Assembly (NCBI RefSeq): GCF_900104255.1
Contig: NZ_FNKZ01000001.1
Location: 1,890,001-1,954,000 of the forward strand
Length of the DNA: 64,000 bases
Source: Pseudoxanthomonas sp. CF385
GTDB lineage: Bacteria > Pseudomonadota > Gammaproteobacteria > Xanthomonadales > Xanthomonadaceae
Direction of reading: 5' to 3'
Part shown: positions 1-64,000 of the stretch, piece after piece
How positions within the stretch are numbered: the first letter of the stretch is position 1
Layout of the letters: each line of letters starts with the position of its first letter
Position numbers and translations under genes: made by a program
Notes under the pieces: generated by a model
Database searches by the model: none
What the model was told of the DNA's origin: nothing
The model's input: the letters and a program-made list of their open reading frames with translations, nothing else

Positions 1-2163
1 GGCATCAACCGCCGCATCGAGACCGAAGCCGAGACCGCCAGCCGCGCCCAGCATTACTGGCATGCGCTGAAGGACCTCGATGATGCCGCGCTGCCGACGG
101 CGCTGGCCCTGTATCCGGCCGATGCGCTGGTGGGCGAGGGCGACCGTTCGCTCCTCACCCTGCGCCAGCGCTACAACGACGCCATCCAGTCGCTGTCGTC
201 CGAGGCGCTCAAGCTGCTGCGCGAGTGGCCCGCCCGCTTCAAGGCCGTCACCGATCCGGTCAACGAGTACCAGGTGCGCGGCAAGACGATCCGCATCGAG
301 AACTACCGCGAATCGCTCAGCCACCAGCAGATCCCGAAGATCGCGCCGCCGCCCTACCAGGGCTGGGGCGAACTGCTGACCTTCCTGCAGAAAGAGAATC
401 TGCCGGGCAGCTATCCGTACACCGGTGGCGTGTATCCGTACCGCCGCACCGGCGAGGATCCGATCCGCATGTTCGCCGGCGAAGGCACGCCCGAGCGCAC
501 CAACCGCCGCTTCCACTACCTGTCCGTCGGCCAGCCGGCCGCGCGCCTGTCCACCGCCTTCGACAGCGTCACGCTGTACGGCGAAGACCCGGCGCCGCGC
601 CCGGACATCTACGGCAAGATCGGCAACTCCGGCGTCAACATCCCCACGCTGGACGACATGAAGAAGCTGTACTCCGGCTTCGATCTGTGCGCGCCCACCA
701 CCTCGGTGTCGATGACGATCAACGGCCCGGCGCCGATGATCCTGGCGATGTTCATGAACACCGCCATCGACCAGCAGGTGGAGAAGTACCTGCAGGCCGA
801 CGACGCGCGCTGGGCCGAGGCGCAGCAGAAGATCGCGGCGTTCTTCGAAGGCCGCGCGCGGCCGCAGTACCACGGCGAGTTGCCGCCCACCAATACCGGC
901 CTGGGCCTAGGGCTGCTGGGCATCACCGGCGATCAGCTGGTGGACGAAGGCACCTACGCGCGCATCAAGGCCGAGACGCTGGCCACCGTGCGCGGCACCG
1001 TGCAGGCCGACATCCTCAAGGAAGACCAGGCGCAGAACACCTGCATCTTCAGTACGGAGTTCGCCCTGCGCATGATGGGCGACATCCAGCAGTACTTCGT
1101 CGACAACGCGGTGCGCAACTTCTACTCGGTGAGCATCAGCGGGTACCACATCGCCGAAGCCGGGGCGAACCCGATCAGCCAGCTCGCCTTCACGCTGTCG
1201 AACGGCTTCACCATCGTGGAGTACTACCTGGCCCGCGGCATGAAGATCGACGACTTCGCGCCCAACCTGTCGTTCTTCTTCAGCAACGGCATGGACCCGG
1301 AGTACACCGTCATCGGCCGCGTCGCCCGCCGCATCTGGGCGCGCGCGATGCGCGAGCGCTACGGCGCCAACGAGCGCAGCCAGATGATGAAGTACCACAT
1401 CCAGACCTCCGGCCGCTCGCTGCACGCGCAGGAGATCCAGTTCAACGACATCCGCACCACGCTGCAGGCGCTGTATGCGCTGTTCGACAATTGCAACAGC
1501 CTGCACACCAATGCCTATGACGAGGCGATCACCACGCCGACGGAAGAGAGCGTGCGCCGCGCGGTGGCCATCCAGATGATCATCAACAAGGAGCTGGGGC
1601 TGAACTTCAACGAGAACCCCTGGCAGGGAAGTTTCGTCGTCGACCAGCTGACGGACATCGTGGAAGAGGCGGTCTACAAGGAGTTCGAGGCCATCAGCGA
1701 GCGCGGCGGCGTGCTCGGCGCCATGGACACCATGTACCAGCGCGGCAAGATCCAGGAAGAGTCGCTGTACTACGAGCACAAGAAGCACGACGGCAGCCTG
1801 CCGCTGGTGGGCGTGAACACCTTCCTGCCGCGCGAGCACGGCGGCGAGATCGCCACCGAGATCGAGCTGATCCGGTCCACCGAAGAAGAGAAGGGCCAGC
1901 AGATCGCCAACGTCCGCGCCTGGCAGGCCTCGCGCAACGCGCTGGCGCCGGAAGGCGAGACCGACCATAGCCACGCCACGGCGTTGGAAGAACACGCCGA
2001 CCCCGAGGTCCACGACGGCCACGGCCTGGCCTACCTGCAGCGCACCGCCCGCGAACGCCGCAACGTGTTCGCCGCGCTGGTTGAAGCGGTGAAGACCCAC
2101 AGCCTGGGGCAGATCAGCCACGCGTTGTACGACGTGGGTGGCGAGTACCGGCGGAATATGTAA
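1..2163 (+). CDS. icmF: Fused isobutyryl-CoA mutase IcmF, C-terminal part (5' end outside window)
   Basis: The reading frame is open from base 1, so the start lies upstream. The visible 720 residues begin at the end of the MeaI-type GTPase region and continue through the whole acyl-CoA mutase substrate-binding TIM barrel (for example TENLPG-like [34 protein letters not shown]). IcmF interconverts isobutyryl-CoA and butyryl-CoA using adenosylcobalamin and carries its own G-protein chaperone. The cobalamin-binding domain would be N-terminal in this fusion and is not visible. The protein ends in the family-typical GGEYRRNM. A strong hairpin terminator follows 12 bases after the stop. Ordinary methylmalonyl-CoA mutase is less likely because the linker and barrel match the fused type. 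Confidence 0.93.
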
Positions 2164-2175
2164 GCCAACGAACAG

Positions 2176-2202
2176 AAAACCCCGCTTCGGCGGGGTTTTC
2201 TT
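2176..2202 (+). terminator. Rho-independent terminator of icmF
   Basis: The stem CCCCGC / GCGGGG has a TTCG tetraloop, is flanked by AAAA and TTTT, and lies just after the icmF stop codon. Confidence 0.9.
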
Positions 2203-2226
2203 TGGGTGTGGGATGGGAGCGGGACT

Positions 2227-2263
2227 ATGACGGGTTGCGTTACATGACGGGTAGCGTTATAGT
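2227..2263 (+). promoter_or_regulatory. higBA promoter with 17-bp tandem direct repeat (candidate operator)
   Basis: Two adjacent 17-base repeats, ATGACGGGTTGCGTTAC (2227-2243) and ATGACGGGTAGCGTTAT (2244-2260), differ at two positions. They contain a candidate -35 (TTGCGT, 2235-2240) and a -10 (TATAGT, 2258-2263) separated by 17 bases. The expected transcription start, about 7 bases after the -10, falls on the GTG start of higB at 2270, so the message is probably leaderless. The direct repeat is a plausible site for autoregulation by HigA. Confidence 0.6.
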
Positions 2264-2269
2264 CGGTGC

Positions 2270-2551
2270 GTGATCCGGGACTTCGCCGACAAGGAAGCCG
2301 AAAAAGTCTGGAACGGCACGTCCTCGCGGCGTCTGCCGGCCGACATGCAGGCCGTTGCCCGTCGCAAGCTGCGTATGCTCAACAACGCGGCCACGCTGGA
2401 CGATCTGCGCATTCCGCCTGCGAATCGGCTGGAGGCGTTGAAGGGAGACCGCAAGGGCCAGCACAGCATCCGGATCAACGATCAATGGCGCGTCTGCTTC
2501 CGCTGGAAGGATGGCGACGCGCACGACGTGGAAATCGTCGATTACCACTGA
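2270..2551 (+). CDS. higB: HigB-type toxin (RelE/ParE superfamily)
   Basis: This 93-residue protein has the full HigB pattern: an N-terminal MIRDFADKEAEKVW-like helix, a central RRKLRMLNNA, then NRLEALKGDRKGQHSIRIN and the terminal DVEIVDYH. HigB toxins are ribosome-dependent mRNA interferases. The GTG start fits the family's usual N-terminus and coincides with the predicted transcription start. The antitoxin gene follows after 23 bases. The toxin-first gene order is typical of higBA. Confidence 0.9.
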   Translation: MIRDFADKEAEKVWNGTSSRRLPADMQAVARRKLRMLNNAATLDDLRIPPANRLEALKGDRKGQHSIRINDQWRVCFRWKDGDAHDVEIVDYH

Positions 2552-2574
2552 ACTGTCATGAGAGGAGTTCTTCC

Positions 2575-2865
2575 ATGAAGACCCTGCCCAATATCCACCC
2601 CGGTGAAGTGCTGCTGGAAGAGTTCCTGTTGCCGATGGGCATCAGCCAGAACGCGCTGGCGCGTGCCGCGGATGTGCCGCCGCGCCGTATCAACGAGATT
2701 GTCCTCGGTAAGCGCGGCGTCACTGCCGACACGGCGGTCAGGCTGGCGGCAGCGCTGGGTACGAGCGAGCGTTTCTGGCTGGGCTTGCAGGCGGACTATG
2801 ACCTGGAAGAGGCGCACCGCTCGCTGGGCGCTGCCGTGTCCAGGATCGAGCGCATCGCGGCATGA
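2575..2865 (+). CDS. higA: HigA-type antitoxin (XRE-family HTH)
   Basis: This 96-residue protein starts at an ATG preceded by a good AGAGGAG ribosome site at about 2561. The family signature is clear: NIHPGEVLLEEFL at the start, an XRE helix-turn-helix over residues of about 20-60 (SQNALARAADVPPRRINEIV), and FWLGLQADYDLEEA near the end. It neutralises HigB and should repress the operon through the repeats upstream of higB. A strong terminator follows at 2904-2931, so higBA is an isolated two-gene unit. Confidence 0.92.
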   Translation: MKTLPNIHPGEVLLEEFLLPMGISQNALARAADVPPRRINEIVLGKRGVTADTAVRLAAALGTSERFWLGLQADYDLEEAHRSLGAAVSRIERIAA

Positions 2866-2903
2866 GTCGCGCTACGCACGCCGTCGCCTGAGTAATCAGG
2901 ACG

Positions 2904-2931
2904 AAACCCCGCCTCGGCGGGGTTTTTTTTT
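2904..2931 (+). terminator. Rho-independent terminator of higBA
   Basis: A CCCCGC / GCGGGG stem with loop CTCG, flanked by AAA and followed by nine T residues, lies about 40 bases after higA. Confidence 0.92.
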
Positions 2932-2949
2932 GCGCATAACAACCGAAGC

Positions 2950-3170
2950 CTCCCTCTCCCTGCGCAGCGGGGAGAGGGTGCCGAAGGCGGGTGAGGGGCG
3001 AACGGAGTGGGGATGTTTCGGCGCCCGATGACGCACCGCGCCAGGCCCCTCATCCGCCCTCCGGGCACCCGCCCCGGCCGGGCGAAGCACGCCCGGCGTT
3101 CGGATGACCCGCGCGGCATGCCGCGCAAGCAGGTCATCCTCACCCCCGCTGCGCAGGGAGAAGGGAAAAG
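2950..3170. repeat. Cluster of dispersed intergenic hairpin repeats
   Basis: This stretch between higA and the convergent membrane-protein gene contains no credible gene. It holds at least two copies, in opposite orientations, of a short element built from CTCATCCGCC...GGCACC and an inverted CTCCC...GGGAG hairpin. One copy is near 2950-3001 (ending GGTGAGGGGCG). A second starts near 3049 and is interrupted by other small palindromes (GCGCGGCATGCCGCGC near 3111). The same element recurs at 8164, 12296 and 12442. Confidence 0.65.
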
Positions 3171-3184
3171 CGGTGGCGTTCCTC

Positions 3185-4060
3185 TTACCGGTACGCCCCC
3201 GGCCCCCGCCAGATCAGTTCGCCGCGGCGGTAGACGCGTTCGACGGTGACCACGTCGCGGGCGTCGCCGATGCCGGCCATGGCGGGGTCGTTGGGTTGCA
3301 CCAGGCGGCAGCCGCCGGAGCCGCGGCGGGCGACGATCTCCAGGGGGCAGACCATGTATTCGCGACGGCCGGGCAGGGGGAAGGACAGTTCGGTCATGCC
3401 GCGGTCCTGCCATTGCTGCACGCGGATCTCGTTGCGCAGGTCGTAATAGATCTGGTGGCCGTCCACGTCCATGCTGGGGCTGGCGGCGTTGTCCTGGCCG
3501 CGGCCTTCGCTGCGGCCGGTGCCGGCGGTATAGCCGCGGTTCTCGGGGGCGGTGTCCTGGCTGAGCATGCCGGGCGGTTGGCCCCATTGGGCGGAGCGGC
3601 GCCAGGCGGGCTGGCTGGCCGGTGGGCGGGTCTGCGGGTTGGGCAGGGCCTGTTCGGAGGCGGTGGGCTGGGGCGCACTTTCTTCTTCCGCCACCGGGTT
3701 CTCGGCCTCGGTCACGCGGGTGGCGTCGACGGGCGAGGTGACGGGGGTGGTCACCAGGGGTTTGAGGGGTTTGGGGCGTTCGCGCGGGGCCTGGACGCCG
3801 GTCGGCGGCACGGGCGGGCGCTGGTCGTCGCGGTCGGTCTCGCCCAGGAAGTCCACCTTCACCCGCGCGCCGCCGCTGCTGCTGCCCTCGGGCGGCGTCA
3901 GTTCCAGCTGGGAGGAGTACAGCAGGGCCAGCACGAACAACACGTGCACCAACAGGCTGGCCAGGGCGCCGATCCGGCGCTCCCTCTGTTTTATGTAGAG
4001 GTCTTCCCTGTCCAGCGGGCCTAGCAACGCCGCGGGCGAGCGGCTTAGGGCGTCGCTCAT
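3185..4060 (-). CDS. TonB-like proline-rich inner-membrane protein, unknown function
   Basis: This 291-residue protein starts at the ATG giving MSDALSRSP. The open frame extends 20 residues upstream but that part has low-complexity Pro/Arg content. A single membrane segment lies at about residues 30-50 (LASLLVHVLFVLALLYSS). It is followed by a long Pro/Thr/Glu-rich linker and a C-terminal globular part with two cysteines (about 245-260). The architecture resembles energy-transducer TonB N-termini, but no canonical TonB C-terminal domain was recognised. It is convergent with higBA and diverges from the CBASS operon. The function is unknown. Confidence 0.75.
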   Translation of the reverse strand: MSDALSRSPAALLGPLDREDLYIKQRERRIGALASLLVHVLFVLALLYSSQLELTPPEGSSSGGARVKVDFLGETDRDDQRPPVPPTGVQAPRERPKPLKPLVTTPVTSPVDATRVTEAENPVAEEESAPQPTASEQALPNPQTRPPASQPAWRRSAQWGQPPGMLSQDTAPENRGYTAGTGRSEGRGQDNAASPSMDVDGHQIYYDLRNEIRVQQWQDRGMTELSFPLPGRREYMVCPLEIVARRGSGGCRLVQPNDPAMAGIGDARDVVTVERVYRRGELIWRGPGAYR

Positions 4061-4144
4061 GTGGGGGCGAGGGCGGGGGTGGGGGGGGTCATCAAGGAAA
4101 GCGGGAGCTAGGAGCCGCAATTATGGAGTGCTTCTAGTTGTGTA

Positions 4145-4192
4145 ACGAGTATTACCTAACTCTGGCGAATGATTGAAAATTTTGATACTCGT
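4145..4192. promoter_or_regulatory. Inverted repeat upstream of the CBASS-like operon
   Basis: ACGAGTAT at 4145-4152 is matched by ATACTCGT at 4185-4192, with 32 bases between them. The downstream arm lies inside the spacer of the predicted promoter at 4173-4201, so it could be an operator or a folded leader element. Confidence 0.35.
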
Positions 4193-4201
4193 CACAATAG
4201 T
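4173..4201 (+). promoter_or_regulatory. Predicted sigma70-type promoter of the CBASS-like operon
   Basis: TTGAAA (4173-4178), a 17-base spacer and AATAGT (4196-4201). Transcription would begin near 4208, about 75 bases before the chosen start of the first gene. This argues against the longer open frame that begins at 4169. Confidence 0.45.
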
Positions 4202-4282
4202 GAATCAGGAGTGGCAGATGTCTTGAGGGCCCGCCAGCTCTGCCGCCCGCCACCTATTGAGCTAATCTCAAGGACGAGTCTG

Positions 4283-5821
4283 ATGAAACTTTCTCAAATT
4301 GCTCCGAACTCTGACGATTGGTTCGAAAAGCTGGGTGAAGCGATCAACCTCCCAGACTCCATGTATCAGGCGGCGGAGCGTAGCTACAAATCGGTGAGTA
4401 GCTGGCTGGAGCGCGATGACTCCTTCTTCAGCTCTGTCGATTTCCATGTCTATACACAGGGCTCCTTCCGTCTAGGGACCGCAATCGCGCCCCTTGATCC
4501 GGAGGAGGAATACGATCTGGATATCGTGTGTCAGTTCTCGTTGAGCAAGTTGGAGTACACGCAACGCGCAATTCATGAGGCTTTAGGCCGTGAGCTAAAT
4601 GCCTACGCAGCTCGATACGGGATGGAGCAACCTTCAGCGTGGGATAGGTGCTGGACATTGAACTATGCGGAGAGTGCTCAGTTCCACATGGATGTCTTAC
4701 CCTGCGTGCCGGACGCGGCTCGCCAGCGATATCTGCGAGAGAGTTTGGGTGTGGATACGGCTTTTGTAGAAAGCGCTGTATCTATCACTGATAGGACACA
4801 CCAAAACTTTTCGCTCGTATCCGAGGAGTGGCCATCAAGCAATCCAAATGGTTATGCCAATTGGTTTCGTGAGCGAATGAAGCTCGCTTACGATAGGCGT
4901 CTAGAGAAAATCAAGCTAGTCGAAGCGAAAGTTGACGTCGACGAAATTCCAGAGTTCTCGATAAGAACTCCTCTTCAACTCGCGATTCAGATACTGAAGC
5001 GCCACAGAGACGTCTATTTCTCCACGCGCCATGGTGATCTGAAGCCCTCCTCGATCGTCATTACAACCCTTGCAGCACATTCGTACCAGCAGCAATCCAC
5101 TGTTGCCACGGCGCTGGAAGGCCTTCTGCAAGGGATGGCTAACTTCGTAGAGCGAAAGGGCAAGACTTACTTCATTCCAAATCCATCCGATCCTCGAGAG
5201 AACTTTGCCGATGCATGGAATGTAGAAGGCGCAAAAGCGGAGTCATTCTATGCGTGGCTGGAAGTGGCGCGAGAAGATTTCTGGCGTGCAAGAGATCGCG
5301 TAAATCTTTCCGATTTCATGAAAGAGCTTGCGCCTAACCTAGGTGAGGCGCTGCTTGAGAATGCTTTCGCTGATGAGCCCAGAAGGAGGGCGGGAAGTCG
5401 GTGGAAGATTAGTCGCATCATGGCTGCGAAGCACAAGTGTCCCCCGGAGTGGCCGGTATCCGACAGGGGCAAAGTAAGCCTCGATGTGGAGGTTCACCGA
5501 GATGGCTTTCGGCCTTCGAGCATTCAGAGCGACGATAGTGAGGTCGCTAGATGGGCGCGCGTACACTTTCGAGCAAATACCGATGTTCCGGCACCATTCG
5601 AAGTTTTCTGGCAGGTAGTCAATACCGGTAGGGCAGCAACTGATGATGAGAATCTACGTGGAAACTTCGATCGCCAAGTCGAAGCTCATGGGCATCTGCG
5701 GCGCACCGAGACTGCCCAGTATCCAGGTAGTCATAGTATTGAATGCTTCATCGTAAAGAACGGATTCGTCGCTGCGAGATCCGGAATCTTCATAGTCAAT
5801 GTAGCGTCCTCCAGCTTGTAG
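4283..5821 (+). CDS. CD-NTase (CBASS nucleotidyltransferase) with C-terminal AGS-C sensor domain
   Basis: This 512-residue protein starts at the ATG preceded by AAGGACGAG. An open extension to 4169 has no ribosome site and covers the predicted promoter. The nucleotidyltransferase core shows QGSFRLGT (G60-S61), then the metal-binding pair D78/D80 in YDLDIV, and a third acid D137 in HMDVLP, so the catalytic triad is intact. The final ~115 residues match the adenylyl/guanylyl-cyclase-and-SMODS C-terminal sensor (AGS-C): WQVVNTG, LRGNFD, GSHSIECFIVKNGF. CD-NTases make cyclic di- or trinucleotides on phage infection. It is the first gene of a three-gene unit and has lower GC than its neighbours. 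The nucleotide product cannot be predicted. Confidence 0.87.
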   Translation: MKLSQIAPNSDDWFEKLGEAINLPDSMYQAAERSYKSVSSWLERDDSFFSSVDFHVYTQGSFRLGTAIAPLDPEEEYDLDIVCQFSLSKLEYTQRAIHEALGRELNAYAARYGMEQPSAWDRCWTLNYAESAQFHMDVLPCVPDAARQRYLRESLGVDTAFVESAVSITDRTHQNFSLVSEEWPSSNPNGYANWFRERMKLAYDRRLEKIKLVEAKVDVDEIPEFSIRTPLQLAIQILKRHRDVYFSTRHGDLKPSSIVITTLAAHSYQQQSTVATALEGLLQGMANFVERKGKTYFIPNPSDPRENFADAWNVEGAKAESFYAWLEVAREDFWRARDRVNLSDFMKELAPNLGEALLENAFADEPRRRAGSRWKISRIMAAKHKCPPEWPVSDRGKVSLDVEVHRDGFRPSSIQSDDSEVARWARVHFRANTDVPAPFEVFWQVVNTGRAATDDENLRGNFDRQVEAHGHLRRTETAQYPGSHSIECFIVKNGFVAARSGIFIVNVASSSL

Positions 5822-5850
5822 GTTGAGCGTCGTTCGTTCGGAGAAATGAA

Positions 5851-6453
5851 GTGAATCAAGATCAGCTTAGGAAAGAGATCGCCACGACGGGCTATGACGT
5901 CCTTTATGGAGCAAAGAAGCACTTTGCAACATACGACTTAGTTGAGAAAGCCCCTGGTTGGATCACCATAGCTACACTTGGAATTGGCATCTATGCGCTG
6001 TTCGTTCCAGCGCTTAATAATCGATATTTAGCCGCCGCGGTGCTGCTGGTAGGAGTTGCATCAATTTACTTCAACCAGTTTCAGTCGCAGAGTGACAAGT
6101 ATGCTAAAGCTGGAGGCGAACTGATTGGAAAGTACGGTGCTTTGCGTGGACTCTATGGTCACGTTGTGAGTAGGGCTGCTGGTGAATCGGTGGACGACCT
6201 TGAAGGTGAGTACAAGAAGATTCTTGCTAGTTCGCAGACCGTCTACTTGCATCGGCATATTTTTCTTAGCGATTGGTATGCGCACTACAAGATATTCTGG
6301 CAGGCACAAATATCCTGGCTCGACGATGAGCTTAAATTCAAGTTCTGGCGGGACAAGATCCCGTTATCTCTAAGTGCTGCCGTTGTTGTTCTGTTCCTTG
6401 CGCTGATATGGGTTGGTTTCTGTACATCAATTGGATTTCCAAATTGTGGCTAA
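5851..6453 (+). CDS. SLATT-like membrane effector of the CBASS-like operon
   Basis: This 200-residue protein starts at GTG with a GGAGAAA site upstream. It has two hydrophobic segments at about residues 37-55 and 59-73 (TIATLGIGIYALFVPAL and LAAAVLLVGVASIYF). A charged helical region of about 100 residues follows, then a third membrane segment at about 172-193. The two adjacent N-terminal helices followed by a soluble helix bundle are the layout of SLATT domains, the pore-forming effectors associated with SMODS nucleotidyltransferases. It sits 29 bases after the first CD-NTase and 25 bases before the second. By analogy it would disrupt the inner membrane when triggered by the cyclic nucleotide. 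The exact SLATT subfamily is not assigned. Confidence 0.75.
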   Translation: MNQDQLRKEIATTGYDVLYGAKKHFATYDLVEKAPGWITIATLGIGIYALFVPALNNRYLAAAVLLVGVASIYFNQFQSQSDKYAKAGGELIGKYGALRGLYGHVVSRAAGESVDDLEGEYKKILASSQTVYLHRHIFLSDWYAHYKIFWQAQISWLDDELKFKFWRDKIPLSLSAAVVVLFLALIWVGFCTSIGFPNCG

Positions 6454-6478
6454 TCATTACTTGGTGTAGGGGTCGCAG

Positions 6479-7354
6479 ATGGGCGTGGGCGATGATTTCA
6501 GGACATTCTGCGGAAGTTTGGCGGTAACGCAGAGATCGGTCATCTCGGAGAGATATGAACTGATTACGAGGAGATTGAATCTCGACTTCTACAACACCGA
6601 TTCGCGTGTGCAACATAGCGTTCAGGTTGGATCTTATGGTCGAGGCACTGCGACCGCTAAGACCAGTGATGTCGACATGATTTTTTGGCTTCCTCTCTCT
6701 CAGTACTACAGGTTTGATGCGTATTCGGGTAATGGTCAATCCGCTCTACTTCAGGCGGTGCGCGCTTCAGTGCGGGCGACGTATTCGAGCACTAGTGTCG
6801 GTGCGGATGGTCAAGTGGTCAGCGTGCCGTTTCATGACGGGATTAACTTTGAGGTGTTGCCTGCTTTCGAGAACTCCGATAGAAGCTTTACATATCCCGA
6901 TGCAAACAACAGTGGTCGCTGGCGGGTCACTAGTCCGCGACCAGAGATCGAAGCGATGAATCTTATGGATTCCCTTTGCAACGGAAATCTGAAGAATCTC
7001 TGCAAGATGGCCAGAGCGTGGAAGCATGTCTGGAGTGTTCCGATGAGTGGCCTACTTATCGATACGCTTGCGTATCAGTTCATCAAAGACTACGAGTATC
7101 GTGAGAGGTCATTCTTGTACTATGACTTTATGAGTAGGGACTTCTTTGAGTTCTTGCGATCACATAGTCCTCTGCAGACTCGGTGGTTGGCTCCTGGATC
7201 GGGCCAGCATGTCTACCGCGAGGGGAACTTCGAGTACAAGGCTCTCCAGGTCAAAAATATCGCTGCCGCTGCATGCGCATATCAAGCCGATACCTACGGA
7301 GGAGTCGCCCGCGCTAAGTGGCGGCAGATATACGGAACCAAGTTTCCGGCGTAG
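6479..7354 (+). CDS. Second CD-NTase (SMODS-type nucleotidyltransferase)
   Basis: This 291-residue protein starts at an ATG preceded by AGGGG. The catalytic signature is clear and complete: VGSYGRGT (G51-S52), D64/D66 in SDVDMIFWL, and a third acid E125 in INFEVLPAF. A helical C-terminal half follows (RPEIEAMNLMD and then LCKMARAWK), typical of stand-alone SMODS enzymes. It lacks the AGS-C sensor found in the first gene. Having two apparently active nucleotidyltransferases around one effector is unusual; most CBASS operons have one. It could make a second signal, regulate the first, or be part of a related but distinct system. No Cap2/Cap3 or HORMA/TRIP13 genes are present. Confidence 0.85.
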   Translation: MGVGDDFRTFCGSLAVTQRSVISERYELITRRLNLDFYNTDSRVQHSVQVGSYGRGTATAKTSDVDMIFWLPLSQYYRFDAYSGNGQSALLQAVRASVRATYSSTSVGADGQVVSVPFHDGINFEVLPAFENSDRSFTYPDANNSGRWRVTSPRPEIEAMNLMDSLCNGNLKNLCKMARAWKHVWSVPMSGLLIDTLAYQFIKDYEYRERSFLYYDFMSRDFFEFLRSHSPLQTRWLAPGSGQHVYREGNFEYKALQVKNIAAAACAYQADTYGGVARAKWRQIYGTKFPA

Positions 7355-7429
7355 CAGGAAGGTGCATGAAGCTTCTTCGTGAGGCTCAGCCAGTTGGCGC
7401 CCCGGATCGGCTAGGAGGCGGATCACGTA

Positions 7430-8062
7430 GTGCGCGCGCGTGTCAGCCTTGTTGCGGTTTGCGAGCCTAAGCATCCGTGGCGATCGCCTGCCACTCCGCC
7501 AACGATCTCTCTTCTCACACGAACCCCCTCGCGACACCCAAAAAGGGTCTCGCATGACCCTCCGAGGGTGTTTCTTCTCTCACTAAGGGTGTCGCGAGAC
7601 CGAAAAAGGTCCGACGTTCCACCTAAAAGGGTCTTTCTTCTCTCACTAAGGTCCGACGTTCCACCTAAAACGGTGTCTCTTCTCTCATTGAGGGTGTCGC
7701 GACACCGAAAAACATCCAACGTTTCACCAGAAAGGTGCGCGCGTCAGTGGAAAAGGGTGGTTCTACTCACACATAGCTTGGCGCGTCAGGCGAAAAGCCT
7801 CGCTCGACACACACTAAGCCTCACGCGAGAGGCAAAAAGCCTGGCTCGACACACACTAAGCCTCACGCGAGAGGCGGAAAGCCTGGCTCAACACACACTA
7901 AGCCTGACGCGTCAGGCAAAAAGCCTGGCTCAACACACACTAAGCCTGGCGCGAGAGGCAAAAAGCCTGGCTCAACACACACCAAGCCTGGCGCGTGAGG
8001 CAAAAAGCCTGGATGGGATGTCGGGGCGGTGGTGGTCGCGGGCGTCGGTGACGCCGCGCTGA
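7430..8062 (+). CDS. Possible heptad-repeat protein, unknown function
   Basis: An open frame of 210 codons begins with GTG, with a perfect AGGAGG at 7413-7418 (11 bases upstream). The protein is almost wholly a tandem heptad: residues 25-192 are 24 units of seven, first of the type RVFLLSL / RSDVPPK, later SLARHTL / SLTREAK. It is very rich in Arg, Ser, Leu and His. It is the only frame open through the complete array, which supports coding. Because the unit is 21 bp, an open frame could also arise simply from the repeat, and half of the units are DNA palindromes. No family is recognised. It follows the CBASS-like operon by 75 bases on the same strand. Confidence 0.4.
   Translation: MRARVSLVAVCEPKHPWRSPATPPTISLLTRTPSRHPKRVSHDPPRVFLLSLRVSRDRKRSDVPPKRVFLLSLRSDVPPKTVSLLSLRVSRHRKTSNVSPERCARQWKRVVLLTHSLARQAKSLARHTLSLTREAKSLARHTLSLTREAESLAQHTLSLTRQAKSLAQHTLSLAREAKSLAQHTPSLAREAKSLDGMSGRWWSRASVTPR
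7502..8005. repeat. 21-bp tandem repeat array (24 units), 42-bp higher-order period
   Basis: The array has 24 units of 21 bp. From 7797 onward the order is strict, with a 42-bp period visible as GCCT at 7797, 7839, 7881, 7923, 7965 and 8007. Each 42-bp unit alternates a non-palindromic half (AAGCCTGGCTCAACACACAC) with a palindromic half (such as GCCTGACGCGTCAGGC, a perfect 16-bp palindrome). Earlier units are diverged but keep the phase, with for example GGTGTCGCGACACC near 7693 and repeated GACGTTCCACCTAA at 7613 and 7655. It is not a CRISPR array, since the spacers repeat. Confidence 0.9.
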
Positions 8063-8163
8063 GCGGGGTTTGCAACCCGGCCTCCGGAACCGTGAGGCGC
8101 CGGGCCCCGGGTGCGGCCTGCGGCCTTACCCGGGCTACGCGAGGTGTCGCGTGCGCGGAAATC

Positions 8164-8216
8164 AAAGCGCCCCTCATCCGCCTTCGGCACCTTCTCCCCG
8201 TTGCACGGGGAGAAGG
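8164..8216. repeat. Dispersed 53-bp hairpin repeat, copy identical to 12442-12494
   Basis: This 53-base element, beginning AAAGCGCCCCTCATCC, ends in an 11-bp stem CCTTCTCCCCG / CGGGGAGAAGG with a five-base loop and no T-run. It is identical base for base to the copy at 12442-12494. The preceding stretch from 8063 holds further GC-rich inverted repeats and no gene. Confidence 0.8.
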
Positions 8217-8235
8217 AAGCGACAGGTGCGCCGGC

Positions 8236-8616
8236 TCAGGCGCCCGACACCCGCGCCTTGTTCCGCAGCGACAGGCAATAGCCCGCCGTTACCGCGATAC
8301 CCAGCAGCACCGCCAGCGAGCCGCCGATCACCGCCACATCCTTCGGCGCCGCGATCCAGAACCCCGCATAGACCAACCCGCTGAGCGCCATCGACCAGCC
8401 GGCCACCCGCTGCGCCTGCCGGGCCCGCGCACTGGGCACGAAGCGCTTGGGCATCTGGTTGCCGAACCACGCCACCATCAGGCCGACGGCGCCCATCACG
8501 ATGCGGTCGACCATCTCGCTGTCGATGTAGCCCCGCGACCGCGCGAACGTCGCACACAGCGCCAGCACCACGATGCCGATGCCCCACGCCAGACTGGACA
8601 ACACTTCTCTGTTCAT
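8236..8616 (-). CDS. SdpI-like small integral membrane protein
   Basis: This 126-residue protein has about four hydrophobic segments (about 8-25, 38-54, 70-88, 95-115). The sequence WFGNQMPKR after the second helix recalls SdpI-family proteins, membrane proteins that in Bacillus give immunity to a secreted toxin. Its ATG overlaps the stop of the upstream ArsR-type gene by four bases (ATGA), so the two are translationally coupled. The pairing of an SdpR-like repressor with an SdpI-like membrane protein supports the assignment, which remains an inference. Confidence 0.65.
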   Translation of the reverse strand: MNREVLSSLAWGIGIVVLALCATFARSRGYIDSEMVDRIVMGAVGLMVAWFGNQMPKRFVPSARARQAQRVAGWSMALSGLVYAGFWIAAPKDVAVIGGSLAVLLGIAVTAGYCLSLRNKARVSGA

Positions 8617-8909
8617 TGCGAAGACCCCTTCTTGGACTTCGGCGCGGGATTGCCCGCACCGAAGGAGTGGACGAAACCGAGCAGTGCGTCTTCCAGCACC
8701 GACAGCTTCAGGTGATAGATCACGGACTTGCCGACCTTTTCCGCATGCACCAGGTCGGCCTCTTTCAGCACCGCGAAATGCGCCGACATCGTCGGCTTGG
8801 AGACATCGAACTGGTCGCTCAGCTCGCCCGCGCTCATCGGCCCCTTGCGCAGCAACTGCAGCACCTGGCGGCGGGTGGGATCGGAAAGGGCGCGGAAGAC
8901 CTGACTCAT
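8613..8909 (-). CDS. ArsR-family repressor, SdpR-like autorepressor
   Basis: This 98-residue winged-helix protein starts MSQVFRALSDPTRR and reads through the ArsR recognition helix region (VSKPTMSAHFAVLKEADLV). It has no cysteine metal site, as in SdpR-type autorepressors. The start ATG lies seven bases beyond a predicted -10, so the transcript is probably leaderless. It is co-transcribed with the membrane protein at 8236-8616 and probably represses its own operon. Confidence 0.85.
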   Translation of the reverse strand: MSQVFRALSDPTRRQVLQLLRKGPMSAGELSDQFDVSKPTMSAHFAVLKEADLVHAEKVGKSVIYHLKLSVLEDALLGFVHSFGAGNPAPKSKKGSSQ

Positions 8910-8915
8910 GATGCG

Positions 8916-8944
8916 ATAGTTAGCTAAACATCGAAATGTGTCAA
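8916..8944 (-). promoter_or_regulatory. Promoter and palindrome of the sdpR-like operon
   Basis: Read on the minus strand: TTGACA (8944-8939), a 17-base spacer, and AACTAT (8921-8916). Only six bases separate the -10 from the ATG at 8909, so transcription should start on the ATG itself. The palindrome TTAGCTAA (8920-8927) overlaps the -10 and is a candidate operator. Confidence 0.55.
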
Positions 8945-9042
8945 GCGCCGTTGGTCGGGCGTGCTTGACCGGTTCCGTGCCGGGCGCCCGTGCATACTCA
9001 CGACAGCCCGCTGGGGATGGCGGGCACCACCGGAGAGACCGA

Positions 9043-11184
9043 ATGCCGACTGCGCGCGTCGTACGCCCCTTGCTGCTCGGGGCCCTGCTGCTTCCCTTCG
9101 CCACCGCCCTGGCCCAGGCGCCCATCGCCAAGGTGCAGCCTGTCACCGACGACTACTACGGCACCGCGGTCACCGACCCGTACCGCTGGATGGAAAGCGG
9201 CAAGGACCCCGACTGGATGCCCTGGCTGCAGGCGCAGGCCAGGCACACCCAAGGCGTTTTCGCCGCCATGCCCGGCCGCGCCTCGCTGCTGGCCGACGTG
9301 GCCGCGCGCTCCGGCGAACTCACCACCGTCGGCCAGGCCGAACAGGCCGGTGGGCGCGTCTTCCACGAAATCCGCGCGGCCGGCGAGCAGGACACCAAGC
9401 TGATGGTGCGCGAGGCCGATGGCCGCACCCGCGTGCTGCTCGACCCGACCACGTTGAAGAACGCCGATGGCGACCAGGTGATCGACCGCTGGGCGGCGTC
9501 GCCTACCGGCCGCCATGTGCTGGTCGCCTTGTCCAAGCGCGGTACCGAACACTCCACGTTGCGCGTGCTGGAGGTCGACACGGGCCGCTTCTTGCCGGTC
9601 GCGATCCCGCACGCCTGGATGATGAGCTGGACCCGCCATGGCGAAGGCTTCAGCTATCTCAAATTCGTCGGCGAACCGGGCACGCCGAGCTATTTCGTCG
9701 GCAACGAAGCCCGCCTGCATCGCCTGGGCACCCCCACACCGGACGTGCTGTTGGCCACCCGCGGGAAAGGCGGCATCAGCGCGAAGGCCGAACAGTTCGT
9801 GCCGGTGATCTTCGACCCCGACAGCCCTACCGCGCTGGCCGTCGTGCGCGATGGGCGCAACGAGATCGCGATCTACCGCGCCGATGCCGACCGCGCGATG
9901 ACCGGACAGGCGACGTGGACGCCGGTGGCCGGCTTCGAGGATGTCGTGGTCGACACCGCCCTCGACGGCGATCGCCTGTACCTGATCTCGAAGAAGCAGG
10001 CCTCCGGTGGGCAGATCCTGCAGACCTCGGCGACGGCGCCGGACCTGAAGACCGCGCGCGTCGTCGCGCTGCCGGGTACGCCGGTGATCGAATCGATCCT
10101 GGCCGTGCAGGGTGGGCTGCTGGTGCGCACCATCGATGGACCGGCCTCTGGCCTGTGGCGCGTGGGTGCCGACGGCAAGGCGACGAAGCTCGCACTGCCG
10201 TTCGATGGCCAGGTCACCTCGCTGCAGGGCTGGGCACCGTCGTCCGAGGTGCTGGTGGCGATGACGGGCTGGTTCACGCCGTCCACGATCTACCGCCTCG
10301 ACCTGCGCGACGGCCAGCTGAAGGACCTCGCGCTGGTGCCGCCGCTGCCGTTCGACACCGCCGGCTATGAAGCCCGCCGCAGCCAGGTGGCGGTGCGCGA
10401 CGGCACGCAGGTGCCGTACACGCTGGTGATGAAGAAAGGCGCCACGCTGGATGCCGACACACCGGTGCTGCTGGAAGCCTACGGGTCCTACGGCTACGCC
10501 GCGCTGCCGCGCTTCAACGCGCGCGTGCTGGCCTTCCTCGACCGCGGCGGTGTGTACGCGCTGGCGAACGTGCGCGGCGGCGGGGAGTTCGGTCGCGACT
10601 GGCACTACGCCGGCAAGGCGGCCACCAAGGCCACCACCTGGCGCGATGCCATCGACGTGGCCGAGCAGCTGATGCGCGACAAGGTGGGCTCGTCGAAGAC
10701 GATGACGCTGATCGGCACCTCGGCCGGCGGCGTGATGCTGGGCGGTGCGATCAACGAGCGTCCGGCGTTGTTCGCCGGCGCGATCGCCAACGTCGGCTTC
10801 ATGAATCCCGTGCGCTACGTCTCCGAGCAGAACTACGCGGACATCGAGGAATGGGGCGGGCCGATCACCGATGCGGCCTCGTTCAAGACCATGTTCGACC
10901 TGGACCCGTACCAGCACATCCGTGCCGGCACGGCGTACCCGCCCACGCTGGTGGTGTCCGGCCTCAACGATCCGCGCGCCGCGACCTTCCACAGCGCCAA
11001 GTACGCCGCGCGCCTGGCCGCCGCGCAGGACGGGAAGGTGCCCGTGCTGCTGCGGCTGGATTTCGGCGCCGGCCATGGCATGGGATCGAGCCGCAGCCAG
11101 TTGGACGAGGTGTGGACCGACATCTACGCCTTCACCCTGGCGCAGGCGGGGCGCACGGATTTCAGGACGGCATCAGCGAAGTGA
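9043..11184 (+). CDS. Secreted prolyl oligopeptidase family serine peptidase (S9)
   Basis: This 713-residue protein starts at an ATG preceded by GGAGAG. A signal peptide (LLLGALLLPFATALAQA) precedes a seven-bladed propeller region and a C-terminal alpha/beta-hydrolase domain. The catalytic triad can be placed: S560 in GTSAGG, D643 in LNDPRA and H678 in GAGHGMG. GTSAGG replaces the usual GGSNGG of prolyl endopeptidases. It would cleave short proline-containing peptides in the periplasm or outside the cell. It diverges from the sdpR-like operon. Confidence 0.9.
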   Translation: MPTARVVRPLLLGALLLPFATALAQAPIAKVQPVTDDYYGTAVTDPYRWMESGKDPDWMPWLQAQARHTQGVFAAMPGRASLLADVAARSGELTTVGQAEQAGGRVFHEIRAAGEQDTKLMVREADGRTRVLLDPTTLKNADGDQVIDRWAASPTGRHVLVALSKRGTEHSTLRVLEVDTGRFLPVAIPHAWMMSWTRHGEGFSYLKFVGEPGTPSYFVGNEARLHRLGTPTPDVLLATRGKGGISAKAEQFVPVIFDPDSPTALAVVRDGRNEIAIYRADADRAMTGQATWTPVAGFEDVVVDTALDGDRLYLISKKQASGGQILQTSATAPDLKTARVVALPGTPVIESILAVQGGLLVRTIDGPASGLWRVGADGKATKLALPFDGQVTSLQGWAPSSEVLVAMTGWFTPSTIYRLDLRDGQLKDLALVPPLPFDTAGYEARRSQVAVRDGTQVPYTLVMKKGATLDADTPVLLEAYGSYGYAALPRFNARVLAFLDRGGVYALANVRGGGEFGRDWHYAGKAATKATTWRDAIDVAEQLMRDKVGSSKTMTLIGTSAGGVMLGGAINERPALFAGAIANVGFMNPVRYVSEQNYADIEEWGGPITDAASFKTMFDLDPYQHIRAGTAYPPTLVVSGLNDPRAATFHSAKYAARLAAAQDGKVPVLLRLDFGAGHGMGSSRSQLDEVWTDIYAFTLAQAGRTDFRTASAK

Positions 11185-11193
11185 CGCAGCGCC

Positions 11194-12165
11194 TCACCCG
11201 TTGAGCGGTTCGAAACCGCCATCGCGCCCCGGACGGTTGGGGTCCGGCGGTGGCGGCGGCGCGCTGACCGGACACACGCGCACCAGCAGGTTGAACTCGG
11301 TCAGCGAGAAGTCGTGCACCTTGTACGGCGGCGAACGGCCCTGGTTGAACTCAGCCAACGCGGTGTTCATGCCCGCCTGCACCTGGTCGCGCAGTTGCCG
11401 CGCAATGGCCGGGCCGATGAAGCCATCGAAGAATCCATCGCAGGCCGCTTCCAGCGCCTTCGCCACGGCCGACGAACAGCCGCCCGAGAGGATCGCCGAC
11501 GCGGTGCCGAACGATACGTTGGTCCGCGCGAAGCCGTAGCGCGCGGCGACCCGCCCATCCACCGGGAACACCTCGAAACCCAACGTCATGTCGATGTCGG
11601 CATCGAACCAGTTCGGCACATCCGCGGTCAGCGGGATATCGACGACGAAACTGTTGATGCCGAAATCCACGCCGATCTCGCTGCCGCGCAACGTCACCTG
11701 GCCCGAGGACGGGAACGCGCGGCGCACCTCTTCGCGGATCAGGTCGCGGATCACGTCGCTGCGCTGCGGCAGCTCGAAGCACGCGCCGAAGTCGATGCCC
11801 AGCGTCACCTGGCCCATCATCCGCACGGCCAGCGGCGTGCGCAGCGACAGCGTGTAGGTAGTCTCGTTGTACGGCCGCGCGGGCCGCGTGCCCTGCGCCG
11901 GTACGATCTGCTCGCCTTCGCCGAACAAGACCGCTTCCACGTGCACGCCGGGCAGGAAGGTCGTCGGCATCGTCACGTCCCACGCCAGCGTCGACCATCC
12001 CCACGGCGTGCGTGGGTTGGGCGAGGCCGCGAAGTTCACCAGCACCGCTTCGTTGAGCAGTTGGATATGCCGGAAGCGTTCCGGATCGATGGGGGGCGGC
12101 AACACTTCGCCGTCGATGGCGGGATTGCCGTGGGTAGTGCCGGGAAAGCGGGGACGGTCGGCCAT
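11194..12165 (-). CDS. Conserved hypothetical protein, unknown function
   Basis: This 323-residue protein starts at MADRPRFPG. It has no signal peptide or membrane segment. It is rich in beta-type segments and repeats pairs such as VTLGIDFGACFELP and GSEIGVDFGINSFVVDIPL. It ends in a proline-rich tail. No family is recognised. It is convergent with the prolyl oligopeptidase gene, ten bases away, and stands alone in its operon. Confidence 0.7.
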   Translation of the reverse strand: MADRPRFPGTTHGNPAIDGEVLPPPIDPERFRHIQLLNEAVLVNFAASPNPRTPWGWSTLAWDVTMPTTFLPGVHVEAVLFGEGEQIVPAQGTRPARPYNETTYTLSLRTPLAVRMMGQVTLGIDFGACFELPQRSDVIRDLIREEVRRAFPSSGQVTLRGSEIGVDFGINSFVVDIPLTADVPNWFDADIDMTLGFEVFPVDGRVAARYGFARTNVSFGTASAILSGGCSSAVAKALEAACDGFFDGFIGPAIARQLRDQVQAGMNTALAEFNQGRSPPYKVHDFSLTEFNLLVRVCPVSAPPPPPDPNRPGRDGGFEPLNG

Positions 12166-12295
12166 GATGCGACTCCTTCGGCGACATGCCGTGCATTCCG
12201 TCCAACGCCCCGGTCGCGGCACGACGGACACCGCACGTCGTACGTGCCCCGCTTTCACGTCGACATAACCCTACCAGCGCAATGCACCCTGCGTT

Positions 12296-12345
12296 TCCTT
12301 CTCCCCGCCTGCGGGGAGAAGGTGCCCGGAGGGCGGATGAGGGGC
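12296..12345. repeat. Dispersed hairpin repeat (inverted orientation)
   Basis: This copy runs in the opposite direction to 8164: CCTTCTCCCCG-CCTG-CGGGGAGAAGG followed by a diverged GGTGCCCGGAGGGCGGATG. The region 12166-12571 contains this copy and the one at 12442 and no credible gene. Confidence 0.75.
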
Positions 12346-12441
12346 GGGCGCGGGGTCGCATCGTGCGCGGCGTAGCCGTCGGTCGCTGTCGAGGATGCGT
12401 TCGACGTCAGTACGCGGCGAACACGTCGCGTGCGCGACGGA

Positions 12442-12494
12442 AAAGCGCCCCTCATCCGCCTTCGGCACCTTCTCCCCGTTGCACGGGGAGAAGG
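12442..12494. repeat. Dispersed 53-bp hairpin repeat, identical to 8164-8216
   Basis: It is identical over 53 bases to the copy at 8164, and both copies are preceded by GTCGCGTGCGCG, so the repeated unit may be longer. It has an 11-bp stem and a 5-base loop. Confidence 0.8.
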
Positions 12495-12571
12495 GGACAG
12501 CCGGTACGACGTGTTTCTCCTGCTCCACGCCCTCAGGGAGAAAGGGGCCGCCAGCGCTTCGCTCCCGCGGC

Positions 12572-13375
12572 TTACAACACCGGCCACCACATGAAGGCGA
12601 TGGCCGCCACGCTGCCGGCGGCCGTGAGCAGCGCCAGCAGGCAGAGCAGGGCACCCGTGGCCACCTTCACCCCCGCATGCCGAGAACGTTCCGCGGCGAA
12701 GTACAGCGACAGCACCGCCAGCGGCACCAGCCAACTGCCGAAGCTGACCAGGATGAAAGGCGCGCCGGTGTAGTCGATCGTGATGCCCAGCGGCGTCAGC
12801 ACCAGCCCGGCCAGCATGATGCCGATGCGCAGGAACCACACCCCGTTCACCAGCAGGTACGCGCGCAGCGCATGCCGCCGGTGCGCGGCGACGTCCTTCG
12901 CCCGCGCACTGCGCCAGGCCAGCAGCGCGAAGACCACGATCAACAGCCCGTTCACCGAGATCGACAGATTGCTGGCCGGCCCCAGTTGCGAGCCGCGCAC
13001 CCAGACCAGATAGAAGCCGGTCAGCGTGACCACCAGCGCCACCGACAGGAACACGCGTCCGTTCCACCGGTGCAGGTGCGGCCACCGTCGCCGCAGCGCC
13101 GGCACCAACTGCCAGGCGCCGGCGAAGGTCACCAGCCCGGCGAGCAGCGCGTGGCCGACGAACTGCAGGTTCCCCACCACATCGCCCGGCACATACCCGG
13201 TGACGTGCGGCTTGGCGTTCAGCGGCGACAGATCGCCGCCCAGCACCGGACCGCCGAAGAACAGCACGATGAAGGCCACGAAGGCCCACTGACCGAACGT
13301 GGCGGCGACGAACCAGGCGGTGGCGCCGAGCGAGAGCACACGGGACGGCGCGGGAAGGGAAGGCGACACGGGCAT
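12572..13375 (-). CDS. DUF2306-type multi-pass membrane protein
   Basis: This 267-residue protein has about seven hydrophobic segments. The core HLHRWNGRVFLSVALVVTLTG and LVNGVWFLRIG resemble the DUF2306 family of predicted membrane proteins, in which conserved histidines (H73, H119, H121 region) suggest haem or metal binding. The function is unknown. It diverges from the AraC-type gene at 13566, which may regulate it. Confidence 0.7.
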   Translation of the reverse strand: MPVSPSLPAPSRVLSLGATAWFVAATFGQWAFVAFIVLFFGGPVLGGDLSPLNAKPHVTGYVPGDVVGNLQFVGHALLAGLVTFAGAWQLVPALRRRWPHLHRWNGRVFLSVALVVTLTGFYLVWVRGSQLGPASNLSISVNGLLIVVFALLAWRSARAKDVAAHRRHALRAYLLVNGVWFLRIGIMLAGLVLTPLGITIDYTGAPFILVSFGSWLVPLAVLSLYFAAERSRHAGVKVATGALLCLLALLTAAGSVAAIAFMWWPVL

Positions 13376-13565
13376 GGCAACGGCTCCGGGGAAGGGAGCC
13401 GCACGATGGGCGGCGCCTGCCGGGGCCGTCTCGCCGGATCGGAAATCGGCCAGCCGGATCGTGCGTGCGCATTCGGCGCGTGGCGGGGCGGCGGCCATGA
13501 CCGATGGCGCTTGGCGCCGGATGCCCGCGGCCGCACCCTGTGGCGGACCCCACGAGGACACCGCC

Positions 13566-14642
13566 ATGCCGACCTGGCCGACCATTACCACGGGCATCGC
13601 CGTCACGGTCGCGGTGGCTTCGCTGCTGATGCTGCTGTGGCAGCGCCCCAAACGCGACGCCGAGGTGATCTTCGCCGTGGTCAGCGGCTCGATGGCGCTC
13701 TCGCTGATGTCGCCGTGGATGGATGGCGCACCCACCTGGATGCTGTGGGCCGTCGCGATCGGCGGCAGCGCCACCTGCAACGGGTTCTGGCTGGTGTCGC
13801 GGGCGCTGTTCCGCGGCGACGGCGGCGTGGGCCGCGTGCACGTGCTGGTCGCGGGCGGCGTGGCCTTGCTGATCGCCGCCTACCGCGGCGCCACCCTCGG
13901 CACGCACGGGGCGGTGTCGCCCTGGGCGTCCGGGTTGGACAGCCTGCTGACGCTGGCCAGTTCCACCTTGCTGGTGCTGACCTTCCTGGAAGCGCTGCGC
14001 GGCGGCTGGACCACGCTGCCGACCAGTGAACGCCGGTTGCGGTCGGCCTTCATGCTGGTGTTCGCCGCCTGCGTGCTGACCACCACGTTGATGGGCGCGC
14101 TGGCCGGCACCTGGCCGTGGCTGGCGCAGGTGCGTGGCGGGGTGATCCCGCTGTGCGCGATGGCGATGATCCTGTTCACCCACGGCGCGCTGTGGCATCG
14201 CCGTCGCGTGCCGTGGCCGCCGGCCGAAGTCCCGCAGCCCGCCCGCGTGCCGGTGGGCCCGCAGGGCGCGGAAGAACTCCGCCTGGTCCGCGCGTTGCGG
14301 CATCAGTTGGACGTGCAGCAGGTCTACCGCGAGCCGGAGCTGAAGGTGATCGACCTGGCGCACCGCCTGGGCACCGCCGAACACAAGCTGAGCCGGCTGA
14401 TCACCCAGGCGCTGGGCGAGAAGAACTTCAACCAGATGCTCAACCGCCACCGCATCGCTTACGCCTGTCGCCGGCTGGCGGATGCGGACGACGACGCTAC
14501 CGTCCTCGACATCAGCGGCGACGCCGGCTTCGCCTCGCTGGGCCCGTTCAACCGCGCGTTCAAGACCGCGATGGGCTGCACGCCGACCGCGTATCGCGCC
14601 GCGCATCGTGCCACCGCACGCGCCGAGTTGGAGTTGTCGTAG
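13566..14642 (+). CDS. AraC-family regulator with N-terminal membrane domain
   Basis: This 358-residue protein has an N-terminal half of about six or seven membrane helices (residues of about 5-210) followed by a C-terminal AraC helix-turn-helix pair. The latter is visible as LKVIDLAHRLGTAEHKLSRLI and DISGDAGFASLGPFNRAFK. This architecture fits a membrane-anchored one-component sensor. The divergent membrane gene at 12572-13375, 190 bases away, is a plausible target. Confidence 0.85.
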   Translation: MPTWPTITTGIAVTVAVASLLMLLWQRPKRDAEVIFAVVSGSMALSLMSPWMDGAPTWMLWAVAIGGSATCNGFWLVSRALFRGDGGVGRVHVLVAGGVALLIAAYRGATLGTHGAVSPWASGLDSLLTLASSTLLVLTFLEALRGGWTTLPTSERRLRSAFMLVFAACVLTTTLMGALAGTWPWLAQVRGGVIPLCAMAMILFTHGALWHRRRVPWPPAEVPQPARVPVGPQGAEELRLVRALRHQLDVQQVYREPELKVIDLAHRLGTAEHKLSRLITQALGEKNFNQMLNRHRIAYACRRLADADDDATVLDISGDAGFASLGPFNRAFKTAMGCTPTAYRAAHRATARAELELS

Positions 14643-14748
14643 CGCGGGACGGGATCGGGGGCGCCCTCACGGACGCCGGGATCCCGCTAACCCCTGAACA
14701 AAGCCGGCCCGCGAAGTGGATTCGGCTTGAATGAATCGTTAGGCGGCA

Positions 14749-15021
14749 TCACCGCCACCAACGACGCTCCGGTGGATAGTCAGCCTTCGCCTCTGCATCC
14801 GCAGGTCCATGACACTTTATATCCCAGGCCTGCTGGGGAGTCAGAATGCGGACGCCGCACATGCGTAGGTCACAGGAGCGCGGCTGCGACCCGTCGATGA
14901 GCGATATGCCCCACACCTGCCCATCCTCAGCGCCTACGCAAAGGCAGGGGTGATACGCGCAGTCCTCATAGATATCGCCAGGCGAGATGATGAGGCTTTC
15001 AAGCTCGTTGCGCTCTGTCAT
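14749..15021 (-). CDS. Small cysteine-rich protein, unknown function
   Basis: This 90-residue soluble protein has six cysteines, including DCAYHPCLC near residues 20-28 and SCDLRMC near 49-55, which may bind metal. No family is recognised. It starts five bases after the end of the 86-residue gene upstream, so it is probably the last gene of the SPFH/zinc-ribbon operon. Its link to that system is from position only. Confidence 0.6.
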   Translation of the reverse strand: MTERNELESLIISPGDIYEDCAYHPCLCVGAEDGQVWGISLIDGSQPRSCDLRMCGVRILTPQQAWDIKCHGPADAEAKADYPPERRWWR

Positions 15022-15026
15022 GCGGG

Positions 15027-15287
15027 CTAACTGCTGTCGCCGCGCACGCGCTCCACGCGCTGGCGGTAGGCGCTGACGTTGTCGCCGTCGATGCCGGCGC
15101 GCTGGGTGCCGCGGATCTCGTCGATCTTGCGGTCCGCGCCGGTGACGGGCTGGGCGACGACCTCCGTCTCGCGCTCGAAGGCGTGCGACTTGTCGGTGTT
15201 GCGGTAGTAGCGGTACAGCGCCCAATACAGCGCGCTTGCGCCCGCAGGCCCCAGGGCCAGCAGCCATAGACCGTTGTCGTCGCTCAT
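15027..15287 (-). CDS. Small single-span membrane protein of the SPFH operon
   Basis: This 86-residue protein has one N-terminal hydrophobic segment (LWLLALGPAGASALYWALY) and a polar, charged remainder. Its ATG overlaps the stop of the zinc-ribbon gene by four bases, indicating translational coupling. The function is unknown. Confidence 0.7.
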   Translation of the reverse strand: MSDDNGLWLLALGPAGASALYWALYRYYRNTDKSHAFERETEVVAQPVTGADRKIDEIRGTQRAGIDGDNVSAYRQRVERVRGDSS

Positions 15288-16606
15288 GCGCCCGCCCAGA
15301 TGATCGCGAGGGCGATGCCCTCGAGGAATGTGCCCACCGTCAGCGCCGCCAGCAGCAGCTTCCAGTGCTGCACGGGCACGCTGCCCATCGTCTCGCCGGT
15401 GCGGCCGTTGACCGCGATGTAGTGCAGCATGCCGCCGTTCTTGCCGGGCTGGTGGTAGGAGTACAGCCACACCGGCAGGTACATCGACACCCAGCGCGTG
15501 CCGTGCACGTCCAGGCGTTCGCGTTCCCAGCGCACGCCGCGGTCGTAGCGGTCCACCGAATCCTCGACCTGCGCGCGGGCGATGGACAGCAGCTGGTCTT
15601 CCAGCCGGGGCCGCAGCTGCTCCACGTCGGTGTCGCGCTTCTCCGAGGTGAAGCCCGAGAGGTACGACGCATTCCACTTCACCGCGTTCTTGGTGTCGAA
15701 CGGCAGGATGGTGTTGATGATGTTCTGCGTGTTGACGGCGGTGTCGAGGTTGCCGCGCTCGCGCGAGGATTCCAGCGGCAGGTCGTCGACGGTGAAGTCC
15801 ACCTGGCGTTCGACCTGGTAGAGGTCGGCGTCGTAGTAGGTCTTCTTGTTCTTGTCGGTGCCGCGCGTGTAGCGGCGGATCAGGATCTCGCCCTTGCCGG
15901 CCACCTCGGCGCTCGCGTTGCCGTCGACGATCATGTAGGGCAGGTACACGCCGACGACGTTCTCGGGCGTGAACTGTTCCTTGAACGCCTTCAGCGCGAA
16001 CAGCCGCCGCTTGTCGACGAACTGGCGGATGCGGGCGACCGCGTCGTCCTTCTTGATGTGGAAGGGCAGCACCGCGTCCGGCACCGCGCCGTTGGCGATC
16101 TGCTCGTTGACGCCGAACATGTGCCGGCACCAGTGGCAGCGCGCCGTCATCGCGTTCTCGGTGTTGACGGTGACCTCGGCGCCGCAACCGGTGCACTTGA
16201 AGGTCATCAGCAGCGCGGCATCGGCATCGATGTTGCGCGCGCCGGACGCCATGATGGTGCCGCGCAGGTCGGCGTGCCCGGTGCCGAAGCCGAAGGCTTC
16301 CTCGACGCGCGCGCCGTCCCATTCGTTGCGGCAGTACAGGCAGACCAGCAGGTCGGTGCCGGGCTTGTGGCGGATCTCGGTGGCGCCGCACTTCGGGCAA
16401 TGGTTCTGCCCGTCGCGCAGCTCGGCCGAGGCGGTGTCGATGGCGACCGGGTCGGGCGCCTGCAGCTCGTCGCGGATGGCGTCGGGCAGGGGGGCGGGAT
16501 CGACCGGGAACGTGCCGGGCAGCGGCGGCACGTCCTGCGGCGAGCCGGGCCCCAGGGGTGGGGCCGGCGGCAACGGCGGGGGCGCCGGACGGTTCGGGGT
16601 GGACAT
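15284..16606 (-). CDS. TFIIB-type double zinc-ribbon membrane protein
   Basis: This 440-residue protein has a proline-rich N-terminus followed by two zinc ribbons: CPKCG with CLYC (residues of about 70-92) and CTGCG with CHWC (about 137-160). A large mixed alpha/beta middle region follows, then a C-terminal hydrophobic segment (LLLAALTVGTFLEGIALAI). It resembles Bacillus YdjG-like proteins annotated as TFIIB zinc-finger-like. It follows the SPFH gene by 14 bases, and the pair probably acts together at the membrane. Confidence 0.75.
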   Translation of the reverse strand: MSTPNRPAPPPLPPAPPLGPGSPQDVPPLPGTFPVDPAPLPDAIRDELQAPDPVAIDTASAELRDGQNHCPKCGATEIRHKPGTDLLVCLYCRNEWDGARVEEAFGFGTGHADLRGTIMASGARNIDADAALLMTFKCTGCGAEVTVNTENAMTARCHWCRHMFGVNEQIANGAVPDAVLPFHIKKDDAVARIRQFVDKRRLFALKAFKEQFTPENVVGVYLPYMIVDGNASAEVAGKGEILIRRYTRGTDKNKKTYYDADLYQVERQVDFTVDDLPLESSRERGNLDTAVNTQNIINTILPFDTKNAVKWNASYLSGFTSEKRDTDVEQLRPRLEDQLLSIARAQVEDSVDRYDRGVRWERERLDVHGTRWVSMYLPVWLYSYHQPGKNGGMLHYIAVNGRTGETMGSVPVQHWKLLLAALTVGTFLEGIALAIIWAGA

Positions 16607-16620
16607 GGGCGGTGTGCGGA

Positions 16621-17772
16621 TTACAGGCCCAGTGCCTTCGCCTTCAACGCGTCGTAATCGGCCTGGGTGATCAGGCCGAGGTCGAGCATCTGCTTGGCCT
16701 TCTGCAGCTTCGCGACCGGATCCTCCGCCGCCGGGGCGGCCGGCGTGGCCGGCTGCTGCAGCGCGCCCAGGCCACCCACCATGCCCGAGGCCATGCCCAC
16801 GCCGACCAGGCCGGCGGCGCCGCCGGTCTCGCCGGCGGACTGGATGCCCTGGGCGACGCTGGCCTGCAGGTTGGAATTGCCGCGCGAACCGGCCAGCGCA
16901 TCGGCGCGCTGCACGGTCTTCAGCAGTTCACGGGTGGTGGCGTCGTACTCGATGGAGACGATGGCGGTCTTGACGATGGCCAGGCCGCGGTCGGACTTCC
17001 ACTGGTAACCCTGTTCCACCGCCGCCGACAGGCTCTGGGCGAAGCCCAGGGAATCCTGCTGGATCTTGGTGATGCGGTTGCCCTTGGACGGATCGTTCGT
17101 ATACAGGCTGAAGGCCGGCGCCAGCGAGCCGACGACTTCGTTGAACAGCTGGCCGGCGGCCGCGTTGTCCAGGTCGGTGAAGTCGAACACCTTGCCCGGC
17201 TGCAGGTACGCGGCCGGCACGAAGTTCTTCACGAACAGGATCGGGTCGACGATCTTCAGCGTGTACGAGCCGCGCGTGATCGCGCCGACCTGGGTGTTGA
17301 GGAAGCCGTCGTCCCAGTAGATCTCGGACTGGGTGCCGAAGCGGTTCTCCGGCAGTTCCTTCAGCGAGACGAAGAACGCCGCCTGCTGCGAGCCCGGCTG
17401 GCCGCCGAACTTGAAGCGCTCCCAGCTCTGGGTGATGAAGGTCGACACGATGCCGTCGCCGGCGAAGATCGACTTGGAGTTGATGTCGTCCGAACGCCAT
17501 TCGTAGCCGCCCGGCTCGGCGACGAACGCGGTGATCGCGCCGTCCTGCATCAGCAGCAGGCCGTAGCCTTCCGGCACGACGATCTTCGAGCCGTTGGTGA
17601 TGATGTTGCTCGAACCGCTGGTGTTGGAGCCGCGACCGGCATTGGTGCCACGGGGGACCGCCGCGAACAGCGCGGCCGTCGCCGGCAGGCCGTCCGGCAC
17701 GGTGTAGAAATCCTTCCACTGGTCGCCGAGCACGCCGCCGACCGCACCCACCACCGCCTGCACAAGACCCAT
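16621..17772 (-). CDS. SPFH/virion-core-like (YdjI type) protein with C-terminal SHOCT motif
   Basis: This 383-residue protein starts MGLVQAVVGAVGGVLGDQWKD, characteristic of the SPFH group annotated as virion core protein-like. The SPFH body spans about 60-280 (for example VPEGYGLLLMQDG). A Gly/Ala-rich linker is followed by a SHOCT-like C-terminus (LQKAKQMLDLGLITQADYD). It is the first gene of a minus-strand unit with the zinc-ribbon protein and two small proteins. Bacillus ydjFGHI has SPFH and zinc-ribbon genes with a PspA homologue. No PspA is visible here. Confidence 0.85.
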   Translation of the reverse strand: MGLVQAVVGAVGGVLGDQWKDFYTVPDGLPATAALFAAVPRGTNAGRGSNTSGSSNIITNGSKIVVPEGYGLLLMQDGAITAFVAEPGGYEWRSDDINSKSIFAGDGIVSTFITQSWERFKFGGQPGSQQAAFFVSLKELPENRFGTQSEIYWDDGFLNTQVGAITRGSYTLKIVDPILFVKNFVPAAYLQPGKVFDFTDLDNAAAGQLFNEVVGSLAPAFSLYTNDPSKGNRITKIQQDSLGFAQSLSAAVEQGYQWKSDRGLAIVKTAIVSIEYDATTRELLKTVQRADALAGSRGNSNLQASVAQGIQSAGETGGAAGLVGVGMASGMVGGLGALQQPATPAAPAAEDPVAKLQKAKQMLDLGLITQADYDALKAKALGL

Positions 17773-17897
17773 GACATCGCTCCGTGATTCGGGGCGGGAA
17801 GGGGTACCCGCCAACCGTGACCGAGTATACAGAGCGATACGCAGCGTCCATGGCGCAGAGGTCATGCCTGCGGCGCGGGCTCCGGCTACCATGGCGC

Positions 17898-18428
17898 ATG
17901 GCCACGGATGACACCGCCACCGTCCTGGAATCCGACCTGCCGCTGGTCCGGCGCGAGTTCCCGTGGCCGATCCGGGTGGGCTGCGTGCTCGCGGGCGCGT
18001 TCGCCATCGGCATGACGCTGTGGGAACTTGGCCGCGGCCTGTGGCCGCTCAACATCGCATCGCCGTTCTTCGCGGTCATCGTGGGCGGTGCGTGCTACGT
18101 CGGCGTGCAGTTCATCCGCGCCGGGCTGTCCGGCTGGGGCGACACCTGGACGTACGCGCCCCACGCCATCGTCGTGCAGCGCCGTGCCTGGGGGCGGTCG
18201 ACGAGCACCCGCCTCAGCGCGACCAACGTGGCGGCCGTCGAGGTGCGCCGCAGCGAAGACAGCGACCACGACGACGCGCCGTGGCAGGTCGTCATCGTGC
18301 CGCGGCCCACGTTCTCCGGTCTGGCCGCCACGGCCGGCCCGGGTGGCGTGTTCGATGCGGGCAGCTACGGCTCGCAGGCCTACGCCGAGCGCGTGCGGCG
18401 CGCGTTGGCCGACCACCTGGGGCTCTGA
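17898..18428 (+). CDS. Two-span membrane protein, unknown function
   Basis: This 176-residue protein has two hydrophobic segments at about residues 27-45 and 54-72, then a beta-rich C-terminal half that looks like a small PH-type domain (TWTYAPHAIVVQRRAWG, AAVEVRRSED). It diverges from the SPFH operon. The architecture recalls DUF2244-like proteins, but this is not certain. The 213 bases after it contain GC-rich inverted repeats and no gene. Confidence 0.65.
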   Translation: MATDDTATVLESDLPLVRREFPWPIRVGCVLAGAFAIGMTLWELGRGLWPLNIASPFFAVIVGGACYVGVQFIRAGLSGWGDTWTYAPHAIVVQRRAWGRSTSTRLSATNVAAVEVRRSEDSDHDDAPWQVVIVPRPTFSGLAATAGPGGVFDAGSYGSQAYAERVRRALADHLGL

Positions 18429-18641
18429 CCGCCGCATCTGCTGCAGCGCATGGTGCAGCCGGTGCCGGTTCGCGTATCGTGCGCGTGCAGCGCGGGGGCG
18501 CTGCCTGTCGTGCCGGTGGGGACCGGATGTCCGGTGGCCGGCACCAGGGGGTTTTCGACGAACGGACGATGCAGTGGGCGCGCGCCTCGGCGCGCGCGCG
18601 GCTGCACGCCTGTCATTCCATCATCACGGGGGAAGGGAATC

Positions 18642-19739
18642 ATGTTGAAGCGCGTATGCGTGCTGCTGTGGGCGCTGTCGTTGCCGGGCCTGTGCCTGGC
18701 GGCGAAACCGATCGAATTGCCGATGCCGCTGGGCGAGCAGTTGCCGGTCGAGATCATCGAAGCGCAGCAGGAGATCGGGGTGGTGGTGCCGGCGACGGCC
18801 CAGAACATGGGTATGCAGTTCGGCCTGATCGGCGCGCTGATCGGCAGCGCGGTGCAGAACTCGCAGGTGAAGAAGGCCGAGGAAGCGGTGGTGCCGCTGC
18901 GCGACCTGCTGGTGGGCTATCCCTTCAACCAGAAGATGCAGGATGCGTTGCGCGCCAAGCTGGTGTCCGATGGCATCTCGCCGAATCCGCAGGTGACGGT
19001 GATGCCTTCGGCATGGGAGGCCCACGACGCGCAGCAGAAGGCGCAGCTGCCGCCGCAGGCGCTGGTCCTGACGCCGAGCTATTCGGTCGACAACCAGTTC
19101 ACCCAGTTGACGGTGCTGGTGCACGCGCAGTTCGTGGAGCGCAGCGTCAAGTCGAACGGCAAGATCAAGGTGGTGCCGCGCCTTACGCGAGACTACAGCT
19201 ACCAGTTCCCGATGTCCGGCGCGCGCAGCCCGGAGCCGATCCAGGACTGGCTGGCGCTCGGCGCGCCCGGCCTGGCGGCGGTGGTGGACCGCGGCATCCA
19301 ACAGGCAGCCGACATGCTGGTGAACGACTTCACCGCCGAGAGTCGCGTGGCCTGGAACGCCAAGGTCAAGGGCGAAGCGGTCAACCTGTCGGGCATGCGC
19401 TACACCGGCGTGCCGGTGCGCCAGGGCGAAGGGTGGTCGTGGCTGCGCGTGGGCCGTGGCCACATGCAGACCCTGTTGGGCCTTGAACCCCTGCTGGCCG
19501 GTGCGCCGCTGCCGGCGGCCTTCGTGCCGGCGGCTGCGCCGACGAGGGTGGCCGCGGTCGAGGGCGCAGCGGGCGACCCAGCGTCCACGCCGGCCGAGGC
19601 GATCGCCACCGGCGCGCTCGACGCCACCGCCCCGATGCCGGCGACCGAAGCCGCACCGCAGGCACCGGCGACACCGGACGCGGCACCGGCCACCACGCCG
19701 GCCGATGTCGCGCCTGCGACCGCGCCGGTCGGGGGCTGA
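18642..19739 (+). CDS. Secreted envelope protein with Ala/Pro-rich tail, unknown function
   Basis: This 365-residue protein starts at an ATG preceded by GGGAAGGGAA. A signal peptide (VLLWALSLPGLCLA) is followed by a soluble domain with VNQ-like AEEAVVPLRDLLVGYPFN and NQFTQLTVLVHAQFVE. The last ~75 residues are almost entirely Ala, Pro and Thr. A lipoprotein gene follows after four bases, so the two probably form an envelope pair. No family is recognised. Confidence 0.75.
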   Translation: MLKRVCVLLWALSLPGLCLAAKPIELPMPLGEQLPVEIIEAQQEIGVVVPATAQNMGMQFGLIGALIGSAVQNSQVKKAEEAVVPLRDLLVGYPFNQKMQDALRAKLVSDGISPNPQVTVMPSAWEAHDAQQKAQLPPQALVLTPSYSVDNQFTQLTVLVHAQFVERSVKSNGKIKVVPRLTRDYSYQFPMSGARSPEPIQDWLALGAPGLAAVVDRGIQQAADMLVNDFTAESRVAWNAKVKGEAVNLSGMRYTGVPVRQGEGWSWLRVGRGHMQTLLGLEPLLAGAPLPAAFVPAAAPTRVAAVEGAAGDPASTPAEAIATGALDATAPMPATEAAPQAPATPDAAPATTPADVAPATAPVGG

Positions 19740-19743
19740 GGCG

Positions 19744-20262
19744 ATGCGTGCCGGATGGGGCGCGCTGGCCGTCGGTTTGCTGGCCACGTCGCTGGGCGGC
19801 TGCGCGATGAAGGTCAACCGCGTGCAGATGGACGCCTCGCGGCTGGCCGGCAAGGTCGACCGCAGGGTGGCCTGCGCTTACCGGCAGGGCGAGGTGGTGG
19901 ATGCGCGTCCGTCGACCGGGCGGGCAGGCGGCCTGGGCAAGCATCTGTTCCTGGTGGACGACGCGTCCGTCATCGTCCGCGAACGGATGACGGCGTTCGG
20001 CATCGCACCGCAGGGCGAGGGCGACGAGGTCGATGTGCGCATCCTGCACATGTACATGGCGCAGAACCTCGGTACCAAGGTGCCGGTGGTGGTGTTGAGC
20101 GCCACGGTGGGGACGCAGCCGGCCTTCACCCTGCGCTCGCAGAAAGCCTCGATGAACTGGAACGGCAGCGAGGACGAGGCGTACGAAGGCTATGCGCGCG
20201 CGCTCGACGATGCGATGACGCAGCTGGTGATGCGACTGGATGCGGGTTGCCGGACGACGTGA
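19744..20262 (+). CDS. Lipoprotein partner of the preceding envelope protein
   Basis: This 172-residue protein has a signal peptide with a lipobox LGGC (Cys at about residue 20). The remainder is a single domain of unknown function with VDVRILHMYMAQNLG in the middle. It starts four bases after the preceding stop and is followed by a hairpin shared with the convergent gene. Confidence 0.75.
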   Translation: MRAGWGALAVGLLATSLGGCAMKVNRVQMDASRLAGKVDRRVACAYRQGEVVDARPSTGRAGGLGKHLFLVDDASVIVRERMTAFGIAPQGEGDEVDVRILHMYMAQNLGTKVPVVVLSATVGTQPAFTLRSQKASMNWNGSEDEAYEGYARALDDAMTQLVMRLDAGCRTT

Positions 20263-20285
20263 TCGTCCTCGCCCGGTGATGTCGG

Positions 20286-20316
20286 ACGCCCGGGCGCGCC
20301 CTGCGCATCCGGGCGT
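20286..20316. terminator. Candidate bidirectional hairpin between convergent genes
   Basis: ACGCCCGG (20286-20293) pairs with CCGGGCGT (20309-20316) between the lipoprotein gene and the propeller-GGDEF gene. There is no T-run. Confidence 0.4.
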
Positions 20317-20334
20317 TGCGTGTTTGGGCCTGCG

Positions 20335-23232
20335 TCACGCCGCCGGCAAGGCCCGGTTGCGTCCTTCACCCTTGGCCCGGTACAGCGCCGCGTCGGCGGC
20401 GTGCAGTAGCGCGTCGGGCGTGCCGCCCTGCGCCGGTCGCAGGCTGGCGGCACCGATGCTGACGGTGACGATGTCGGCCACGCTCGACGCGCGATGCGGC
20501 AGGGCGAGGCGCTGCACGTCGGCCACCAACCGCCGGGCGAGCGCGAGCGCCGCGTCGGCGTCGCAGTCCGGCAGCAGGATGGCGAACTCTTCGCCGCCGT
20601 AACGCGCCGCCAGGTCGTCGCCGCTGCGCAGGCTGTCGGCCAGGTGGGTGGCCAGGGTGGCCAAGGCGGCATCGCCACCGAGGTGGCCATAGCTGTCGTT
20701 GTAGGCCTTGAATTCGTCGACGTCGACGAGCAGCACCGCCAGCGGCGCATCGCGCTCGGCATGGTCGTCCCAAGCCAGTTGCAGGCAGCGGGTGAACTCG
20801 CGCCGGTTGGCGATGCCGGTCAGTGCATCGCTGGCGGCCAGGTGCTGCAGGCGGGCATTGGCTTCGCGCAGGGCGTCGGTGCGTTGCGCCACTTCATGGG
20901 TCAGGGCGCGTTCGCGCGCCCGCGCGGCACGCAGGCGCAGGCGCACCAGGACCGCCAGCAGGCCCAGCACCAGCAGCACCGCCAGCGTGCGCAGCCACCA
21001 GGTCTGGTGCCATTGCGGCAACAGGGTGAAGCGCAGCTGCGCGCCTTCCTCGTTCCACACGCCGTCGTTGTTGCTCGCCATCACCCGGAACACGTAATCG
21101 CCGGGTGGCAGGTTGGTGTAGTAGGCGGCGCGACCGGTGCCGGGTTCGCTCCAGGCGCGGTCGAAGCCTTCCAGTTTGTAGCGGTAGCGCACGGCCGAGG
21201 GGGCCACGTAGCTCATCGCGGCGAAGTGCAGCTCCATGCGTTCAACGCCCGGGCCCAGCCGGCCGGCGCGCGCCGGATCCACCTCCACGCCATCCACCAG
21301 CAAGCGCTCGATCGCGACCGGCGGCGGTTGCGGATTGCCCTGCATGCGGTCCGGGTCGACGATGACCACGCCCTTGGCGGTGCCGAACCAGAGCCGGCCG
21401 TCGTCGCTGCGGTCCGCCGGCGTCTGCGAGGCGCCGTTGCCCTGCGCGTTGAGCATGCCGTCGCTGGTGCCGTACCAGTGCGGTTCCAGTTGCTGCACTT
21501 CGCCGCGGTCGAGCGCCGTGAAGCCGGCCTTGGCGAGGCGGCCGATGCCGCGGTTCGAACTGAACCAGAGATTGCCGCGACCGTCATCCAACAGCGCGAA
21601 CACCGCATCGCCGTGGAAACCGGCGCGCTGGAGATAGCGGGTGACCTTGCCGTCACGGACGCGCACGATGCCCACGCTGGTGCCCAGCCACAGGCTGCCG
21701 TCGACGGCGGGATGGAAGGCGAACACGCTGGTGCCGGACAGGCCGTCGGTGCCGCAGGTGTCCACCACGCCGCGGAAGAGGCAGCGCAGGCCGCTGCGCA
21801 GGCCGATCCACAGGCGGCCCTCACGGTCTTCGTAGAGGGCGCGCGTATCGTCGCCACGCGTGCCGTCCACGACTTCGACCCGCGTGCCGTCGATCCGCGC
21901 CACGCCCTGCAGGGTGCCGGTCCACATGCCGCCCTCGCGGGCCGGGGCGAAGGCGAACACGATCGTGCCCGGCAAACCTTCCGCCAGGCTGAAGGTGCGG
22001 GCCCGTCCCGCGGCATCGAAGCGGGTGACGCCTTCGGTGCCGGCCACCCACAGCTGGCCGGCGTCGTCTGAGCGGATGGCGCGCACCAGTTGGCTGGGCA
22101 GCTGCCGGTTGTAGTCCGTGGCCGGCTGCAGCACCGCGCCGTCGTAGCGCGACAGGCCGGCGCCGTCGGTGCCCACCCACAGTGCGCCGCCGGGTGCCTG
22201 GTGCACCGCGCGCACGGCGTTGGAGACCATCTGCCCGGTCACCGTGACCAGCTTGGACGGGCTGAGCCGGTGCAGGCCGCTGGACGTGGTGCCGATCCAC
22301 AGGTTGCCTTCGCGGTCCTCGAACATTGACCGCACGGTCTCGCCCTGCAGGCCGGCCAGGGTGTTGTCGCAGCTGAAGTGGTCGGCCGTCAGGCGGCACA
22401 GGCCCACGTCCAGCGGCGCGAACCAGACGCTGCCGTCGCGGTCGCCGTACAGCGTGTAGATGCGCCGCCCATCGAGCGCGGCCGCGCGCGGATCGCGCTG
22501 GAAACGGCCGTCGCGGAAGAACGCCGGACCGGCCTGGGTGCCGACCCAGGCTGTGCCCGCGGCATCGATGGCGAGGCTGTAGACCGCATTGCTGGGCAGG
22601 CCGTCGCGCTCGTCGTAAACCCGCGCACGGCCGTCCTGCCAGTGGACGACGCCGACGCCATCGGCCGCGATCCAGACGCCGCCGGCGCGGTCGGCGACGA
22701 TGGCCCGGTAGAAGCCGCGCGGCGGGAAGCCGTCCGCATCGCCGAGCAGGCGGGGCTGCCCGTTCGCCATCCGCACCACGCCCGCATTGGTGGTCAGCCA
22801 CAGGCCGCCCGCCGTGTCGCTGACGATGCCGAACACGCTCTCGATGCCGTCGGGCAGGCGCACCGGATCGAGGGTGCGGCCCTGCCGGTGGTACAGGCCG
22901 CCGTTGAGCGTGCCGACCCAGACGCCGCCGCGGCGGTCGGCGCTGACCGCGGTGATCGCCGAGCTCTTCAGGGCCGGCGCCACGCGCGGATCGATGGTCT
23001 CGAAGCCGTCGCCGCTGTGGCGCGCCAGTCCACCGTAGGTCGCCAGCCAGATGGCGCCATCGGCCTGCTGGGTGATGGACAGCACCGTGCCTTGCGGCAG
23101 CTCGTTCTCGTACCACGCGTGGGTGAACTGGCCGATCGCGCGGCGCGGTTCCAGGGCATGGGCGGGGAGCAGCAGGAGCGCGCACAGCACACCGGCGAGC
23201 AGGGCGCAGGCGCGCCGTACGTCAGGCATCAT
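20335..23232 (-). CDS. Two-component regulator propeller sensor with diguanylate cyclase domain
   Basis: This 965-residue protein starts at MMPDVRRA with a signal peptide (LLAGVLCALLLLPAHA). Then come many Reg_prop repeats of the form GxLWxGT...GLxR forming periplasmic propellers (about 40-640), a Y_Y_Y domain (about 650-720), one membrane segment (WWLRTLAVLLVLGLLAVLV), a short coiled coil and a C-terminal GGDEF domain. The signature is GGEEF, so it should be an active c-di-GMP synthase. The inhibitory RxxD site has S in place of the Arg (SGDD), suggesting weak product inhibition. It senses an unknown periplasmic ligand. Confidence 0.9.
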   Translation of the reverse strand: MMPDVRRACALLAGVLCALLLLPAHALEPRRAIGQFTHAWYENELPQGTVLSITQQADGAIWLATYGGLARHSGDGFETIDPRVAPALKSSAITAVSADRRGGVWVGTLNGGLYHRQGRTLDPVRLPDGIESVFGIVSDTAGGLWLTTNAGVVRMANGQPRLLGDADGFPPRGFYRAIVADRAGGVWIAADGVGVVHWQDGRARVYDERDGLPSNAVYSLAIDAAGTAWVGTQAGPAFFRDGRFQRDPRAAALDGRRIYTLYGDRDGSVWFAPLDVGLCRLTADHFSCDNTLAGLQGETVRSMFEDREGNLWIGTTSSGLHRLSPSKLVTVTGQMVSNAVRAVHQAPGGALWVGTDGAGLSRYDGAVLQPATDYNRQLPSQLVRAIRSDDAGQLWVAGTEGVTRFDAAGRARTFSLAEGLPGTIVFAFAPAREGGMWTGTLQGVARIDGTRVEVVDGTRGDDTRALYEDREGRLWIGLRSGLRCLFRGVVDTCGTDGLSGTSVFAFHPAVDGSLWLGTSVGIVRVRDGKVTRYLQRAGFHGDAVFALLDDGRGNLWFSSNRGIGRLAKAGFTALDRGEVQQLEPHWYGTSDGMLNAQGNGASQTPADRSDDGRLWFGTAKGVVIVDPDRMQGNPQPPPVAIERLLVDGVEVDPARAGRLGPGVERMELHFAAMSYVAPSAVRYRYKLEGFDRAWSEPGTGRAAYYTNLPPGDYVFRVMASNNDGVWNEEGAQLRFTLLPQWHQTWWLRTLAVLLVLGLLAVLVRLRLRAARARERALTHEVAQRTDALREANARLQHLAASDALTGIANRREFTRCLQLAWDDHAERDAPLAVLLVDVDEFKAYNDSYGHLGGDAALATLATHLADSLRSGDDLAARYGGEEFAILLPDCDADAALALARRLVADVQRLALPHRASSVADIVTVSIGAASLRPAQGGTPDALLHAADAALYRAKGEGRNRALPAA

Positions 23233-23336
23233 GCGGAATTCGAGGCATCGGTCCCCCACCGGTGTCGCGTCATGCTACCAGTTGATAGCGGCACCGGTGG
23301 CGGCGAATTGAGGGCCGGAACCCCGTACGGCCCGGC

Positions 23337-23816
23337 TCATCCGCGGACGGCGGCCTCGATCTTGGCGACGTCGATCTTGCGCATCTCCATCATCGCCGCG
23401 AACGCGCGCTTGGCCACGGCCTTGTCCGGGTTCGTGAACGCCTCGGTGAGCACGCGCGGGGTGATCTGCCAGTTCAGGCCCCACTTGTCCTTGCACCAGC
23501 CGCAGGCGCTTTCCGCGCCGCCGTTGCCGACGATGGCGTTCCACAGGCGGTCGGTCTCCTCCTGGTCGTCGGTGGCGATCTGGAAGGAGAACGCCTCGCT
23601 GTGCTTGAACGTGTCGCCGCCGTTCAGGCCGATGCAGGGGATGCCGTACACGGTGAACTCCACCGTCAGCACATCGCCTTCCTTGCCGGACGGATAGTCG
23701 CCGGGGGCGCGGTGCACGGCGGTGACCTCGCTGTCGGGGAAGATCGTGGCGTAGAAGTTCGCGGCCTCTTCGGCATCGTGGTCGTACCAGAGGCAGATGG
23801 TGTTCTTCGGGGTCAT
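23337..23816 (-). CDS. VOC-fold protein, PhnB / 3-demethylubiquinone methyltransferase-like family
   Basis: This 159-residue protein has the family start NTICLWYDHDAEEAANFYA and the features VYGIPCIGLNGG, KHSEAFSFQI and CGWCKDKWGLNWQITP. Despite the database name, this PhnB-like group is a VOC-fold family without proven methyltransferase activity. It is transcribed alone, ahead of the convergent-facing sensor gene. Confidence 0.85.
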   Translation of the reverse strand: MTPKNTICLWYDHDAEEAANFYATIFPDSEVTAVHRAPGDYPSGKEGDVLTVEFTVYGIPCIGLNGGDTFKHSEAFSFQIATDDQEETDRLWNAIVGNGGAESACGWCKDKWGLNWQITPRVLTEAFTNPDKAVAKRAFAAMMEMRKIDVAKIEAAVRG

Positions 23817-23906
23817 GGTGGTCTCCTGGGAAGGACGGGGCAGGGCAGAGGGCCGATCATCCCGGCCCGGCGGGAAAGCGGGGTGAATGCGGGGGCGTGC
23901 GGTGCT

Positions 23907-24524
23907 TCAGCCTTCGGCGAACGAGCCGGTGCGGACGTCGCCTTCGCGCTCATAGCGCCCGATGACGATGCCGGTCGGCGTGGTGCGCGAACTCGCCAGC
24001 CGGAAGGCCGCGGGGTGCTCATCGCCATCGAATAGGCGCTTGCCGCGGCCGAGCAGCACCGGATAGACCAGCAAGCGCAGTTCGTCGACCACGTCGCTGG
24101 CCAGCAGTTGGTGGATCAGGTCGCTGCTGCCCTGGGTGACGAGGTCGGGGCCGTCTTCGCGCTTCAGCGTGCGCAGCGCGCCGACCGGATCGTCGCCCAG
24201 CGCCTGGCTGTGGGCCCACGCCAGCGTGTCCGGATGATGCGTGGCCACGTGCTTGGTCGCGGCGTTGAACGCATCGGCGATGCCGCCGTGCGGCGCATCG
24301 CTGGGCACCTGCGGCCAGTAGCCGGCGAAGATGTCGTAGGTGCGGCGACCGAGCACCAGCGAGAAGGGGCGTGCGAACAGGCCGTCCATCGCTTCGTCGT
24401 CGCTGGCGTAGGGCCAGGCCCAACCGCCGAGGGCGAAGCCGCCGCTGCGGTCTTCGTCGGGCCCGCCGGGGCCCTGGATGACGCCGTCGAGACTGACCAT
24501 GACGGCCACGATGAGCTTGCGCAT
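23907..24524 (-). CDS. Dihydrofolate-reductase-like (RibD C-terminal) protein
   Basis: This 205-residue protein starts MRKLIVAVMVSLDGVIQGPG, has LVLGRRTYDIFAGYWPQ, and near the end LRLLVYPVLLGRGKRLF. These mark the RibD C-terminal / YyaP-YwjB group of NADPH-dependent reductase-like proteins. The substrate is unknown. It lies 90 bases upstream of the VOC gene on the same strand and may be in one unit with it. Confidence 0.85.
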   Translation of the reverse strand: MRKLIVAVMVSLDGVIQGPGGPDEDRSGGFALGGWAWPYASDDEAMDGLFARPFSLVLGRRTYDIFAGYWPQVPSDAPHGGIADAFNAATKHVATHHPDTLAWAHSQALGDDPVGALRTLKREDGPDLVTQGSSDLIHQLLASDVVDELRLLVYPVLLGRGKRLFDGDEHPAAFRLASSRTTPTGIVIGRYEREGDVRTGSFAEG

Positions 24525-24669
24525 CTCGGAATTCCTCGTAGAGCGGTGTGTCCGCCTTTCCCCAGCGACGAACGGGAGGCGGCCGGATCGACACGGCGTG
24601 CACGCGATCGTTCAGGATGCTCCGGCCCGCTTGCTAAGCTGGGCCCGACTTCCCTCGACAGGCGGTGAC

Positions 24670-25722
24670 ATGCACAGCAGGCGGAACTTCCTCGGAACGG
24701 CGGCGCTGGCCGCCTCGGCCCTGATGCTGCCGCTGGCGGGCCACGCGCCTGCGTTCGCGGCCGCTCCGCGCAAGCGCCTGCTGCCGCTGGCGTTGAATCC
24801 GGGCGATACGGTCGGCCTGGTCAGTCCCTCGGCCGCGACCGACGAGCCGCTGGACCTGCAACTGGCGCGGGAAGCGATGGAAGCCCTCGGGCTGAAGGTG
24901 AAGGTGGCGCCGCACCTGGCTGCGCGCCGCGGTCACCTGGCCGGCACCGACGCCGAACGCGCGGGCGACCTCAATGCGATGTTCGCCGATGACGAGGTCA
25001 AGGGCATCGTCTGCGCGCGCGGCGGTTCCGGTGCGGCGCGGTTGCTGCCGCTGCTCGATTACGCGGCGATCCGTCGCCATCCCAAGATCCTGCTGGGCTA
25101 CTCCGACATCACTGCGTTGCACAACGCGCTGCTGTCGCAGGCCGGACTGGTGAGCTTCCACGGCCCCATCGGGATCGGCAGCTGGAACGCGTTCAACGCG
25201 GACCAGTTCCGTCGCGTGTTCTTCGAGCGCGAACAGATGGAATACCGCAACAGCGCCGACAAGGGCGACGAACTCGTCCAGCGCCGCAACCGCACCGTCA
25301 CCATTACCGGTGGGAAGGCGCAGGGCGAACTGGTGGGCGGCAACCTGTCGGTGCTGGTGGCGCTCGCCGGCTCGCCGTACCTGCCGGACTTCCGCGGCAA
25401 GATCCTGTTCCTCGAAGACGTTTCCGAGGCGCCGTACCGGATCGACCGCATGCTCAGCACGCTGCGCCTGATGGGGGCGCTGGACCAGGTCGCCGGCGTG
25501 ATCTTCGGCGAGTGCACCGACTGCGATCCCGGCAACGGCTACGGCTCGCTGACGTTGCCGGAGATCTTCGACGATTACTTCAAGCCGCTGAAGGTGCCGG
25601 TCTACCGCGGCGCAATGATCGGCCACATCCGCCAACAGTTCATCGTGCCCGTGGGCGGCCGCGTGGAGATGGACGCGGATGCCGGCACGTTCCGGATGCT
25701 GGAGCCGGTGTTCCAGCGGTAA
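24670..25722 (+). CDS. LD-carboxypeptidase (S66 family) with TAT signal
   Basis: This 350-residue protein has a twin-arginine signal (SRRNFLG followed by a hydrophobic stretch ending in AFAAA). The S66 domain shows the nucleophile in GYSDITALHNAL, the Glu in FLEDVSEAPYRIDRML and the His in MIGHIRQQFIVPVGG. These enzymes cleave the terminal D-alanine from tetrapeptides in murein recycling; export by TAT would place this one in the periplasm. It diverges from the DHFR-like gene. Confidence 0.9.
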   Translation: MHSRRNFLGTAALAASALMLPLAGHAPAFAAAPRKRLLPLALNPGDTVGLVSPSAATDEPLDLQLAREAMEALGLKVKVAPHLAARRGHLAGTDAERAGDLNAMFADDEVKGIVCARGGSGAARLLPLLDYAAIRRHPKILLGYSDITALHNALLSQAGLVSFHGPIGIGSWNAFNADQFRRVFFEREQMEYRNSADKGDELVQRRNRTVTITGGKAQGELVGGNLSVLVALAGSPYLPDFRGKILFLEDVSEAPYRIDRMLSTLRLMGALDQVAGVIFGECTDCDPGNGYGSLTLPEIFDDYFKPLKVPVYRGAMIGHIRQQFIVPVGGRVEMDADAGTFRMLEPVFQR

Positions 25723-25815
25723 GCGCCGGGTTTCGCATGCCTTGAACACGCGGAATCCCATCCTCCTCCCCTTAGCGCGACCGACCGGGTCGCCATCAGC
25801 CGCAAGGAGCACCGC

Positions 25816-26232
25816 ATGAGCCCGACACCGAAGGACACCCACGACGCTTCGCGCCGCATCGATGCGCGCATCGACGAACTCCGCGATTGGCGTGGCGATG
25901 TGCTGGCGCGCGTACGCGCCCTCATCCACGAGGCGGATCCGGGCGTGGTGGAGGACGTGAAGTGGGTCAAGCCGACCAACCCGCATGGCGTACCGACGTG
26001 GTCGCACGACGGGCTCGTCTGCACCGGCGAGGTCTACAAGGCCTACGTGAAGCTGACCTTCGCGCACGGCGCCAAGATCGAGGACACCGACGACCTGTTC
26101 AATGCCAGCCTCGATGGCGGCACGCGTCGCGCGATCGACCTGCGCGAGCGCGACGTGCTGCAGGGCGCGGCGTTCAAGGCGCTGTTCCTGCGCGCGGTGG
26201 CATTCAACACGGCGAAGAAGGCCAAGGCCTGA
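25816..26232 (+). CDS. DUF1801 protein
   Basis: This 138-residue protein has the DUF1801 pattern: a helical N-terminus, ADPGVVEDVKWVKPTNP, and YVKLTFAHGAKIED followed by RRAIDLRERD. The family has a TBP-like fold and no established biochemical role. A second DUF1801 gene starts one base after its stop. Confidence 0.88.
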   Translation: MSPTPKDTHDASRRIDARIDELRDWRGDVLARVRALIHEADPGVVEDVKWVKPTNPHGVPTWSHDGLVCTGEVYKAYVKLTFAHGAKIEDTDDLFNASLDGGTRRAIDLRERDVLQGAAFKALFLRAVAFNTAKKAKA

Positions 26233-26233
26233 G

Positions 26234-26716
26234 ATGGCGACGAAGAAGGCCGCCACGAAGAAGGCGCCTGCTAGGAAGGCGGTCGCTAAGCAGGTGGCTA
26301 CGAAGCCGACATCGCCCCGCCTGCTGTCCGGCGGCAATCCGCAGATTCCGAAGGGCGAGGGCGATGCCCCTGTGCGTGCGTACCTGGCCGCGGTACCCGG
26401 CTGGAAACAGGCGTTGGCCAAGCGCCTCGATGCGCTGGTGGAGAAGACCGTGCCCGGCGTGCGCAAGGCGGTGAAGTGGAATTCGCCCCTCTATGGCGCA
26501 CCGGGCGCTGAGGGCTGGTTCCTTTCGTTCCATTGCTTCGAGCGCTATCTCAAGGTGACCTTCTTCCGCGGCCAGTCGCTGCGGCCGGTGCCACCCGAGG
26601 CGTCGAAGGTTCCCGATGTCCGCTACCTGCATCTGCGCGAAGGCGAGGCTTTCGATGAAGCGCTGCTGGGCGGCTGGATCGCGCAGGCGAGCCGGCTGCC
26701 GGGCGAGAAGATGTGA
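26234..26716 (+). CDS. DUF1801 protein with lysine-rich N-terminus
   Basis: This 160-residue protein starts with a basic K/A-rich tail (KKAATKKAPARKAVAK), which looks able to bind nucleic acid. The DUF1801 domain follows with VRKAVKWNSPLYGAPG, LKVTFFRGQSL and VRYLHLREGEAFDE. It is in one operon with the preceding DUF1801 gene; the two differ enough not to be a recent duplication. Confidence 0.88.
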   Translation: MATKKAATKKAPARKAVAKQVATKPTSPRLLSGGNPQIPKGEGDAPVRAYLAAVPGWKQALAKRLDALVEKTVPGVRKAVKWNSPLYGAPGAEGWFLSFHCFERYLKVTFFRGQSLRPVPPEASKVPDVRYLHLREGEAFDEALLGGWIAQASRLPGEKM

Positions 26717-26786
26717 CCGTTCGGCACAGCGCCCCTTGAAACCGGGCGCGGGAGCGTGTTCGAGTAGGGGGAGGCGCTAAGGGGAG

Positions 26787-27362
26787 ATGCGTATGCGGGG
26801 AATGACGCAGTGGGGAAGCGGTGTATTGCTCCTGGTCGGCATCCTGATGGGCGGCCAGGCCAGTGCACAGGCGTGGCGCGCGCCCGACGGCACGCCTGGC
26901 CCCTCCACCGAATCGAGGAAGGAGGTCGACGGGTTCAGTGCGATGCTGCTGGTCACGCCGGACATGGACTGGCAGGACAAGTGGGACACGCCGCCGGACG
27001 TGATTCCGCACTTCCGGGAGGCGGACCGCGTGGCGCGTGATGAGCGCCTCGCCATCCTGATCTTCTTCGCCAATCCCGCCGAGGTTGATGGCAGCGCGCA
27101 TACCGTCCTGGACCTGAAAGTCATCCAGCCCGATGGCAAGGCGCAACTCGCGGTCGAGGATGTCGCCTGCTTCACCGGCCCGCTCATGGGCCACCCGACC
27201 AGCGTGCGGCTGTGCGAAACGTCGCTTGGTTACATCGCGGATCCGGATGACCTGTCCGGCCAATGGCGCGTGGAGGTGGTGGTGAAGGACCGCAAGCGCA
27301 ACGTCGAGATCCCCTTGCAGACAGGCTTCCAGGTGCTCGATCCCGGCGTGCGCGCGGACTGA
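26787..27362 (+). CDS. Secreted hypothetical protein
   Basis: This 191-residue protein has a signal peptide ending near GGQASAQA. It has a beta-rich domain with LIFFANPAEVDGSAHTVLDL and a paired-cysteine segment (VACFTGP and VRLCETS). The sequence suggests a small immunoglobulin-like periplasmic domain. No family is recognised. It is convergent with the next gene one base away. Confidence 0.65.
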   Translation: MRMRGMTQWGSGVLLLVGILMGGQASAQAWRAPDGTPGPSTESRKEVDGFSAMLLVTPDMDWQDKWDTPPDVIPHFREADRVARDERLAILIFFANPAEVDGSAHTVLDLKVIQPDGKAQLAVEDVACFTGPLMGHPTSVRLCETSLGYIADPDDLSGQWRVEVVVKDRKRNVEIPLQTGFQVLDPGVRAD

Positions 27363-27363
27363 G

Positions 27364-27684
27364 CTACATCAGCAGGCAGTCGATGCCATCCAGCATCACG
27401 TGGATCAGCAGGCCGATGCCGAACCAGCGGGTCTTCTTCGGCACGGCCAGGCCCGCGTAGACGGCGATGGCGGGCCAGGTGTGCAGCGGATGGAAGCCGA
27501 TGCTGCAGCGGCCGGGCGCGTAGATCGGGTCGGCGATCAGATGGTCCAGGTCGATCACCCAGGCGGCCAGCATCCACAGCGCCGCACGCTTCCACTGGGC
27601 GGGCCAGCACAGGCGGGCCACGACCAGCGGCATGATGACGTGCAGCACCAGATGGAAGACGGGACGGAACTCCAGTTCGAGCAT
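27364..27684 (-). CDS. DUF6122-like small membrane protein
   Basis: This 106-residue protein has three or four hydrophobic segments with conserved His/Asp residues (HLVLHVIMPL, WVIDLDHLIADPIY, FHPLHTWPAI, HVMLDGIDCLLM). The regular HxxxD pattern across the membrane recalls the DUF6122 and LexA-binding hydrolase-like membrane families. It starts four bases after the end of yaiI, so it is probably the third gene of that unit. Confidence 0.7.
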   Translation of the reverse strand: MLELEFRPVFHLVLHVIMPLVVARLCWPAQWKRAALWMLAAWVIDLDHLIADPIYAPGRCSIGFHPLHTWPAIAVYAGLAVPKKTRWFGIGLLIHVMLDGIDCLLM

Positions 27685-27688
27685 CGGA

Positions 27689-28159
27689 TCAACGACGTGC
27701 GGCCAGCCAACGGTCGAGCTGGTTGGCGAAGGCCTGGCGGTCGCGCGCGTTGAACGCGGCCGGGCCACCGGTCTGCACGCCGGCGCCGCGCAGCTCGTCC
27801 ATGAAGTTCCGCATCGACAGGCGTTCGGCGATGTTGTCGGGCGTGAAGCGGTCGCCGCGCGGATTGATCGCCTGCGCGCCGTTCGCCAGCACGCGCGCGG
27901 CCAGCGGGATGTCCTGGGTGACGACGAGGTCGCCGGCCTTTGCGCGCTCGACGATGGCGTCGTCGGCCACGTCGTAGCCGCCCTGGACCTGCAGGGCGCG
28001 GATGAAGCGCGAGGGCGGAGTCCGCAACCACTGGTTGGCGATCAGGGTGACGTGCACCTGCGCGCGTTCCCCAGCGCGGAACAGGATTTCCTTCACCGGG
28101 CCCGGGCAGGCGTCGGCGTCGACCCAGACCTGCGGCGCCGGGGCCGCATCGTCATTCAT
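27689..28159 (-). CDS. yaiI: YaiI/YqxD family protein (DUF188)
   Basis: This 156-residue protein carries the family marks [51 protein letters not shown] and [16 protein letters not shown]. It belongs to the PIN-like fold superfamily, and the acidic residues DADAC and TQDIPLA could bind metal. The biochemical role is not established. Its ATG overlaps the stop of the short basic gene upstream by four bases. Confidence 0.92.
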
Positions 28160-28308
28160 TCCGCGGTGTCGGCTGGTGCGTCCTCAGGCGCGGTATCGGT
28201 CCGGGCCGCGTCGCGTTCGGCGCGCTTCTTGGCGTCTTTTTCTTCCTTCTTCTTCTTCTTGGCCAGCTCGCGCTGTCGTTTCTCGAAGGAATAGTTGGGT
28301 GTAGGCAT
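28156..28308 (-). CDS. Short basic protein, conserved type
   Basis: This 50-residue protein is dominated by lysine, glutamate and alanine ([20 protein letters not shown]). It overlaps yaiI by four bases (ATGA), so it is coupled to it. Proteins of this kind are widespread in the group but have no known role. Confidence 0.65.
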
Positions 28309-28499
28309 GGGCAAGTCGTCCAGGGAGGGAAGGGACCGTCCAGGGGCGGTCCGTACCCCTACACGATAGCCCGCAGTCGCGCTGCTGGCGAATCCCGGCG
28401 CCCGTCGGCTCGCTGCGGCCCCGGCCCCTGCGATACCATCGGGCCGTCGGCCACCCCTGGGGACTGGGGCGGTCAGGACGTCCTTCCATGGGGTGAACA

Positions 28500-29813
28500 A
28501 TGCGGCGGATCCTCTGCCTGGTGCTGGCGGCCCTGGTGCTGGCTGGCTGTGCGAAACGTGTCAGGGAAATGCCGCTGCCTCCGCCCGTGGAGACGCCGCT
28601 ACCGCCGCCTCCACCTCCGCCGCCTCCTCCTCCTCCTCCTCCTCCGACCAGTGCGGCGGAGGCAGCCGCGCTTGCCGAGGCACAGCGCCGTGCCGCGGCC
28701 GCCGAAGCCGAAGCGCGCGCACGCCAGCAGCGGGATGCGACGGCCCGCGAAGCGGCCGAGCGCGCGGCACGCGCCCGTCAGGCCGCGCAGGCCGGCAAAC
28801 CGCCGGAGCAGGACTTCGTCAACGTCGACGTCTTCTATGCCACCAACCGCACGCCGGCGGCGGCCTTCGCCTCGCTGCCGGCGGGCGACCGCTTCACGCC
28901 GGCGCTCGCGCGCCAGCTGACCTACGGCACGGCGAGGATCAGCATCCCGAAAGTCCACGTGGCCGGCGAACTCGAGTCGCCGCGCTGGTACCTGCTGGAG
29001 TTCAAGGAGGATCCCAAGCAGCACGTCATCCTGCAGGATGTCGCCAGGCTGGAGAAATCGCCTTTCTTCGCGCGGCTGTACGACCGCGTCGGCGCCTCGC
29101 GCGGCAGCAATGCCTTCGTGTTCGTGCACGGGTACAACGTCAGCTTCCGCGATGCCGCCCGGCGTACCGCGCAGCTGGCCTACGACCTGCGCTTCGACGG
29201 GGCGCCGGTGTTCTACAGCTGGCCGTCGCAGGCGGCGCTGTCAGGCTATTTCACCGATGAGCAGAGCATCGCGCGCTCGGTGCCCTACATCGAGAACTTC
29301 CTGTCGGACCTCGCCGACCGCTCCGGCGCGCAGAACCTGTACGTGATCGGGCACAGCATGGGCACGCGCGGGCTGACCCAGGCGGTGCGCAACCTGGTGA
29401 CGAAGCGTCCGGAACTGCGCGGTCGCTTCCGCGGCATCATCCTGGCTGCGCCGGACATCGATGCGAAGGTGTTCCGTACCGATCTGGCGCCGGCCCTGCA
29501 GGCGGCCAGTGGGCGCGTCACCCTCTACGCCTCGTCGGAGGACCTCGCGCTGAAGGCCTCCAAGCAGGTCAATCGCGGGCCACGCGCCGGCGACACCAGC
29601 GAGGGCGTGGTGCTGGTGTCCGGCGTGGACACCATCGACGTCTCGGGCGTCGACCAGAGCGTGCTGGCGCACTCGTACTTCATGGAATCGGACAAGGTGA
29701 TGGGCGACATCCGCGAGATGTTCCGCGCCAACCAGCCCGCCGCGCAGCGCAAGCCGTTGCAGTCGGTGAAGCTGGGCGCCGGCATGTTCTGGAAGATCCT
29801 GCCGCCCCCATGA
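28500..29813 (+). CDS. Lipoprotein alpha/beta-hydrolase (DUF900) with polyproline and coiled-coil spacer
   Basis: This 437-residue protein has lipobox LAGC near residue 17. Fifteen consecutive prolines follow, seven of them encoded by a CCT run, and then an Ala/Glu/Arg-rich helix (about 50-100). From residue ~105 the DUF900 hydrolase domain begins: VFYATNRTP, FVFVHGYNVSF, SWPSQ and the nucleophile in IGHSMGTRG, with a late His in LAHSYF. It probably projects from a membrane through the rigid spacer. The substrate is unknown. Confidence 0.88.
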   Translation: MRRILCLVLAALVLAGCAKRVREMPLPPPVETPLPPPPPPPPPPPPPPPTSAAEAAALAEAQRRAAAAEAEARARQQRDATAREAAERAARARQAAQAGKPPEQDFVNVDVFYATNRTPAAAFASLPAGDRFTPALARQLTYGTARISIPKVHVAGELESPRWYLLEFKEDPKQHVILQDVARLEKSPFFARLYDRVGASRGSNAFVFVHGYNVSFRDAARRTAQLAYDLRFDGAPVFYSWPSQAALSGYFTDEQSIARSVPYIENFLSDLADRSGAQNLYVIGHSMGTRGLTQAVRNLVTKRPELRGRFRGIILAAPDIDAKVFRTDLAPALQAASGRVTLYASSEDLALKASKQVNRGPRAGDTSEGVVLVSGVDTIDVSGVDQSVLAHSYFMESDKVMGDIREMFRANQPAAQRKPLQSVKLGAGMFWKILPPP

Positions 29814-29826
29814 GGCGGCACGCGCG

Positions 29827-30672
29827 TCACCCGGCGGCGGACAGCGCCACGGGCGAGCGCGCGGTGGCGACGACGAACTCGCCCGGCATGCGGTAGCCCC
29901 GGCCGACGCGCCACGGCCGGATCGCCTGCAGGTAACGCGCGCGGACGCGTCGGCGGGTCGCATCGTCGAAGCGCGACCAGGCCATCGCCACGGGGCCGCC
30001 GACGAAGGCCGCGTCGCAGGCGTCGTCATCGCCGGCGTACTGCAGCACCGCTTCCACCCGGTGCTCCTCCGCGTCCACGAACCCCGCCCGCGTGCACAAA
30101 TCGACCAGCATGCCCGCGTGGCCGAGCTGGAAGAACAGCGGGCACACGTCGCTGGCCACTTCCTCGTCGACGATCGGGAACACCGGCGACCAGCCGCAGC
30201 GGGCGCGCTGGCCCCATACAGCTACTGCGACGCGCCCGCCCGGACGCAGCGCCCCGTGCATGGCGCGCATGGCCTGGTCGGGGTCGGGCATGTACATCAG
30301 GCCCAGCGCGCAATACGCCAGGTCGAAGCCGACGCCCGAGGTATCCAGCGCCTCGCCGTCCATGCGCAGGAAGCGCGCATGGTGCAGGCCGTGCGCCCGC
30401 GCGCGCGCGTTCGCTTCATCGACCATCCGCTCGGCGATGTCCACACCGACCACGCGGCCTTCCGCACCGACGGCCTCTGCCGCGGCGAGCGCCATGACCC
30501 CCGTGCCGCAGGCCACGTCGAGCACGGCTTCGCCCGGCGCCGCCGGCGCGACCGCCAGCAGCCGACGGTGCGCGCCCGACAACTGCGCCTGCCAGAGCGC
30601 GTCGTAGCGGGAGGCGGCGAGGTCCCAGCCGTAACGCTGGACGCGCCGCTGCAGGCGTGCATGGTCCTTCAC
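29827..30672 (-). CDS. Class I SAM-dependent methyltransferase
   Basis: This 281-residue protein uses a GTG start that overlaps the stop of the upstream methyltransferase gene (GTGA), so the two are translationally coupled. Motif I is VLDVACGTGVMALAAA, with the acidic motif II in VVGVDIAERM and a DLAYCALGLMYMPD post-motif. The substrate is unknown. The neighbour is a homologue of the same type. Confidence 0.85.
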   Translation of the reverse strand: MKDHARLQRRVQRYGWDLAASRYDALWQAQLSGAHRRLLAVAPAAPGEAVLDVACGTGVMALAAAEAVGAEGRVVGVDIAERMVDEANARARAHGLHHARFLRMDGEALDTSGVGFDLAYCALGLMYMPDPDQAMRAMHGALRPGGRVAVAVWGQRARCGWSPVFPIVDEEVASDVCPLFFQLGHAGMLVDLCTRAGFVDAEEHRVEAVLQYAGDDDACDAAFVGGPVAMAWSRFDDATRRRVRARYLQAIRPWRVGRGYRMPGEFVVATARSPVALSAAG

Positions 30673-31502
30673 CGGCGCACGACCACGATTTCGAGGTACT
30701 CGCTGGGAATGACCAGGCCATTGCCGTTGCCGCGGTCCATGCGGTCCATCAGCGCATGCAGGTCCTGCTCCAGCTCGGCGGCCTTGTCGGCAGGCAGCGC
30801 CTGGAAGGCTTTCTGCACCGGCCCGTACCAGGTGCGGAACACGTCGATCATGTGGGCGGCATCGCGGTAGCGGAAGTTGAACATGCGCGCGGTGACGCCG
30901 ATGGCGCCCGCGCTGTCGCCGAACAGCGACTGCACGTGCGCGGTGGTGCCCCACAGCGAAGGCGGCTGCACGCCGGCAGGCGGTGCGATATGGCGGCCGA
31001 GCACCTTGAACATCTGGCCGATGAAGCCCTCCGGCGTCCAGTTGGCCAGGCCGATGCGGCCGCCGGGGCGGCACACGCGCGCCAGTTCACCGGCGGCACG
31101 CGCGTGGTCGGGGGTGAACATCACGCCGAACGTGGACAGCACCACGTCGAAGCTCGCATCGGCGAACGGCAGGGCTTCGGCATCGGCTTCGGCGAAGGTG
31201 ACCTGCAGTTGCTCCGCATCGGCGCGCGCCTGTCCCAGGTCGAGCAGGGCGGGCACGTAGTCGGTGGAGACCACCAGGCCCCCGCGGCGCGCGGCGGCGA
31301 GCGTGGCGTTGCCGTTGCCGGCGGCGACGTCGAGCACGCGTTCGTCCCAGCGCAGATCGACTGCTTCGGCCAGGCGCTCGCCGACGATCTGCAGGGTGGT
31401 GCCGACGACGGCGTAGTTGCCGCTGGACCAGGCGGCCTGCTGGCGCTGCTTGAGGGCATTCAGGTCGGGCGGGGTGGGGAGGGCGACGGCGACGGCATTC
31501 AT
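30669..31502 (-). CDS. Class I SAM-dependent methyltransferase (first of a coupled pair)
   Basis: This 277-residue protein shows motif I VLDVAAGNGNATLAAA, VVSTDYVP, DVVLSTFGVMF and CRPGGRIGLANWTPEGF. The last motif is typical of the UbiE/Methyltransf_25 group. The next gene is related and coupled. It diverges from the OsmC gene across a 225-base region that holds no gene. Confidence 0.85.
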   Translation of the reverse strand: MNAVAVALPTPPDLNALKQRQQAAWSSGNYAVVGTTLQIVGERLAEAVDLRWDERVLDVAAGNGNATLAAARRGGLVVSTDYVPALLDLGQARADAEQLQVTFAEADAEALPFADASFDVVLSTFGVMFTPDHARAAGELARVCRPGGRIGLANWTPEGFIGQMFKVLGRHIAPPAGVQPPSLWGTTAHVQSLFGDSAGAIGVTARMFNFRYRDAAHMIDVFRTWYGPVQKAFQALPADKAAELEQDLHALMDRMDRGNGNGLVIPSEYLEIVVVRR

Positions 31503-31727
31503 GCGGGGCGTTCCAGGGATTGGGGAGGGCGCAGCGTGGCGGTCCCGGCGTGCCGCCGTCCTGACGGGGCGTCTGCCAGGGCTGGCCGCGCGTCCGGGCG
31601 TGCGCGTGGGTTTCCCGGGGCTCCGCGATTCCTTGCCGATCGTCCGAAGGCTGGCCGCGGCCCACGCCGGGCTGCGTTGTTGAGCCCAGAATCCGCTTGC
31701 CCCTGCCGTCCGTTGGAGTTCCGATCC

Positions 31728-32273
31728 ATGAATACCCCCCACGACATCGCCCAGGCGATGCAGCGCGCCGTCAGCGTGTTTACCCGGCGGCCCGACATGG
31801 GCCTCCACGATGACGTGAGCGCGCAAGCGCACTGGCAGGGCGGCATGCGCGTCGTCGCCGCTCACGCATCGGGTGCGGAGATCAGCACGGACATGCCGGT
31901 GGAACTCGGCGGCACCGGCGACCGGCCGTCGCCGGGCTGGTTCTTCCGCGCCGGCATCGCGGCCTGCGCGACGACGGCCATCGCGATGGTGGCGGCCGAG
32001 CAGGGCGTGGCGTTGGACAGGCTGGAGGTGGAGATCGGCAGCCGCACCGACACGCGCGCGCTGCTCGGCATGAGCGGTGCGGACGGCGCCAGGATCGCGG
32101 CCGCACCGGCGTCGATGCAGATCGGCATTGCGCTGCACGCCCCGGGCGTCGATACCGCGCGCTTGCAGGCGCTCGTGGACGAGGCGCTGCGTCGTTCGCC
32201 GATGCAGGGCGCGTTGGCGGGCCAGCCTCCGATCCGCGTGGTCGTGTCGGTCGGGGACGGGCAGGCCAGCTGA
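31728..32273 (+). CDS. OsmC family protein
   Basis: This 181-residue protein has the OsmC-type core: GGTGDRPSPGWFFRAGIAACATTAIAMVA in segments (the catalytic Cys lies in IAACATT). OsmC/Ohr proteins reduce organic hydroperoxides. The second cysteine of the Ohr pair is not evident, so this is more likely the broader OsmC-like group. The AraC gene follows two bases after its stop. Confidence 0.82.
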   Translation: MNTPHDIAQAMQRAVSVFTRRPDMGLHDDVSAQAHWQGGMRVVAAHASGAEISTDMPVELGGTGDRPSPGWFFRAGIAACATTAIAMVAAEQGVALDRLEVEIGSRTDTRALLGMSGADGARIAAAPASMQIGIALHAPGVDTARLQALVDEALRRSPMQGALAGQPPIRVVVSVGDGQAS

Positions 32274-32275
32274 GC

Positions 32276-33253
32276 ATGGACGCGCTTTCCGAAATCCTGC
32301 GTGTCGTGCAGATGTCTGGCGCGTTCTTCGTCAACGCGCGCTTCAGTGCGCCGTGGTGCTACCAATCGCCGAAGGCCGCCCTGGCCGCGCGCTGGCTGGA
32401 TCCGACGGCCGAGCAGGTGGTGATCTTCCACTTGGTTACCGAAGGCGAATGCCTGGTGGAAATGGACGGCGAGCCTCCGTTGGCGGTGCATGAGGGCGAT
32501 GTGGTCATGTTCCCCGGCGGCGCCGCGCACCGGATGGCCTCGGCGCCGGGCTTGCCGCCGCCGCGTGGCGCGGCCGACCTGAAGAAACTGTTCTCCAGCC
32601 GTCCGCGCCGGCTCGCCTACGGCGGGGGCGGCGCACCCACGCGCATCGTCTGCGGTTATCTGGCCTGCGATACGCGTTTGGCGCGCCTGCTGCTGGATGG
32701 ACTGCCGCCCGTCGTGCGCATCAGCCTGCGCGACTCGGAGGCGGGCGCCTGGCTGGAATCCTCCGTGCGGTATGCGCTGGCGGAAGCCCGTACACCGCGC
32801 CCCGGTGGCGCCAGCCTCTTGTCGCGGCTCGCCGAACTGCTGTTCATCGAGGTGCTGCGTCGCTATGTGCACCAGCACGAAGGCCACGCGGGCTGGCTGG
32901 CCGGACTGGGCGACCGCATCGTCGGTACGGCGCTCAACGCCCTGCACCAGAAACCGTGCCAGGACTGGACGCTCGCCGATCTCGCGCGCGCCGCCGGCAC
33001 GTCGCGCTCGGTGCTGGCCGAGCGTTTCCAGCAGCTGGTCGGCACCTCGCCGATGCAGTACCTGACGCAGTGGCGGATGCTGATGGCGGCCAACCTGCTA
33101 CGGCGCAGCAATGCGCCGCTTTCGCGGGTCGCGGAGGAAGTGGGCTACCAGAACGACACCTCCTTCAGCCGCGCATTCCGGCGCGAATACGGGCAGCCGC
33201 CCGCCGCATGGCGGCGCAGCCTGGCCGATGTCGGACAGGCTGCGCACGCCTGA
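32276..33253 (+). CDS. AraC-family regulator with cupin sensor
   Basis: This 325-residue protein has an N-terminal AraC_binding_2-like cupin (HLVTEGECLVEMDGE, GDVVMFPGGAAHRM) and a C-terminal double helix-turn-helix (TLADLARAAGTSRSVLAERF, VAEEVGYQNDTSFSRAFRR). It is in one unit with the OsmC gene. It may regulate that pair and the divergent methyltransferases. Confidence 0.9.
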   Translation: MDALSEILRVVQMSGAFFVNARFSAPWCYQSPKAALAARWLDPTAEQVVIFHLVTEGECLVEMDGEPPLAVHEGDVVMFPGGAAHRMASAPGLPPPRGAADLKKLFSSRPRRLAYGGGGAPTRIVCGYLACDTRLARLLLDGLPPVVRISLRDSEAGAWLESSVRYALAEARTPRPGGASLLSRLAELLFIEVLRRYVHQHEGHAGWLAGLGDRIVGTALNALHQKPCQDWTLADLARAAGTSRSVLAERFQQLVGTSPMQYLTQWRMLMAANLLRRSNAPLSRVAEEVGYQNDTSFSRAFRREYGQPPAAWRRSLADVGQAAHA

Positions 33254-33268
33254 TGCCGCGTGGCGCGC

Positions 33269-33868
33269 TTACGGCCGCCGCTTGTAGGTGATTTCCATCA
33301 TCTTGGCTTCCTTGCCGTCCGGGCCGGGGCCGTACATTTCGAACACCTCGGTGTTCTTGTCGGTCCAGCGGGTGGTCATGCGGCTGCTCTGCGGCTTCTT
33401 CGTCACCGGGTCGTTGTGGGTGCCCGTGTAGGTGCAGCTGAGCTGCGCATCGCAGGTGCCTTCGCTGATCATCAGGCCCGTGCTCATGCTGTCGTTCCAC
33501 GTACCCCAGTACTTGCCGGTGACGTTGTCGAAGCCGTGCAGGCCCTGGCCGGTGAAGGGCTGGCCCATCACCTGCGAGGTGACTTCTTCCTGCATCACCC
33601 GGTTGCCGAGGATCATCTTGCGCGTCGCGGTACCGGGATCGACGCTGGGCGGCGCGCCGGGCGCATGCCAGCTCTTCACGACCAGGTCGTAGGTGCCGGC
33701 CATCGAGGCCAGCCGGCTGTGCTCCGTGCCCGGCGTGCCGGCCTTCTGGTAGGCCTCCATCATGGCCTGCATCTCCGGTGTCATCGCCGGCGGCGCGTCC
33801 TGGGCGTTGGCGGGGCCTGCGAGCAGCAGGGCGGTCACGGCGACGGACAACAGGGTGGTGCGGTGCAT
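33269..33868 (-). CDS. Secreted DUF1579 protein
   Basis: This 199-residue protein has a signal peptide (VAVTALLLAGPANAQ). The DUF1579 pattern follows: LASMAGTYDLVVKSW, ATRKMILGNRVMQEEV, GLHGFDNVTGKYWGTWNDSMSTG in segments. It is a beta-barrel-type periplasmic protein of unknown role. It is convergent with the AraC gene. Confidence 0.85.
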   Translation of the reverse strand: MHRTTLLSVAVTALLLAGPANAQDAPPAMTPEMQAMMEAYQKAGTPGTEHSRLASMAGTYDLVVKSWHAPGAPPSVDPGTATRKMILGNRVMQEEVTSQVMGQPFTGQGLHGFDNVTGKYWGTWNDSMSTGLMISEGTCDAQLSCTYTGTHNDPVTKKPQSSRMTTRWTDKNTEVFEMYGPGPDGKEAKMMEITYKRRP

Positions 33869-33949
33869 GGCGGCCCCTCCCGGGCGTGGTGGTGGCGCCG
33901 TTGTGCGCCCCGTCGCGCTCAGGTGGCGTGAAGGGCGCCCGCGCGCACG

Positions 33950-34792
33950 TCAGCGCCGCTGCGCGACCACGCCGTCCAGCGCCCGCTTTGCCTTGAAGCC
34001 GGCCTTCTCCAGTCGCTTTGCGACCTCGCCGGGCACGTCGCGCCCGCTGGTCAGCTTGTTGGGCGTCCCGGTGTAGTGGAACAGCTGGCCGCCACGACGC
34101 AGCACGCGCGCCAGTTGGTCGTAGAACGCCTGCGAATACAGCTCGCCGGCGATGCCGAAGCGCGGCGGGTCGTGGAGCACCGCATCGACGGACGCCTCCG
34201 CCACACGGACGATGGCCTGCGAAATGTCGGCATGCGCCAGCTGCAGCCGGCCGCCGTGCTCAGGCGCGTCCGGATCCGGCGACCACGGGTTGAGCGTGCG
34301 CAGCCACAGCACGTCCTCGTTCTTCTCGAACGACTGGATGCGCGCGGCGCCGGCGGCGAGGCAGCAGGCGGCGAAGTAGCCGAGCCCGCCGCAGGTATCC
34401 AGCACGGTCTTGCCGCGCGGCTCGACCAGCGCGACCTTGCGCCGCGCATCGTCCAGCGGCGATTCCTTCGACGTCGGCAGCATCTTGATGCCGTCGATCT
34501 CGAACGTGGGCACGCCCCACTCGGTGGGCACGAGCTTGATCAGCGACCCGGCATAGCGCGAGATCGGCGCGAAATCCTCGCCATCCCAGTGGTACAGCGT
34601 GCGGTCCTTCAGCCCCTCCGGATACGGATAGGCCGCGTCCCGCCAGCGCCAGGCCTCGGCGCCCAGTCCCACCTCCGCCTGCGTGCGGCCGAGGTCAAGC
34701 GAGCCTTCCCACGTGCCGTCCCCGCGATCGCGCGCAATGCGCAGCGCATGCGCGATGTCGCGGGTGAGGAGGGGGCCGGTGTAGTGGGGCAT
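33950..34792 (-). CDS. SAM-dependent methyltransferase, spermidine-synthase-like (COG2521 type)
   Basis: This 280-residue protein has an N-terminal ~100 residues of unknown fold, then TVLDTCGGLGYFAACCLA (motif I), IQSFEKNEDVLWLRTLNPW and the unusual catalytic-loop HDPPRFGIAG. These match a group of predicted methyltransferases first noted in archaea. The substrate is unknown. It is transcribed alone. Confidence 0.78.
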   Translation of the reverse strand: MPHYTGPLLTRDIAHALRIARDRGDGTWEGSLDLGRTQAEVGLGAEAWRWRDAAYPYPEGLKDRTLYHWDGEDFAPISRYAGSLIKLVPTEWGVPTFEIDGIKMLPTSKESPLDDARRKVALVEPRGKTVLDTCGGLGYFAACCLAAGAARIQSFEKNEDVLWLRTLNPWSPDPDAPEHGGRLQLAHADISQAIVRVAEASVDAVLHDPPRFGIAGELYSQAFYDQLARVLRRGGQLFHYTGTPNKLTSGRDVPGEVAKRLEKAGFKAKRALDGVVAQRR

Positions 34793-34914
34793 CCGCGTGA
34801 GCGTCCAGGCATGCCGCCCGGTCGGACGGTCTTGGAGATGGGGCCGCTATTGGACGCGGTTGGCGCGCCGCTGACAACTGCTACCATCGCGACCAGACAG
34901 CACAGGGGGCACGC

Positions 34915-36717
34915 ATGGGGATGCGTCGGTGGTGCATGGCAGCGATGCTGCTGGCGGGCGGTTTGGGGGTCGCTCACGCGGGGATGGCAGCATCGGTTCC
35001 ATTGCAGGCCGCGCCTGCGCCATTGTCGGTGCCGGACGCGGACGCCGCCGTGAAAGCCGTGACGACCGCGAAAGAAGTGGCCTATCGCGACATGCTAAGC
35101 CGCTTCGATGCGTCCGAATCGTCAGGGGGCGTCGCGGCGGTGATCGCCCGGTGCCGATTCATAGGCAACTACACCGAAGAAGACTATGGCGATTGGGTCG
35201 CGTCGGCGTCGGACGACTACGAGGCCTGCCTCGAACGTCTACGCCAGCGCTGGGCACGCACGCCCGAAGCGCAGTTGTTCCTCTATCAGCAGATGTGGGG
35301 CGAGGAAGCCGTCACCGAAGGGTCCGCCCTGATCAAGCGGGCGACGGCATGGCCGGCCCCGTTGCGCGCCGATCTTTACGCCACGCAGTCGCGGTTGCTT
35401 GACGCCCTCCATCAGAAGGAGAAGGCCAAGGACATGGCCCTGCTGGCCGCTCGTCTGGGAAACCACGAGCGCGTTCCGCAGGCCGTTGAAGCGCTATTGG
35501 CGAAGCAGGACCAAGCCGGTGCCGCGCGTTTGTTGCGGGAGGCGCCCGTGGCGACAAACGCGTGGACGGCGAACCGTCGCCTGGAGGTGGCGCTGAAGCT
35601 CGAGGACGCGCGTGTCGCGCTGGACGAAGTGGAGCGTTACGAAGGCAAGGAGCTCACCCTGGACGGCGCGTTGGTCGCGCGCGCGCATCTCAATGCGGGC
35701 AACGTCGAGGCGGCCCATGGCGCGTTGGAAGGCCTCGGGGAGGGCGATGACGAGGCCCAGGCGCGTTTCGACGTTGCGCTGGCGAGGGCGGACGTTCCGG
35801 CGGCGGTCGCGCAGATCGACATTACCAACACCGACGAGATCGCGACGCAGTTGGAACGGTTCGCGGTGCTCGCCAACCGGTTCCCGGCTTCGGTATTCCA
35901 TTTGCCCATGCTGGGCATGGCCATGATGTCGGGTGGCATCCTGCTTTGCCTGGCGTTGTTGCCGATGATGCTTCTGGTGCCGGTCCATTACCGCGGACTG
36001 GCGCGTCGCGTGCAGGGTCGTGCGCCCGAGCCCCTTTATCCTCGCATCGGCCTGTGGCATGCGTGGTGGGCGATGGTGCTGCTGCTTGCGCTGCCTTTCC
36101 TGATCGCGGGCGTGGTCGAGCCTCGTTCGCTCGCCCGCTTGTTCACGGGAGACCCGCTGCCCGAGGCCAATGCGTTCTTCAGGATCAATCTCTGGAGCAC
36201 CGTTGCCAGCCTGCTGCTGTTGATGCCGCTGGCCTGGCGAATGGGGCGCGAAGCGGTCACCGGACAGATCGGTGTGTGGCGGCAAGTGGGGTGGCTGCTG
36301 GTGGCGCTGGTGCTGCTGTACACCGTGGCTTACCTGCAGGGCGCGTGGCTCCAGTGGCGTGCCGAAGACAGCCGGACCCTGCAGACCGAAGCGGTCGAGC
36401 GCCTCCTGGATGGGGGCGCCTCGACCTACGGTCCGGTGCTGACCTTCCTTCTGATTGCAGTGCTGGCGCCGATCGTCGAAGAGGTGGTGTTCCGCGGGAT
36501 GTTGTTGGGAGGCATGGCCCGCCACATCAGCTTCGGGTGGGCCAACCTCCTGCAGGCATTGCTGTTTGCGATCATCCACAACGACACGCCGCGCTTCTTT
36601 TTCTACTTCGCCATGGGGCTGCTGGCCGGCTTCCTCGTCCGCAGGACGCGTTCGCTGATACCGGCCATCGCCCTGCATGTCATCAACAACGGCTTCTTCT
36701 TCCTGTACGCGACCTAG
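34915..36717 (+). CDS. CPBP-family intramembrane protease with helical periplasmic N-terminal region
   Basis: This 600-residue protein has a signal peptide, then about 270 residues of TPR-like helical repeats, then about eight membrane segments from residue 325. The CPBP (Abi/Rce1) motifs are complete: EEVVFR at 522-527, H555 in FAIIHN and H588/N592 in HVINN, the expected zinc-peptidase residues. The CAAX-protease-like domain together with a large helical sensor-like part suggests a processing role at the inner membrane. The substrate is unknown. Confidence 0.88.
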   Translation: MGMRRWCMAAMLLAGGLGVAHAGMAASVPLQAAPAPLSVPDADAAVKAVTTAKEVAYRDMLSRFDASESSGGVAAVIARCRFIGNYTEEDYGDWVASASDDYEACLERLRQRWARTPEAQLFLYQQMWGEEAVTEGSALIKRATAWPAPLRADLYATQSRLLDALHQKEKAKDMALLAARLGNHERVPQAVEALLAKQDQAGAARLLREAPVATNAWTANRRLEVALKLEDARVALDEVERYEGKELTLDGALVARAHLNAGNVEAAHGALEGLGEGDDEAQARFDVALARADVPAAVAQIDITNTDEIATQLERFAVLANRFPASVFHLPMLGMAMMSGGILLCLALLPMMLLVPVHYRGLARRVQGRAPEPLYPRIGLWHAWWAMVLLLALPFLIAGVVEPRSLARLFTGDPLPEANAFFRINLWSTVASLLLLMPLAWRMGREAVTGQIGVWRQVGWLLVALVLLYTVAYLQGAWLQWRAEDSRTLQTEAVERLLDGGASTYGPVLTFLLIAVLAPIVEEVVFRGMLLGGMARHISFGWANLLQALLFAIIHNDTPRFFFYFAMGLLAGFLVRRTRSLIPAIALHVINNGFFFLYAT

Positions 36718-36734
36718 CGGGGCCACCGGCGCGG

Positions 36735-37523
36735 TCAACGTGTTGTGCGTCCGTGTCCAAGATCGGAGGACACATCGTGGTCGCGCGCCGACCGCACCCG
36801 CCCCGGCAGCAGCATCGGCACCTCGCGCTGGTAGCGGCGGTAGGCCTCGCCGTGCTGGGCGATCAGGTCGCGCTCTTCGAAGCACTTCACGGCCACGATG
36901 ATGTAGGCGGTGGTCACCGCCGCGAACAGCAGGTGGCCGGCCGTCATCGTGGGGGCGGCCCAGAAGGCGATCAGGAAGCCGAGCATCAGCGGGTGGCGCA
37001 CGATGCGGTAGAGCGCGCGCACGACGAAGGGCGTTTCCGGCGCGGGCGCGCGCTTGCGGGCGAGGTCCCAGACCTGGCGCAGGCCGAACAGTTCGAAATG
37101 ACTGATCAGGAACGTGCTGGCGAGCACCAGCAACCAGCCGAGGGCGGCGATCGCGTACACCGCGCCGCGCGCGAGTCCGCCTTCCACGTCCCACACGATC
37201 CCCGGCAGCGGTCGCCATTGCCAGAACAGCAACGCGAGCACGAGACTGGAGGCCAGCACGTACGTGCTGCGTTCGATCGGCTTGGGCACGAAGCGCGTCC
37301 ACCAGCGCTTGAATGCCGGGCGCGCCATCACGCTGTGTTGCACGGCGAACAGGGTCATCAGCACCAGGTCGATGGCGAGCGCGATGAGGGTCGGCGTGTC
37401 GGCGCCGTTGTCGACATGTTTGGGGACGCCCGCGCCGGTGACGAAGGCGACGGCATACAGGAACGTGACGAGGAACACCGCATAACAGGCGGTGCCGTAC
37501 AGCAGGGCAAGCAAGCGGGACAT
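36735..37523 (-). CDS. mddA: Methanethiol S-methyltransferase-like membrane protein (MddA/NnrU type)
   Basis: This 262-residue protein has about five membrane segments and the C-terminal isoprenylcysteine-methyltransferase-like motif YRIVRHPLMLGFLIAFWA followed by CFEERDLIAQHGEAYRRY. MddA methylates methanethiol to dimethyl sulfide. The family also contains NnrU-like proteins, so the substrate is not certain. The divergently named hydrolase-LuxR gene lies 170 bases upstream on the same strand and may regulate it. Confidence 0.75.
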   Translation of the reverse strand: MSRLLALLYGTACYAVFLVTFLYAVAFVTGAGVPKHVDNGADTPTLIALAIDLVLMTLFAVQHSVMARPAFKRWWTRFVPKPIERSTYVLASSLVLALLFWQWRPLPGIVWDVEGGLARGAVYAIAALGWLLVLASTFLISHFELFGLRQVWDLARKRAPAPETPFVVRALYRIVRHPLMLGFLIAFWAAPTMTAGHLLFAAVTTAYIIVAVKCFEERDLIAQHGEAYRRYQREVPMLLPGRVRSARDHDVSSDLGHGRTTR

Positions 37524-37693
37524 CGGGAATCTCCGGGGGAAGACAGGGCCGTCGCCGCGCGGACGCACCGCGCCGGGCGCGGGAGAGGAGGACGGTGCGC
37601 GCAGTCTGGGCAGCGGTCCCCGGCGTCGCCATGGGAACCTTGTCCCGGGTCGGCGACGCCGCCGGGTCCGATGCGGGACAAATGTCCCGGGTC

Positions 37694-38767
37694 TCAGTCC
37701 GCGGATCCGGGGAGATGTCCGTAGGTCTTCACGATGGCCTCGGCGCGGCTGCGCACGCCCAGCTTCCGGTAGAGGTGGGAGATGTGGTTGCGCACGGTCT
37801 TTTCGGCGATCCCCAGCTGCCAGCCGATCTGCGCATTGCTGCGGCCTTCGCACAGCAGCGAGAGGGTGGCGCGCTCGCGCGCGGTCAGCGACGCGGACAG
37901 GTCGCCGTCGCCCGGCAGGTCGGCGATGCGCTGGCCGGTGAACTCGAGCACCGCCTGCTGGAACTGTTGCCAGGCCGGTTCGTGCTCCAGCAGCACGTGG
38001 TTGCATGAGTCCAACTGCACGAAGGTGGCGCCGGGGATCGCGCTCGCCAGGCGCCTGCCCTGGGCCAGCGGTGCGATCTGATCGTCCGCGCTGTGCAGCA
38101 CCAGGGTCGGCACGCGGACCTGCGGCAGGACCTCGCGCACGTCGATGTCGCCACGCGCGGCGAGCAGGGCGCGCGCGTTCTCCGGCGAGGTGGTGCGCCG
38201 GCACAGTTCGTTGAACCAGTCGAGCTGGGCGCGGCTGCCCTGGGGCACGAAGCGGGAGGTGAACAACTGGCGGAATGCGGGGTTGTCGTTGCCCCAGCCA
38301 TGGCCGATGACGTCCATGAGGGCATTGAACAGGCTGCGGCGCTCCGGGTTCTCGCTGCGGTTGCCGCCCATCGCGTAGCCGCCGTAGAGGATCAGGTGCG
38401 AGACGCGATGGGGGTGGCGCACGGCGTAGCGGATCGCAGTGGCCGCGCCCTGGCTGATGCCGAGCAGGGCGAACGGGCGGTCGATGCCGGCGGCGTCCAC
38501 CACGCGCTCCAGATCGTCCACCCAATGCGAGGCATCCAGCGCGCCGGCATGCCAGTCGGACATGCCGCAGCCGCGTTCGTCATGGCGGATATAGCGGAAA
38601 TGCTCGCCGAAGAAGCGCGCCCAGTGCGACCAGACCGGGCTTTCGAGGTCGTACTGCAGGTGGGTGAGCCAGGTGGCCGCCTTCACCAGCGGCAGGCCGC
38701 GGCCCATCTCCGCCCAGGCCAGGCGGATCCGGTCGTCGGTCACCACATAGTGGACATGCTGCTTCAT
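37694..38767 (-). CDS. Alpha/beta-hydrolase fused to a LuxR helix-turn-helix
   Basis: This 357-residue protein has an N-terminal alpha/beta-hydrolase fold with nucleophile S105 in LGISQGAA, an acid in LVLHSADDQI and H in DSCNHVLLE. Its C-terminal ~65 residues are a LuxR-type DNA-binding domain (LTARERATLSLLCEGRSNAQIGW in segments, then AEKTVRNHISHLYRKLGVRSR). The fusion reads as a one-component sensor whose ligand or substrate is bound or cleaved by the hydrolase domain. The mddA-like gene downstream is a likely target. Confidence 0.88.
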   Translation of the reverse strand: MKQHVHYVVTDDRIRLAWAEMGRGLPLVKAATWLTHLQYDLESPVWSHWARFFGEHFRYIRHDERGCGMSDWHAGALDASHWVDDLERVVDAAGIDRPFALLGISQGAATAIRYAVRHPHRVSHLILYGGYAMGGNRSENPERRSLFNALMDVIGHGWGNDNPAFRQLFTSRFVPQGSRAQLDWFNELCRRTTSPENARALLAARGDIDVREVLPQVRVPTLVLHSADDQIAPLAQGRRLASAIPGATFVQLDSCNHVLLEHEPAWQQFQQAVLEFTGQRIADLPGDGDLSASLTARERATLSLLCEGRSNAQIGWQLGIAEKTVRNHISHLYRKLGVRSRAEAIVKTYGHLPGSAD

Positions 38768-38905
38768 CACGCGCGGAGGGCCTCGGCATCGCAGGAGCGT
38801 CGCGGAGAAAACGCAACCGGTGGACCACGCCGGCCGCGGGAGCGGGTCGACTGCCGGCGCGGTGCTAAAGTGCCGCACTTCCTGCTGCCTGTACGTGAAC
38901 GACAC

Positions 38906-39829
38906 ATGCAAATTTCGACCTCTCCCACGATCGGCACGCCCGGCCAGCCCTGGGGAGCGGCCGAGAAGGCCGCGTGGCGCACGCAGCAGCGCGTGCGCCG
39001 GCGCTACGCGGACGACGTGGTGGCCTCCATCGACCGCCTGCGCGAGCGTTTCGACGTGGAGGCCTACGGCACGCTCGACTACGGTCCGGGCGAGACCTAT
39101 CCGCTGTATGCGATGCGCAGCCGTGGCTGGGACGACGCCTTGCCGCTGATGCTGGTCACCGGCGGCGTACACGGTTACGAGACCAGCGGCGTGCATGGCG
39201 CGCTGCAGTTCCTCGAGCAGCGTGCGGCCGAGTACGCCGGCCGCGCCAACCTGCTGGTCGTGCCCTGCGTGAGCCCGTGGGGCTACGAACGCATCCACCG
39301 CTGGAACGCGGATGCGCTGGACCCGAACCGCTCCTTCCGCGCGGACAGCCCCGCCCAGGAGTCCGCCGCGCTGATGGCCCTGGTCGCGCCGGTGAAGGAC
39401 CGCGTGCGGATGCACATCGATCTGCACGAGACCACCGACAGCGACGAGACCGAATTCCGACCCGCACTGGCCGCGCGCGACGGCAAGCCGTTCGAGCCGG
39501 GCGAGATTCCGGACGGTTTCTATCTGGTGGACGACAGCGAGAACCGCCAGCCGGCTTTCCAGCAAGCCGTGATCGCCGCCGTCGCACGGGTGACCCACAT
39601 CGCCCCCGCCGATGCGCAGGGCGAGATCATCGGGTCCCCGGTGGTGGCCGAGGGCGTCATCGAGTACCCGGTGAAGTCGCTCGGCTTGTGCACAAGCATC
39701 ACCGATGCGCGCTACACCACCATCACCGAGGTTTATCCGGACAGCCCGAAGGCCACGCCGATCCAGTGCAACGATGCGCAGGTCGCGGCGGTGGTGGCCG
39801 CGATCGACTACGCGCTGGCGCACGCCTGA
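38906..39829 (+). CDS. M14-family metallocarboxypeptidase
   Basis: This 307-residue cytoplasmic protein shows the zinc ligands HGYE (VHGYETSGVHG) and a later His in MHIDLHETTD, with a catalytic Glu in TITEVYP. It has LVVPCVSPWGYERIHRW between them. These fit the M14 carboxypeptidase / succinylglutamate desuccinylase superfamily. No signal peptide is visible. The specificity is unknown. Confidence 0.85.
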   Translation: MQISTSPTIGTPGQPWGAAEKAAWRTQQRVRRRYADDVVASIDRLRERFDVEAYGTLDYGPGETYPLYAMRSRGWDDALPLMLVTGGVHGYETSGVHGALQFLEQRAAEYAGRANLLVVPCVSPWGYERIHRWNADALDPNRSFRADSPAQESAALMALVAPVKDRVRMHIDLHETTDSDETEFRPALAARDGKPFEPGEIPDGFYLVDDSENRQPAFQQAVIAAVARVTHIAPADAQGEIIGSPVVAEGVIEYPVKSLGLCTSITDARYTTITEVYPDSPKATPIQCNDAQVAAVVAAIDYALAHA

Positions 39830-39847
39830 GTAGGCGCCACTGGCCGT

Positions 39848-40933
39848 TCACCTGACGGCCGGCAGCAGCTTCTCGGTGATCAGGCGGAACGTCAGTCGCG
39901 GCGCGTTCTGCACCTGGTAGTTGGTGGTCGTGATGACGACCACCAGTTTCTGCTCCGGGAACACCCGCACCGTGTTGCCGCCGGTGCCGTTCATGCCGTA
40001 CGAGTCGAACGTGCGGGTTCCGCTGGTCTCGTGGTGCAGCCACCACAGGTAGCCGTAGTCGATGCCATCCTCGATGCGGGCGTGCGGACGGAGCGATGCG
40101 GCGACCCACGCCGCCGGCACGATCTGCTTGCCGTTCCAGCGGCCACCCTGCCGGTAGAGCTCGCCCAGCGCGAGCAGGTCGCGGCTGCGCAGTCCCAGTC
40201 CACCGCCGGCCTGCGCCAAGCCCTGCGGCGAGAACTGCCATTCCGGCGCCTGGATGCCGAGCGGCTCGAACAGCGTGCGTTGCGCGAACGCGGGCAGTGG
40301 CTCGCCGGTCGCGGCCTGGATCACGGCGCCCAGCGTGGCCACACCGGCCGTGCAGTAGCGGAAGCTGCGGCCGTACGGCGCGTCCTCAGGGCGCGTCGTC
40401 CACGCGGGGTAGCCCTGGATCGGCAGGTCGAGGTAGAAGCCCACCCAATCCTCGATCAGGTACATGCGTTCTTCGTTGCCGCGCGACCAGGTGTTCCAGT
40501 CGTCGCATTCCAAGGCTGAGGACATCGTCATCAGGTCTTCGACGGTGATGGCGTCCTTGCGTGGGTCGGGCAGCGCCGGCGGCGGTCGCCGCAGCAGTGG
40601 CAGGATCCGGGCCTGTGCGCCTGCCAGCTTCCCCTGGTCGATGGCGATGCCGGCGAGCATGCCGGCCACCGTCTTGGTGGCCGAGCGGGTGTTGCGCCGT
40701 GCTTCGCGCCCGCCCTCGTCGAAATAGCGCTCGTACACCAGCGTGCCGTCGCGGGCGATCAGCACGCTGGTGACCTTCTTGAAATCGCCGGCGCCGATGG
40801 CGCGCTCCATCTCGGCGAGCGCGGACGCATCCAGGCCCACGTCGACGGGACGTCCTTGCGGCAAGTCCGTGGCGTGCGCGGCTGCGGCGAAAAAGGCGAA
40901 CGACAACAACCAGGGCGTGATCAGGCGCTGCAT
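39848..40933 (-). CDS. Secreted serine hydrolase (beta-lactamase/S12 family)
   Basis: This 361-residue protein has a signal peptide ([13 protein letters not shown]). The SxxK motif is SATK (about residue 88), and YCTAG and NGTGGN take the places of the YxN and KTG-type motifs. It is a penicillin-binding-protein-like esterase or D-aminopeptidase-like enzyme; true beta-lactamase activity cannot be inferred. It is convergent with the M14 gene. Confidence 0.85.
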
Positions 40934-41014
40934 CGGGAAGGTCCGGTGTGGGGAGAGGGCGCCACGATGCCGGCGGTGGGGCACGATGGCTTGCACGTGG
41001 GCAACACGGGTCAT

Positions 41015-41887
41015 TCAGACAGCCGAGCGGAACGCGGTGGGTGGCATGCCATAGGCGCGCACGAACAGACGATGGAAGTGCGCCTGGTCGGCGAAGCCGC
41101 ACGCCACGGCGATCGACGCGACGGTGGCCGGACCGTGACGCAGCATCGCCGCCGCCCGCGCCAGGCGCAGGCGGCGCGAGTACTCGGTAGGGGTGCATCC
41201 GTGGCGGCGCCGGAACACCCGCGCCAGATGCACCGGATGCACATCGCACGCATGTGCCAGCGACGGAGTGTCGGCAGCGGAGTCGGCGTGGTCGTGCAGC
41301 CAGGCCTCGGCGCGCGCGAGCCAGGCGGGCCAGCCACGGGCGGCGGGTTCGGGCACGGCGATGGCATCGAGCATTTCGTCGAACAGGGTTTCCGCCAACA
41401 CGCCGTCATCGCCCTGCCAGTCCGCGCAGGCCTGCGCCAGCCCATGCGCAAACGCCTGCGCGCGCCGCCCCGCGCGCAGCGCCCCGTGATCGAGGCCGCC
41501 GCGCAGCCTTGCCTGCAGCGTGGCGGGCAGGGCGATCGTCATGAATTCGCCGTCCAGATCATGGAAGCGATCGCGGTGTGTCGTGGCAGGTGGCGTGTAG
41601 ATCAACGTGCCCGCCGTGCATTCGGGCGGGCCTCCTGCGGCCGATGTCAGATAGCGCCCGCTGAGCAGCAGCACCAGATGCGCGTCGTCATGCGTGTGCC
41701 GGGCCAATGCACGTGCCGGCACGGTGGGTGTCAGCCGGGCGATCTGGACGCCGTTGGCGAGTCGACGGACCGTGCCGGCGCCCAGGCAGCCTGCGCGGCG
41801 TGCGGGATGCGTTCGGGACGAGCCGGATGCGTCGACGGCAGCGGGCATGCGATGGCGTACGAAGGAAGGGTCATTCGACTCTGGCAT
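41015..41887 (-). CDS. AraC-family regulator
   Basis: This 290-residue protein has an N-terminal cupin (HTHDDAHLVLLLSG, AGTLIYTPPATTHRD) and C-terminal AraC helices (TPSLAHACDVHPVHLARVFRRR and SIAVACGFADQAHFHRLFVR, each in the usual place). It lies upstream of and on the same strand as the serine hydrolase gene. The 185 bases to the next gene on the plus strand hold no gene. Confidence 0.9.
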   Translation of the reverse strand: MPESNDPSFVRHRMPAAVDASGSSRTHPARRAGCLGAGTVRRLANGVQIARLTPTVPARALARHTHDDAHLVLLLSGRYLTSAAGGPPECTAGTLIYTPPATTHRDRFHDLDGEFMTIALPATLQARLRGGLDHGALRAGRRAQAFAHGLAQACADWQGDDGVLAETLFDEMLDAIAVPEPAARGWPAWLARAEAWLHDHADSAADTPSLAHACDVHPVHLARVFRRRHGCTPTEYSRRLRLARAAAMLRHGPATVASIAVACGFADQAHFHRLFVRAYGMPPTAFRSAV

Positions 41888-42072
41888 TCGGCCGGGCGAA
41901 CCGGCACGCCGATGCGACGAAGCGGGGGAGGGCGCGACGAACGCCCTGGAATGCGGTCCGCCGTTCGTCTGCTACACGCGTGAACGTCGCGAACGGTCCG
42001 CTTTGCGTGGCCGCGGGACCGGGGCGGCGCCGTCTTGTCCCTGTGAACGACTTCGCTGCGGAGGAACGGCTC

Positions 42073-42621
42073 ATGCGTCACGTCTTGTGTGCAGGGATCA
42101 TCGTGGCGGTCGGCGTGCTCGCCGGCTGCAAGTTCCAGGTGGTGCCGCGTGCGGTGGAATCGAAGCCGCAGGCCAACATCGTCGGCACCTTCAAGTTCGA
42201 GCGGCGTTGGCAAGGCACCGACCTCAACACCGGCGGGGGCTGCCTGGTATTCCAGAATGCGGCGCCGCTGGCCTGCGATGCGGGCGCGTTTTGCCAGGCG
42301 AACAAGCCCGCGGGCGCCGGCTACGGCTATTGCCTGCACAAGTCGGTCTCGGTGTGGGGCGCCCAGGGCAAGGGGCCACAGCAGTGCTGGTGGCAGCCGA
42401 CGCCTGCCTCCTGCCTGCGCGGCACGCCTGTCGATCCGTTGAAGGTCGGCGAGACCTATCGCACCACCCCGGCCGTGCTGGCCAAGCCGCCGGGAACGAA
42501 GCCTGTCGTACGGTGGCGCGTGCTCACCTGCACCAACATCAAGCAGGGCGCCTGCGCCGATCCCAACGCCAAGGACGGCGAAGACCGCATGTACCTCGCC
42601 GGGCCGATCTGGTCGAACTGA
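42073..42621 (+). CDS. Lipoprotein with conserved cysteines, unknown function
   Basis: This 182-residue protein has lipobox LAGC at about residue 19. The mature part has at least seven further cysteines (GGGCLVF, LACDAGAFC, YGYCLHK, QQCWWQ, ASCLRG, LTCTN, GACADP), which suggests several disulfides in the periplasm. No family is recognised. The start is the ATG preceded by GAGGAACGG. Confidence 0.72.
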   Translation: MRHVLCAGIIVAVGVLAGCKFQVVPRAVESKPQANIVGTFKFERRWQGTDLNTGGGCLVFQNAAPLACDAGAFCQANKPAGAGYGYCLHKSVSVWGAQGKGPQQCWWQPTPASCLRGTPVDPLKVGETYRTTPAVLAKPPGTKPVVRWRVLTCTNIKQGACADPNAKDGEDRMYLAGPIWSN

Positions 42622-42685
42622 GGGCCGGGCGGGAGTCAGGTGGCCGGGTGTACGCTGCCGGGACAGTGACGGATGGGAGCAGGTC

Positions 42686-42952
42686 ATGGCGACCGGATGG
42701 GCGGGCGATGGCGCGGTGCAGGACCAGATCGATGCGACCGTGAAAGACGGCATCGAGCGGGCGCGGCGTGCGTTGCCGAAGGGGCCGAGCCTCACCCACT
42801 GCGAGGAGTGCGACAAGCCGATCCCGCTCGCGCGGCAGAAGGCCGTGCCGGGCGTGCGCCTGTGCGTGATCTGCCAGGAAGCCGCCGACCACGATGAGCA
42901 GTCCGCCGGCATGTTCAACCGCCGCGGCAGCAAGGACAGCCAGCTGCGCTGA
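42686..42952 (+). CDS. DksA/TraR-type C4 zinc-finger protein (YbiI-like)
   Basis: This 88-residue protein has the zinc finger CEEC ... CVIC (residues of about 39-66) with the family spacer DKPIPLARQKAVPGVRL. It is much shorter than DksA (about 150), and the coiled coil is reduced. Such small TraR/YbiI-like proteins may bind RNA polymerase through the secondary channel. It lies 34 bases before the Nudix gene. Confidence 0.88.
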   Translation: MATGWAGDGAVQDQIDATVKDGIERARRALPKGPSLTHCEECDKPIPLARQKAVPGVRLCVICQEAADHDEQSAGMFNRRGSKDSQLR

Positions 42953-42986
42953 CGTCTTCTCCACGCCTTCTCTGCCGCAGGTCAGC

Positions 42987-43409
42987 ATGGGTACGCTCCA
43001 CACCGTCGCCGCCGTCATCCTCAACCCGCAGGGCGAGGTGCTGCTGGTGCGCAAGCGTGCGTCGGCCATCTTCATCCAGCCCGGCGGCAAGACCGAGCCG
43101 GGCGAAGAGCCGCTCTCCGCGCTGGCGCGCGAACTGGACGAGGAACTCGGCGTGCAGCTCGACCACGCTTCGGCCGTGTGGCTGGGCGAGTTCGAGGCCG
43201 ATGCCGTCAACGAGCCCGGCTTGCGCGTGCGAGCCCATGCGTACCGGTGCGCCGTGCACGGCACGCCCGCGCCGCAGGCCGAGATCGAAGCACTGGCATG
43301 GGTCGATCCTGCGGGACCGTATGCCGTGACCGTGGCGCCGCTCAGCGCGGAGCACATCCTGCCGGCGTTGCTGGCGTGGCAGGGCAAGGGCGGCTCCACG
43401 CTGCGTTGA
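42987..43409 (+). CDS. Nudix hydrolase
   Basis: This 140-residue protein contains an intact Nudix box: GGKTEPGEEPLSALARELDEELG spans about 33-56 in the usual G-x5-E-x7-RELDEELG form. A second feature, LEEIEALAW-like AEIEALAWVDP, is near the end. The substrate is unknown; members hydrolyse nucleoside diphosphates linked to other groups. Confidence 0.92.
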   Translation: MGTLHTVAAVILNPQGEVLLVRKRASAIFIQPGGKTEPGEEPLSALARELDEELGVQLDHASAVWLGEFEADAVNEPGLRVRAHAYRCAVHGTPAPQAEIEALAWVDPAGPYAVTVAPLSAEHILPALLAWQGKGGSTLR

Positions 43410-43494
43410 TCGCCGTCCGGCGTGGCCTGCGGCGTCTTCGCGTGGCGTTGGATCGGATGGCGGTCGTCGCCATGTCCATCGAAGGAACCTGCGC

Positions 43495-43983
43495 ATGCGC
43501 CCGACTGTCGTCGTATCCGTCGTGCTGTCCCTGCTCATCGCCTGGCCTGCGCAGGCCGGCTGGAAGGCCGCGACGCCGGAGGTCGCCGAAGCCGCCCGGC
43601 AGCCGCGCATCGCAGCCGCCATCGAGGCGGCGATGCGCTTCGACCGCGCCATCCTCGCGCACGACGCGCAGGTGTTCGCCGACACCTTCACCGAGGATGC
43701 GGTGGTCAACAATCCGTTCAATCGCATCGCCCGCAAGCCGGATGCCGTGGCCAACTTCGCGACCGGCCTGATCGACTACACCTCGCTGGAGCGGGTGATC
43801 GAGTACGCGGCCACGCGGGGCGAGCACGATGTGGTGCTGATGGGCGAAGAGCACCTGACGCCGGTCGGCAAGGCGAAGTTCGCCGGCAAGCAGGTCAAGC
43901 GCCGGACCACCGAAATCTGGACCGACGAAAGCGGCGGCTGGAAGCTGGCCCTGCGTCAGGCGACGATCTATTCCGCGGAGTAG
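43495..43983 (+). CDS. Secreted NTF2-like (SnoaL-type) protein
   Basis: This 162-residue protein has a signal peptide (VVLSLLIAWPAQA). An NTF2-like fold follows, with AILAHDAQVFADTFTEDAVV, a central beta segment and the end TTEIWTDESGGWKLALRQAT. The role is unknown, as in most of this superfamily. Confidence 0.8.
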   Translation: MRPTVVVSVVLSLLIAWPAQAGWKAATPEVAEAARQPRIAAAIEAAMRFDRAILAHDAQVFADTFTEDAVVNNPFNRIARKPDAVANFATGLIDYTSLERVIEYAATRGEHDVVLMGEEHLTPVGKAKFAGKQVKRRTTEIWTDESGGWKLALRQATIYSAE

Positions 43984-44046
43984 ATCGCCCTCAAGTTCCC
44001 CGGCCACCTGCCGCTACCGTCTCGACGGGTACGTCGGGGGACGCGC

Positions 44047-44979
44047 GTGGCACTGCTGGGGGCACTGACATCGTGGTGGCAACGTGGGCGTACGCCGGCC
44101 GTCGCGCCGCGCGTGGTTTCGACGATCCCGCCGTCAACCGCGTCGACAGGCACCCCGCCACCCGCGCTCGACCGCGACTGGGCGACCTCGCTGCTGGACG
44201 TGGCCTACGAGGGCCAGGCTGCGCCGCTGTCGCCGGAGGCCAGCGTGCCGCTGCGGTTGGCGGCGGAACAGGCGCTGGCCCGCTTCGCGGATGCGCCACA
44301 ACGGCTGCCACGCAGACCACAACTGTTGCCGCAGCTGCTCAGCACGCTCAACGACGACGATGCCTCGGGCCGTGAGATCGCGGGTGTGATCGCGCGCGAT
44401 CCGGCGCTGGCCGCCCACCTGCTCCGGCTCGCCAACAGCGCGCTCTACCGCACCCAGCCAGCGCCCATCGAGAACCTGGATCGCGCCGTGGCGCTGGTCG
44501 GCACCGAGGGCCTGCGCCACCTGGTGGCGATGGCGGTCATGCAACCGGTGATGCGGATGGAAGGCGGCGCACTGGGCGCGCTGCCCGACCTGATCTGGGA
44601 CCACACGCAGCGTACGGCGCTGGCCGCCGCACAGTTCGCCAAGACGGTGGAACGCGAAGACGCGTTTGCCGCCCAGATGCTCGCGCTGCTGCAGGGCCTC
44701 GGCGCCATCCTCGTCGCACAGGCGCTTCGCGATGCCTGCGCACAACAGGATGGCATACCGGATGCCGGCGTCGCCGCACGGCTGCTGCAGGACGCTTCGC
44801 CGCGGCTGGGCCGCGCCGTCGCGCGCGAGTGGGGCCTGTCCGAACGCCTGTTGCAGGGCCTGGACGACCAGGCGCTCGACGACACCGCCGGCATGAGCGG
44901 CCTGGGCCGTGCCCTGGCCGTGGCGGCGCCACACGCGACCGCCGCGATGGCGGCCGCCCGGATCGCCGACGCCGCCTGA
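44047..44979 (+). CDS. HDOD-domain protein
   Basis: This 310-residue protein uses a GTG start. After a Pro/Thr-rich N-terminus, an HDOD domain runs over about 90-290, with LLPQLLSTLNDDDASGREIAGVIARDPALAAHLLRLANSA in segments and LVGTEGLRHLVAMAVM. HDOD proteins are catalytically inert HD-like domains linked to signalling and c-di-GMP-related networks in Xanthomonads. Confidence 0.85.
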   Translation: MALLGALTSWWQRGRTPAVAPRVVSTIPPSTASTGTPPPALDRDWATSLLDVAYEGQAAPLSPEASVPLRLAAEQALARFADAPQRLPRRPQLLPQLLSTLNDDDASGREIAGVIARDPALAAHLLRLANSALYRTQPAPIENLDRAVALVGTEGLRHLVAMAVMQPVMRMEGGALGALPDLIWDHTQRTALAAAQFAKTVEREDAFAAQMLALLQGLGAILVAQALRDACAQQDGIPDAGVAARLLQDASPRLGRAVAREWGLSERLLQGLDDQALDDTAGMSGLGRALAVAAPHATAAMAAARIADAA

Positions 44980-45081
44980 TCGCGCGGTTGCATTCCAGTC
45001 AGGCAACACGCGCTGGATTGACGTCACGCTCATATCCGGTGGGGTATTCCTGCTGCGTCAGGGATCACGCGAGGTGTACCG

Positions 45082-45672
45082 ATGACGCTGGCATTGCGTT
45101 GCCGTTGCGGACAGGTGAAGGGAATCGTCGTCACCGATCGCGCCTATGTGCGCGCGACGTGCTACTGCCGTGACTGCCAGGCCTATGCACGCCATCTGGG
45201 CCAGCCGGGCCTGATGGATGCCCACGGCGGAACCGACATCGTGGCGATGAATCCGCTCGCGGTGCGTTTCACCGCAGGCGAGGAGCACATCGCCGGTCTG
45301 TGCCTGCGCAAGGGCGGACTGTACCGCTGGTATGCGGAATGCTGCCGCACGCCGTTGGGCAACACGCCGCACGACGGCCGCACCGCCTACGTCGGGATGG
45401 TGACGGCCTGCCTGGCGCCGGCGGCGGAGGTGGATGCCTCGTTCGGGCCGGCAGGGCGTGTGGTGCTCAACACCGATTCCGCCCTCGGCGACGTCAGCGG
45501 CACGCCCGTCGCCTTTGTACTGGGGGGCGCGAGGATCGCCACCGGCATCCTGGGCGCGAAGCTCCGTCGCCAGCCTCCCTCCCTGTTCTTCAATCCGTCG
45601 GGACAGACGTTGCGCACGGCGTATCCGCTGAGTTCGGGCGAACGCGATGCCGTCGGTCTGGAAACGGGCTGA
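45082..45672 (+). CDS. DUF6151 protein (GFA/CENP-V-like zinc fold)
   Basis: This 196-residue protein starts LRCRCGQVKG and has CYCRDCQAYARHLG and AECCRTPLGNTP, the cysteine pattern of the zinc-binding GFA fold. The family is close to glutathione-dependent formaldehyde-activating-like proteins. Its activity is unknown. Confidence 0.85.
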   Translation: MTLALRCRCGQVKGIVVTDRAYVRATCYCRDCQAYARHLGQPGLMDAHGGTDIVAMNPLAVRFTAGEEHIAGLCLRKGGLYRWYAECCRTPLGNTPHDGRTAYVGMVTACLAPAAEVDASFGPAGRVVLNTDSALGDVSGTPVAFVLGGARIATGILGAKLRRQPPSLFFNPSGQTLRTAYPLSSGERDAVGLETG

Positions 45673-45688
45673 CCGAAGGCCTTCCGGA

Positions 45689-45724
45689 TTGACCCGGGAT
45701 ATTTGTCTGACTAAAGTCAGGCAA
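45689..45724 (+). promoter_or_regulatory. Promoter and operator of the MarR-GNAT gene
   Basis: TTGACC (45689-45694), a 17-base spacer and TAAAGT (45712-45717). The ATG at 45724 lies seven bases after the -10, so transcription should start on the ATG. The inverted repeat TTGTCTGAC (45703-45711) / GTCAGGCAA (45716-45724) covers the -10 and the start codon, as expected for MarR autorepression. Confidence 0.6.
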
Positions 45725-46605
45725 TGGACGATACCCAGCGCCTGCGCCGCTTCAACCGGACGGTCACCCGCCGGATCGGCGTGCTCAACGAGGACTACCT
45801 AGGGCATGGGCGCCCGTTGGCCGAATCACGGCTGCTGTTCGAGGTCGGGCGAGATGGCGCGGACGTGCGCGACCTGCGCGCGCGCCTGGCCCTGGATTCG
45901 GGCTACGCGAGCCGGTTGCTGCGCGCATTGGAGGCGCAGGGCCTGATCCGCGTGCAGGCCTCGCCCGCCGATGCGCGTGCGCGCCGTGTCGTGCTGACGG
46001 CAAAAGGCCGGCGCGAGGTCGAGGCCCTGGACCGCGATTCGCAAGCGCTCGCCGATGCATTGCTCGCGCCGTTGTCCGAACGCCAGCGCATGCGGATGCT
46101 GGCGGCGATGGACGAGGTGGAGGCGTTGCTGCGCGCCTCGGCGGTGGAGATCAGCGTCGCGGATCCCGCCAGTGCGGAGGCACAGGCCTGCATCGGGGCG
46201 TACCTCGACGAACTCGATGCCCGCTTCGAGACGGGCTTCGACGCCGCGCGCAGCGTCTCGGCCAACCCGCAGGAGCTCGTGCCGCCGCAGGGCGTGTTCC
46301 TGCTCGCCTGGCTGGATGGCGCGGCGATCGGATGCGGCGGGCTGAAAGTGACGGGTGAGGGGACGGGCGAGATCAAGCGCATGTGGGTGGCGCCCGACGC
46401 GCGTGGCCTGGGTGTCGCGCAGCGCCTGCTCGATGCGCTGGAAGTTCACGCGCAGTCGCGGGCGCTCGTGCGCGTCAGGCTGGATACCAACCGCACGCTG
46501 GTGGAGGCGCGGGCGTTGTATGCGCGCAACGGCTATCAGGACATTCCCGCGTACAACGACAATCCGTACGCGGATCACTGGTTCGAGAAACGCCTGCCGG
46601 GCTGA
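45724..46605 (+). CDS. MarR-type regulator fused to GNAT acetyltransferase
   Basis: This 293-residue protein has an N-terminal MarR winged helix (residues of about 1-140: DLRARLALDSGYASRLLRAL, SPADARARRVVLTAKGR) and a C-terminal GNAT domain (about 145-293). The acetyl-CoA loop is seen in RMWVAPDARGLGVAQRLLD and the end is ALYARNGYQDIPAYNDNPYA. The same two-domain layout is widely found. It probably senses and acetylates an unknown small molecule and represses itself through the palindrome at its start. Confidence 0.9.
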   Translation: MDDTQRLRRFNRTVTRRIGVLNEDYLGHGRPLAESRLLFEVGRDGADVRDLRARLALDSGYASRLLRALEAQGLIRVQASPADARARRVVLTAKGRREVEALDRDSQALADALLAPLSERQRMRMLAAMDEVEALLRASAVEISVADPASAEAQACIGAYLDELDARFETGFDAARSVSANPQELVPPQGVFLLAWLDGAAIGCGGLKVTGEGTGEIKRMWVAPDARGLGVAQRLLDALEVHAQSRALVRVRLDTNRTLVEARALYARNGYQDIPAYNDNPYADHWFEKRLPG

Positions 46606-46700
46606 CATCGCCTCGGCCAACCTCTGGCACGGTCTTCCATCGGACGCAGCCGGTACCCTGTCGGGCCCGCGCGCATGCGCGACCGTTCCGGAGTTCCGTT

Positions 46701-48821
46701 TTGAAGAAGACCCTGCTGTCCAGCGCGACGTTGCTGGCCCTCACCCTGGCCGGTCCGCTGGCTGCGCACGACACCGACACCGGCTGCCTGGACGATGGCT
46801 GCACCGTGCAGGCGTTGTTCGCCGAGGCCGGCGATACGGGCTCCGCGGGTTCGGCGATCGCCGCCCGCCGCTTCGGTGCATGGGGCCTCGACACCGCCGG
46901 CATGGACCGCAACGCGAAACCCGGCAGCGACTTCTTCCGTTACGTCAGCGGCACCTGGGCCGACACCACGCAGATCCCGGCCGACCGCTCCAGCTATGGC
47001 GGCTTCGCGATCCTGCGCGACCTGTCGGAAGCGCGCCTGCGCGTGCTGGTGGAAGGTTATGCGCTGGGCGATCCCGCCACCGGCGGCGATGCGGCCAAGA
47101 TCGCAGCCCTTTACAGGGGCTTCATGGATGAGGCGACCGTCGATGCGCTCGGCGCCAAGCCGCTGCAACCGGTGCTGGATGGCATCCGCGCGGCAAAGGA
47201 AAAGCGCGCCGTGGCGATGCTGATGGGCCAGCGTGGCGGCTTCTACGACAGCTTCTTCAACCTGGGCGTCAGCGACGACCAGAAGGATCCGGACCGCTAC
47301 ACGCTCTATCTGAGCCAGGGCGGCTTGGGCCTGGGCGACCGCGAAATGTACCTGCGCGACACCTTCAAGCCGCAGCGCGAGCGCTACGAGGCCTATATCG
47401 CGCAGATGCTGCAGCTGGCCGGTTGGGAGAAGCCGCAGGAGAACGCGAAGGCGATCCTCGCGCTGGAGACGCGCATCGCCGACACGCACTGGACGCGCGC
47501 CGAAAGCCGCAACCGCGACAAGACCTACAACCCGCTGGCGATGACCGACTTCGCGACGACGTCGCCCGGATTCCCGTGGGCGGACTTCTTCAAGGCCGCC
47601 GGCGTCGACGGCGCGGGCCTTGCGGTGATCCGCCAGGATTCCGCGATTCCGAAGATCGCCGCCATCTTCGCCGACACCGATGTCGCCACGCTGCAGGCCT
47701 GGCAGGCCTTCCACGCGACCGACAACGCGGCGCCGCTGCTGTCGAAGGACTTCTCGGTGGCGCAGTACGAATTCCGCGACAAGTTCCTGTCCGGCCAGCC
47801 GCAGCAGCGCGAGCGCTGGAAGCGCGGCGTGTCGTTCGCCGAATCGGCGATGGGCGAGGCGATCGGCCGCGACTACGTGGCGCTGTACTTCCCGCCGGAT
47901 GCCAAGGCCAAGATGGATGCGCTGGTCGCCAACGTGAAGGCGGCCATGGGCGCGCGCCTGGACACGCTGGCCTGGATGAGCCCGGCGACTAAGAAGGAGG
48001 CACACGCCAAGCTCGCCGGCTTCGGCCTGAAGATCGGCCACCCGGAGAAGTACCGCGACTACAGCGCGCTGGTGGTGAAGAACGGCGACCTGTTCGGCAA
48101 CGCGCAGCGCGCCGCCCGGTTCGAGTGGGACTACCGCCGCGCACGCATCGGCCAGGCCGTGGACAAGGGCGAGTGGGGGATGACGCCGCAGACCGTCAAC
48201 GCGTACTACAACTCGGTGAAGAACGAGATCGTCTTCCCCGCGGCCATCCTGCAGCCGCCGTTCTTCGATCCGGACGCCGACCCCGCAGTGAACTACGGCG
48301 GCATCGGCGGCGTGATCGGCCACGAGATCATCCACGGCTTCGACGACCAAGGCCGCAAGTCCGACGGCCAGGGCGTGCTGCGCGACTGGTGGACGGCCGA
48401 GGACGCGGCCAAGTTCGAAGTGCAGGCCGCCAGGCTCGGCGCGCAGTACGAGGCGTACGCGTTCCCGCAACTCCCCGGCATGCACATCAACGGGCGCGTG
48501 GCGATGGGCGAGAACATCGGCGACCTGGGTGGCCTGACGATCGCGCTCGAGGCCTACCACCGCTCGCTGGCCGGCAAGCCGGCACCGGTGATCGATGGCT
48601 TCACCGGCGACCAGCGCTTCTTCATGGGCTGGGGCCAGATCTGGCGCACCCTGTGGCGCGACGATGCGCTGCGCCAGCAGTTGGTCAACGGCACGCATTC
48701 GCCGGGCCACATCCGCTCCTTCGCCCCGCTGCGCAATATCGATGCCTGGTACGACGCGTTCGGCGTCAAGCAGGGCGACCCGCTGTACATCGCGCCGCAG
48801 GAGCGCGTGCGGATCTGGTGA
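46701..48821 (+). CDS. M13-family (neprilysin-like) zinc metallopeptidase, secreted
   Basis: This 706-residue protein has a TTG start (KKTLLSSATLLALTLAGPLAAH) chosen because it gives a clear signal peptide; an ATG further upstream would overlap the GNAT gene. The motifs are HEIIH (H541) and ENIGDLGG (E604), with NAYYNS before them as in M13 enzymes. It degrades peptides in the periplasm or outside. A hairpin terminator follows. Confidence 0.92.
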   Translation: MKKTLLSSATLLALTLAGPLAAHDTDTGCLDDGCTVQALFAEAGDTGSAGSAIAARRFGAWGLDTAGMDRNAKPGSDFFRYVSGTWADTTQIPADRSSYGGFAILRDLSEARLRVLVEGYALGDPATGGDAAKIAALYRGFMDEATVDALGAKPLQPVLDGIRAAKEKRAVAMLMGQRGGFYDSFFNLGVSDDQKDPDRYTLYLSQGGLGLGDREMYLRDTFKPQRERYEAYIAQMLQLAGWEKPQENAKAILALETRIADTHWTRAESRNRDKTYNPLAMTDFATTSPGFPWADFFKAAGVDGAGLAVIRQDSAIPKIAAIFADTDVATLQAWQAFHATDNAAPLLSKDFSVAQYEFRDKFLSGQPQQRERWKRGVSFAESAMGEAIGRDYVALYFPPDAKAKMDALVANVKAAMGARLDTLAWMSPATKKEAHAKLAGFGLKIGHPEKYRDYSALVVKNGDLFGNAQRAARFEWDYRRARIGQAVDKGEWGMTPQTVNAYYNSVKNEIVFPAAILQPPFFDPDADPAVNYGGIGGVIGHEIIHGFDDQGRKSDGQGVLRDWWTAEDAAKFEVQAARLGAQYEAYAFPQLPGMHINGRVAMGENIGDLGGLTIALEAYHRSLAGKPAPVIDGFTGDQRFFMGWGQIWRTLWRDDALRQQLVNGTHSPGHIRSFAPLRNIDAWYDAFGVKQGDPLYIAPQERVRIW

Positions 48822-48838
48822 TCCGGTGAGCTGACGAG

Positions 48839-48859
48839 GGCGGGACGGATCGTCCCGCC
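48839..48859 (+). terminator. Hairpin terminator after the M13 peptidase gene
   Basis: GGCGGGACG (48839-48847) pairs with CGTCCCGCC (48851-48859) around a GAT loop; only a short TT follows. Confidence 0.55.
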
Positions 48860-48935
48860 TTCCGTCGCGGGTTGCACGTCGCCGCCATCGCGCCGATGAT
48901 GCCGGGCATCGTCATCGTCCCATGCCGTTCGCGTC

Positions 48936-49526
48936 ATGCCCGCCACACCCGCACCGTCCCAGCAAGGCGATCTGTTCGGCGGCCCGCAACCGGGGCGCCT
49001 GCACCGGCTGTTCATCGCCCTCGTGCCGTCGCCGGGCGAGTGCGAGGCGTTGCGGCACCGGGCCGAGGACCTCAAGGCGGCATTCCCGCAAGCGCGTTGG
49101 GTACGGCCCGAGCGCTACCACCTGACCCTGCATTTCCTCGGCGAGAGCGACGGGCCCCGTGACGACATGGTGGCCTCCGCGCACGAGGCGATGCGCGACT
49201 GGCAACCGGAACCGGTCGGCATCACCCTCGACCACCTGCTGTGCCTGGGAAACCCCAAGAACCCCGCACTGACCCTCGCGGCGCTGCATCCGTCGCCCGC
49301 CGTCGTGGCGTTCTGGCGCAGCCTGCAACAGCGGCTGCTGCGCGCGGGCTTCAAGCAGCATGTCGGCCGCAGTTTCGTCCCGCACCTGACGCTGGCCTAT
49401 GTCCCGCCGCGCACCGCGCCGGTGGATGTACAGCCGGTGGTGCTGCACCCGCAGGCGGTCCACCTGCTGCAGAGCGTCGAAGGCGAGGCCGACTACGGCC
49501 TGCTCGGGGAATGGCCGCTCGGCTGA
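48936..49526 (+). CDS. thpR: RNA 2',3'-cyclic phosphodiesterase (2H family)
   Basis: This 196-residue protein has the two HxTx motifs of 2H phosphoesterases, HLTLHFLG (about residue 62) and HLTLAYVP (about 150). The start RLFIALVPS and the spacing fit ThpR/LigT. It hydrolyses RNA 2',3'-cyclic phosphates to 2'-phosphates. The upstream gene ends in a terminator. Confidence 0.9.
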   Translation: MPATPAPSQQGDLFGGPQPGRLHRLFIALVPSPGECEALRHRAEDLKAAFPQARWVRPERYHLTLHFLGESDGPRDDMVASAHEAMRDWQPEPVGITLDHLLCLGNPKNPALTLAALHPSPAVVAFWRSLQQRLLRAGFKQHVGRSFVPHLTLAYVPPRTAPVDVQPVVLHPQAVHLLQSVEGEADYGLLGEWPLG

Positions 49527-49532
49527 GCCGGC

Positions 49533-50606
49533 TCAGTGGCCCTGCCGGCGGAGCGTGTCCAGCTTGGCCTGGTAGAGCGCCCGGGTATCGCCTTCACTGA
49601 GTTCGCGCGCATGGGCCAGCGCCTTGCCGGCACGCCGGGTGTCGCCCTGCAGGAAATACACGCGCGCCAGGCCGAAATGGAACCGGTGTTCCCCGTCGTA
49701 CAACTGGATCGCCTTGCGGTAGTGCTCGGCCGCCTGCGCGAGGTCGCCGTCACGCTCGAAGCCCGCGGCCAGCAGGAAATGATGGAACGGGTCGCGGGCC
49801 TGCACGGCGTCCAGCCGCTTCTGCAGCGGGCGGGCGGCCTCCCTGTCGCCGGCGCGCTGGTAGAAGGTCACCAGGTTGAACAGTGCGCCGGGGTTGTCGT
49901 GGTCGAGGTCGAGCGCGTGCTGGTACGCCTGTTTGGCGCGTGCGGCGTCGCCGCCGCGCAGATAGATGACGCCGGTATTGCTCCAACTGGTGGCATAGCC
50001 GGGATCGAGATCCAGCGCGATCTCGGCATGACGGCGCGCGTCTTCCACGGCGCCCTGTTCGAGCAGTTCGGCCGCGCGGTTGTTGTAGTAATGCGCGATC
50101 AAACGCTCGTCGCGGATGCGCTCAGGCGGTTCGCGGGTGATGACTTCGTCCCAGGCCACGTCGACGGTGAAACGCCGTTCGCGGATGCGCACGCCGGCAT
50201 TGACGTGCTGGGTGCGGTAGAGCGTGTTGCGGTCCTGGCGCCAGGCCAGGGTTTCGTCGACCTGCTGGGCGTAGGCCTCCAGGCCCGCCTCGCGCGCCAG
50301 CGCCACCGTCAGCAGGGTGAAGCTCATGCAGTTGGCCTGGCGCGTGGCATAGGCCTCGGCCACGGTGTGGTTGGCGTCGGGTTCGTAGCGCATGCCCAGC
50401 CCTTGCGGGCTGAACAGGAAATCGACCATCCGCTCGAGGCGCGCGCTCGGCAGGCGGGCATGGGCGAGGACCTGCTCACGGAACTGTTGGCGCAGGGGCT
50501 CCGGCACGGCCAGCACGTCGGCGGGCGCAGGGGGCGGAGCGGGCTGGGCGAACGCCGACACGACCGACGACGCCAGCAGCAGGGTGCCGAGCCATTTCGT
50601 CCACAT
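49533..50606 (-). CDS. Secreted transglutaminase-like/TPR protein
   Basis: This 357-residue protein has a signal peptide (LGTLLLASSVVSAFAQ). A transglutaminase-like region follows, with ATRQANCMSFTLLTVALAREAGL (about 88-110) and the likely catalytic Cys in NCMSFT. From about residue 190 there are four or five TPR units (for example AEIALDLDPGYATSWSNTGV). It is of a kind often annotated as bacterial transglutaminase-like with TPR. Its role is unknown. Confidence 0.82.
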   Translation of the reverse strand: MWTKWLGTLLLASSVVSAFAQPAPPPAPADVLAVPEPLRQQFREQVLAHARLPSARLERMVDFLFSPQGLGMRYEPDANHTVAEAYATRQANCMSFTLLTVALAREAGLEAYAQQVDETLAWRQDRNTLYRTQHVNAGVRIRERRFTVDVAWDEVITREPPERIRDERLIAHYYNNRAAELLEQGAVEDARRHAEIALDLDPGYATSWSNTGVIYLRGGDAARAKQAYQHALDLDHDNPGALFNLVTFYQRAGDREAARPLQKRLDAVQARDPFHHFLLAAGFERDGDLAQAAEHYRKAIQLYDGEHRFHFGLARVYFLQGDTRRAGKALAHARELSEGDTRALYQAKLDTLRRQGH

Positions 50607-50740
50607 CGCCCACCTCCGGGTCCCGCATCGGGACGCGTCGCGTGCGCCGAGTGTAGTCGCGCATCGCAGTGCGGCACGATCGGGCGCCCGGGGGCGGACG
50701 CGCGGTTCCGCGCTTCGGCGACGGGCGGTAGGATGCCCGC

Positions 50741-51181
50741 ATGAACGCCGATGCCCACCTGATCGCCTGCCCGCACTGTGCGGCGATGAACCGTGTGCCG
50801 CCGGCACGGCTGGCGGAGGCGCCCGGCTGCGGGCGCTGCCACCATCCCTTGTTCACCGGGTTGCCGTTGGCGCTGGGCGAAGCCGAGTTCGATCGTCACG
50901 CGCTGCGCAGCACGTTGCCGCTGCTGGTGGACTTCTGGGCACCCTGGTGCGGGCCCTGCCTGCAGATGGCCCCGCATTTCCAGCAGGCGGCCGGCGTGCT
51001 CGAGCCCGCGATGCGCCTGGCCAAGGTCGATACGGAGGCCTGCCCGGGCCTGGGCAACCGCTTCGGCATCCGCAGCATCCCGACGATGGTGTTGCTGCAG
51101 GGCGGGCGCGAGATCGCCCGGCAGAGCGGCGCGATGGCGGCGGACGCGATCGTGCGGTGGGCGAGGGGACAGGTGCGCTGA
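50741..51181 (+). CDS. trxC: Thioredoxin 2
   Basis: This 146-residue protein has the N-terminal zinc site CPHC ... CGRC of TrxC and the active site WCGPC (about residue 69). The cis-proline lies in SIPTMVLLQGG. TrxC is a zinc-bearing, stress-linked thioredoxin. It is transcribed alone, 52 bases ahead of the borosin-linked GNAT gene. Confidence 0.94.
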   Translation: MNADAHLIACPHCAAMNRVPPARLAEAPGCGRCHHPLFTGLPLALGEAEFDRHALRSTLPLLVDFWAPWCGPCLQMAPHFQQAAGVLEPAMRLAKVDTEACPGLGNRFGIRSIPTMVLLQGGREIARQSGAMAADAIVRWARGQVR

Positions 51182-51232
51182 ACGTCTCATCCGCGACGCG
51201 GGCAGCGTCGCTTTCCACAGGGGAATCGCAGG

Positions 51233-51814
51233 TTGAAATACACGAGTGCCAATGAGGGTGTCGGCAAGGCGTTGCCGGTGCTCATGACGTCCCGTTTCCG
51301 CCTGCGGCCGCTGGAACGCCGGGACCAGGCGTTCTACGCGTCGATCTATACGGACGAAGCGCTCATGCGGTTCGTCGGGGAGCCGATGACGCAGGCGGCG
51401 GCGGAGGACGCGTTCCGCGCGTTCCTGCAGTCGAACAGGCGCGGCGATCTCCATCGCGCCTGCTGCTGGGTGGTCGAGGACGGCGCCGCGGGTCCGACGC
51501 CCGTCGGATTGCTGGCGTTGATCCCGCATGCCGCGGCGGCGGAGATCGGGGTGATGGTGATCGACGCCTGGCAGGGTCGCAAGGTGGCGCAGGAGACCAT
51601 CGGGTTCCTTTCCGGATACCTGTTCGATCATTCCGGCTGGACGCGCACCTTCAGCCGGCATGTGCGGGCCAACGATGCGGGGGCAGGCGTCATGCGCCGG
51701 CTCGGGTTCCGCGAGATGCAGGAGGTGCCGGGCGGCAGCGCTTTCCGGGGCTGGGAGATGACGTGCGAGGCCTGGCGCGTGCGCGAAGACGCGACCGGGC
51801 GGGTGTCGGCGTGA
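51233..51814 (+). CDS. GNAT acetyltransferase coupled to the borosin methyltransferase
   Basis: This 193-residue protein uses a TTG start with AGGGGAA upstream. It has a RimJ/RimL-like GNAT domain: FRLRPLERRDQAFYASIYTD, EIGVMVIDAWQGRKVAQET (acetyl-CoA loop) and RHVRANDAGAGVMRRLGF. Its TGA overlaps the GTG of the next gene (GTGA), so translation is coupled to the borosin N-methyltransferase. This suggests it acts on the same peptide or on its export or immunity. A role in maturation is only an inference. Confidence 0.8.
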   Translation: MKYTSANEGVGKALPVLMTSRFRLRPLERRDQAFYASIYTDEALMRFVGEPMTQAAAEDAFRAFLQSNRRGDLHRACCWVVEDGAAGPTPVGLLALIPHAAAAEIGVMVIDAWQGRKVAQETIGFLSGYLFDHSGWTRTFSRHVRANDAGAGVMRRLGFREMQEVPGGSAFRGWEMTCEAWRVREDATGRVSA

Positions 51815-52614
51815 GCGCGGCGGGCGATTCGAAACCGCTCGACGGCACGCTCGTCTGCGTAGGCGTGGGGATGACGCTGGGCGCGCATCTCGCCCCGCGT
51901 GCACGCAGCCACATCGAACAGGCCGACATCGTGTTCAGCGCCATGTCCGACCCGATCGTGGAGTTGTGGGTCCAGGGCATGAACCCGGATGTCAGGAGCC
52001 TCCAGCCGCTGTATCGCGAAGGCAAGCCCCGCCGCGACACCTACCGCGAAATGGTGGAGGCGATGATGGTGGAAGTTCGCCGCGGACGTCGCGTCTGCGG
52101 CGCGTTCTACGGCCACCCGGGTGTCTTTGCCCAGGTGCCGCATGCCGCCGTGGCGCAGGCACGCACAGAGGGCTACGTGGCGTCGATGGAGGCCGCGGTA
52201 TCCGCGGAAGACTGCCTTTACGCGGACCTGGGCATCGATCCCGGGGCGGTGGGCTGCCAGCATTTCGAGGCCAGCCAGTTCATGTTCTACCTGCGGCGCG
52301 TGGATCCTTCCGCCTACCTGATCCTGTGGCAGATCGGGGTGGCGGGGGACCTCACCACCGGGCGCCTGTCGACCGCGGCAGGGATGAAGGGCTTGCTGGT
52401 GGAGCTTCTGCTTGCGGACTACCCGCCGTCCCACGAAGTGATCGCCTACGAGGCCGCCACCCTGCCGATCGCCTCGCCGCGGATCGAGCGGTTCCCCCTG
52501 GACCAGCTGCCCGTGGCGGCGTTGACGACCGCGACCACCCTGGTGATTCCGCCCGCCGCGCCCATGCGGCGCAACGAACGCATCCTCGAACAGCTCCGCC
52601 TGATGGGGGGCTGA
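51811..52614 (+). CDS. Split-borosin peptide alpha-N-methyltransferase (tetrapyrrole-methylase fold)
   Basis: This 267-residue protein (GTG start, coupled to the GNAT gene) has the TP-methylase fold with the features of the OphMA/SonM group. LVCVGVGMTLGAHLAPRARS is at the start and IEQADIVFSAM follows. The conserved RRDTYREM lies at 74-81 (Arg and Tyr line the methyl-transfer pocket), and YGHPGVF at 100-106. Later come GCQHFEASQFMFY and HEVIAYEAATLP. No precursor is fused to its C-terminus, so it is of the split type described in Shewanella as SonM with SonA. It installs backbone N-methyl groups on a separate precursor. Confidence 0.88.
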   Translation: MSAAGDSKPLDGTLVCVGVGMTLGAHLAPRARSHIEQADIVFSAMSDPIVELWVQGMNPDVRSLQPLYREGKPRRDTYREMVEAMMVEVRRGRRVCGAFYGHPGVFAQVPHAAVAQARTEGYVASMEAAVSAEDCLYADLGIDPGAVGCQHFEASQFMFYLRRVDPSAYLILWQIGVAGDLTTGRLSTAAGMKGLLVELLLADYPPSHEVIAYEAATLPIASPRIERFPLDQLPVAALTTATTLVIPPAAPMRRNERILEQLRLMGG

Positions 52615-52747
52615 GCGGCCATGCCCGGTCATGGCACGGGCATGGAAAAGTGAGTATTGTCGCGCTGGGGGGTTGTCCCTGCGGAGAGCCGCGGGCGCCG
52701 ACGGGCAACCGGAAGTTCGTATTCATACTTTCATTTGGGGAAATGGC

Positions 52748-53023
52748 GTGTCCAATGCAATTCGATTTCTGGAATCCATGGGGGCATCCGCCTCGCTGCG
52801 TGGAGCGGCGGATTACGCGGCCGCGGTAGCTGCACTCGAGGTGGAGCCTGCCCAGCGTGCCGCCTTGCTCGGCCGGGACGCCGATGCGCTCGCCAGGCTG
52901 CTGGATGGTCGCCCGGCGATGTTCTGCATGATCCTCGCGCCGGACGAGGGCAAGGAAGACGAAGCGCAGGAACAAGCGGACGAGCAGACGGGTGGAGACG
53001 AAGAGCCCGGCGAAAAGGAGTAG
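52748..53023 (+). CDS. Split-borosin precursor peptide (binding domain plus core)
   Basis: This 91-residue protein starts at GTG, with GGGGAA six bases upstream. Residues 1-54 are a helical domain (SNAIRFLESMG, ADYAAAVAALEVEPAQRAALL, DADALARLLDG) resembling the SonA borosin-binding domain. A short hydrophobic stretch RPAMFCMILAPDE (55-67) follows in the position of the SonA core, which is the likely methylated segment. The rest is a very acidic tail (EGKEDEAQEQADEQTGGDEE). It lies 133 bases after the methyltransferase gene on the same strand. Confidence 0.75.
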   Translation: MSNAIRFLESMGASASLRGAADYAAAVAALEVEPAQRAALLGRDADALARLLDGRPAMFCMILAPDEGKEDEAQEQADEQTGGDEEPGEKE

Positions 53024-53072
53024 CCTCCGGAAGCGTTTCGCTCCGGTTGCATCGGTCGGTCAGGAGAAGGAC

Positions 53073-54893
53073 ATGAAACTCGGGAAAGGACACGCCTTGT
53101 GGGCCGCCGCCGTCATGGCATGCATATGCGCATGGCCGGCACAGGCTCAGGTTTCATCGGACATCGATGCGTTGATCAAGCAGGCTGAGGCGATCAAGAC
53201 GTCCCAGCCTGCGAAGTTCTACGACGTGCTGGAACGCCTCGAGAAGCGCGTCGAGGAAGCGACGCCCGAGCAGCGCCTCAAGCTGAGGCTGCTGCGGGCG
53301 CACGGCTTCCTGATGAAGGGGAAGTCGGAACCCGCGATCCGCGAGCTCCGGCAGATCCAGCAGGAAACCAAGGATCCGGAGATGTTGTTCTGGACCGGTT
53401 CGCTGCTCGTGAACACCTACGCGCTGACACGCAAGTTCGAACAGGGCCTGACGACCCTCAACGAAATCCTGCCGCTCGCCACCAAGGTCGAGAAGAAGGA
53501 CGTACGCCATCGCGGCTTGCTGGTCGCGGGCCTGCTGTACAACCAGGTCGGCGAGTATGCGCTCGGCCAGCAATACGCCCGCCAGGTGCTGGCGGACACT
53601 CCTGAGGGACGCAACCAGTGCGCGGCCGGCAACCTCGTCGCCGAAGCGGCGCTGGGCCTGAAGCAGGCGCCTTCGGAGGAGATGATCTTCCGGACCATCA
53701 AGTTCTGCGAGGAGCAGAAGGAGCCCATCCTCGGCGGACTCACGCGGACCTATCTGGCGCGCAAGTGGGTGGACGACGGCAAGATCGATCAGGCGATCGA
53801 ACTGCTCGAGCGCTACCTGCCGACCGTCACCGCGACAGGCTATCCGCTGGTCATCAGCGAATACCACGCGATGCTGGCCAGCATGTACCTGAAACTCGGC
53901 GACATGCGTACCGCGCAGACGCACGCGGACGAGGCCGTGAAGCGGGGCATGGGCATGACCTCGCTGCCGTTGGTCGTGGCCTACAAGTCGCTGTACGAGA
54001 TCGCTAACAAGCAGGGCCACGCCGAAGTCGCCCTCCTGCGCTACCAGCAGTACGCCGAGGCCGACAAGGCGTACCTCAATGACGTGAAGACGCGCCAGCT
54101 CGCCTACCAGATCGTCCGCCAGCAGATCCTGCAGAAGACGCAGCAGATCAGCATGCTGGATCAGGAGAACCAGGTGTTGCAGCTGCAACGCCAGGTCGAC
54201 CAGCAGGCGGCGCAGAACACCCGGCTCATCGTGATCCTGCTGATCGTGCTGGTGGCCTCCATCGGCTACTGGGCCTTCAAGATCAAGCGCGTGCAGCTGT
54301 CGCTGAAGAAGATGGCCGAGACCGATGCCCTGACCGGCATCTGCAACCGCCACCACTTCACCATCCGCGCCGAGCGCGCGCTGGCCGAATGCGCCCGCAA
54401 CGGCGAGCAGGCCGCGCTGATCATGTTCGACCTGGACCACTTCAAGAACATCAACGACCGTTTCGGCCACGGCACCGGCGACTGGGCGTTGAAGGAAGTG
54501 TCCGAGGCCAGCAAGGGCTTCTGCCGTCGCATCGACGTGATCGGCCGCCTCGGTGGCGAAGAATTCGCCATCCTGATGTACGGCTGCGATCTGCGTGCCG
54601 CCGCCCGCGTGGCCGAGGACTGCCGTGTGCGCCTGGCGCAGATCGACACCCGCGATACCGGCCATGTCTTCGCCATCACGGGCAGCTTCGGCGTGACCTC
54701 CAGCATGCAGTCCGGCTACAGCCTGGCCAAACTGCTCTCGCACGCCGACAAGCAGCTTTACCGCGCCAAGCACCAGGGCCGCAATCGCGTCTGCGTCTAC
54801 GAACCCGCGCACGAACACGCGCGCGACGCCGGCAGCAACGTGCTGGAACTGCCTTCGCGCGAAGGCCGCGCCGAACACCACATCGGCGCCTGA
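53073..54893 (+). CDS. Periplasmic TPR-sensor diguanylate cyclase
   Basis: This 606-residue protein starts at ATG with CAGGAGAAGG upstream. A signal peptide (MACICAWPAQAQ) is followed by a TPR-like helical sensor (about 40-390), a coiled coil, one membrane segment (LIVILLIVLVASIGYW) and a GGDEF domain with GGEEF. The I-site RRID precedes it at the correct spacing, so both synthesis and product inhibition are expected. It is convergent with another diguanylate cyclase. Confidence 0.92.
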   Translation: MKLGKGHALWAAAVMACICAWPAQAQVSSDIDALIKQAEAIKTSQPAKFYDVLERLEKRVEEATPEQRLKLRLLRAHGFLMKGKSEPAIRELRQIQQETKDPEMLFWTGSLLVNTYALTRKFEQGLTTLNEILPLATKVEKKDVRHRGLLVAGLLYNQVGEYALGQQYARQVLADTPEGRNQCAAGNLVAEAALGLKQAPSEEMIFRTIKFCEEQKEPILGGLTRTYLARKWVDDGKIDQAIELLERYLPTVTATGYPLVISEYHAMLASMYLKLGDMRTAQTHADEAVKRGMGMTSLPLVVAYKSLYEIANKQGHAEVALLRYQQYAEADKAYLNDVKTRQLAYQIVRQQILQKTQQISMLDQENQVLQLQRQVDQQAAQNTRLIVILLIVLVASIGYWAFKIKRVQLSLKKMAETDALTGICNRHHFTIRAERALAECARNGEQAALIMFDLDHFKNINDRFGHGTGDWALKEVSEASKGFCRRIDVIGRLGGEEFAILMYGCDLRAAARVAEDCRVRLAQIDTRDTGHVFAITGSFGVTSSMQSGYSLAKLLSHADKQLYRAKHQGRNRVCVYEPAHEHARDAGSNVLELPSREGRAEHHIGA

Positions 54894-54896
54894 TCG

Positions 54897-54919
54897 CGGA
54901 CCGCCCGGGAGGCGGTCCG
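54897..54919. terminator. Bidirectional hairpin between two convergent cyclase genes
   Basis: CGGACCGCC (54897-54905) pairs with GGCGGTCCG (54911-54919) around CGGGA. There is no T-run on the plus strand. Confidence 0.5.
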
Positions 54920-54954
54920 TACAAACCCGAAGGAAGAGACGCCCTGGCGATGCG

Positions 54955-56046
54955 TCAGGGCGTGACGGTGGCCGTCTGCAACCCTTCGTGCACCGCCCAC
55001 TGGTTGCGGCCGTTGCTCTTGGCGCGGTAGAGCGCACGGTCAGCGGCTTCCAGCCACGCGCGCAGACCTGCAGACGAGGCGTCCGCGCGCGCCAGACCGA
55101 GGCTGACGGTGGGCTGCAGGCCCGGCGCGCTGTCCAGGCGCAGCGCTTCCACGCCTTCTCGGATGCGTCGTGCGACCTTCTCGGCGGCGACCAGATCGCT
55201 GCCGCGCAGGAGCACGGCGAACTCGTCGCCACCCAGGCGCCCGGCGCAGTCCAGGGTGCGGATGCTGTGGCCGATCACGCCGGCGACCGCGCGCAGCATG
55301 TCGTCGCCCGCGGCATGCCCGTGGCGGTCGTTGATGGTCTTGAAGTGATCGATGTCGATCATCATCAGCGTGGCCGGTTCACCGGTTTCGGCGCACTGCG
55401 CGAGCAGCAGCGCCGCCTGGTCCTGCCAGTAGCGGCGACTGTCCAGGCCGGTGAGGGTGTCGCGACGGCTGAGTTCGTCCAGCATGCGGTTCTGCCGCTT
55501 GACCTTGCGGACCAGCCGGTAGCTGGCCTGGCTGACGGCGATCGAATGGATCAGCAGCATCGGCAGGCAGGCCAGCATCACCGGCATGCTGGTGACGGGG
55601 CTCAGCTCGAAGCCGGTGAGCGCGCCTGCCAGCAGCGCGCCGGCCAGCATCAGCGGCAACGACCAGTACCACAGGCGATCGATGCCGGTGCTGATCTTGT
55701 CCACCGTGGCCAAGGTCACCAGCAGCACGCTGGGCAGCAGGTTGAACGCCATCAGCGGCACCCACATGCCGGCCAGGGTCGAATCGATGAGCAGGTTGCG
55801 GATCTCGCCGCGGAAGGGTTCGCGATGGCGCAGGGCGAGCCAATACGCCAGTTGCGGCCAAAGAAGTGCGGTGAAGCCCAGCCAGGCCCAAGCGCCCCAA
55901 CCGGCGCCGTTCTCCAGCAGCACCGCGCCTACCGGCAGGGCGGCCAGGCCCATGCCCAGCATGCGCAGCCGGTAGATCCGGCGTGGCAGGCGCTGGGCGT
56001 GGTGGCGCACCGGATGGGCGTCGGATGGCGATACGTCGAACGGCAT
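54955..56046 (-). CDS. MASE2-domain diguanylate cyclase (AdrA/DgcC-like)
   Basis: This 363-residue protein has an N-terminal MASE2 sensor of about five or six membrane helices (RRIYRLRMLGMGLAALPVGA, GEIRNLLIDSTLAGMWVPLM) and a C-terminal GGDEF domain with GGDEF and the I-site RTLD. It should make c-di-GMP at the inner membrane. AdrA-like enzymes control cellulose or other exopolysaccharide synthesis in enterics; no such operon is nearby. Confidence 0.9.
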   Translation of the reverse strand: MPFDVSPSDAHPVRHHAQRLPRRIYRLRMLGMGLAALPVGAVLLENGAGWGAWAWLGFTALLWPQLAYWLALRHREPFRGEIRNLLIDSTLAGMWVPLMAFNLLPSVLLVTLATVDKISTGIDRLWYWSLPLMLAGALLAGALTGFELSPVTSMPVMLACLPMLLIHSIAVSQASYRLVRKVKRQNRMLDELSRRDTLTGLDSRRYWQDQAALLLAQCAETGEPATLMMIDIDHFKTINDRHGHAAGDDMLRAVAGVIGHSIRTLDCAGRLGGDEFAVLLRGSDLVAAEKVARRIREGVEALRLDSAPGLQPTVSLGLARADASSAGLRAWLEAADRALYRAKSNGRNQWAVHEGLQTATVTP

Positions 56047-56226
56047 TGGCGCGTGGAGTCCCCTCGCTCGTGGCGGCCAGTCCCCCGGGTGCCCCGCGGG
56101 GAGGGTGGAGTGTAGGTCAAACCGTGACGACGGGCACGTCACGGACTTCTGCCCACGACAGCGGCCTGGCCCAGGCGAACTTGAGCGCTGACCGATAATC
56201 GGTGCCACGTTCGCTGAGACCCCGCC

Positions 56227-56886
56227 ATGCCCGATGCCACGCCGCGCGCTTCCGTTCGCCCGCTCCCGGCGATCCGCCTGGCGGCCGGGTCGGCGATCGT
56301 CGGGGCGGTCCTGTTCCTGCTGGTCGCGGGTGCGCTGCAGATCGTTCGCCACGACCTGTCCTGGCCCCAGGCCACGCTGAGCCAATACCTGAGCGGGCCC
56401 TACGGCCTGCTGCTGCGTATCGCTTATTGCCTGCTGGCGGCCACCATCGTCCTGCTGGCGATGGGCCTGCGTGCGCAGTTGGCGCCGCAGGCGCGGAGCG
56501 GGGCTCCTGTGCTGCTGTTCTGCCTCGGTGCGGCCGCCCTGGCCGGCGTGGCCGTGGGCGATTCCTGGCTGCCGATGTTCGCGCCGGAGTTCCACCGTTG
56601 GTTCCACCACATCTGCGCGATCACGGCCTTCCTCTGTGTCACCGCGGGCATGTTGCTGCAAGCGTGGCGGTTCCGGCTGGACGCGGCGTGGCGATCACAT
56701 TTTCCGCTCGCGGCGGCGTGGTCGCTCGCGTGCTTCGTGCTGCTATGGGTCCATGCGCTGTGGGCCCCGGCCGGGAAGGGTTGGGTGCAGAAGCTGCTGA
56801 TCGCATCGATCGTCGCAGCGATGTTGCTTGCAGGCACATGGCTCTGGCGCGCCAGCACCCGTGCGATGACGGGGGCGCGGCGCTAA
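56227..56886 (+). CDS. DUF998 membrane protein
   Basis: This 219-residue protein has six membrane segments. It has SWPQATLSQYLSGPYGLLLRIA and later WFHHICAITAFLCVTAGM, typical of DUF998. The function is unknown. The ridA gene follows after 29 bases. Confidence 0.82.
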   Translation: MPDATPRASVRPLPAIRLAAGSAIVGAVLFLLVAGALQIVRHDLSWPQATLSQYLSGPYGLLLRIAYCLLAATIVLLAMGLRAQLAPQARSGAPVLLFCLGAAALAGVAVGDSWLPMFAPEFHRWFHHICAITAFLCVTAGMLLQAWRFRLDAAWRSHFPLAAAWSLACFVLLWVHALWAPAGKGWVQKLLIASIVAAMLLAGTWLWRASTRAMTGARR

Positions 56887-56915
56887 GCTGCGGGCATCAC
56901 ACAGGAGACCGATCC

Positions 56916-57260
56916 ATGATCCAGCGATTCGACGTAGGCGCGCGCCTCTCCGAAATGGCCATCCACAACGGCGTGATCTACCTGGCGGGGCAGGTGGCGG
57001 AAGACGCGACCCAAGGCATCGCCGGGCAGACCGAGCAGGTGCTCGCCGAGATCGACGCGCTGCTCGCGCGCGCCGGCAGCGACAAGGCGAAGATCCTGCG
57101 CGCGGAGATCTTCATCAAGGACCTGCACGATTTCGAAGCGATGAACCGCGTGTGGGATGCGTGGGTGCCGGAAGGCAACGCGCCGCCGCGCGCGACGGTG
57201 CAGGCGAATCTGGCGCGCGCCGGATGGCTGATCGAGATCGTGGTGACCGCGGCGGTCTGA
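56916..57260 (+). CDS. RidA-family deaminase-like protein
   Basis: This 114-residue protein belongs to the Rid superfamily, starting MIQRFDVGARLSEMAIHNG and holding the key Arg in PPRATVQANLA, with a C-terminal IEIVVTAAV. RidA hydrolyses reactive enamine or imine intermediates. The N-terminal RFDVGARLSEMAIHNG suggests the RutC-like/Rid subgroup rather than classical RidA. A short gene follows three bases later. Confidence 0.85.
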   Translation: MIQRFDVGARLSEMAIHNGVIYLAGQVAEDATQGIAGQTEQVLAEIDALLARAGSDKAKILRAEIFIKDLHDFEAMNRVWDAWVPEGNAPPRATVQANLARAGWLIEIVVTAAV

Positions 57261-57263
57261 TCG

Positions 57264-57476
57264 ATGGCGACGCGCAAGCCAGGCCCGTGGCAGCGTCCTG
57301 CGCCAACGCGGCGCGGCGGTGGCCTCACGCTCACCCCGGCCCAGGTGGAAGAGGCCCGGGCCCGCGCCGAAGCGGCGGGTCGGCGCTATCCCAACCTGGT
57401 CGACAACATGTACGTCGCCGCCAAGGCGCGGCGCAAAAACGAGGCAAAAAAGCCTGCGACGGACGAGACTGAATGA
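57264..57476 (+). CDS. Small basic protein, conserved type
   Basis: This 70-residue protein is Arg/Lys rich with PGPWQRPAPTRRGGGLTLTP and ARARAEAAGRRYPNLVDNMY. It is linked to ridA by three bases. The role is unknown. Confidence 0.65.
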   Translation: MATRKPGPWQRPAPTRRGGGLTLTPAQVEEARARAEAAGRRYPNLVDNMYVAAKARRKNEAKKPATDETE

Positions 57477-57522
57477 GAGTTCAGCGGCCTGAGGTGCAGC
57501 ATGCACATCCGGCCGTAAATGT

Positions 57523-57540
57523 CTGTAATAAAACTGCTTT
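57523..57540 (+). promoter_or_regulatory. Orphan Pho-box-like sequence
   Basis: CTGTAAT-AAAA-CTGCTTT matches the Pho box layout (two 7-base half-sites related to CTGTCAT separated by four AT-rich bases). It stands between two convergent genes, with no gene on the plus strand for at least 1.4 kb. Confidence 0.35.
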
Positions 57541-57590
57541 GAAACGCTAACCGGACCTCAACAACGGCTCGCGTATCGTGCGCCCACGTT

Positions 57591-57642
57591 CCGCAGCCGC
57601 TGCGGCACGCACTTCCCGGGGTGCGCGCCGCAGCCCCTGCGG
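57591..57642. terminator. Pair of similar hairpins between convergent genes
   Basis: CCGCAG-CCG-CTGCGG (57591-57605) and CCGCAG-CCC-CTGCGG (57628-57642) are near-identical small hairpins 22 bases apart, with no T-run. Confidence 0.35.
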
Positions 57643-57650
57643 ACGACCAG

Positions 57651-58919
57651 TCAGGCGTTGCGTTGCGCCAGCCAGTCGACCACGCCCCGCGCGGCCTGGC
57701 GACCGCTGGCGAAGCACGCCGTCAGCAGGTAGCCGCCGGTGGGAGCCTCCCAGTCGAGCATCTCGCCGGCGGCGAATACGCCGGGCAGCCCGCGCAGCAT
57801 CAGGCGCGCGTCCAACGCTTCCAGTGGCACGCCGCCGGCGCTGCTGATGGCCTCCGCGATCGGGCGGGGGCGCTGCAGGCGGAACGGGAAGCGCTTCAGC
57901 GTCGCCGCGATCTTGGCGGGATCGGCCAGCGCCGCCTTGTCGAGCACTTCGTACAGCAGCGCCGCCCGCACGCGGCTCACACCGGCTTCGCGACGCAGCT
58001 GCTCGCTGAGGCTGCGCGAGCCGCGCGGCTTGGCCAGCCGGCGTGCCAGGTCCTGTTCCTCACGCCCCGGCAGCAGGTCCAGCACCAGCGTGGCCTGGCC
58101 ATCGCGTGCGATGGCATCGCGCAGCATCGGAGAGAGCGCGTAGACCAGGCTGCCCTCGATGCCGGTGGCGGTGAGGACGCACTCGCCCTGACGGTGGTGC
58201 GGCGTGCCGTCCGCGTCCTGCCAATGGGCCGTGACCGGTTTCAGCGGTTCGCCGGCGAAGCGGCTCGCGAGATGCGCGCTCCAGCCGATGTCGAAGCCGC
58301 AGTTGGAGGGCCGCAGCAGTGCGATCTCGACCCCGCGCGACTGCAGCGCATCCACCCACGCGCCGTCCGAACCGAGTTCCGGCCAGCTGCCGCCCCCCAT
58401 TGCGAGCACGACGGCATCGGCGCGCACGTCGACATCGCCGTCGGGTGTCGCGAAGTGCAAGGCACCGTCCGCACGCCAGCCGGTCCAGCGGTGCAGCACG
58501 TGGAAGCGCACGCCCTGTTCGCGCAGGCGCCGCACCCAGCCGCGCAACAGCGGCGCCGCCTTGAGATCGGTCGGGAATACCCGGCCCGAGGTCCCGACGA
58601 AGGTGTCCACGCCCAGGCCGCGCGCCCAGGTGCGCAGGGCGTCGGCATCGAAGTCGCGCAACCAGGCGGCGACCTCGTGCGTGCGCGTGCCGTAGCGCGT
58701 GACGAAGACGTCGAACGGATCGGAGTGGGTCAGGTTCATGCCGCCCTTGCCGGCGATCAGGAACTTGCGTCCCACCGAGCCCTTCGCGTCGTACAGATCG
58801 ACCTGCAACCCCGCCGCGCGCAGGGTTTCGGCGGCCATCAGGCCGGCCGGTCCGCCGCCGATGATGGCGACCGTGTGCGGGGGGCAGGGCGTGTCGGGGT
58901 GTTGCGAAGACATCCGCAT
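57651..58919 (-). CDS. HI0933-type FAD-dependent flavoprotein (TIGR03862-like)
   Basis: This 422-residue protein has the dinucleotide motif VAIIGGGPAGLMAAETLRA, the HI0933-family KFLIAGKGGMNLTHSDP, LAMGGGSWPELGSDG, and the C-terminal GVFAAGEMLDWEAPTGGY. It is a predicted NAD(P)/FAD oxidoreductase whose substrate is not known. A second ATG at 58913, two codons in, is an equally possible start. Confidence 0.9.
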   Translation of the reverse strand: MRMSSQHPDTPCPPHTVAIIGGGPAGLMAAETLRAAGLQVDLYDAKGSVGRKFLIAGKGGMNLTHSDPFDVFVTRYGTRTHEVAAWLRDFDADALRTWARGLGVDTFVGTSGRVFPTDLKAAPLLRGWVRRLREQGVRFHVLHRWTGWRADGALHFATPDGDVDVRADAVVLAMGGGSWPELGSDGAWVDALQSRGVEIALLRPSNCGFDIGWSAHLASRFAGEPLKPVTAHWQDADGTPHHRQGECVLTATGIEGSLVYALSPMLRDAIARDGQATLVLDLLPGREEQDLARRLAKPRGSRSLSEQLRREAGVSRVRAALLYEVLDKAALADPAKIAATLKRFPFRLQRPRPIAEAISSAGGVPLEALDARLMLRGLPGVFAAGEMLDWEAPTGGYLLTACFASGRQAARGVVDWLAQRNA

Positions 58920-59000
58920 AGTATGCCGTGCCCGGCCAGCACTCCCGGCGGGCGCATGGCCTGCGGTATCGTCGTGCGCAACGCTTGAAGGGGATCACTG

Positions 59001-60605
59001 ATGCTGATGTCGCCTGCGGTCGCGCGCCGCGCCCTGTTGTTGCTCTGCCTGGTCGCACCGGCGGCTGTCGCCAAAGAGCCGCCGCCGCCCGCGTTGCAGG
59101 ACCTCGACACCTACGTCGAGTCGGTGCGCAAGGCCTTCGATGTGCCGGGCATCGCGGTGGCGGTGGTGAAGGATGGCGAGGTGGTGCTGGCGCGGGGGTG
59201 GGGCGAGCGCGAGATGGGCAAGCCGGCCAAGGTCGACGCGCACACGATGTTCGCCATCGCCTCGAACACCAAGGCCTTCACCTCGGCCTCGCTGTCGATG
59301 CTGGCCGACGAAGGCAAGCTCACCCTGGAAGACCGCGTGATCGACCATCTGCCGTGGTTCCGCATGGCCGATCCCTACGTCACCCGCGAAATGCGCATCC
59401 GCGATCTGCTGGTCCATCGCAGCGGCTTGGGCCTGGGCGCGGGAGACCTGCTGTATTGGCCCACCACCACCTACAGCAACCGCGAGGTGGCCGAGCGCCT
59501 GCGCGATGTGCCGCTCAGTGGCGGGTTCCGCGAGCGCTATGCCTACGACAACATCCTCTACGGCGTCGCCCAGCTGGTGGTGGAGCAGGCCAGTGGCCAG
59601 TCCTACGAACAGTTCCTGCGCACGCGCTTCTTCCAGCCGCTGGGCATGCGCGAGACGCGCTACAACAGCGACACGTTGAAGCCGGGCGACAACGTCGCCA
59701 CCGGCCATGCCATGGCCGACTTAACCACGCTGCAGCCGGCGCCGCGGATGACGTGGCGCAATGTCGCCGGCGCGGGCGGCGTCTATGCCAGCGTGAACGA
59801 CATGGCGAAGTGGATGAACGCCCAGCTCGCCGGCGGTACGTATCGGGACGCGCAGGGGCGGGAACATGCGCTGTTCACGCCCGCCCGCCAGAAGGCGATG
59901 TGGTCCTTGGTCACGCCGATCCCGATCTCCGAACCCAAGGTGGAGGCGCTGAAAGCCGCCAAGCCGAACTTCCTCGGCTACGGCGAAGGCTGGATGGTCT
60001 CGGACTTCCAGGGTCGCAAGCTGGTGTGGCACACCGGCGGCTGGCCGGGCATGGTGTCGCGCGTCACCCTGGTGCCGGAGCGGAAGCTGGGCGTCGTCGT
60101 GCTGACGAACCAGGAAGTCGGTGCCGCCTTCCACGCGATCACCCTGAAGGTGCTGGACGCGTATCTGGCGAACAGCGGCACCGACTGGCTGGCTGCCTAC
60201 CAGGCGCAGGTCGCGCAGGCCAAAGACAACGCCGACGAACACTGGCAGAAGCTGCAGGCCGCGCGCGATGCCACGTCGAAGCCCTCGCTGCCGCTGGCGA
60301 AGTACGCCGGCACGCTGCGCGACCCGTGGTATGGCGATGTGGTCGTCGCGCAGGAAGGCGAGGGCCTGGTGCTGCGCTTCAGTCGTACGCCCGAACTGGT
60401 GGGCGACCTGCAGCCGTGGCAGCACGATACCTTCGTGGTCCGCTGGCGCGAACGCTGGCTCAATGCCGATGCGTTTCTGACGTTCTCGTTGAAGCCGGAT
60501 GGCGGCATCCGCGAAGCGCGGATGGAGGCGATTTCGCCGCTGACCGATTTCAGCTTCGACTTCCACGACCTGCGGTTGGCGCCGGTCGTGGAAGCGAAGG
60601 ACTGA
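59001..60605 (+). CDS. Secreted serine hydrolase (beta-lactamase class C/S12) with C-terminal DUF3471
   Basis: This 534-residue protein has a signal peptide ending near VAPAAVAK. The SxxK motif is SNTK (about residue 88). YDN (about 184) takes the YxN position and HTGG (about 345) the KTG position. A C-terminal DUF3471-like domain (about 420-530) follows. This arrangement is typical of D-aminopeptidase- or esterase-like members rather than resistance enzymes. Confidence 0.88.
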   Translation: MLMSPAVARRALLLLCLVAPAAVAKEPPPPALQDLDTYVESVRKAFDVPGIAVAVVKDGEVVLARGWGEREMGKPAKVDAHTMFAIASNTKAFTSASLSMLADEGKLTLEDRVIDHLPWFRMADPYVTREMRIRDLLVHRSGLGLGAGDLLYWPTTTYSNREVAERLRDVPLSGGFRERYAYDNILYGVAQLVVEQASGQSYEQFLRTRFFQPLGMRETRYNSDTLKPGDNVATGHAMADLTTLQPAPRMTWRNVAGAGGVYASVNDMAKWMNAQLAGGTYRDAQGREHALFTPARQKAMWSLVTPIPISEPKVEALKAAKPNFLGYGEGWMVSDFQGRKLVWHTGGWPGMVSRVTLVPERKLGVVVLTNQEVGAAFHAITLKVLDAYLANSGTDWLAAYQAQVAQAKDNADEHWQKLQAARDATSKPSLPLAKYAGTLRDPWYGDVVVAQEGEGLVLRFSRTPELVGDLQPWQHDTFVVRWRERWLNADAFLTFSLKPDGGIREARMEAISPLTDFSFDFHDLRLAPVVEAKD

Positions 60606-60609
60606 TGGC

Positions 60610-61044
60610 TCACTCGTGCGGTGTGACGTCCAGCAGTTCGACGTCGAACACCAGTGAGGCGCCGGGCGGGATCACGCCGCCCGCGCCGGCGTTGCCGTAG
60701 CCGAGGTCGGCCGGAATCAGCAGGGTGCGCTTGCCGCCCACCTTCATGCCCGCCACGCCGTCGTCCCAGCCGCGGATCACCTGGCCCGCGCCGAGCAGTA
60801 AGGTGAAAGGCTCGCCGCGGTCGACCGAGCTGTCGAACTTCATCCCGTGCTTGTCCGGCGCGTTCTCGTCGTACAGCCAGCCGGTGTAGTGCACGGTGAC
60901 GTCGCTGCCGCTGGTGGCGATGGCGCCGGTGCCTGCCTGCGTATCGAGGCGTTGCAGGTCGGCCACGCTGCCGCCGGGCGGGGGACCTGCAGGCGTGCAG
61001 GCGGCAAGCAGGGTCAGCGAGAAAGCGAGCAGCAGGGAGCGCAT
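60610..61044 (-). CDS. FKBP-type peptidyl-prolyl isomerase lipoprotein
   Basis: This 144-residue protein has lipobox LAAC at about residue 15. A single FKBP domain follows with VTVHYTGWLYD, GQVIRGWDDGVAGMKVGGKR and LIPADLGYGNAGAGGVIPP, and most active-site residues are conserved. It assists folding at the membrane or periplasm. It is convergent with the serine hydrolase. Confidence 0.93.
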   Translation of the reverse strand: MRSLLLAFSLTLLAACTPAGPPPGGSVADLQRLDTQAGTGAIATSGSDVTVHYTGWLYDENAPDKHGMKFDSSVDRGEPFTLLLGAGQVIRGWDDGVAGMKVGGKRTLLIPADLGYGNAGAGGVIPPGASLVFDVELLDVTPHE

Positions 61045-61119
61045 CGGTCGTCCGGATGAGAGGGGCGTGCAGGGTAGCGCACGCCGGTACGCTCAACGCT
61101 GACCGGCTAGACTGTCGCG

Positions 61120-61482
61120 ATGGCGAAACTCTTCCTCAACCTGCGCAACGTGCCGGCCGACGAAGCCGATGAGGTGCGCGAGATGCTGCGTGCGCATGCG
61201 ATCGACTTCTACGAGACGCCACCCAGCCCGTGGGGCATTTCCGCGGGGGGGCTGTGGATCGAGGACGCCGACGCGTTGGCGCGCGCCAAGGTCCTGATGG
61301 CGGAGTACCAGGCCCGGCGTCGTGACGATGCGCGCGCCGAGCAGGCCAGCGCCGAGCGCGAAGGGCGAGCGGAGACCTTCGGCAGCCTGCTGCGCGACCG
61401 GCCGGTTTACGTGGTCGGGATGCTGGCCGCGATGCTCTTCATCATCGCGCTGACGCTGGCCTTGCCCTGGCTGCTGCTCTGA
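61120..61482 (+). CDS. DUF6164 family small membrane protein
   Basis: This 120-residue protein begins MAKLFLNLRNVPADEADEVRE and has a DUF2007-like ferredoxin-fold part (IDFYETPPSPWGISAGGLWI) and one C-terminal membrane segment (VVGMLAAMLFIIALTLALPW). The function is unknown. Confidence 0.85.
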   Translation: MAKLFLNLRNVPADEADEVREMLRAHAIDFYETPPSPWGISAGGLWIEDADALARAKVLMAEYQARRRDDARAEQASAEREGRAETFGSLLRDRPVYVVGMLAAMLFIIALTLALPWLLL

Positions 61483-61538
61483 GGATCAGGCCGCGACCCG
61501 TGCATCGGGATCGTCCATCGCGACGTCCTTGCGGTGGA

Positions 61539-61988
61539 TCAGAACAGCGCGTGCAGGGCGTCGAGCATGGTGGTCCAGCCGCGCTGGGTGGGTGCGGCAT
61601 AGTCCGCCCAGGCCCGTGGCAGTGTGTGGGTGAGGCGCAGTTCGCAGCCTGTCGGCGTGGGGGAAATGAAGATGTCCACGCGGCTGCCGTCCTGGTCGGA
61701 TTCGCCGGCGATGGCCCAGGTGAAGGACAGCCGGTGCGGACGATCAATGACGAGGTACTCGCCGACATGGTCGATGCGCTCGCCCTGGCGTTCGACCAGC
61801 ATCGAGAAGCGCCCGCCCACCCGCGGATCGACATCGAGCCGCAGCACTTTTTCGTCGCGCACGCCGGGGCCGAACATCCATTGCCCCAGCAGGCGCGGGG
61901 TCAGCCAGGCATCGAACACGCGTTCGGCCGGCGCAGCGAAGGCACGATGCACGGCGACATCGATCGTGTCGTGGGTGGGCGCGGTCAT
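61539..61988 (-). CDS. SRPBCC (AHSA1/activator-type) domain protein
   Basis: This 149-residue protein has the SRPBCC pattern: HRAFAAPAERVFDAWLTPRLLGQWMF and FSMLVERQGERIDHVGEYLVID, with the end TQRGWTTMLDALHA. Its ATG overlaps the stop of the ArsR gene (ATGA), so the two are coupled. ArsR-SRPBCC pairs are common and their ligands mostly unknown. Confidence 0.88.
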   Translation of the reverse strand: MTAPTHDTIDVAVHRAFAAPAERVFDAWLTPRLLGQWMFGPGVRDEKVLRLDVDPRVGGRFSMLVERQGERIDHVGEYLVIDRPHRLSFTWAIAGESDQDGSRVDIFISPTPTGCELRLTHTLPRAWADYAAPTQRGWTTMLDALHALF

Positions 61989-62347
61989 GGGTGTTTCCGG
62001 GTCGTCGAGGCGGAGGATGGCGTGTCCGTTTGCAGGACCGCATCGAGCGCGTCGAGGCGTGCGGTCCAGAACTGCTCGTACTGCCGCAGCCAGGCCTCGC
62101 CTTCGGCCAGCGCCTGCGGCTGCAAGTGGCACAGGTGGGTGCGGCCCTGGATCTGGCGCGTCACCAGTCCGGCGCGTTCCAGCACCTTGATGTGCTTGGA
62201 GGCCGCGGCCAGCGAGATCCGGAACGGGGCGGCCAGTTCGCCGACGCTGCGCGGTTGCCCGCCCAGGCTGCGCAGCATGCGGCGACGGGTGCCGTCGGCC
62301 AGTGCGCGGAAGACCGCGTCCAGGCGAGGGGAATCATGTTCAACCAT
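61985..62347 (-). CDS. ArsR-family regulator of the SRPBCC operon
   Basis: This 120-residue winged-helix protein starts MVEHDSPRLDAVFRALADGTRRRMLR. The start at 62347 lies one base after the predicted transcription start, giving a leaderless message; ATG at 62377 would lie within the promoter. The recognition helix is in FRISLAAASKHIKVLERAGL. There is no metal-binding cysteine pair, as usual in this SRPBCC-linked group. Confidence 0.85.
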   Translation of the reverse strand: MVEHDSPRLDAVFRALADGTRRRMLRSLGGQPRSVGELAAPFRISLAAASKHIKVLERAGLVTRQIQGRTHLCHLQPQALAEGEAWLRQYEQFWTARLDALDAVLQTDTPSSASTTRKHP

Positions 62348-62395
62348 GTGGTTGAGTATTGAAGGCGGATCACTCATTGTCAACCGTTTGGTTGA
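62340..62395 (-). promoter_or_regulatory. Promoter with twin palindromic operators of the ArsR-SRPBCC operon
   Basis: Two 16-base palindromes, TCAACCATGTGGTTGA (62340-62355) and TCAACCGTTTGGTTGA (62380-62395), flank a promoter read on the minus strand. That promoter has TTGACA (62383-62378), a 17-base spacer and AATACT (62360-62355). One operator overlaps the -35 and the other overlaps the end of the -10 and the start codon. They are 40 bp apart centre to centre. Confidence 0.75.
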
Positions 62396-62433
62396 ATGAT
62401 GGGGGCGGAGCCGACGGACGGTAAAATCGCCGC

Positions 62434-63183
62434 ATGGTCACCAACATCGCCGCCTACCACTTCACGCCGATCGCACGTCCGGAGGCGTTCGCCGACGAGA
62501 TCCGCGAGCGTGCCGAGCAGCTGGCCCTGCGCGGCTCGGTGCTGATCGCGGGAGAGGGCGTCAACCTGTTCCTGGCGGGCGGGGCGGAGGCGATCGAGGC
62601 CTTCCTGGCGCCGCTGCGTGCAGATCCGCGTTTCGCCGGTCTGCGCGTCAAGTACAGCCGCAGCGCGCAGGTGCCGTTCGCACGGCTCAAGATCAAGGTG
62701 AAGCCGGAGATCATCAGCTTCCGCCGCCCGGGCACGACGCCGGAGGACGCACGTGCACCCACCGTGGCACCGCACGTCGTGGCGCGCTGGCTTGAACAGG
62801 GCCATGACGACGACGGTCGTCGCGTAGTGATGCTCGACACGCGCAACGCGCAGGAAGTGGCGTACGGCACCTTCACCGGCGCGCTGACCCTGCCGATCGA
62901 CAAGTTCACCGACCTTCCGGCGGCGCTGGAGCCGCACCGCGATGCGTTGAAGGACGCCACCGTGGTCAGCTTCTGCACCGGCGGCATCCGCTGCGAGAAA
63001 GCCGCGCTGTGGATGCAGGCCGAGGGCATGGACAACGTCCTGCAGCTGGACGACGGCATCCTTGGCTATTTCGAGCAGGTCGGCGGCGCGGGTTACGACG
63101 GTGCCTGTTTCGTGTTCGACGAGCGCGTCGCGCTGCGGCCGGACCTCACGCCGTTGGTGGACGACGCGGCCGACGCGGCATGA
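62434..63183 (+). CDS. trhO: tRNA uridine hydroxylation rhodanese-domain protein TrhO
   Basis: This 249-residue protein (YceA type) has the N-terminal acylphosphatase-like domain ([17 protein letters not shown]) and a rhodanese domain with its active site in [16 protein letters not shown]. TrhO takes part in oxygen-dependent hydroxylation of tRNA wobble uridine to ho5U. The ATG of selO overlaps the stop by four bases. Confidence 0.93.
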
Positions 63184-64000
63184 GCGGCATGCGCGCGCTG
63201 CATTTCGACAACCGTTACGTCAACGAACTGCCGGGCGATCCGGAGCAGTCCCCGCATCGTCGCGAAGTGCGGGGTGCGGCGTGGTCGGCCGTGGCACCCA
63301 CGCCGGTTGCAGGGCCGGTGCTGCTGGCGCACTCGCCGGAGGTGGCCGCGCTCGTCGGCTTCGACGAAGCCGACATCGCATCGCCGGAGTTCGCCCGGAT
63401 CTTCGGTGGCAACGCCCTGCTGCCGGGCATGCAGCCGTATGCGGGCAACTACGGTGGCCACCAGTTCGGCAACTGGGCCGGGCAACTCGGCGATGGACGC
63501 GCGATCACCCTGGGCGAAGTGGTCAACGCGCAGGGCGAGCGCTGGGAGCTGCAGCTCAAGGGCGCAGGCCCGACACCGTATTCGCGTACCGCCGACGGGC
63601 GCGCAGTACTGCGCTCGTCCATCCGCGAGTTCCTCTGCAGCGAGGCGATGCACCACCTGGGCGTACCGACCACGCGCGCACTGAGTCTGGTGGGCACGGG
63701 CGAAACGGTCGTGCGCGACATGTTCTACGACGGGCATCCCGTGGCCGAACCGGGCGCGGTGGTGTGCCGGGTGGCGCCGTCGTTCCTGCGCTTCGGCCAC
63801 TACCAGCTGCCGATGTCGCGCGGAGATACCGATCTGCTGCGCACGCTGGCGGACTTCACGATCCGGCGCGACTTCCCGCACCTGCAGGGCGAGGGTGAGG
63901 CGCTGTACGGCGCGTGGTTCGCCGAGATCTGCGAGCGCACGGCGGTGATGGTGGCGCACTGGATGCGCGTGGGCTTCGTCCACGGCGTGATGAATACCGA
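63180..64000 (+). CDS. selO: SelO (YdiU) AMPylase pseudokinase, N-terminal part (3' end outside window)
   Basis: The visible 273 residues start [20 protein letters not shown] and include [40 protein letters not shown] and [19 protein letters not shown], all SelO signatures. SelO transfers AMP to Ser, Thr or Tyr of redox proteins. The ATG overlaps the trhO stop (ATGA). The frame stays open to the end of the window. Confidence 0.93.

What the first reader, a model, noticed from the sequence alone, without database searches (positions are those of the whole stretch)
51811..53023. Split borosin RiPP locus: alpha-N-methyltransferase plus separate precursor
The 267-residue TP-methylase-fold protein has the borosin methyltransferase hallmarks (RRDTYREM, YGHPGVF, FEASQFMFY). 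A 91-residue open frame follows it, built as a helical borosin-binding-like domain (1-54), a short hydrophobic putative core RPAMFCMILAPDE (55-67) and an acidic tail. This matches the split arrangement known from Shewanella SonM/SonA but with a different core and a long acidic tail in place of a short C-terminus. The precursor is short, starts with GTG and is easily missed by annotation.
Basis: partly seen in the sequence, partly recalled or inferred. Interest (0 to 1): 0.88.

Follow-up and report, generated by a model that had tools for sequence, protein, structure and literature searches.

The report
Split borosin cassette with candidate receptor
A bacterium carries an enzyme that probably methylates the backbone of a small peptide made by the next gene, and the gene after that encodes a membrane sensor that may be the peptide's receptor, which would make a possible signalling role of bacterial borosins testable.

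Summary
Window 51811-52614 encodes a SonM-like borosin methyltransferase (phmmer E 6.8e-75). 52748-53023 encodes a GTG-started 91-aa precursor whose family matches the SonA family over binding domain and core (hhalign E 1.5e-6 for this one comparison); M61 and L63 align with SonA's methylated L63 and I65. The host is Pseudoxanthomonas.

The next gene (53073-54893) encodes a TPR-TM-GGDEF protein. Its TPR domain lies beside the methyltransferase, same strand, in 93 of 100 non-redundant loci, including the Shewanella sonMA locus, and follows the methyltransferase's presence across 61 relatives. In 14 syntenic loci the TPR half is hypervariable (median 47% identity) while the GGDEF half of the same protein is 96%; peptide core and TPR vary together. 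A second TPR-GGDEF protein of these genomes gives 70 and 85. The TPR model's top VIA rows are Rap-pheromone structures, but the fold is generic.

I propose a borosin peptide signal read by a TPR receptor with c-di-GMP output. Methylation, release, export and binding are inferred. A GGDEF-containing borosin architecture is already in print.

The parts
51233..51814 (+). GNAT acetyltransferase, overlaps the MT start by 4 bp; possible second tailoring enzyme
   Evidence: Acetyltransf_3 E 1.9e-19; GNAT directly upstream on the same strand in 49 of 100 non-redundant loci
51811..52614 (+). SonM-like peptide alpha-N-methyltransferase
   Evidence: 50% identical to SonM
52748..53023 (+). Borosin precursor, 91 aa, GTG start
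52748..52909 (+). Binding domain, residues 1-54
   Evidence: AF2 helices; VIA alignment of residues 1-57 with OphMA; hhalign with SonA family
52913..52948 (+). Core PAMFCMILAPDE, residues 56-67; predicted N-methylation at M61 (52928-52930) and L63 (52934-52936)
   Evidence: Alignment with SonA L63 and I65 (methylation sites from PMC11285071); inferred
52949..53020 (+). Acidic tail, residues 68-91
   Evidence: Sequence; pLDDT under 50 for residues 71-85
53073..54893 (+). TPR-TM-GGDEF protein, 606 aa, candidate receptor
53148..54227 (+). Predicted periplasmic TPR sensor domain
   Evidence: AF2 pLDDT 94.2; VIA and Foldseek; topology by hydropathy only
54303..54797 (+). GGDEF domain with GGEEF motif
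   Evidence: TIGR00254 residues 411-575; motif survey

Best explanation
The locus is a signalling cassette built on a split borosin. The methyltransferase docks the helical domain of the precursor and N-methylates its hydrophobic core (predicted at M61 and L63). The modified core, released by an unidentified protease and moved across the inner membrane, is the ligand of the periplasmic TPR superhelix of the next gene product, and binding sets diguanylate cyclase output (c-di-GMP). Core and TPR half vary together between alleles, as peptide and receptor do in ComX-ComP and AIP-AgrC (recalled comparison). Shown by computation: identity of the parts, constant pairing, output-domain swapping, allele pattern. 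Inferred: methylation, cleavage, export, binding, sign of the c-di-GMP response.
For: MT and precursor identity. TPR sensor within 2 kb on the same strand in 93 of 100 non-redundant loci collected by MT alone, 57 of 64 after thinning to MTs under 78% identical. Among 61 relatives MT in 36 and sensor in 35 of these and in no other. Precursor-sensor pair without a nearby MT in G056. Sensor fused to the MT in L092-L094; GGDEF replaced by histidine kinase and receiver in L137, L141 and one sensor of L142. Sensor 47% against GGDEF 96% in the same protein, control proteins 70/85 and 82/82. Core-sensor Mantel r 0.55, p 0.0002. TPR model: six Rap entries head the VIA list.
Confidence: 0.6

Rival explanations
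1. An ordinary split borosin that makes a secreted bioactive peptide; the TPR-GGDEF protein is a co-transcribed regulator that senses something else and controls production or lifestyle.
For: Borosins are described as natural products (PMC8429565); a GNAT tailoring gene is present in 49 of 100 loci.
Against: Does not predict that the sensor half varies with the core while the GGDEF half does not, nor the exclusive sharing of presence and absence.
Confidence: 0.2
2. A kin-discrimination or bacteriocin-like pair: the peptide harms non-kin and the TPR protein is a matching immunity or warning sensor.
For: Hypervariable cassette between conserved flanks is also seen in such systems (recalled).
Against: The output domains found are GGDEF or histidine kinase, which fit signalling better than immunity.
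Confidence: 0.1
3. The precursor stays inside the cell as a methylated protein partner that regulates the cyclase or another protein; no free peptide is released.
For: No protease or exporter recognised nearby; no signal peptide by eye; long acidic tail.
Against: Does not explain why the predicted periplasmic half, not the cytoplasmic half, varies with the core.
Confidence: 0.08

Closest known systems
Type IV split borosin SonM/SonA (PMC8429565; abstract, sections 6, 7, 9 and passages read)
   Same: Separate MT and precursor, MT active-site residues, binding domain plus core; and, found here, a TPR-GGDEF gene directly downstream
   Different: Precursor with a Cys-containing core and long acidic tail instead of a short C-terminus; precursor sequence match only by profile
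GGDEF-containing borosin architecture (PMC11395268, Figure 1 legend)
   Same: Borosin and GGDEF joined, as in the fused proteins of L092-L094
   Different: In the window the TPR-GGDEF protein is a separate gene; the defining papers are not held, so the published type could not be compared
ComQXP and Agr peptide-signal loci (recalled)
   Same: Order modifying enzyme, precursor, receptor; variable from enzyme to sensor half, conserved output half
   Different: Different enzyme chemistry, TPR sensor, GGDEF output; signalling not shown
RRNPP receptors Rap, NprR, AimR
   Same: TPR superhelix; Rap and NprR among the best structural matches
   Different: Those are cytoplasmic (recalled); here the TPR is predicted periplasmic and tied to a membrane cyclase; no sequence match found

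Membership tests
Split (type IV) borosin | SonM/OphMA-like alpha-N-methyltransferase with kept active-site residues | tested here: met
   residues
Split (type IV) borosin | Precursor encoded as a separate protein beside the MT | tested here: met
   conserved pairing
Split (type IV) borosin | Borosin binding domain in the precursor | tested here: met
   hhalign with SonA family, prob 90.3, E 1.5e-6; structure comparison weak
Split (type IV) borosin | Backbone N-methylation of the core | not testable with these tools
   needs co-expression and MS/MS
Polymorphic peptide-signal locus (ComQXP/Agr-like) | Precursor and sensor half hypervariable, output half and flanks conserved | tested here: met
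   controls 107, 114
Polymorphic peptide-signal locus (ComQXP/Agr-like) | Peptide and sensor co-vary | tested here: inconclusive
   r 0.55, p 0.0002 over 14 loci, but linkage is not excluded
Polymorphic peptide-signal locus (ComQXP/Agr-like) | Secreted peptide activates the cognate receptor | not testable with these tools
   bench test
RRNPP receptor | TPR superhelix that binds a peptide | tested here: inconclusive
   fold matches; binding not testable
RRNPP receptor | Cytoplasmic location (recalled) | tested here: not met
   TM after the sensor in 110 of 111 and hydrophobic N-terminus in 100 of 111 sensors by hydropathy (the window's own N-terminus scores 1.49 against the 1.5 cut); so not filed as a member

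The most novel reading that the evidence does not exclude
Many bacterial split borosins, the founding SonM/SonA pathway among them, are peptide signals: a backbone-N-methylated peptide is read by a cognate, allele-matched periplasmic TPR receptor with a c-di-GMP or histidine-kinase output, a Gram-negative counterpart of ComQXP that uses borosin chemistry.
Probability: 0.5. Interest if true: 0.95.

Novelty: new variant of a known kind. Interest (0 to 1): 0.82.

Why it matters
In the parts of the papers I read, no biological role for bacterial borosins is given. A constant TPR-GGDEF partner, swapped outputs and a core that varies with the sensor turn that question into a direct test: does matched, methylated peptide change c-di-GMP through this protein? 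If so, it adds a class of modified peptide signals and receptors to Gram-negative bacteria and links RiPP chemistry to c-di-GMP control.

Tried and rejected
Precursor against PDB by single sequence or by the A1 profile: no SonA hit; the link needed profile-profile comparison. Foldseek with the precursor model: nothing at E<=1e-3. Chance neighbourhood for the GGDEF gene: rejected, since 39 GGDEF domains in a 3.9-Mb genome do not give 93 of 100. 'Sensors always evolve faster than GGDEF domains': holds mildly in the two control cyclases (70 vs 85; 82 vs 82), not as 47 vs 96. The TPR control is not a clean species marker either: its sensor and GGDEF identities correlate at only 0.20 and its GGDEF is two-peaked. 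NCBIfam and PDB sequence searches with the TPR half gave nothing specific. The 310-bit MT cut was set after seeing the data, so 93 of 100 is quoted first. Literature searches: split borosin 6 listed; borosin with Lysobacter 0; borosin with GGDEF 1; SO1480 0; tetratricopeptide with diguanylate cyclase, periplasmic and peptide signal 2, unrelated by title; borosin with tetratricopeptide 0; borosin with quorum sensing 5, listing only.

Full report

Host. Nine same-genus genomes share contig lengths with records, all Pseudoxanthomonas. Other loci come from Lysobacter, Luteimonas, Luteibacter, Shewanella, Colwellia, Alteromonas, Thalassotalea and others. In an even sample of the class, 10 of 369 genomes have an MT match.

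The partner. After a 49-bp gap follows 53073-54893, a TPR-TM-GGDEF protein with a hydrophobic N-terminus. Loci were collected by MT similarity only: 39 places, 40 loci, 8, 3, and 20 picked by hand before their context was seen, 110 in all. Ten duplicates were dropped. L100, fetched for a precursor hit, has no MT and is not counted; the short loci L001-L060, L149-L160 and L164-L167 were not used. Of the 100, 93 have the TPR sensor within 2 kb on the same strand and 89 have GGDEF in the same frame. The four without GGDEF are L137 and L141 (kinase type), L175 (contig end) and L163 (not scanned). The seven without sensor are L096 and L143-L148, low-scoring MTs, though the low-scoring L163 has one. 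Thinned to MTs under 78% identical it is 57 of 64. The locus whose MT is 99% SonM (L168) reads MT-SonA-TPR-GGDEF; so do the nine other SonM-type loci (in L175 the contig ends in the sensor gene) and the ten loci of a second Shewanella paralogue, whose precursors resemble the window type.

Presence and absence. In 61 relatives the MT occurs in 36, the sensor in 35 of those and in no other genome. The exception, G019, has a diverged sensor fused to its MT. The A1 profile finds precursors in 31 of the 36 and nowhere else. An iterated profile, accepting only frames near an MT or sensor and so not independent, finds precursors in 91 of 100 loci; L089, L125, L136 have a sensor but no precursor found. 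Sensor hits lie at MT loci except one precursor-sensor pair about 87 kb from the MT in G056 and two short weak hits. In the own genome the other 36 matches to the whole protein begin at residue 361 or later, that is, in the GGDEF end.

Arrangements. Most loci read MT-precursor-sensor. In L090, L091 and L095 the sensor lies before the MT; in L092-L094 it is fused to it, with a SonA-like precursor upstream. L137, L141 and one of two sensors of L142 carry HisKA, HATPase and receiver domains. Precursor and sensor numbers agree in five multi-copy loci (L076, L077, L126, L129, L132) but not in L066, L071, L095, L099, L133, L134, L142, L174 (more sensors) or L122, L131, L187 (more precursors). GNAT lies directly upstream in 49 of 100 loci; after MT, sensor and GNAT no family of the 15 listed reaches more than 8 of 61 representatives (these families were not annotated).

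Allele pattern. In 14 syntenic Pseudoxanthomonas loci median pairwise identities are: thioredoxin 89, LigT-like 88, M13 90, next-door DGC 81, 56227 gene 75, 49533 TPR gene 67; GNAT 34 in 13 of 14; MT 71, binding domain 36 (one start, L075, was trimmed too early), core 56, sensor 47, GGDEF of the same protein 96. Against the window, the ten divergent alleles show 17-67% in the first seven 40-residue blocks and 80-100% in blocks 9-13. Core and sensor correlate (Mantel r 0.55, p 0.0002; 0.54-0.55 after controls). Core also correlates with binding domain (0.47), thioredoxin (0.30) and GGDEF (0.26), not with MT (0.11) or the next-door DGC (0.02). Silent differences are high in MT and sensor (pS 0.69, 0.63 against 0.29-0.47), so exchange of old alleles is likely, not only fast amino-acid change. 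Control: another TPR-TM-GGDEF protein of the same genomes has sensor 70 and GGDEF 85; by it and by the flanks G022 and G020 are nearest the window genome (94, 93) yet hold foreign borosin sensors (45, 46), while G030, G015 and G023 (72, 72, 69) share its allele (91, 91, 89). The next-door DGC gives 82 and 82. Elsewhere the contrast is weaker: SonM orthologues sensor 32, GGDEF 57, flanks 73-81; second paralogue 42 and 57; Colwellia 36 and 75.

Reading. A peptide-receptor pair with its modifying enzyme explains the constant pairing, the swapped outputs and the allele pattern best. Not shown: methylation, cleavage, export, binding, effect on c-di-GMP.

What is known. PMC11395268 (introduction, discussion, legends and references read) lists types 0-X, and its Figure 1 legend names a GGDEF domain, so a GGDEF-containing borosin is in print. 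Its defining papers are not held. PMC8429565's main text holds neither 'GGDEF' nor 'diguanylate'; its supplement was not seen. I found no text on the unfused TPR-GGDEF partner or a signalling role in the searches, which cover an open-licence library only.

Noticed in passing
L092 8103-10745 (-), L093 8031-10643 (-), L094 8054-10600 (-): TPR-GGDEF-borosin MT fusion proteins in three same-genus genomes (L092 scanned with Pfam), with a SonA-like precursor upstream.
   Followed up: partly
L137 5298-8375 (+), L141 9871-13128 (+), L142 9477-12446 (-): The same TPR sensor family joined to hybrid histidine kinases beside borosin MTs.
   Followed up: partly
L100 7840-8145 (-), G056:C8:292626-294090: Precursor-sensor pair about 87 kb from the MT of the same genome.
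   Followed up: no
window 51233-51814: GNAT gene overlapping the MT by 4 bp; its family lies upstream of the MT in 49 of 100 loci and is itself hypervariable, so it may tailor the peptide.
   Followed up: partly
window 53619-53621 and 53706-53708 (residues 183 and 212 of the TPR-GGDEF protein): Cys pair kept in 108 of 111 sensors; a conserved Cys also sits in the core of many precursors.
   Followed up: partly
L193 227-2248 (-) and L196-L208: GGDEF domain of the control cyclase falls into two identity classes (93-97% and 73-76% to the window genome) that do not follow its own sensor; looks like domain exchange.
   Followed up: no
L144, L145, L147: Distant borosin MTs without the sensor; a 440-490 aa protein of one apparent family lies nearby in all three, and L144 and L145 have a transporter-like gene next to the MT (by eye).
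   Followed up: no
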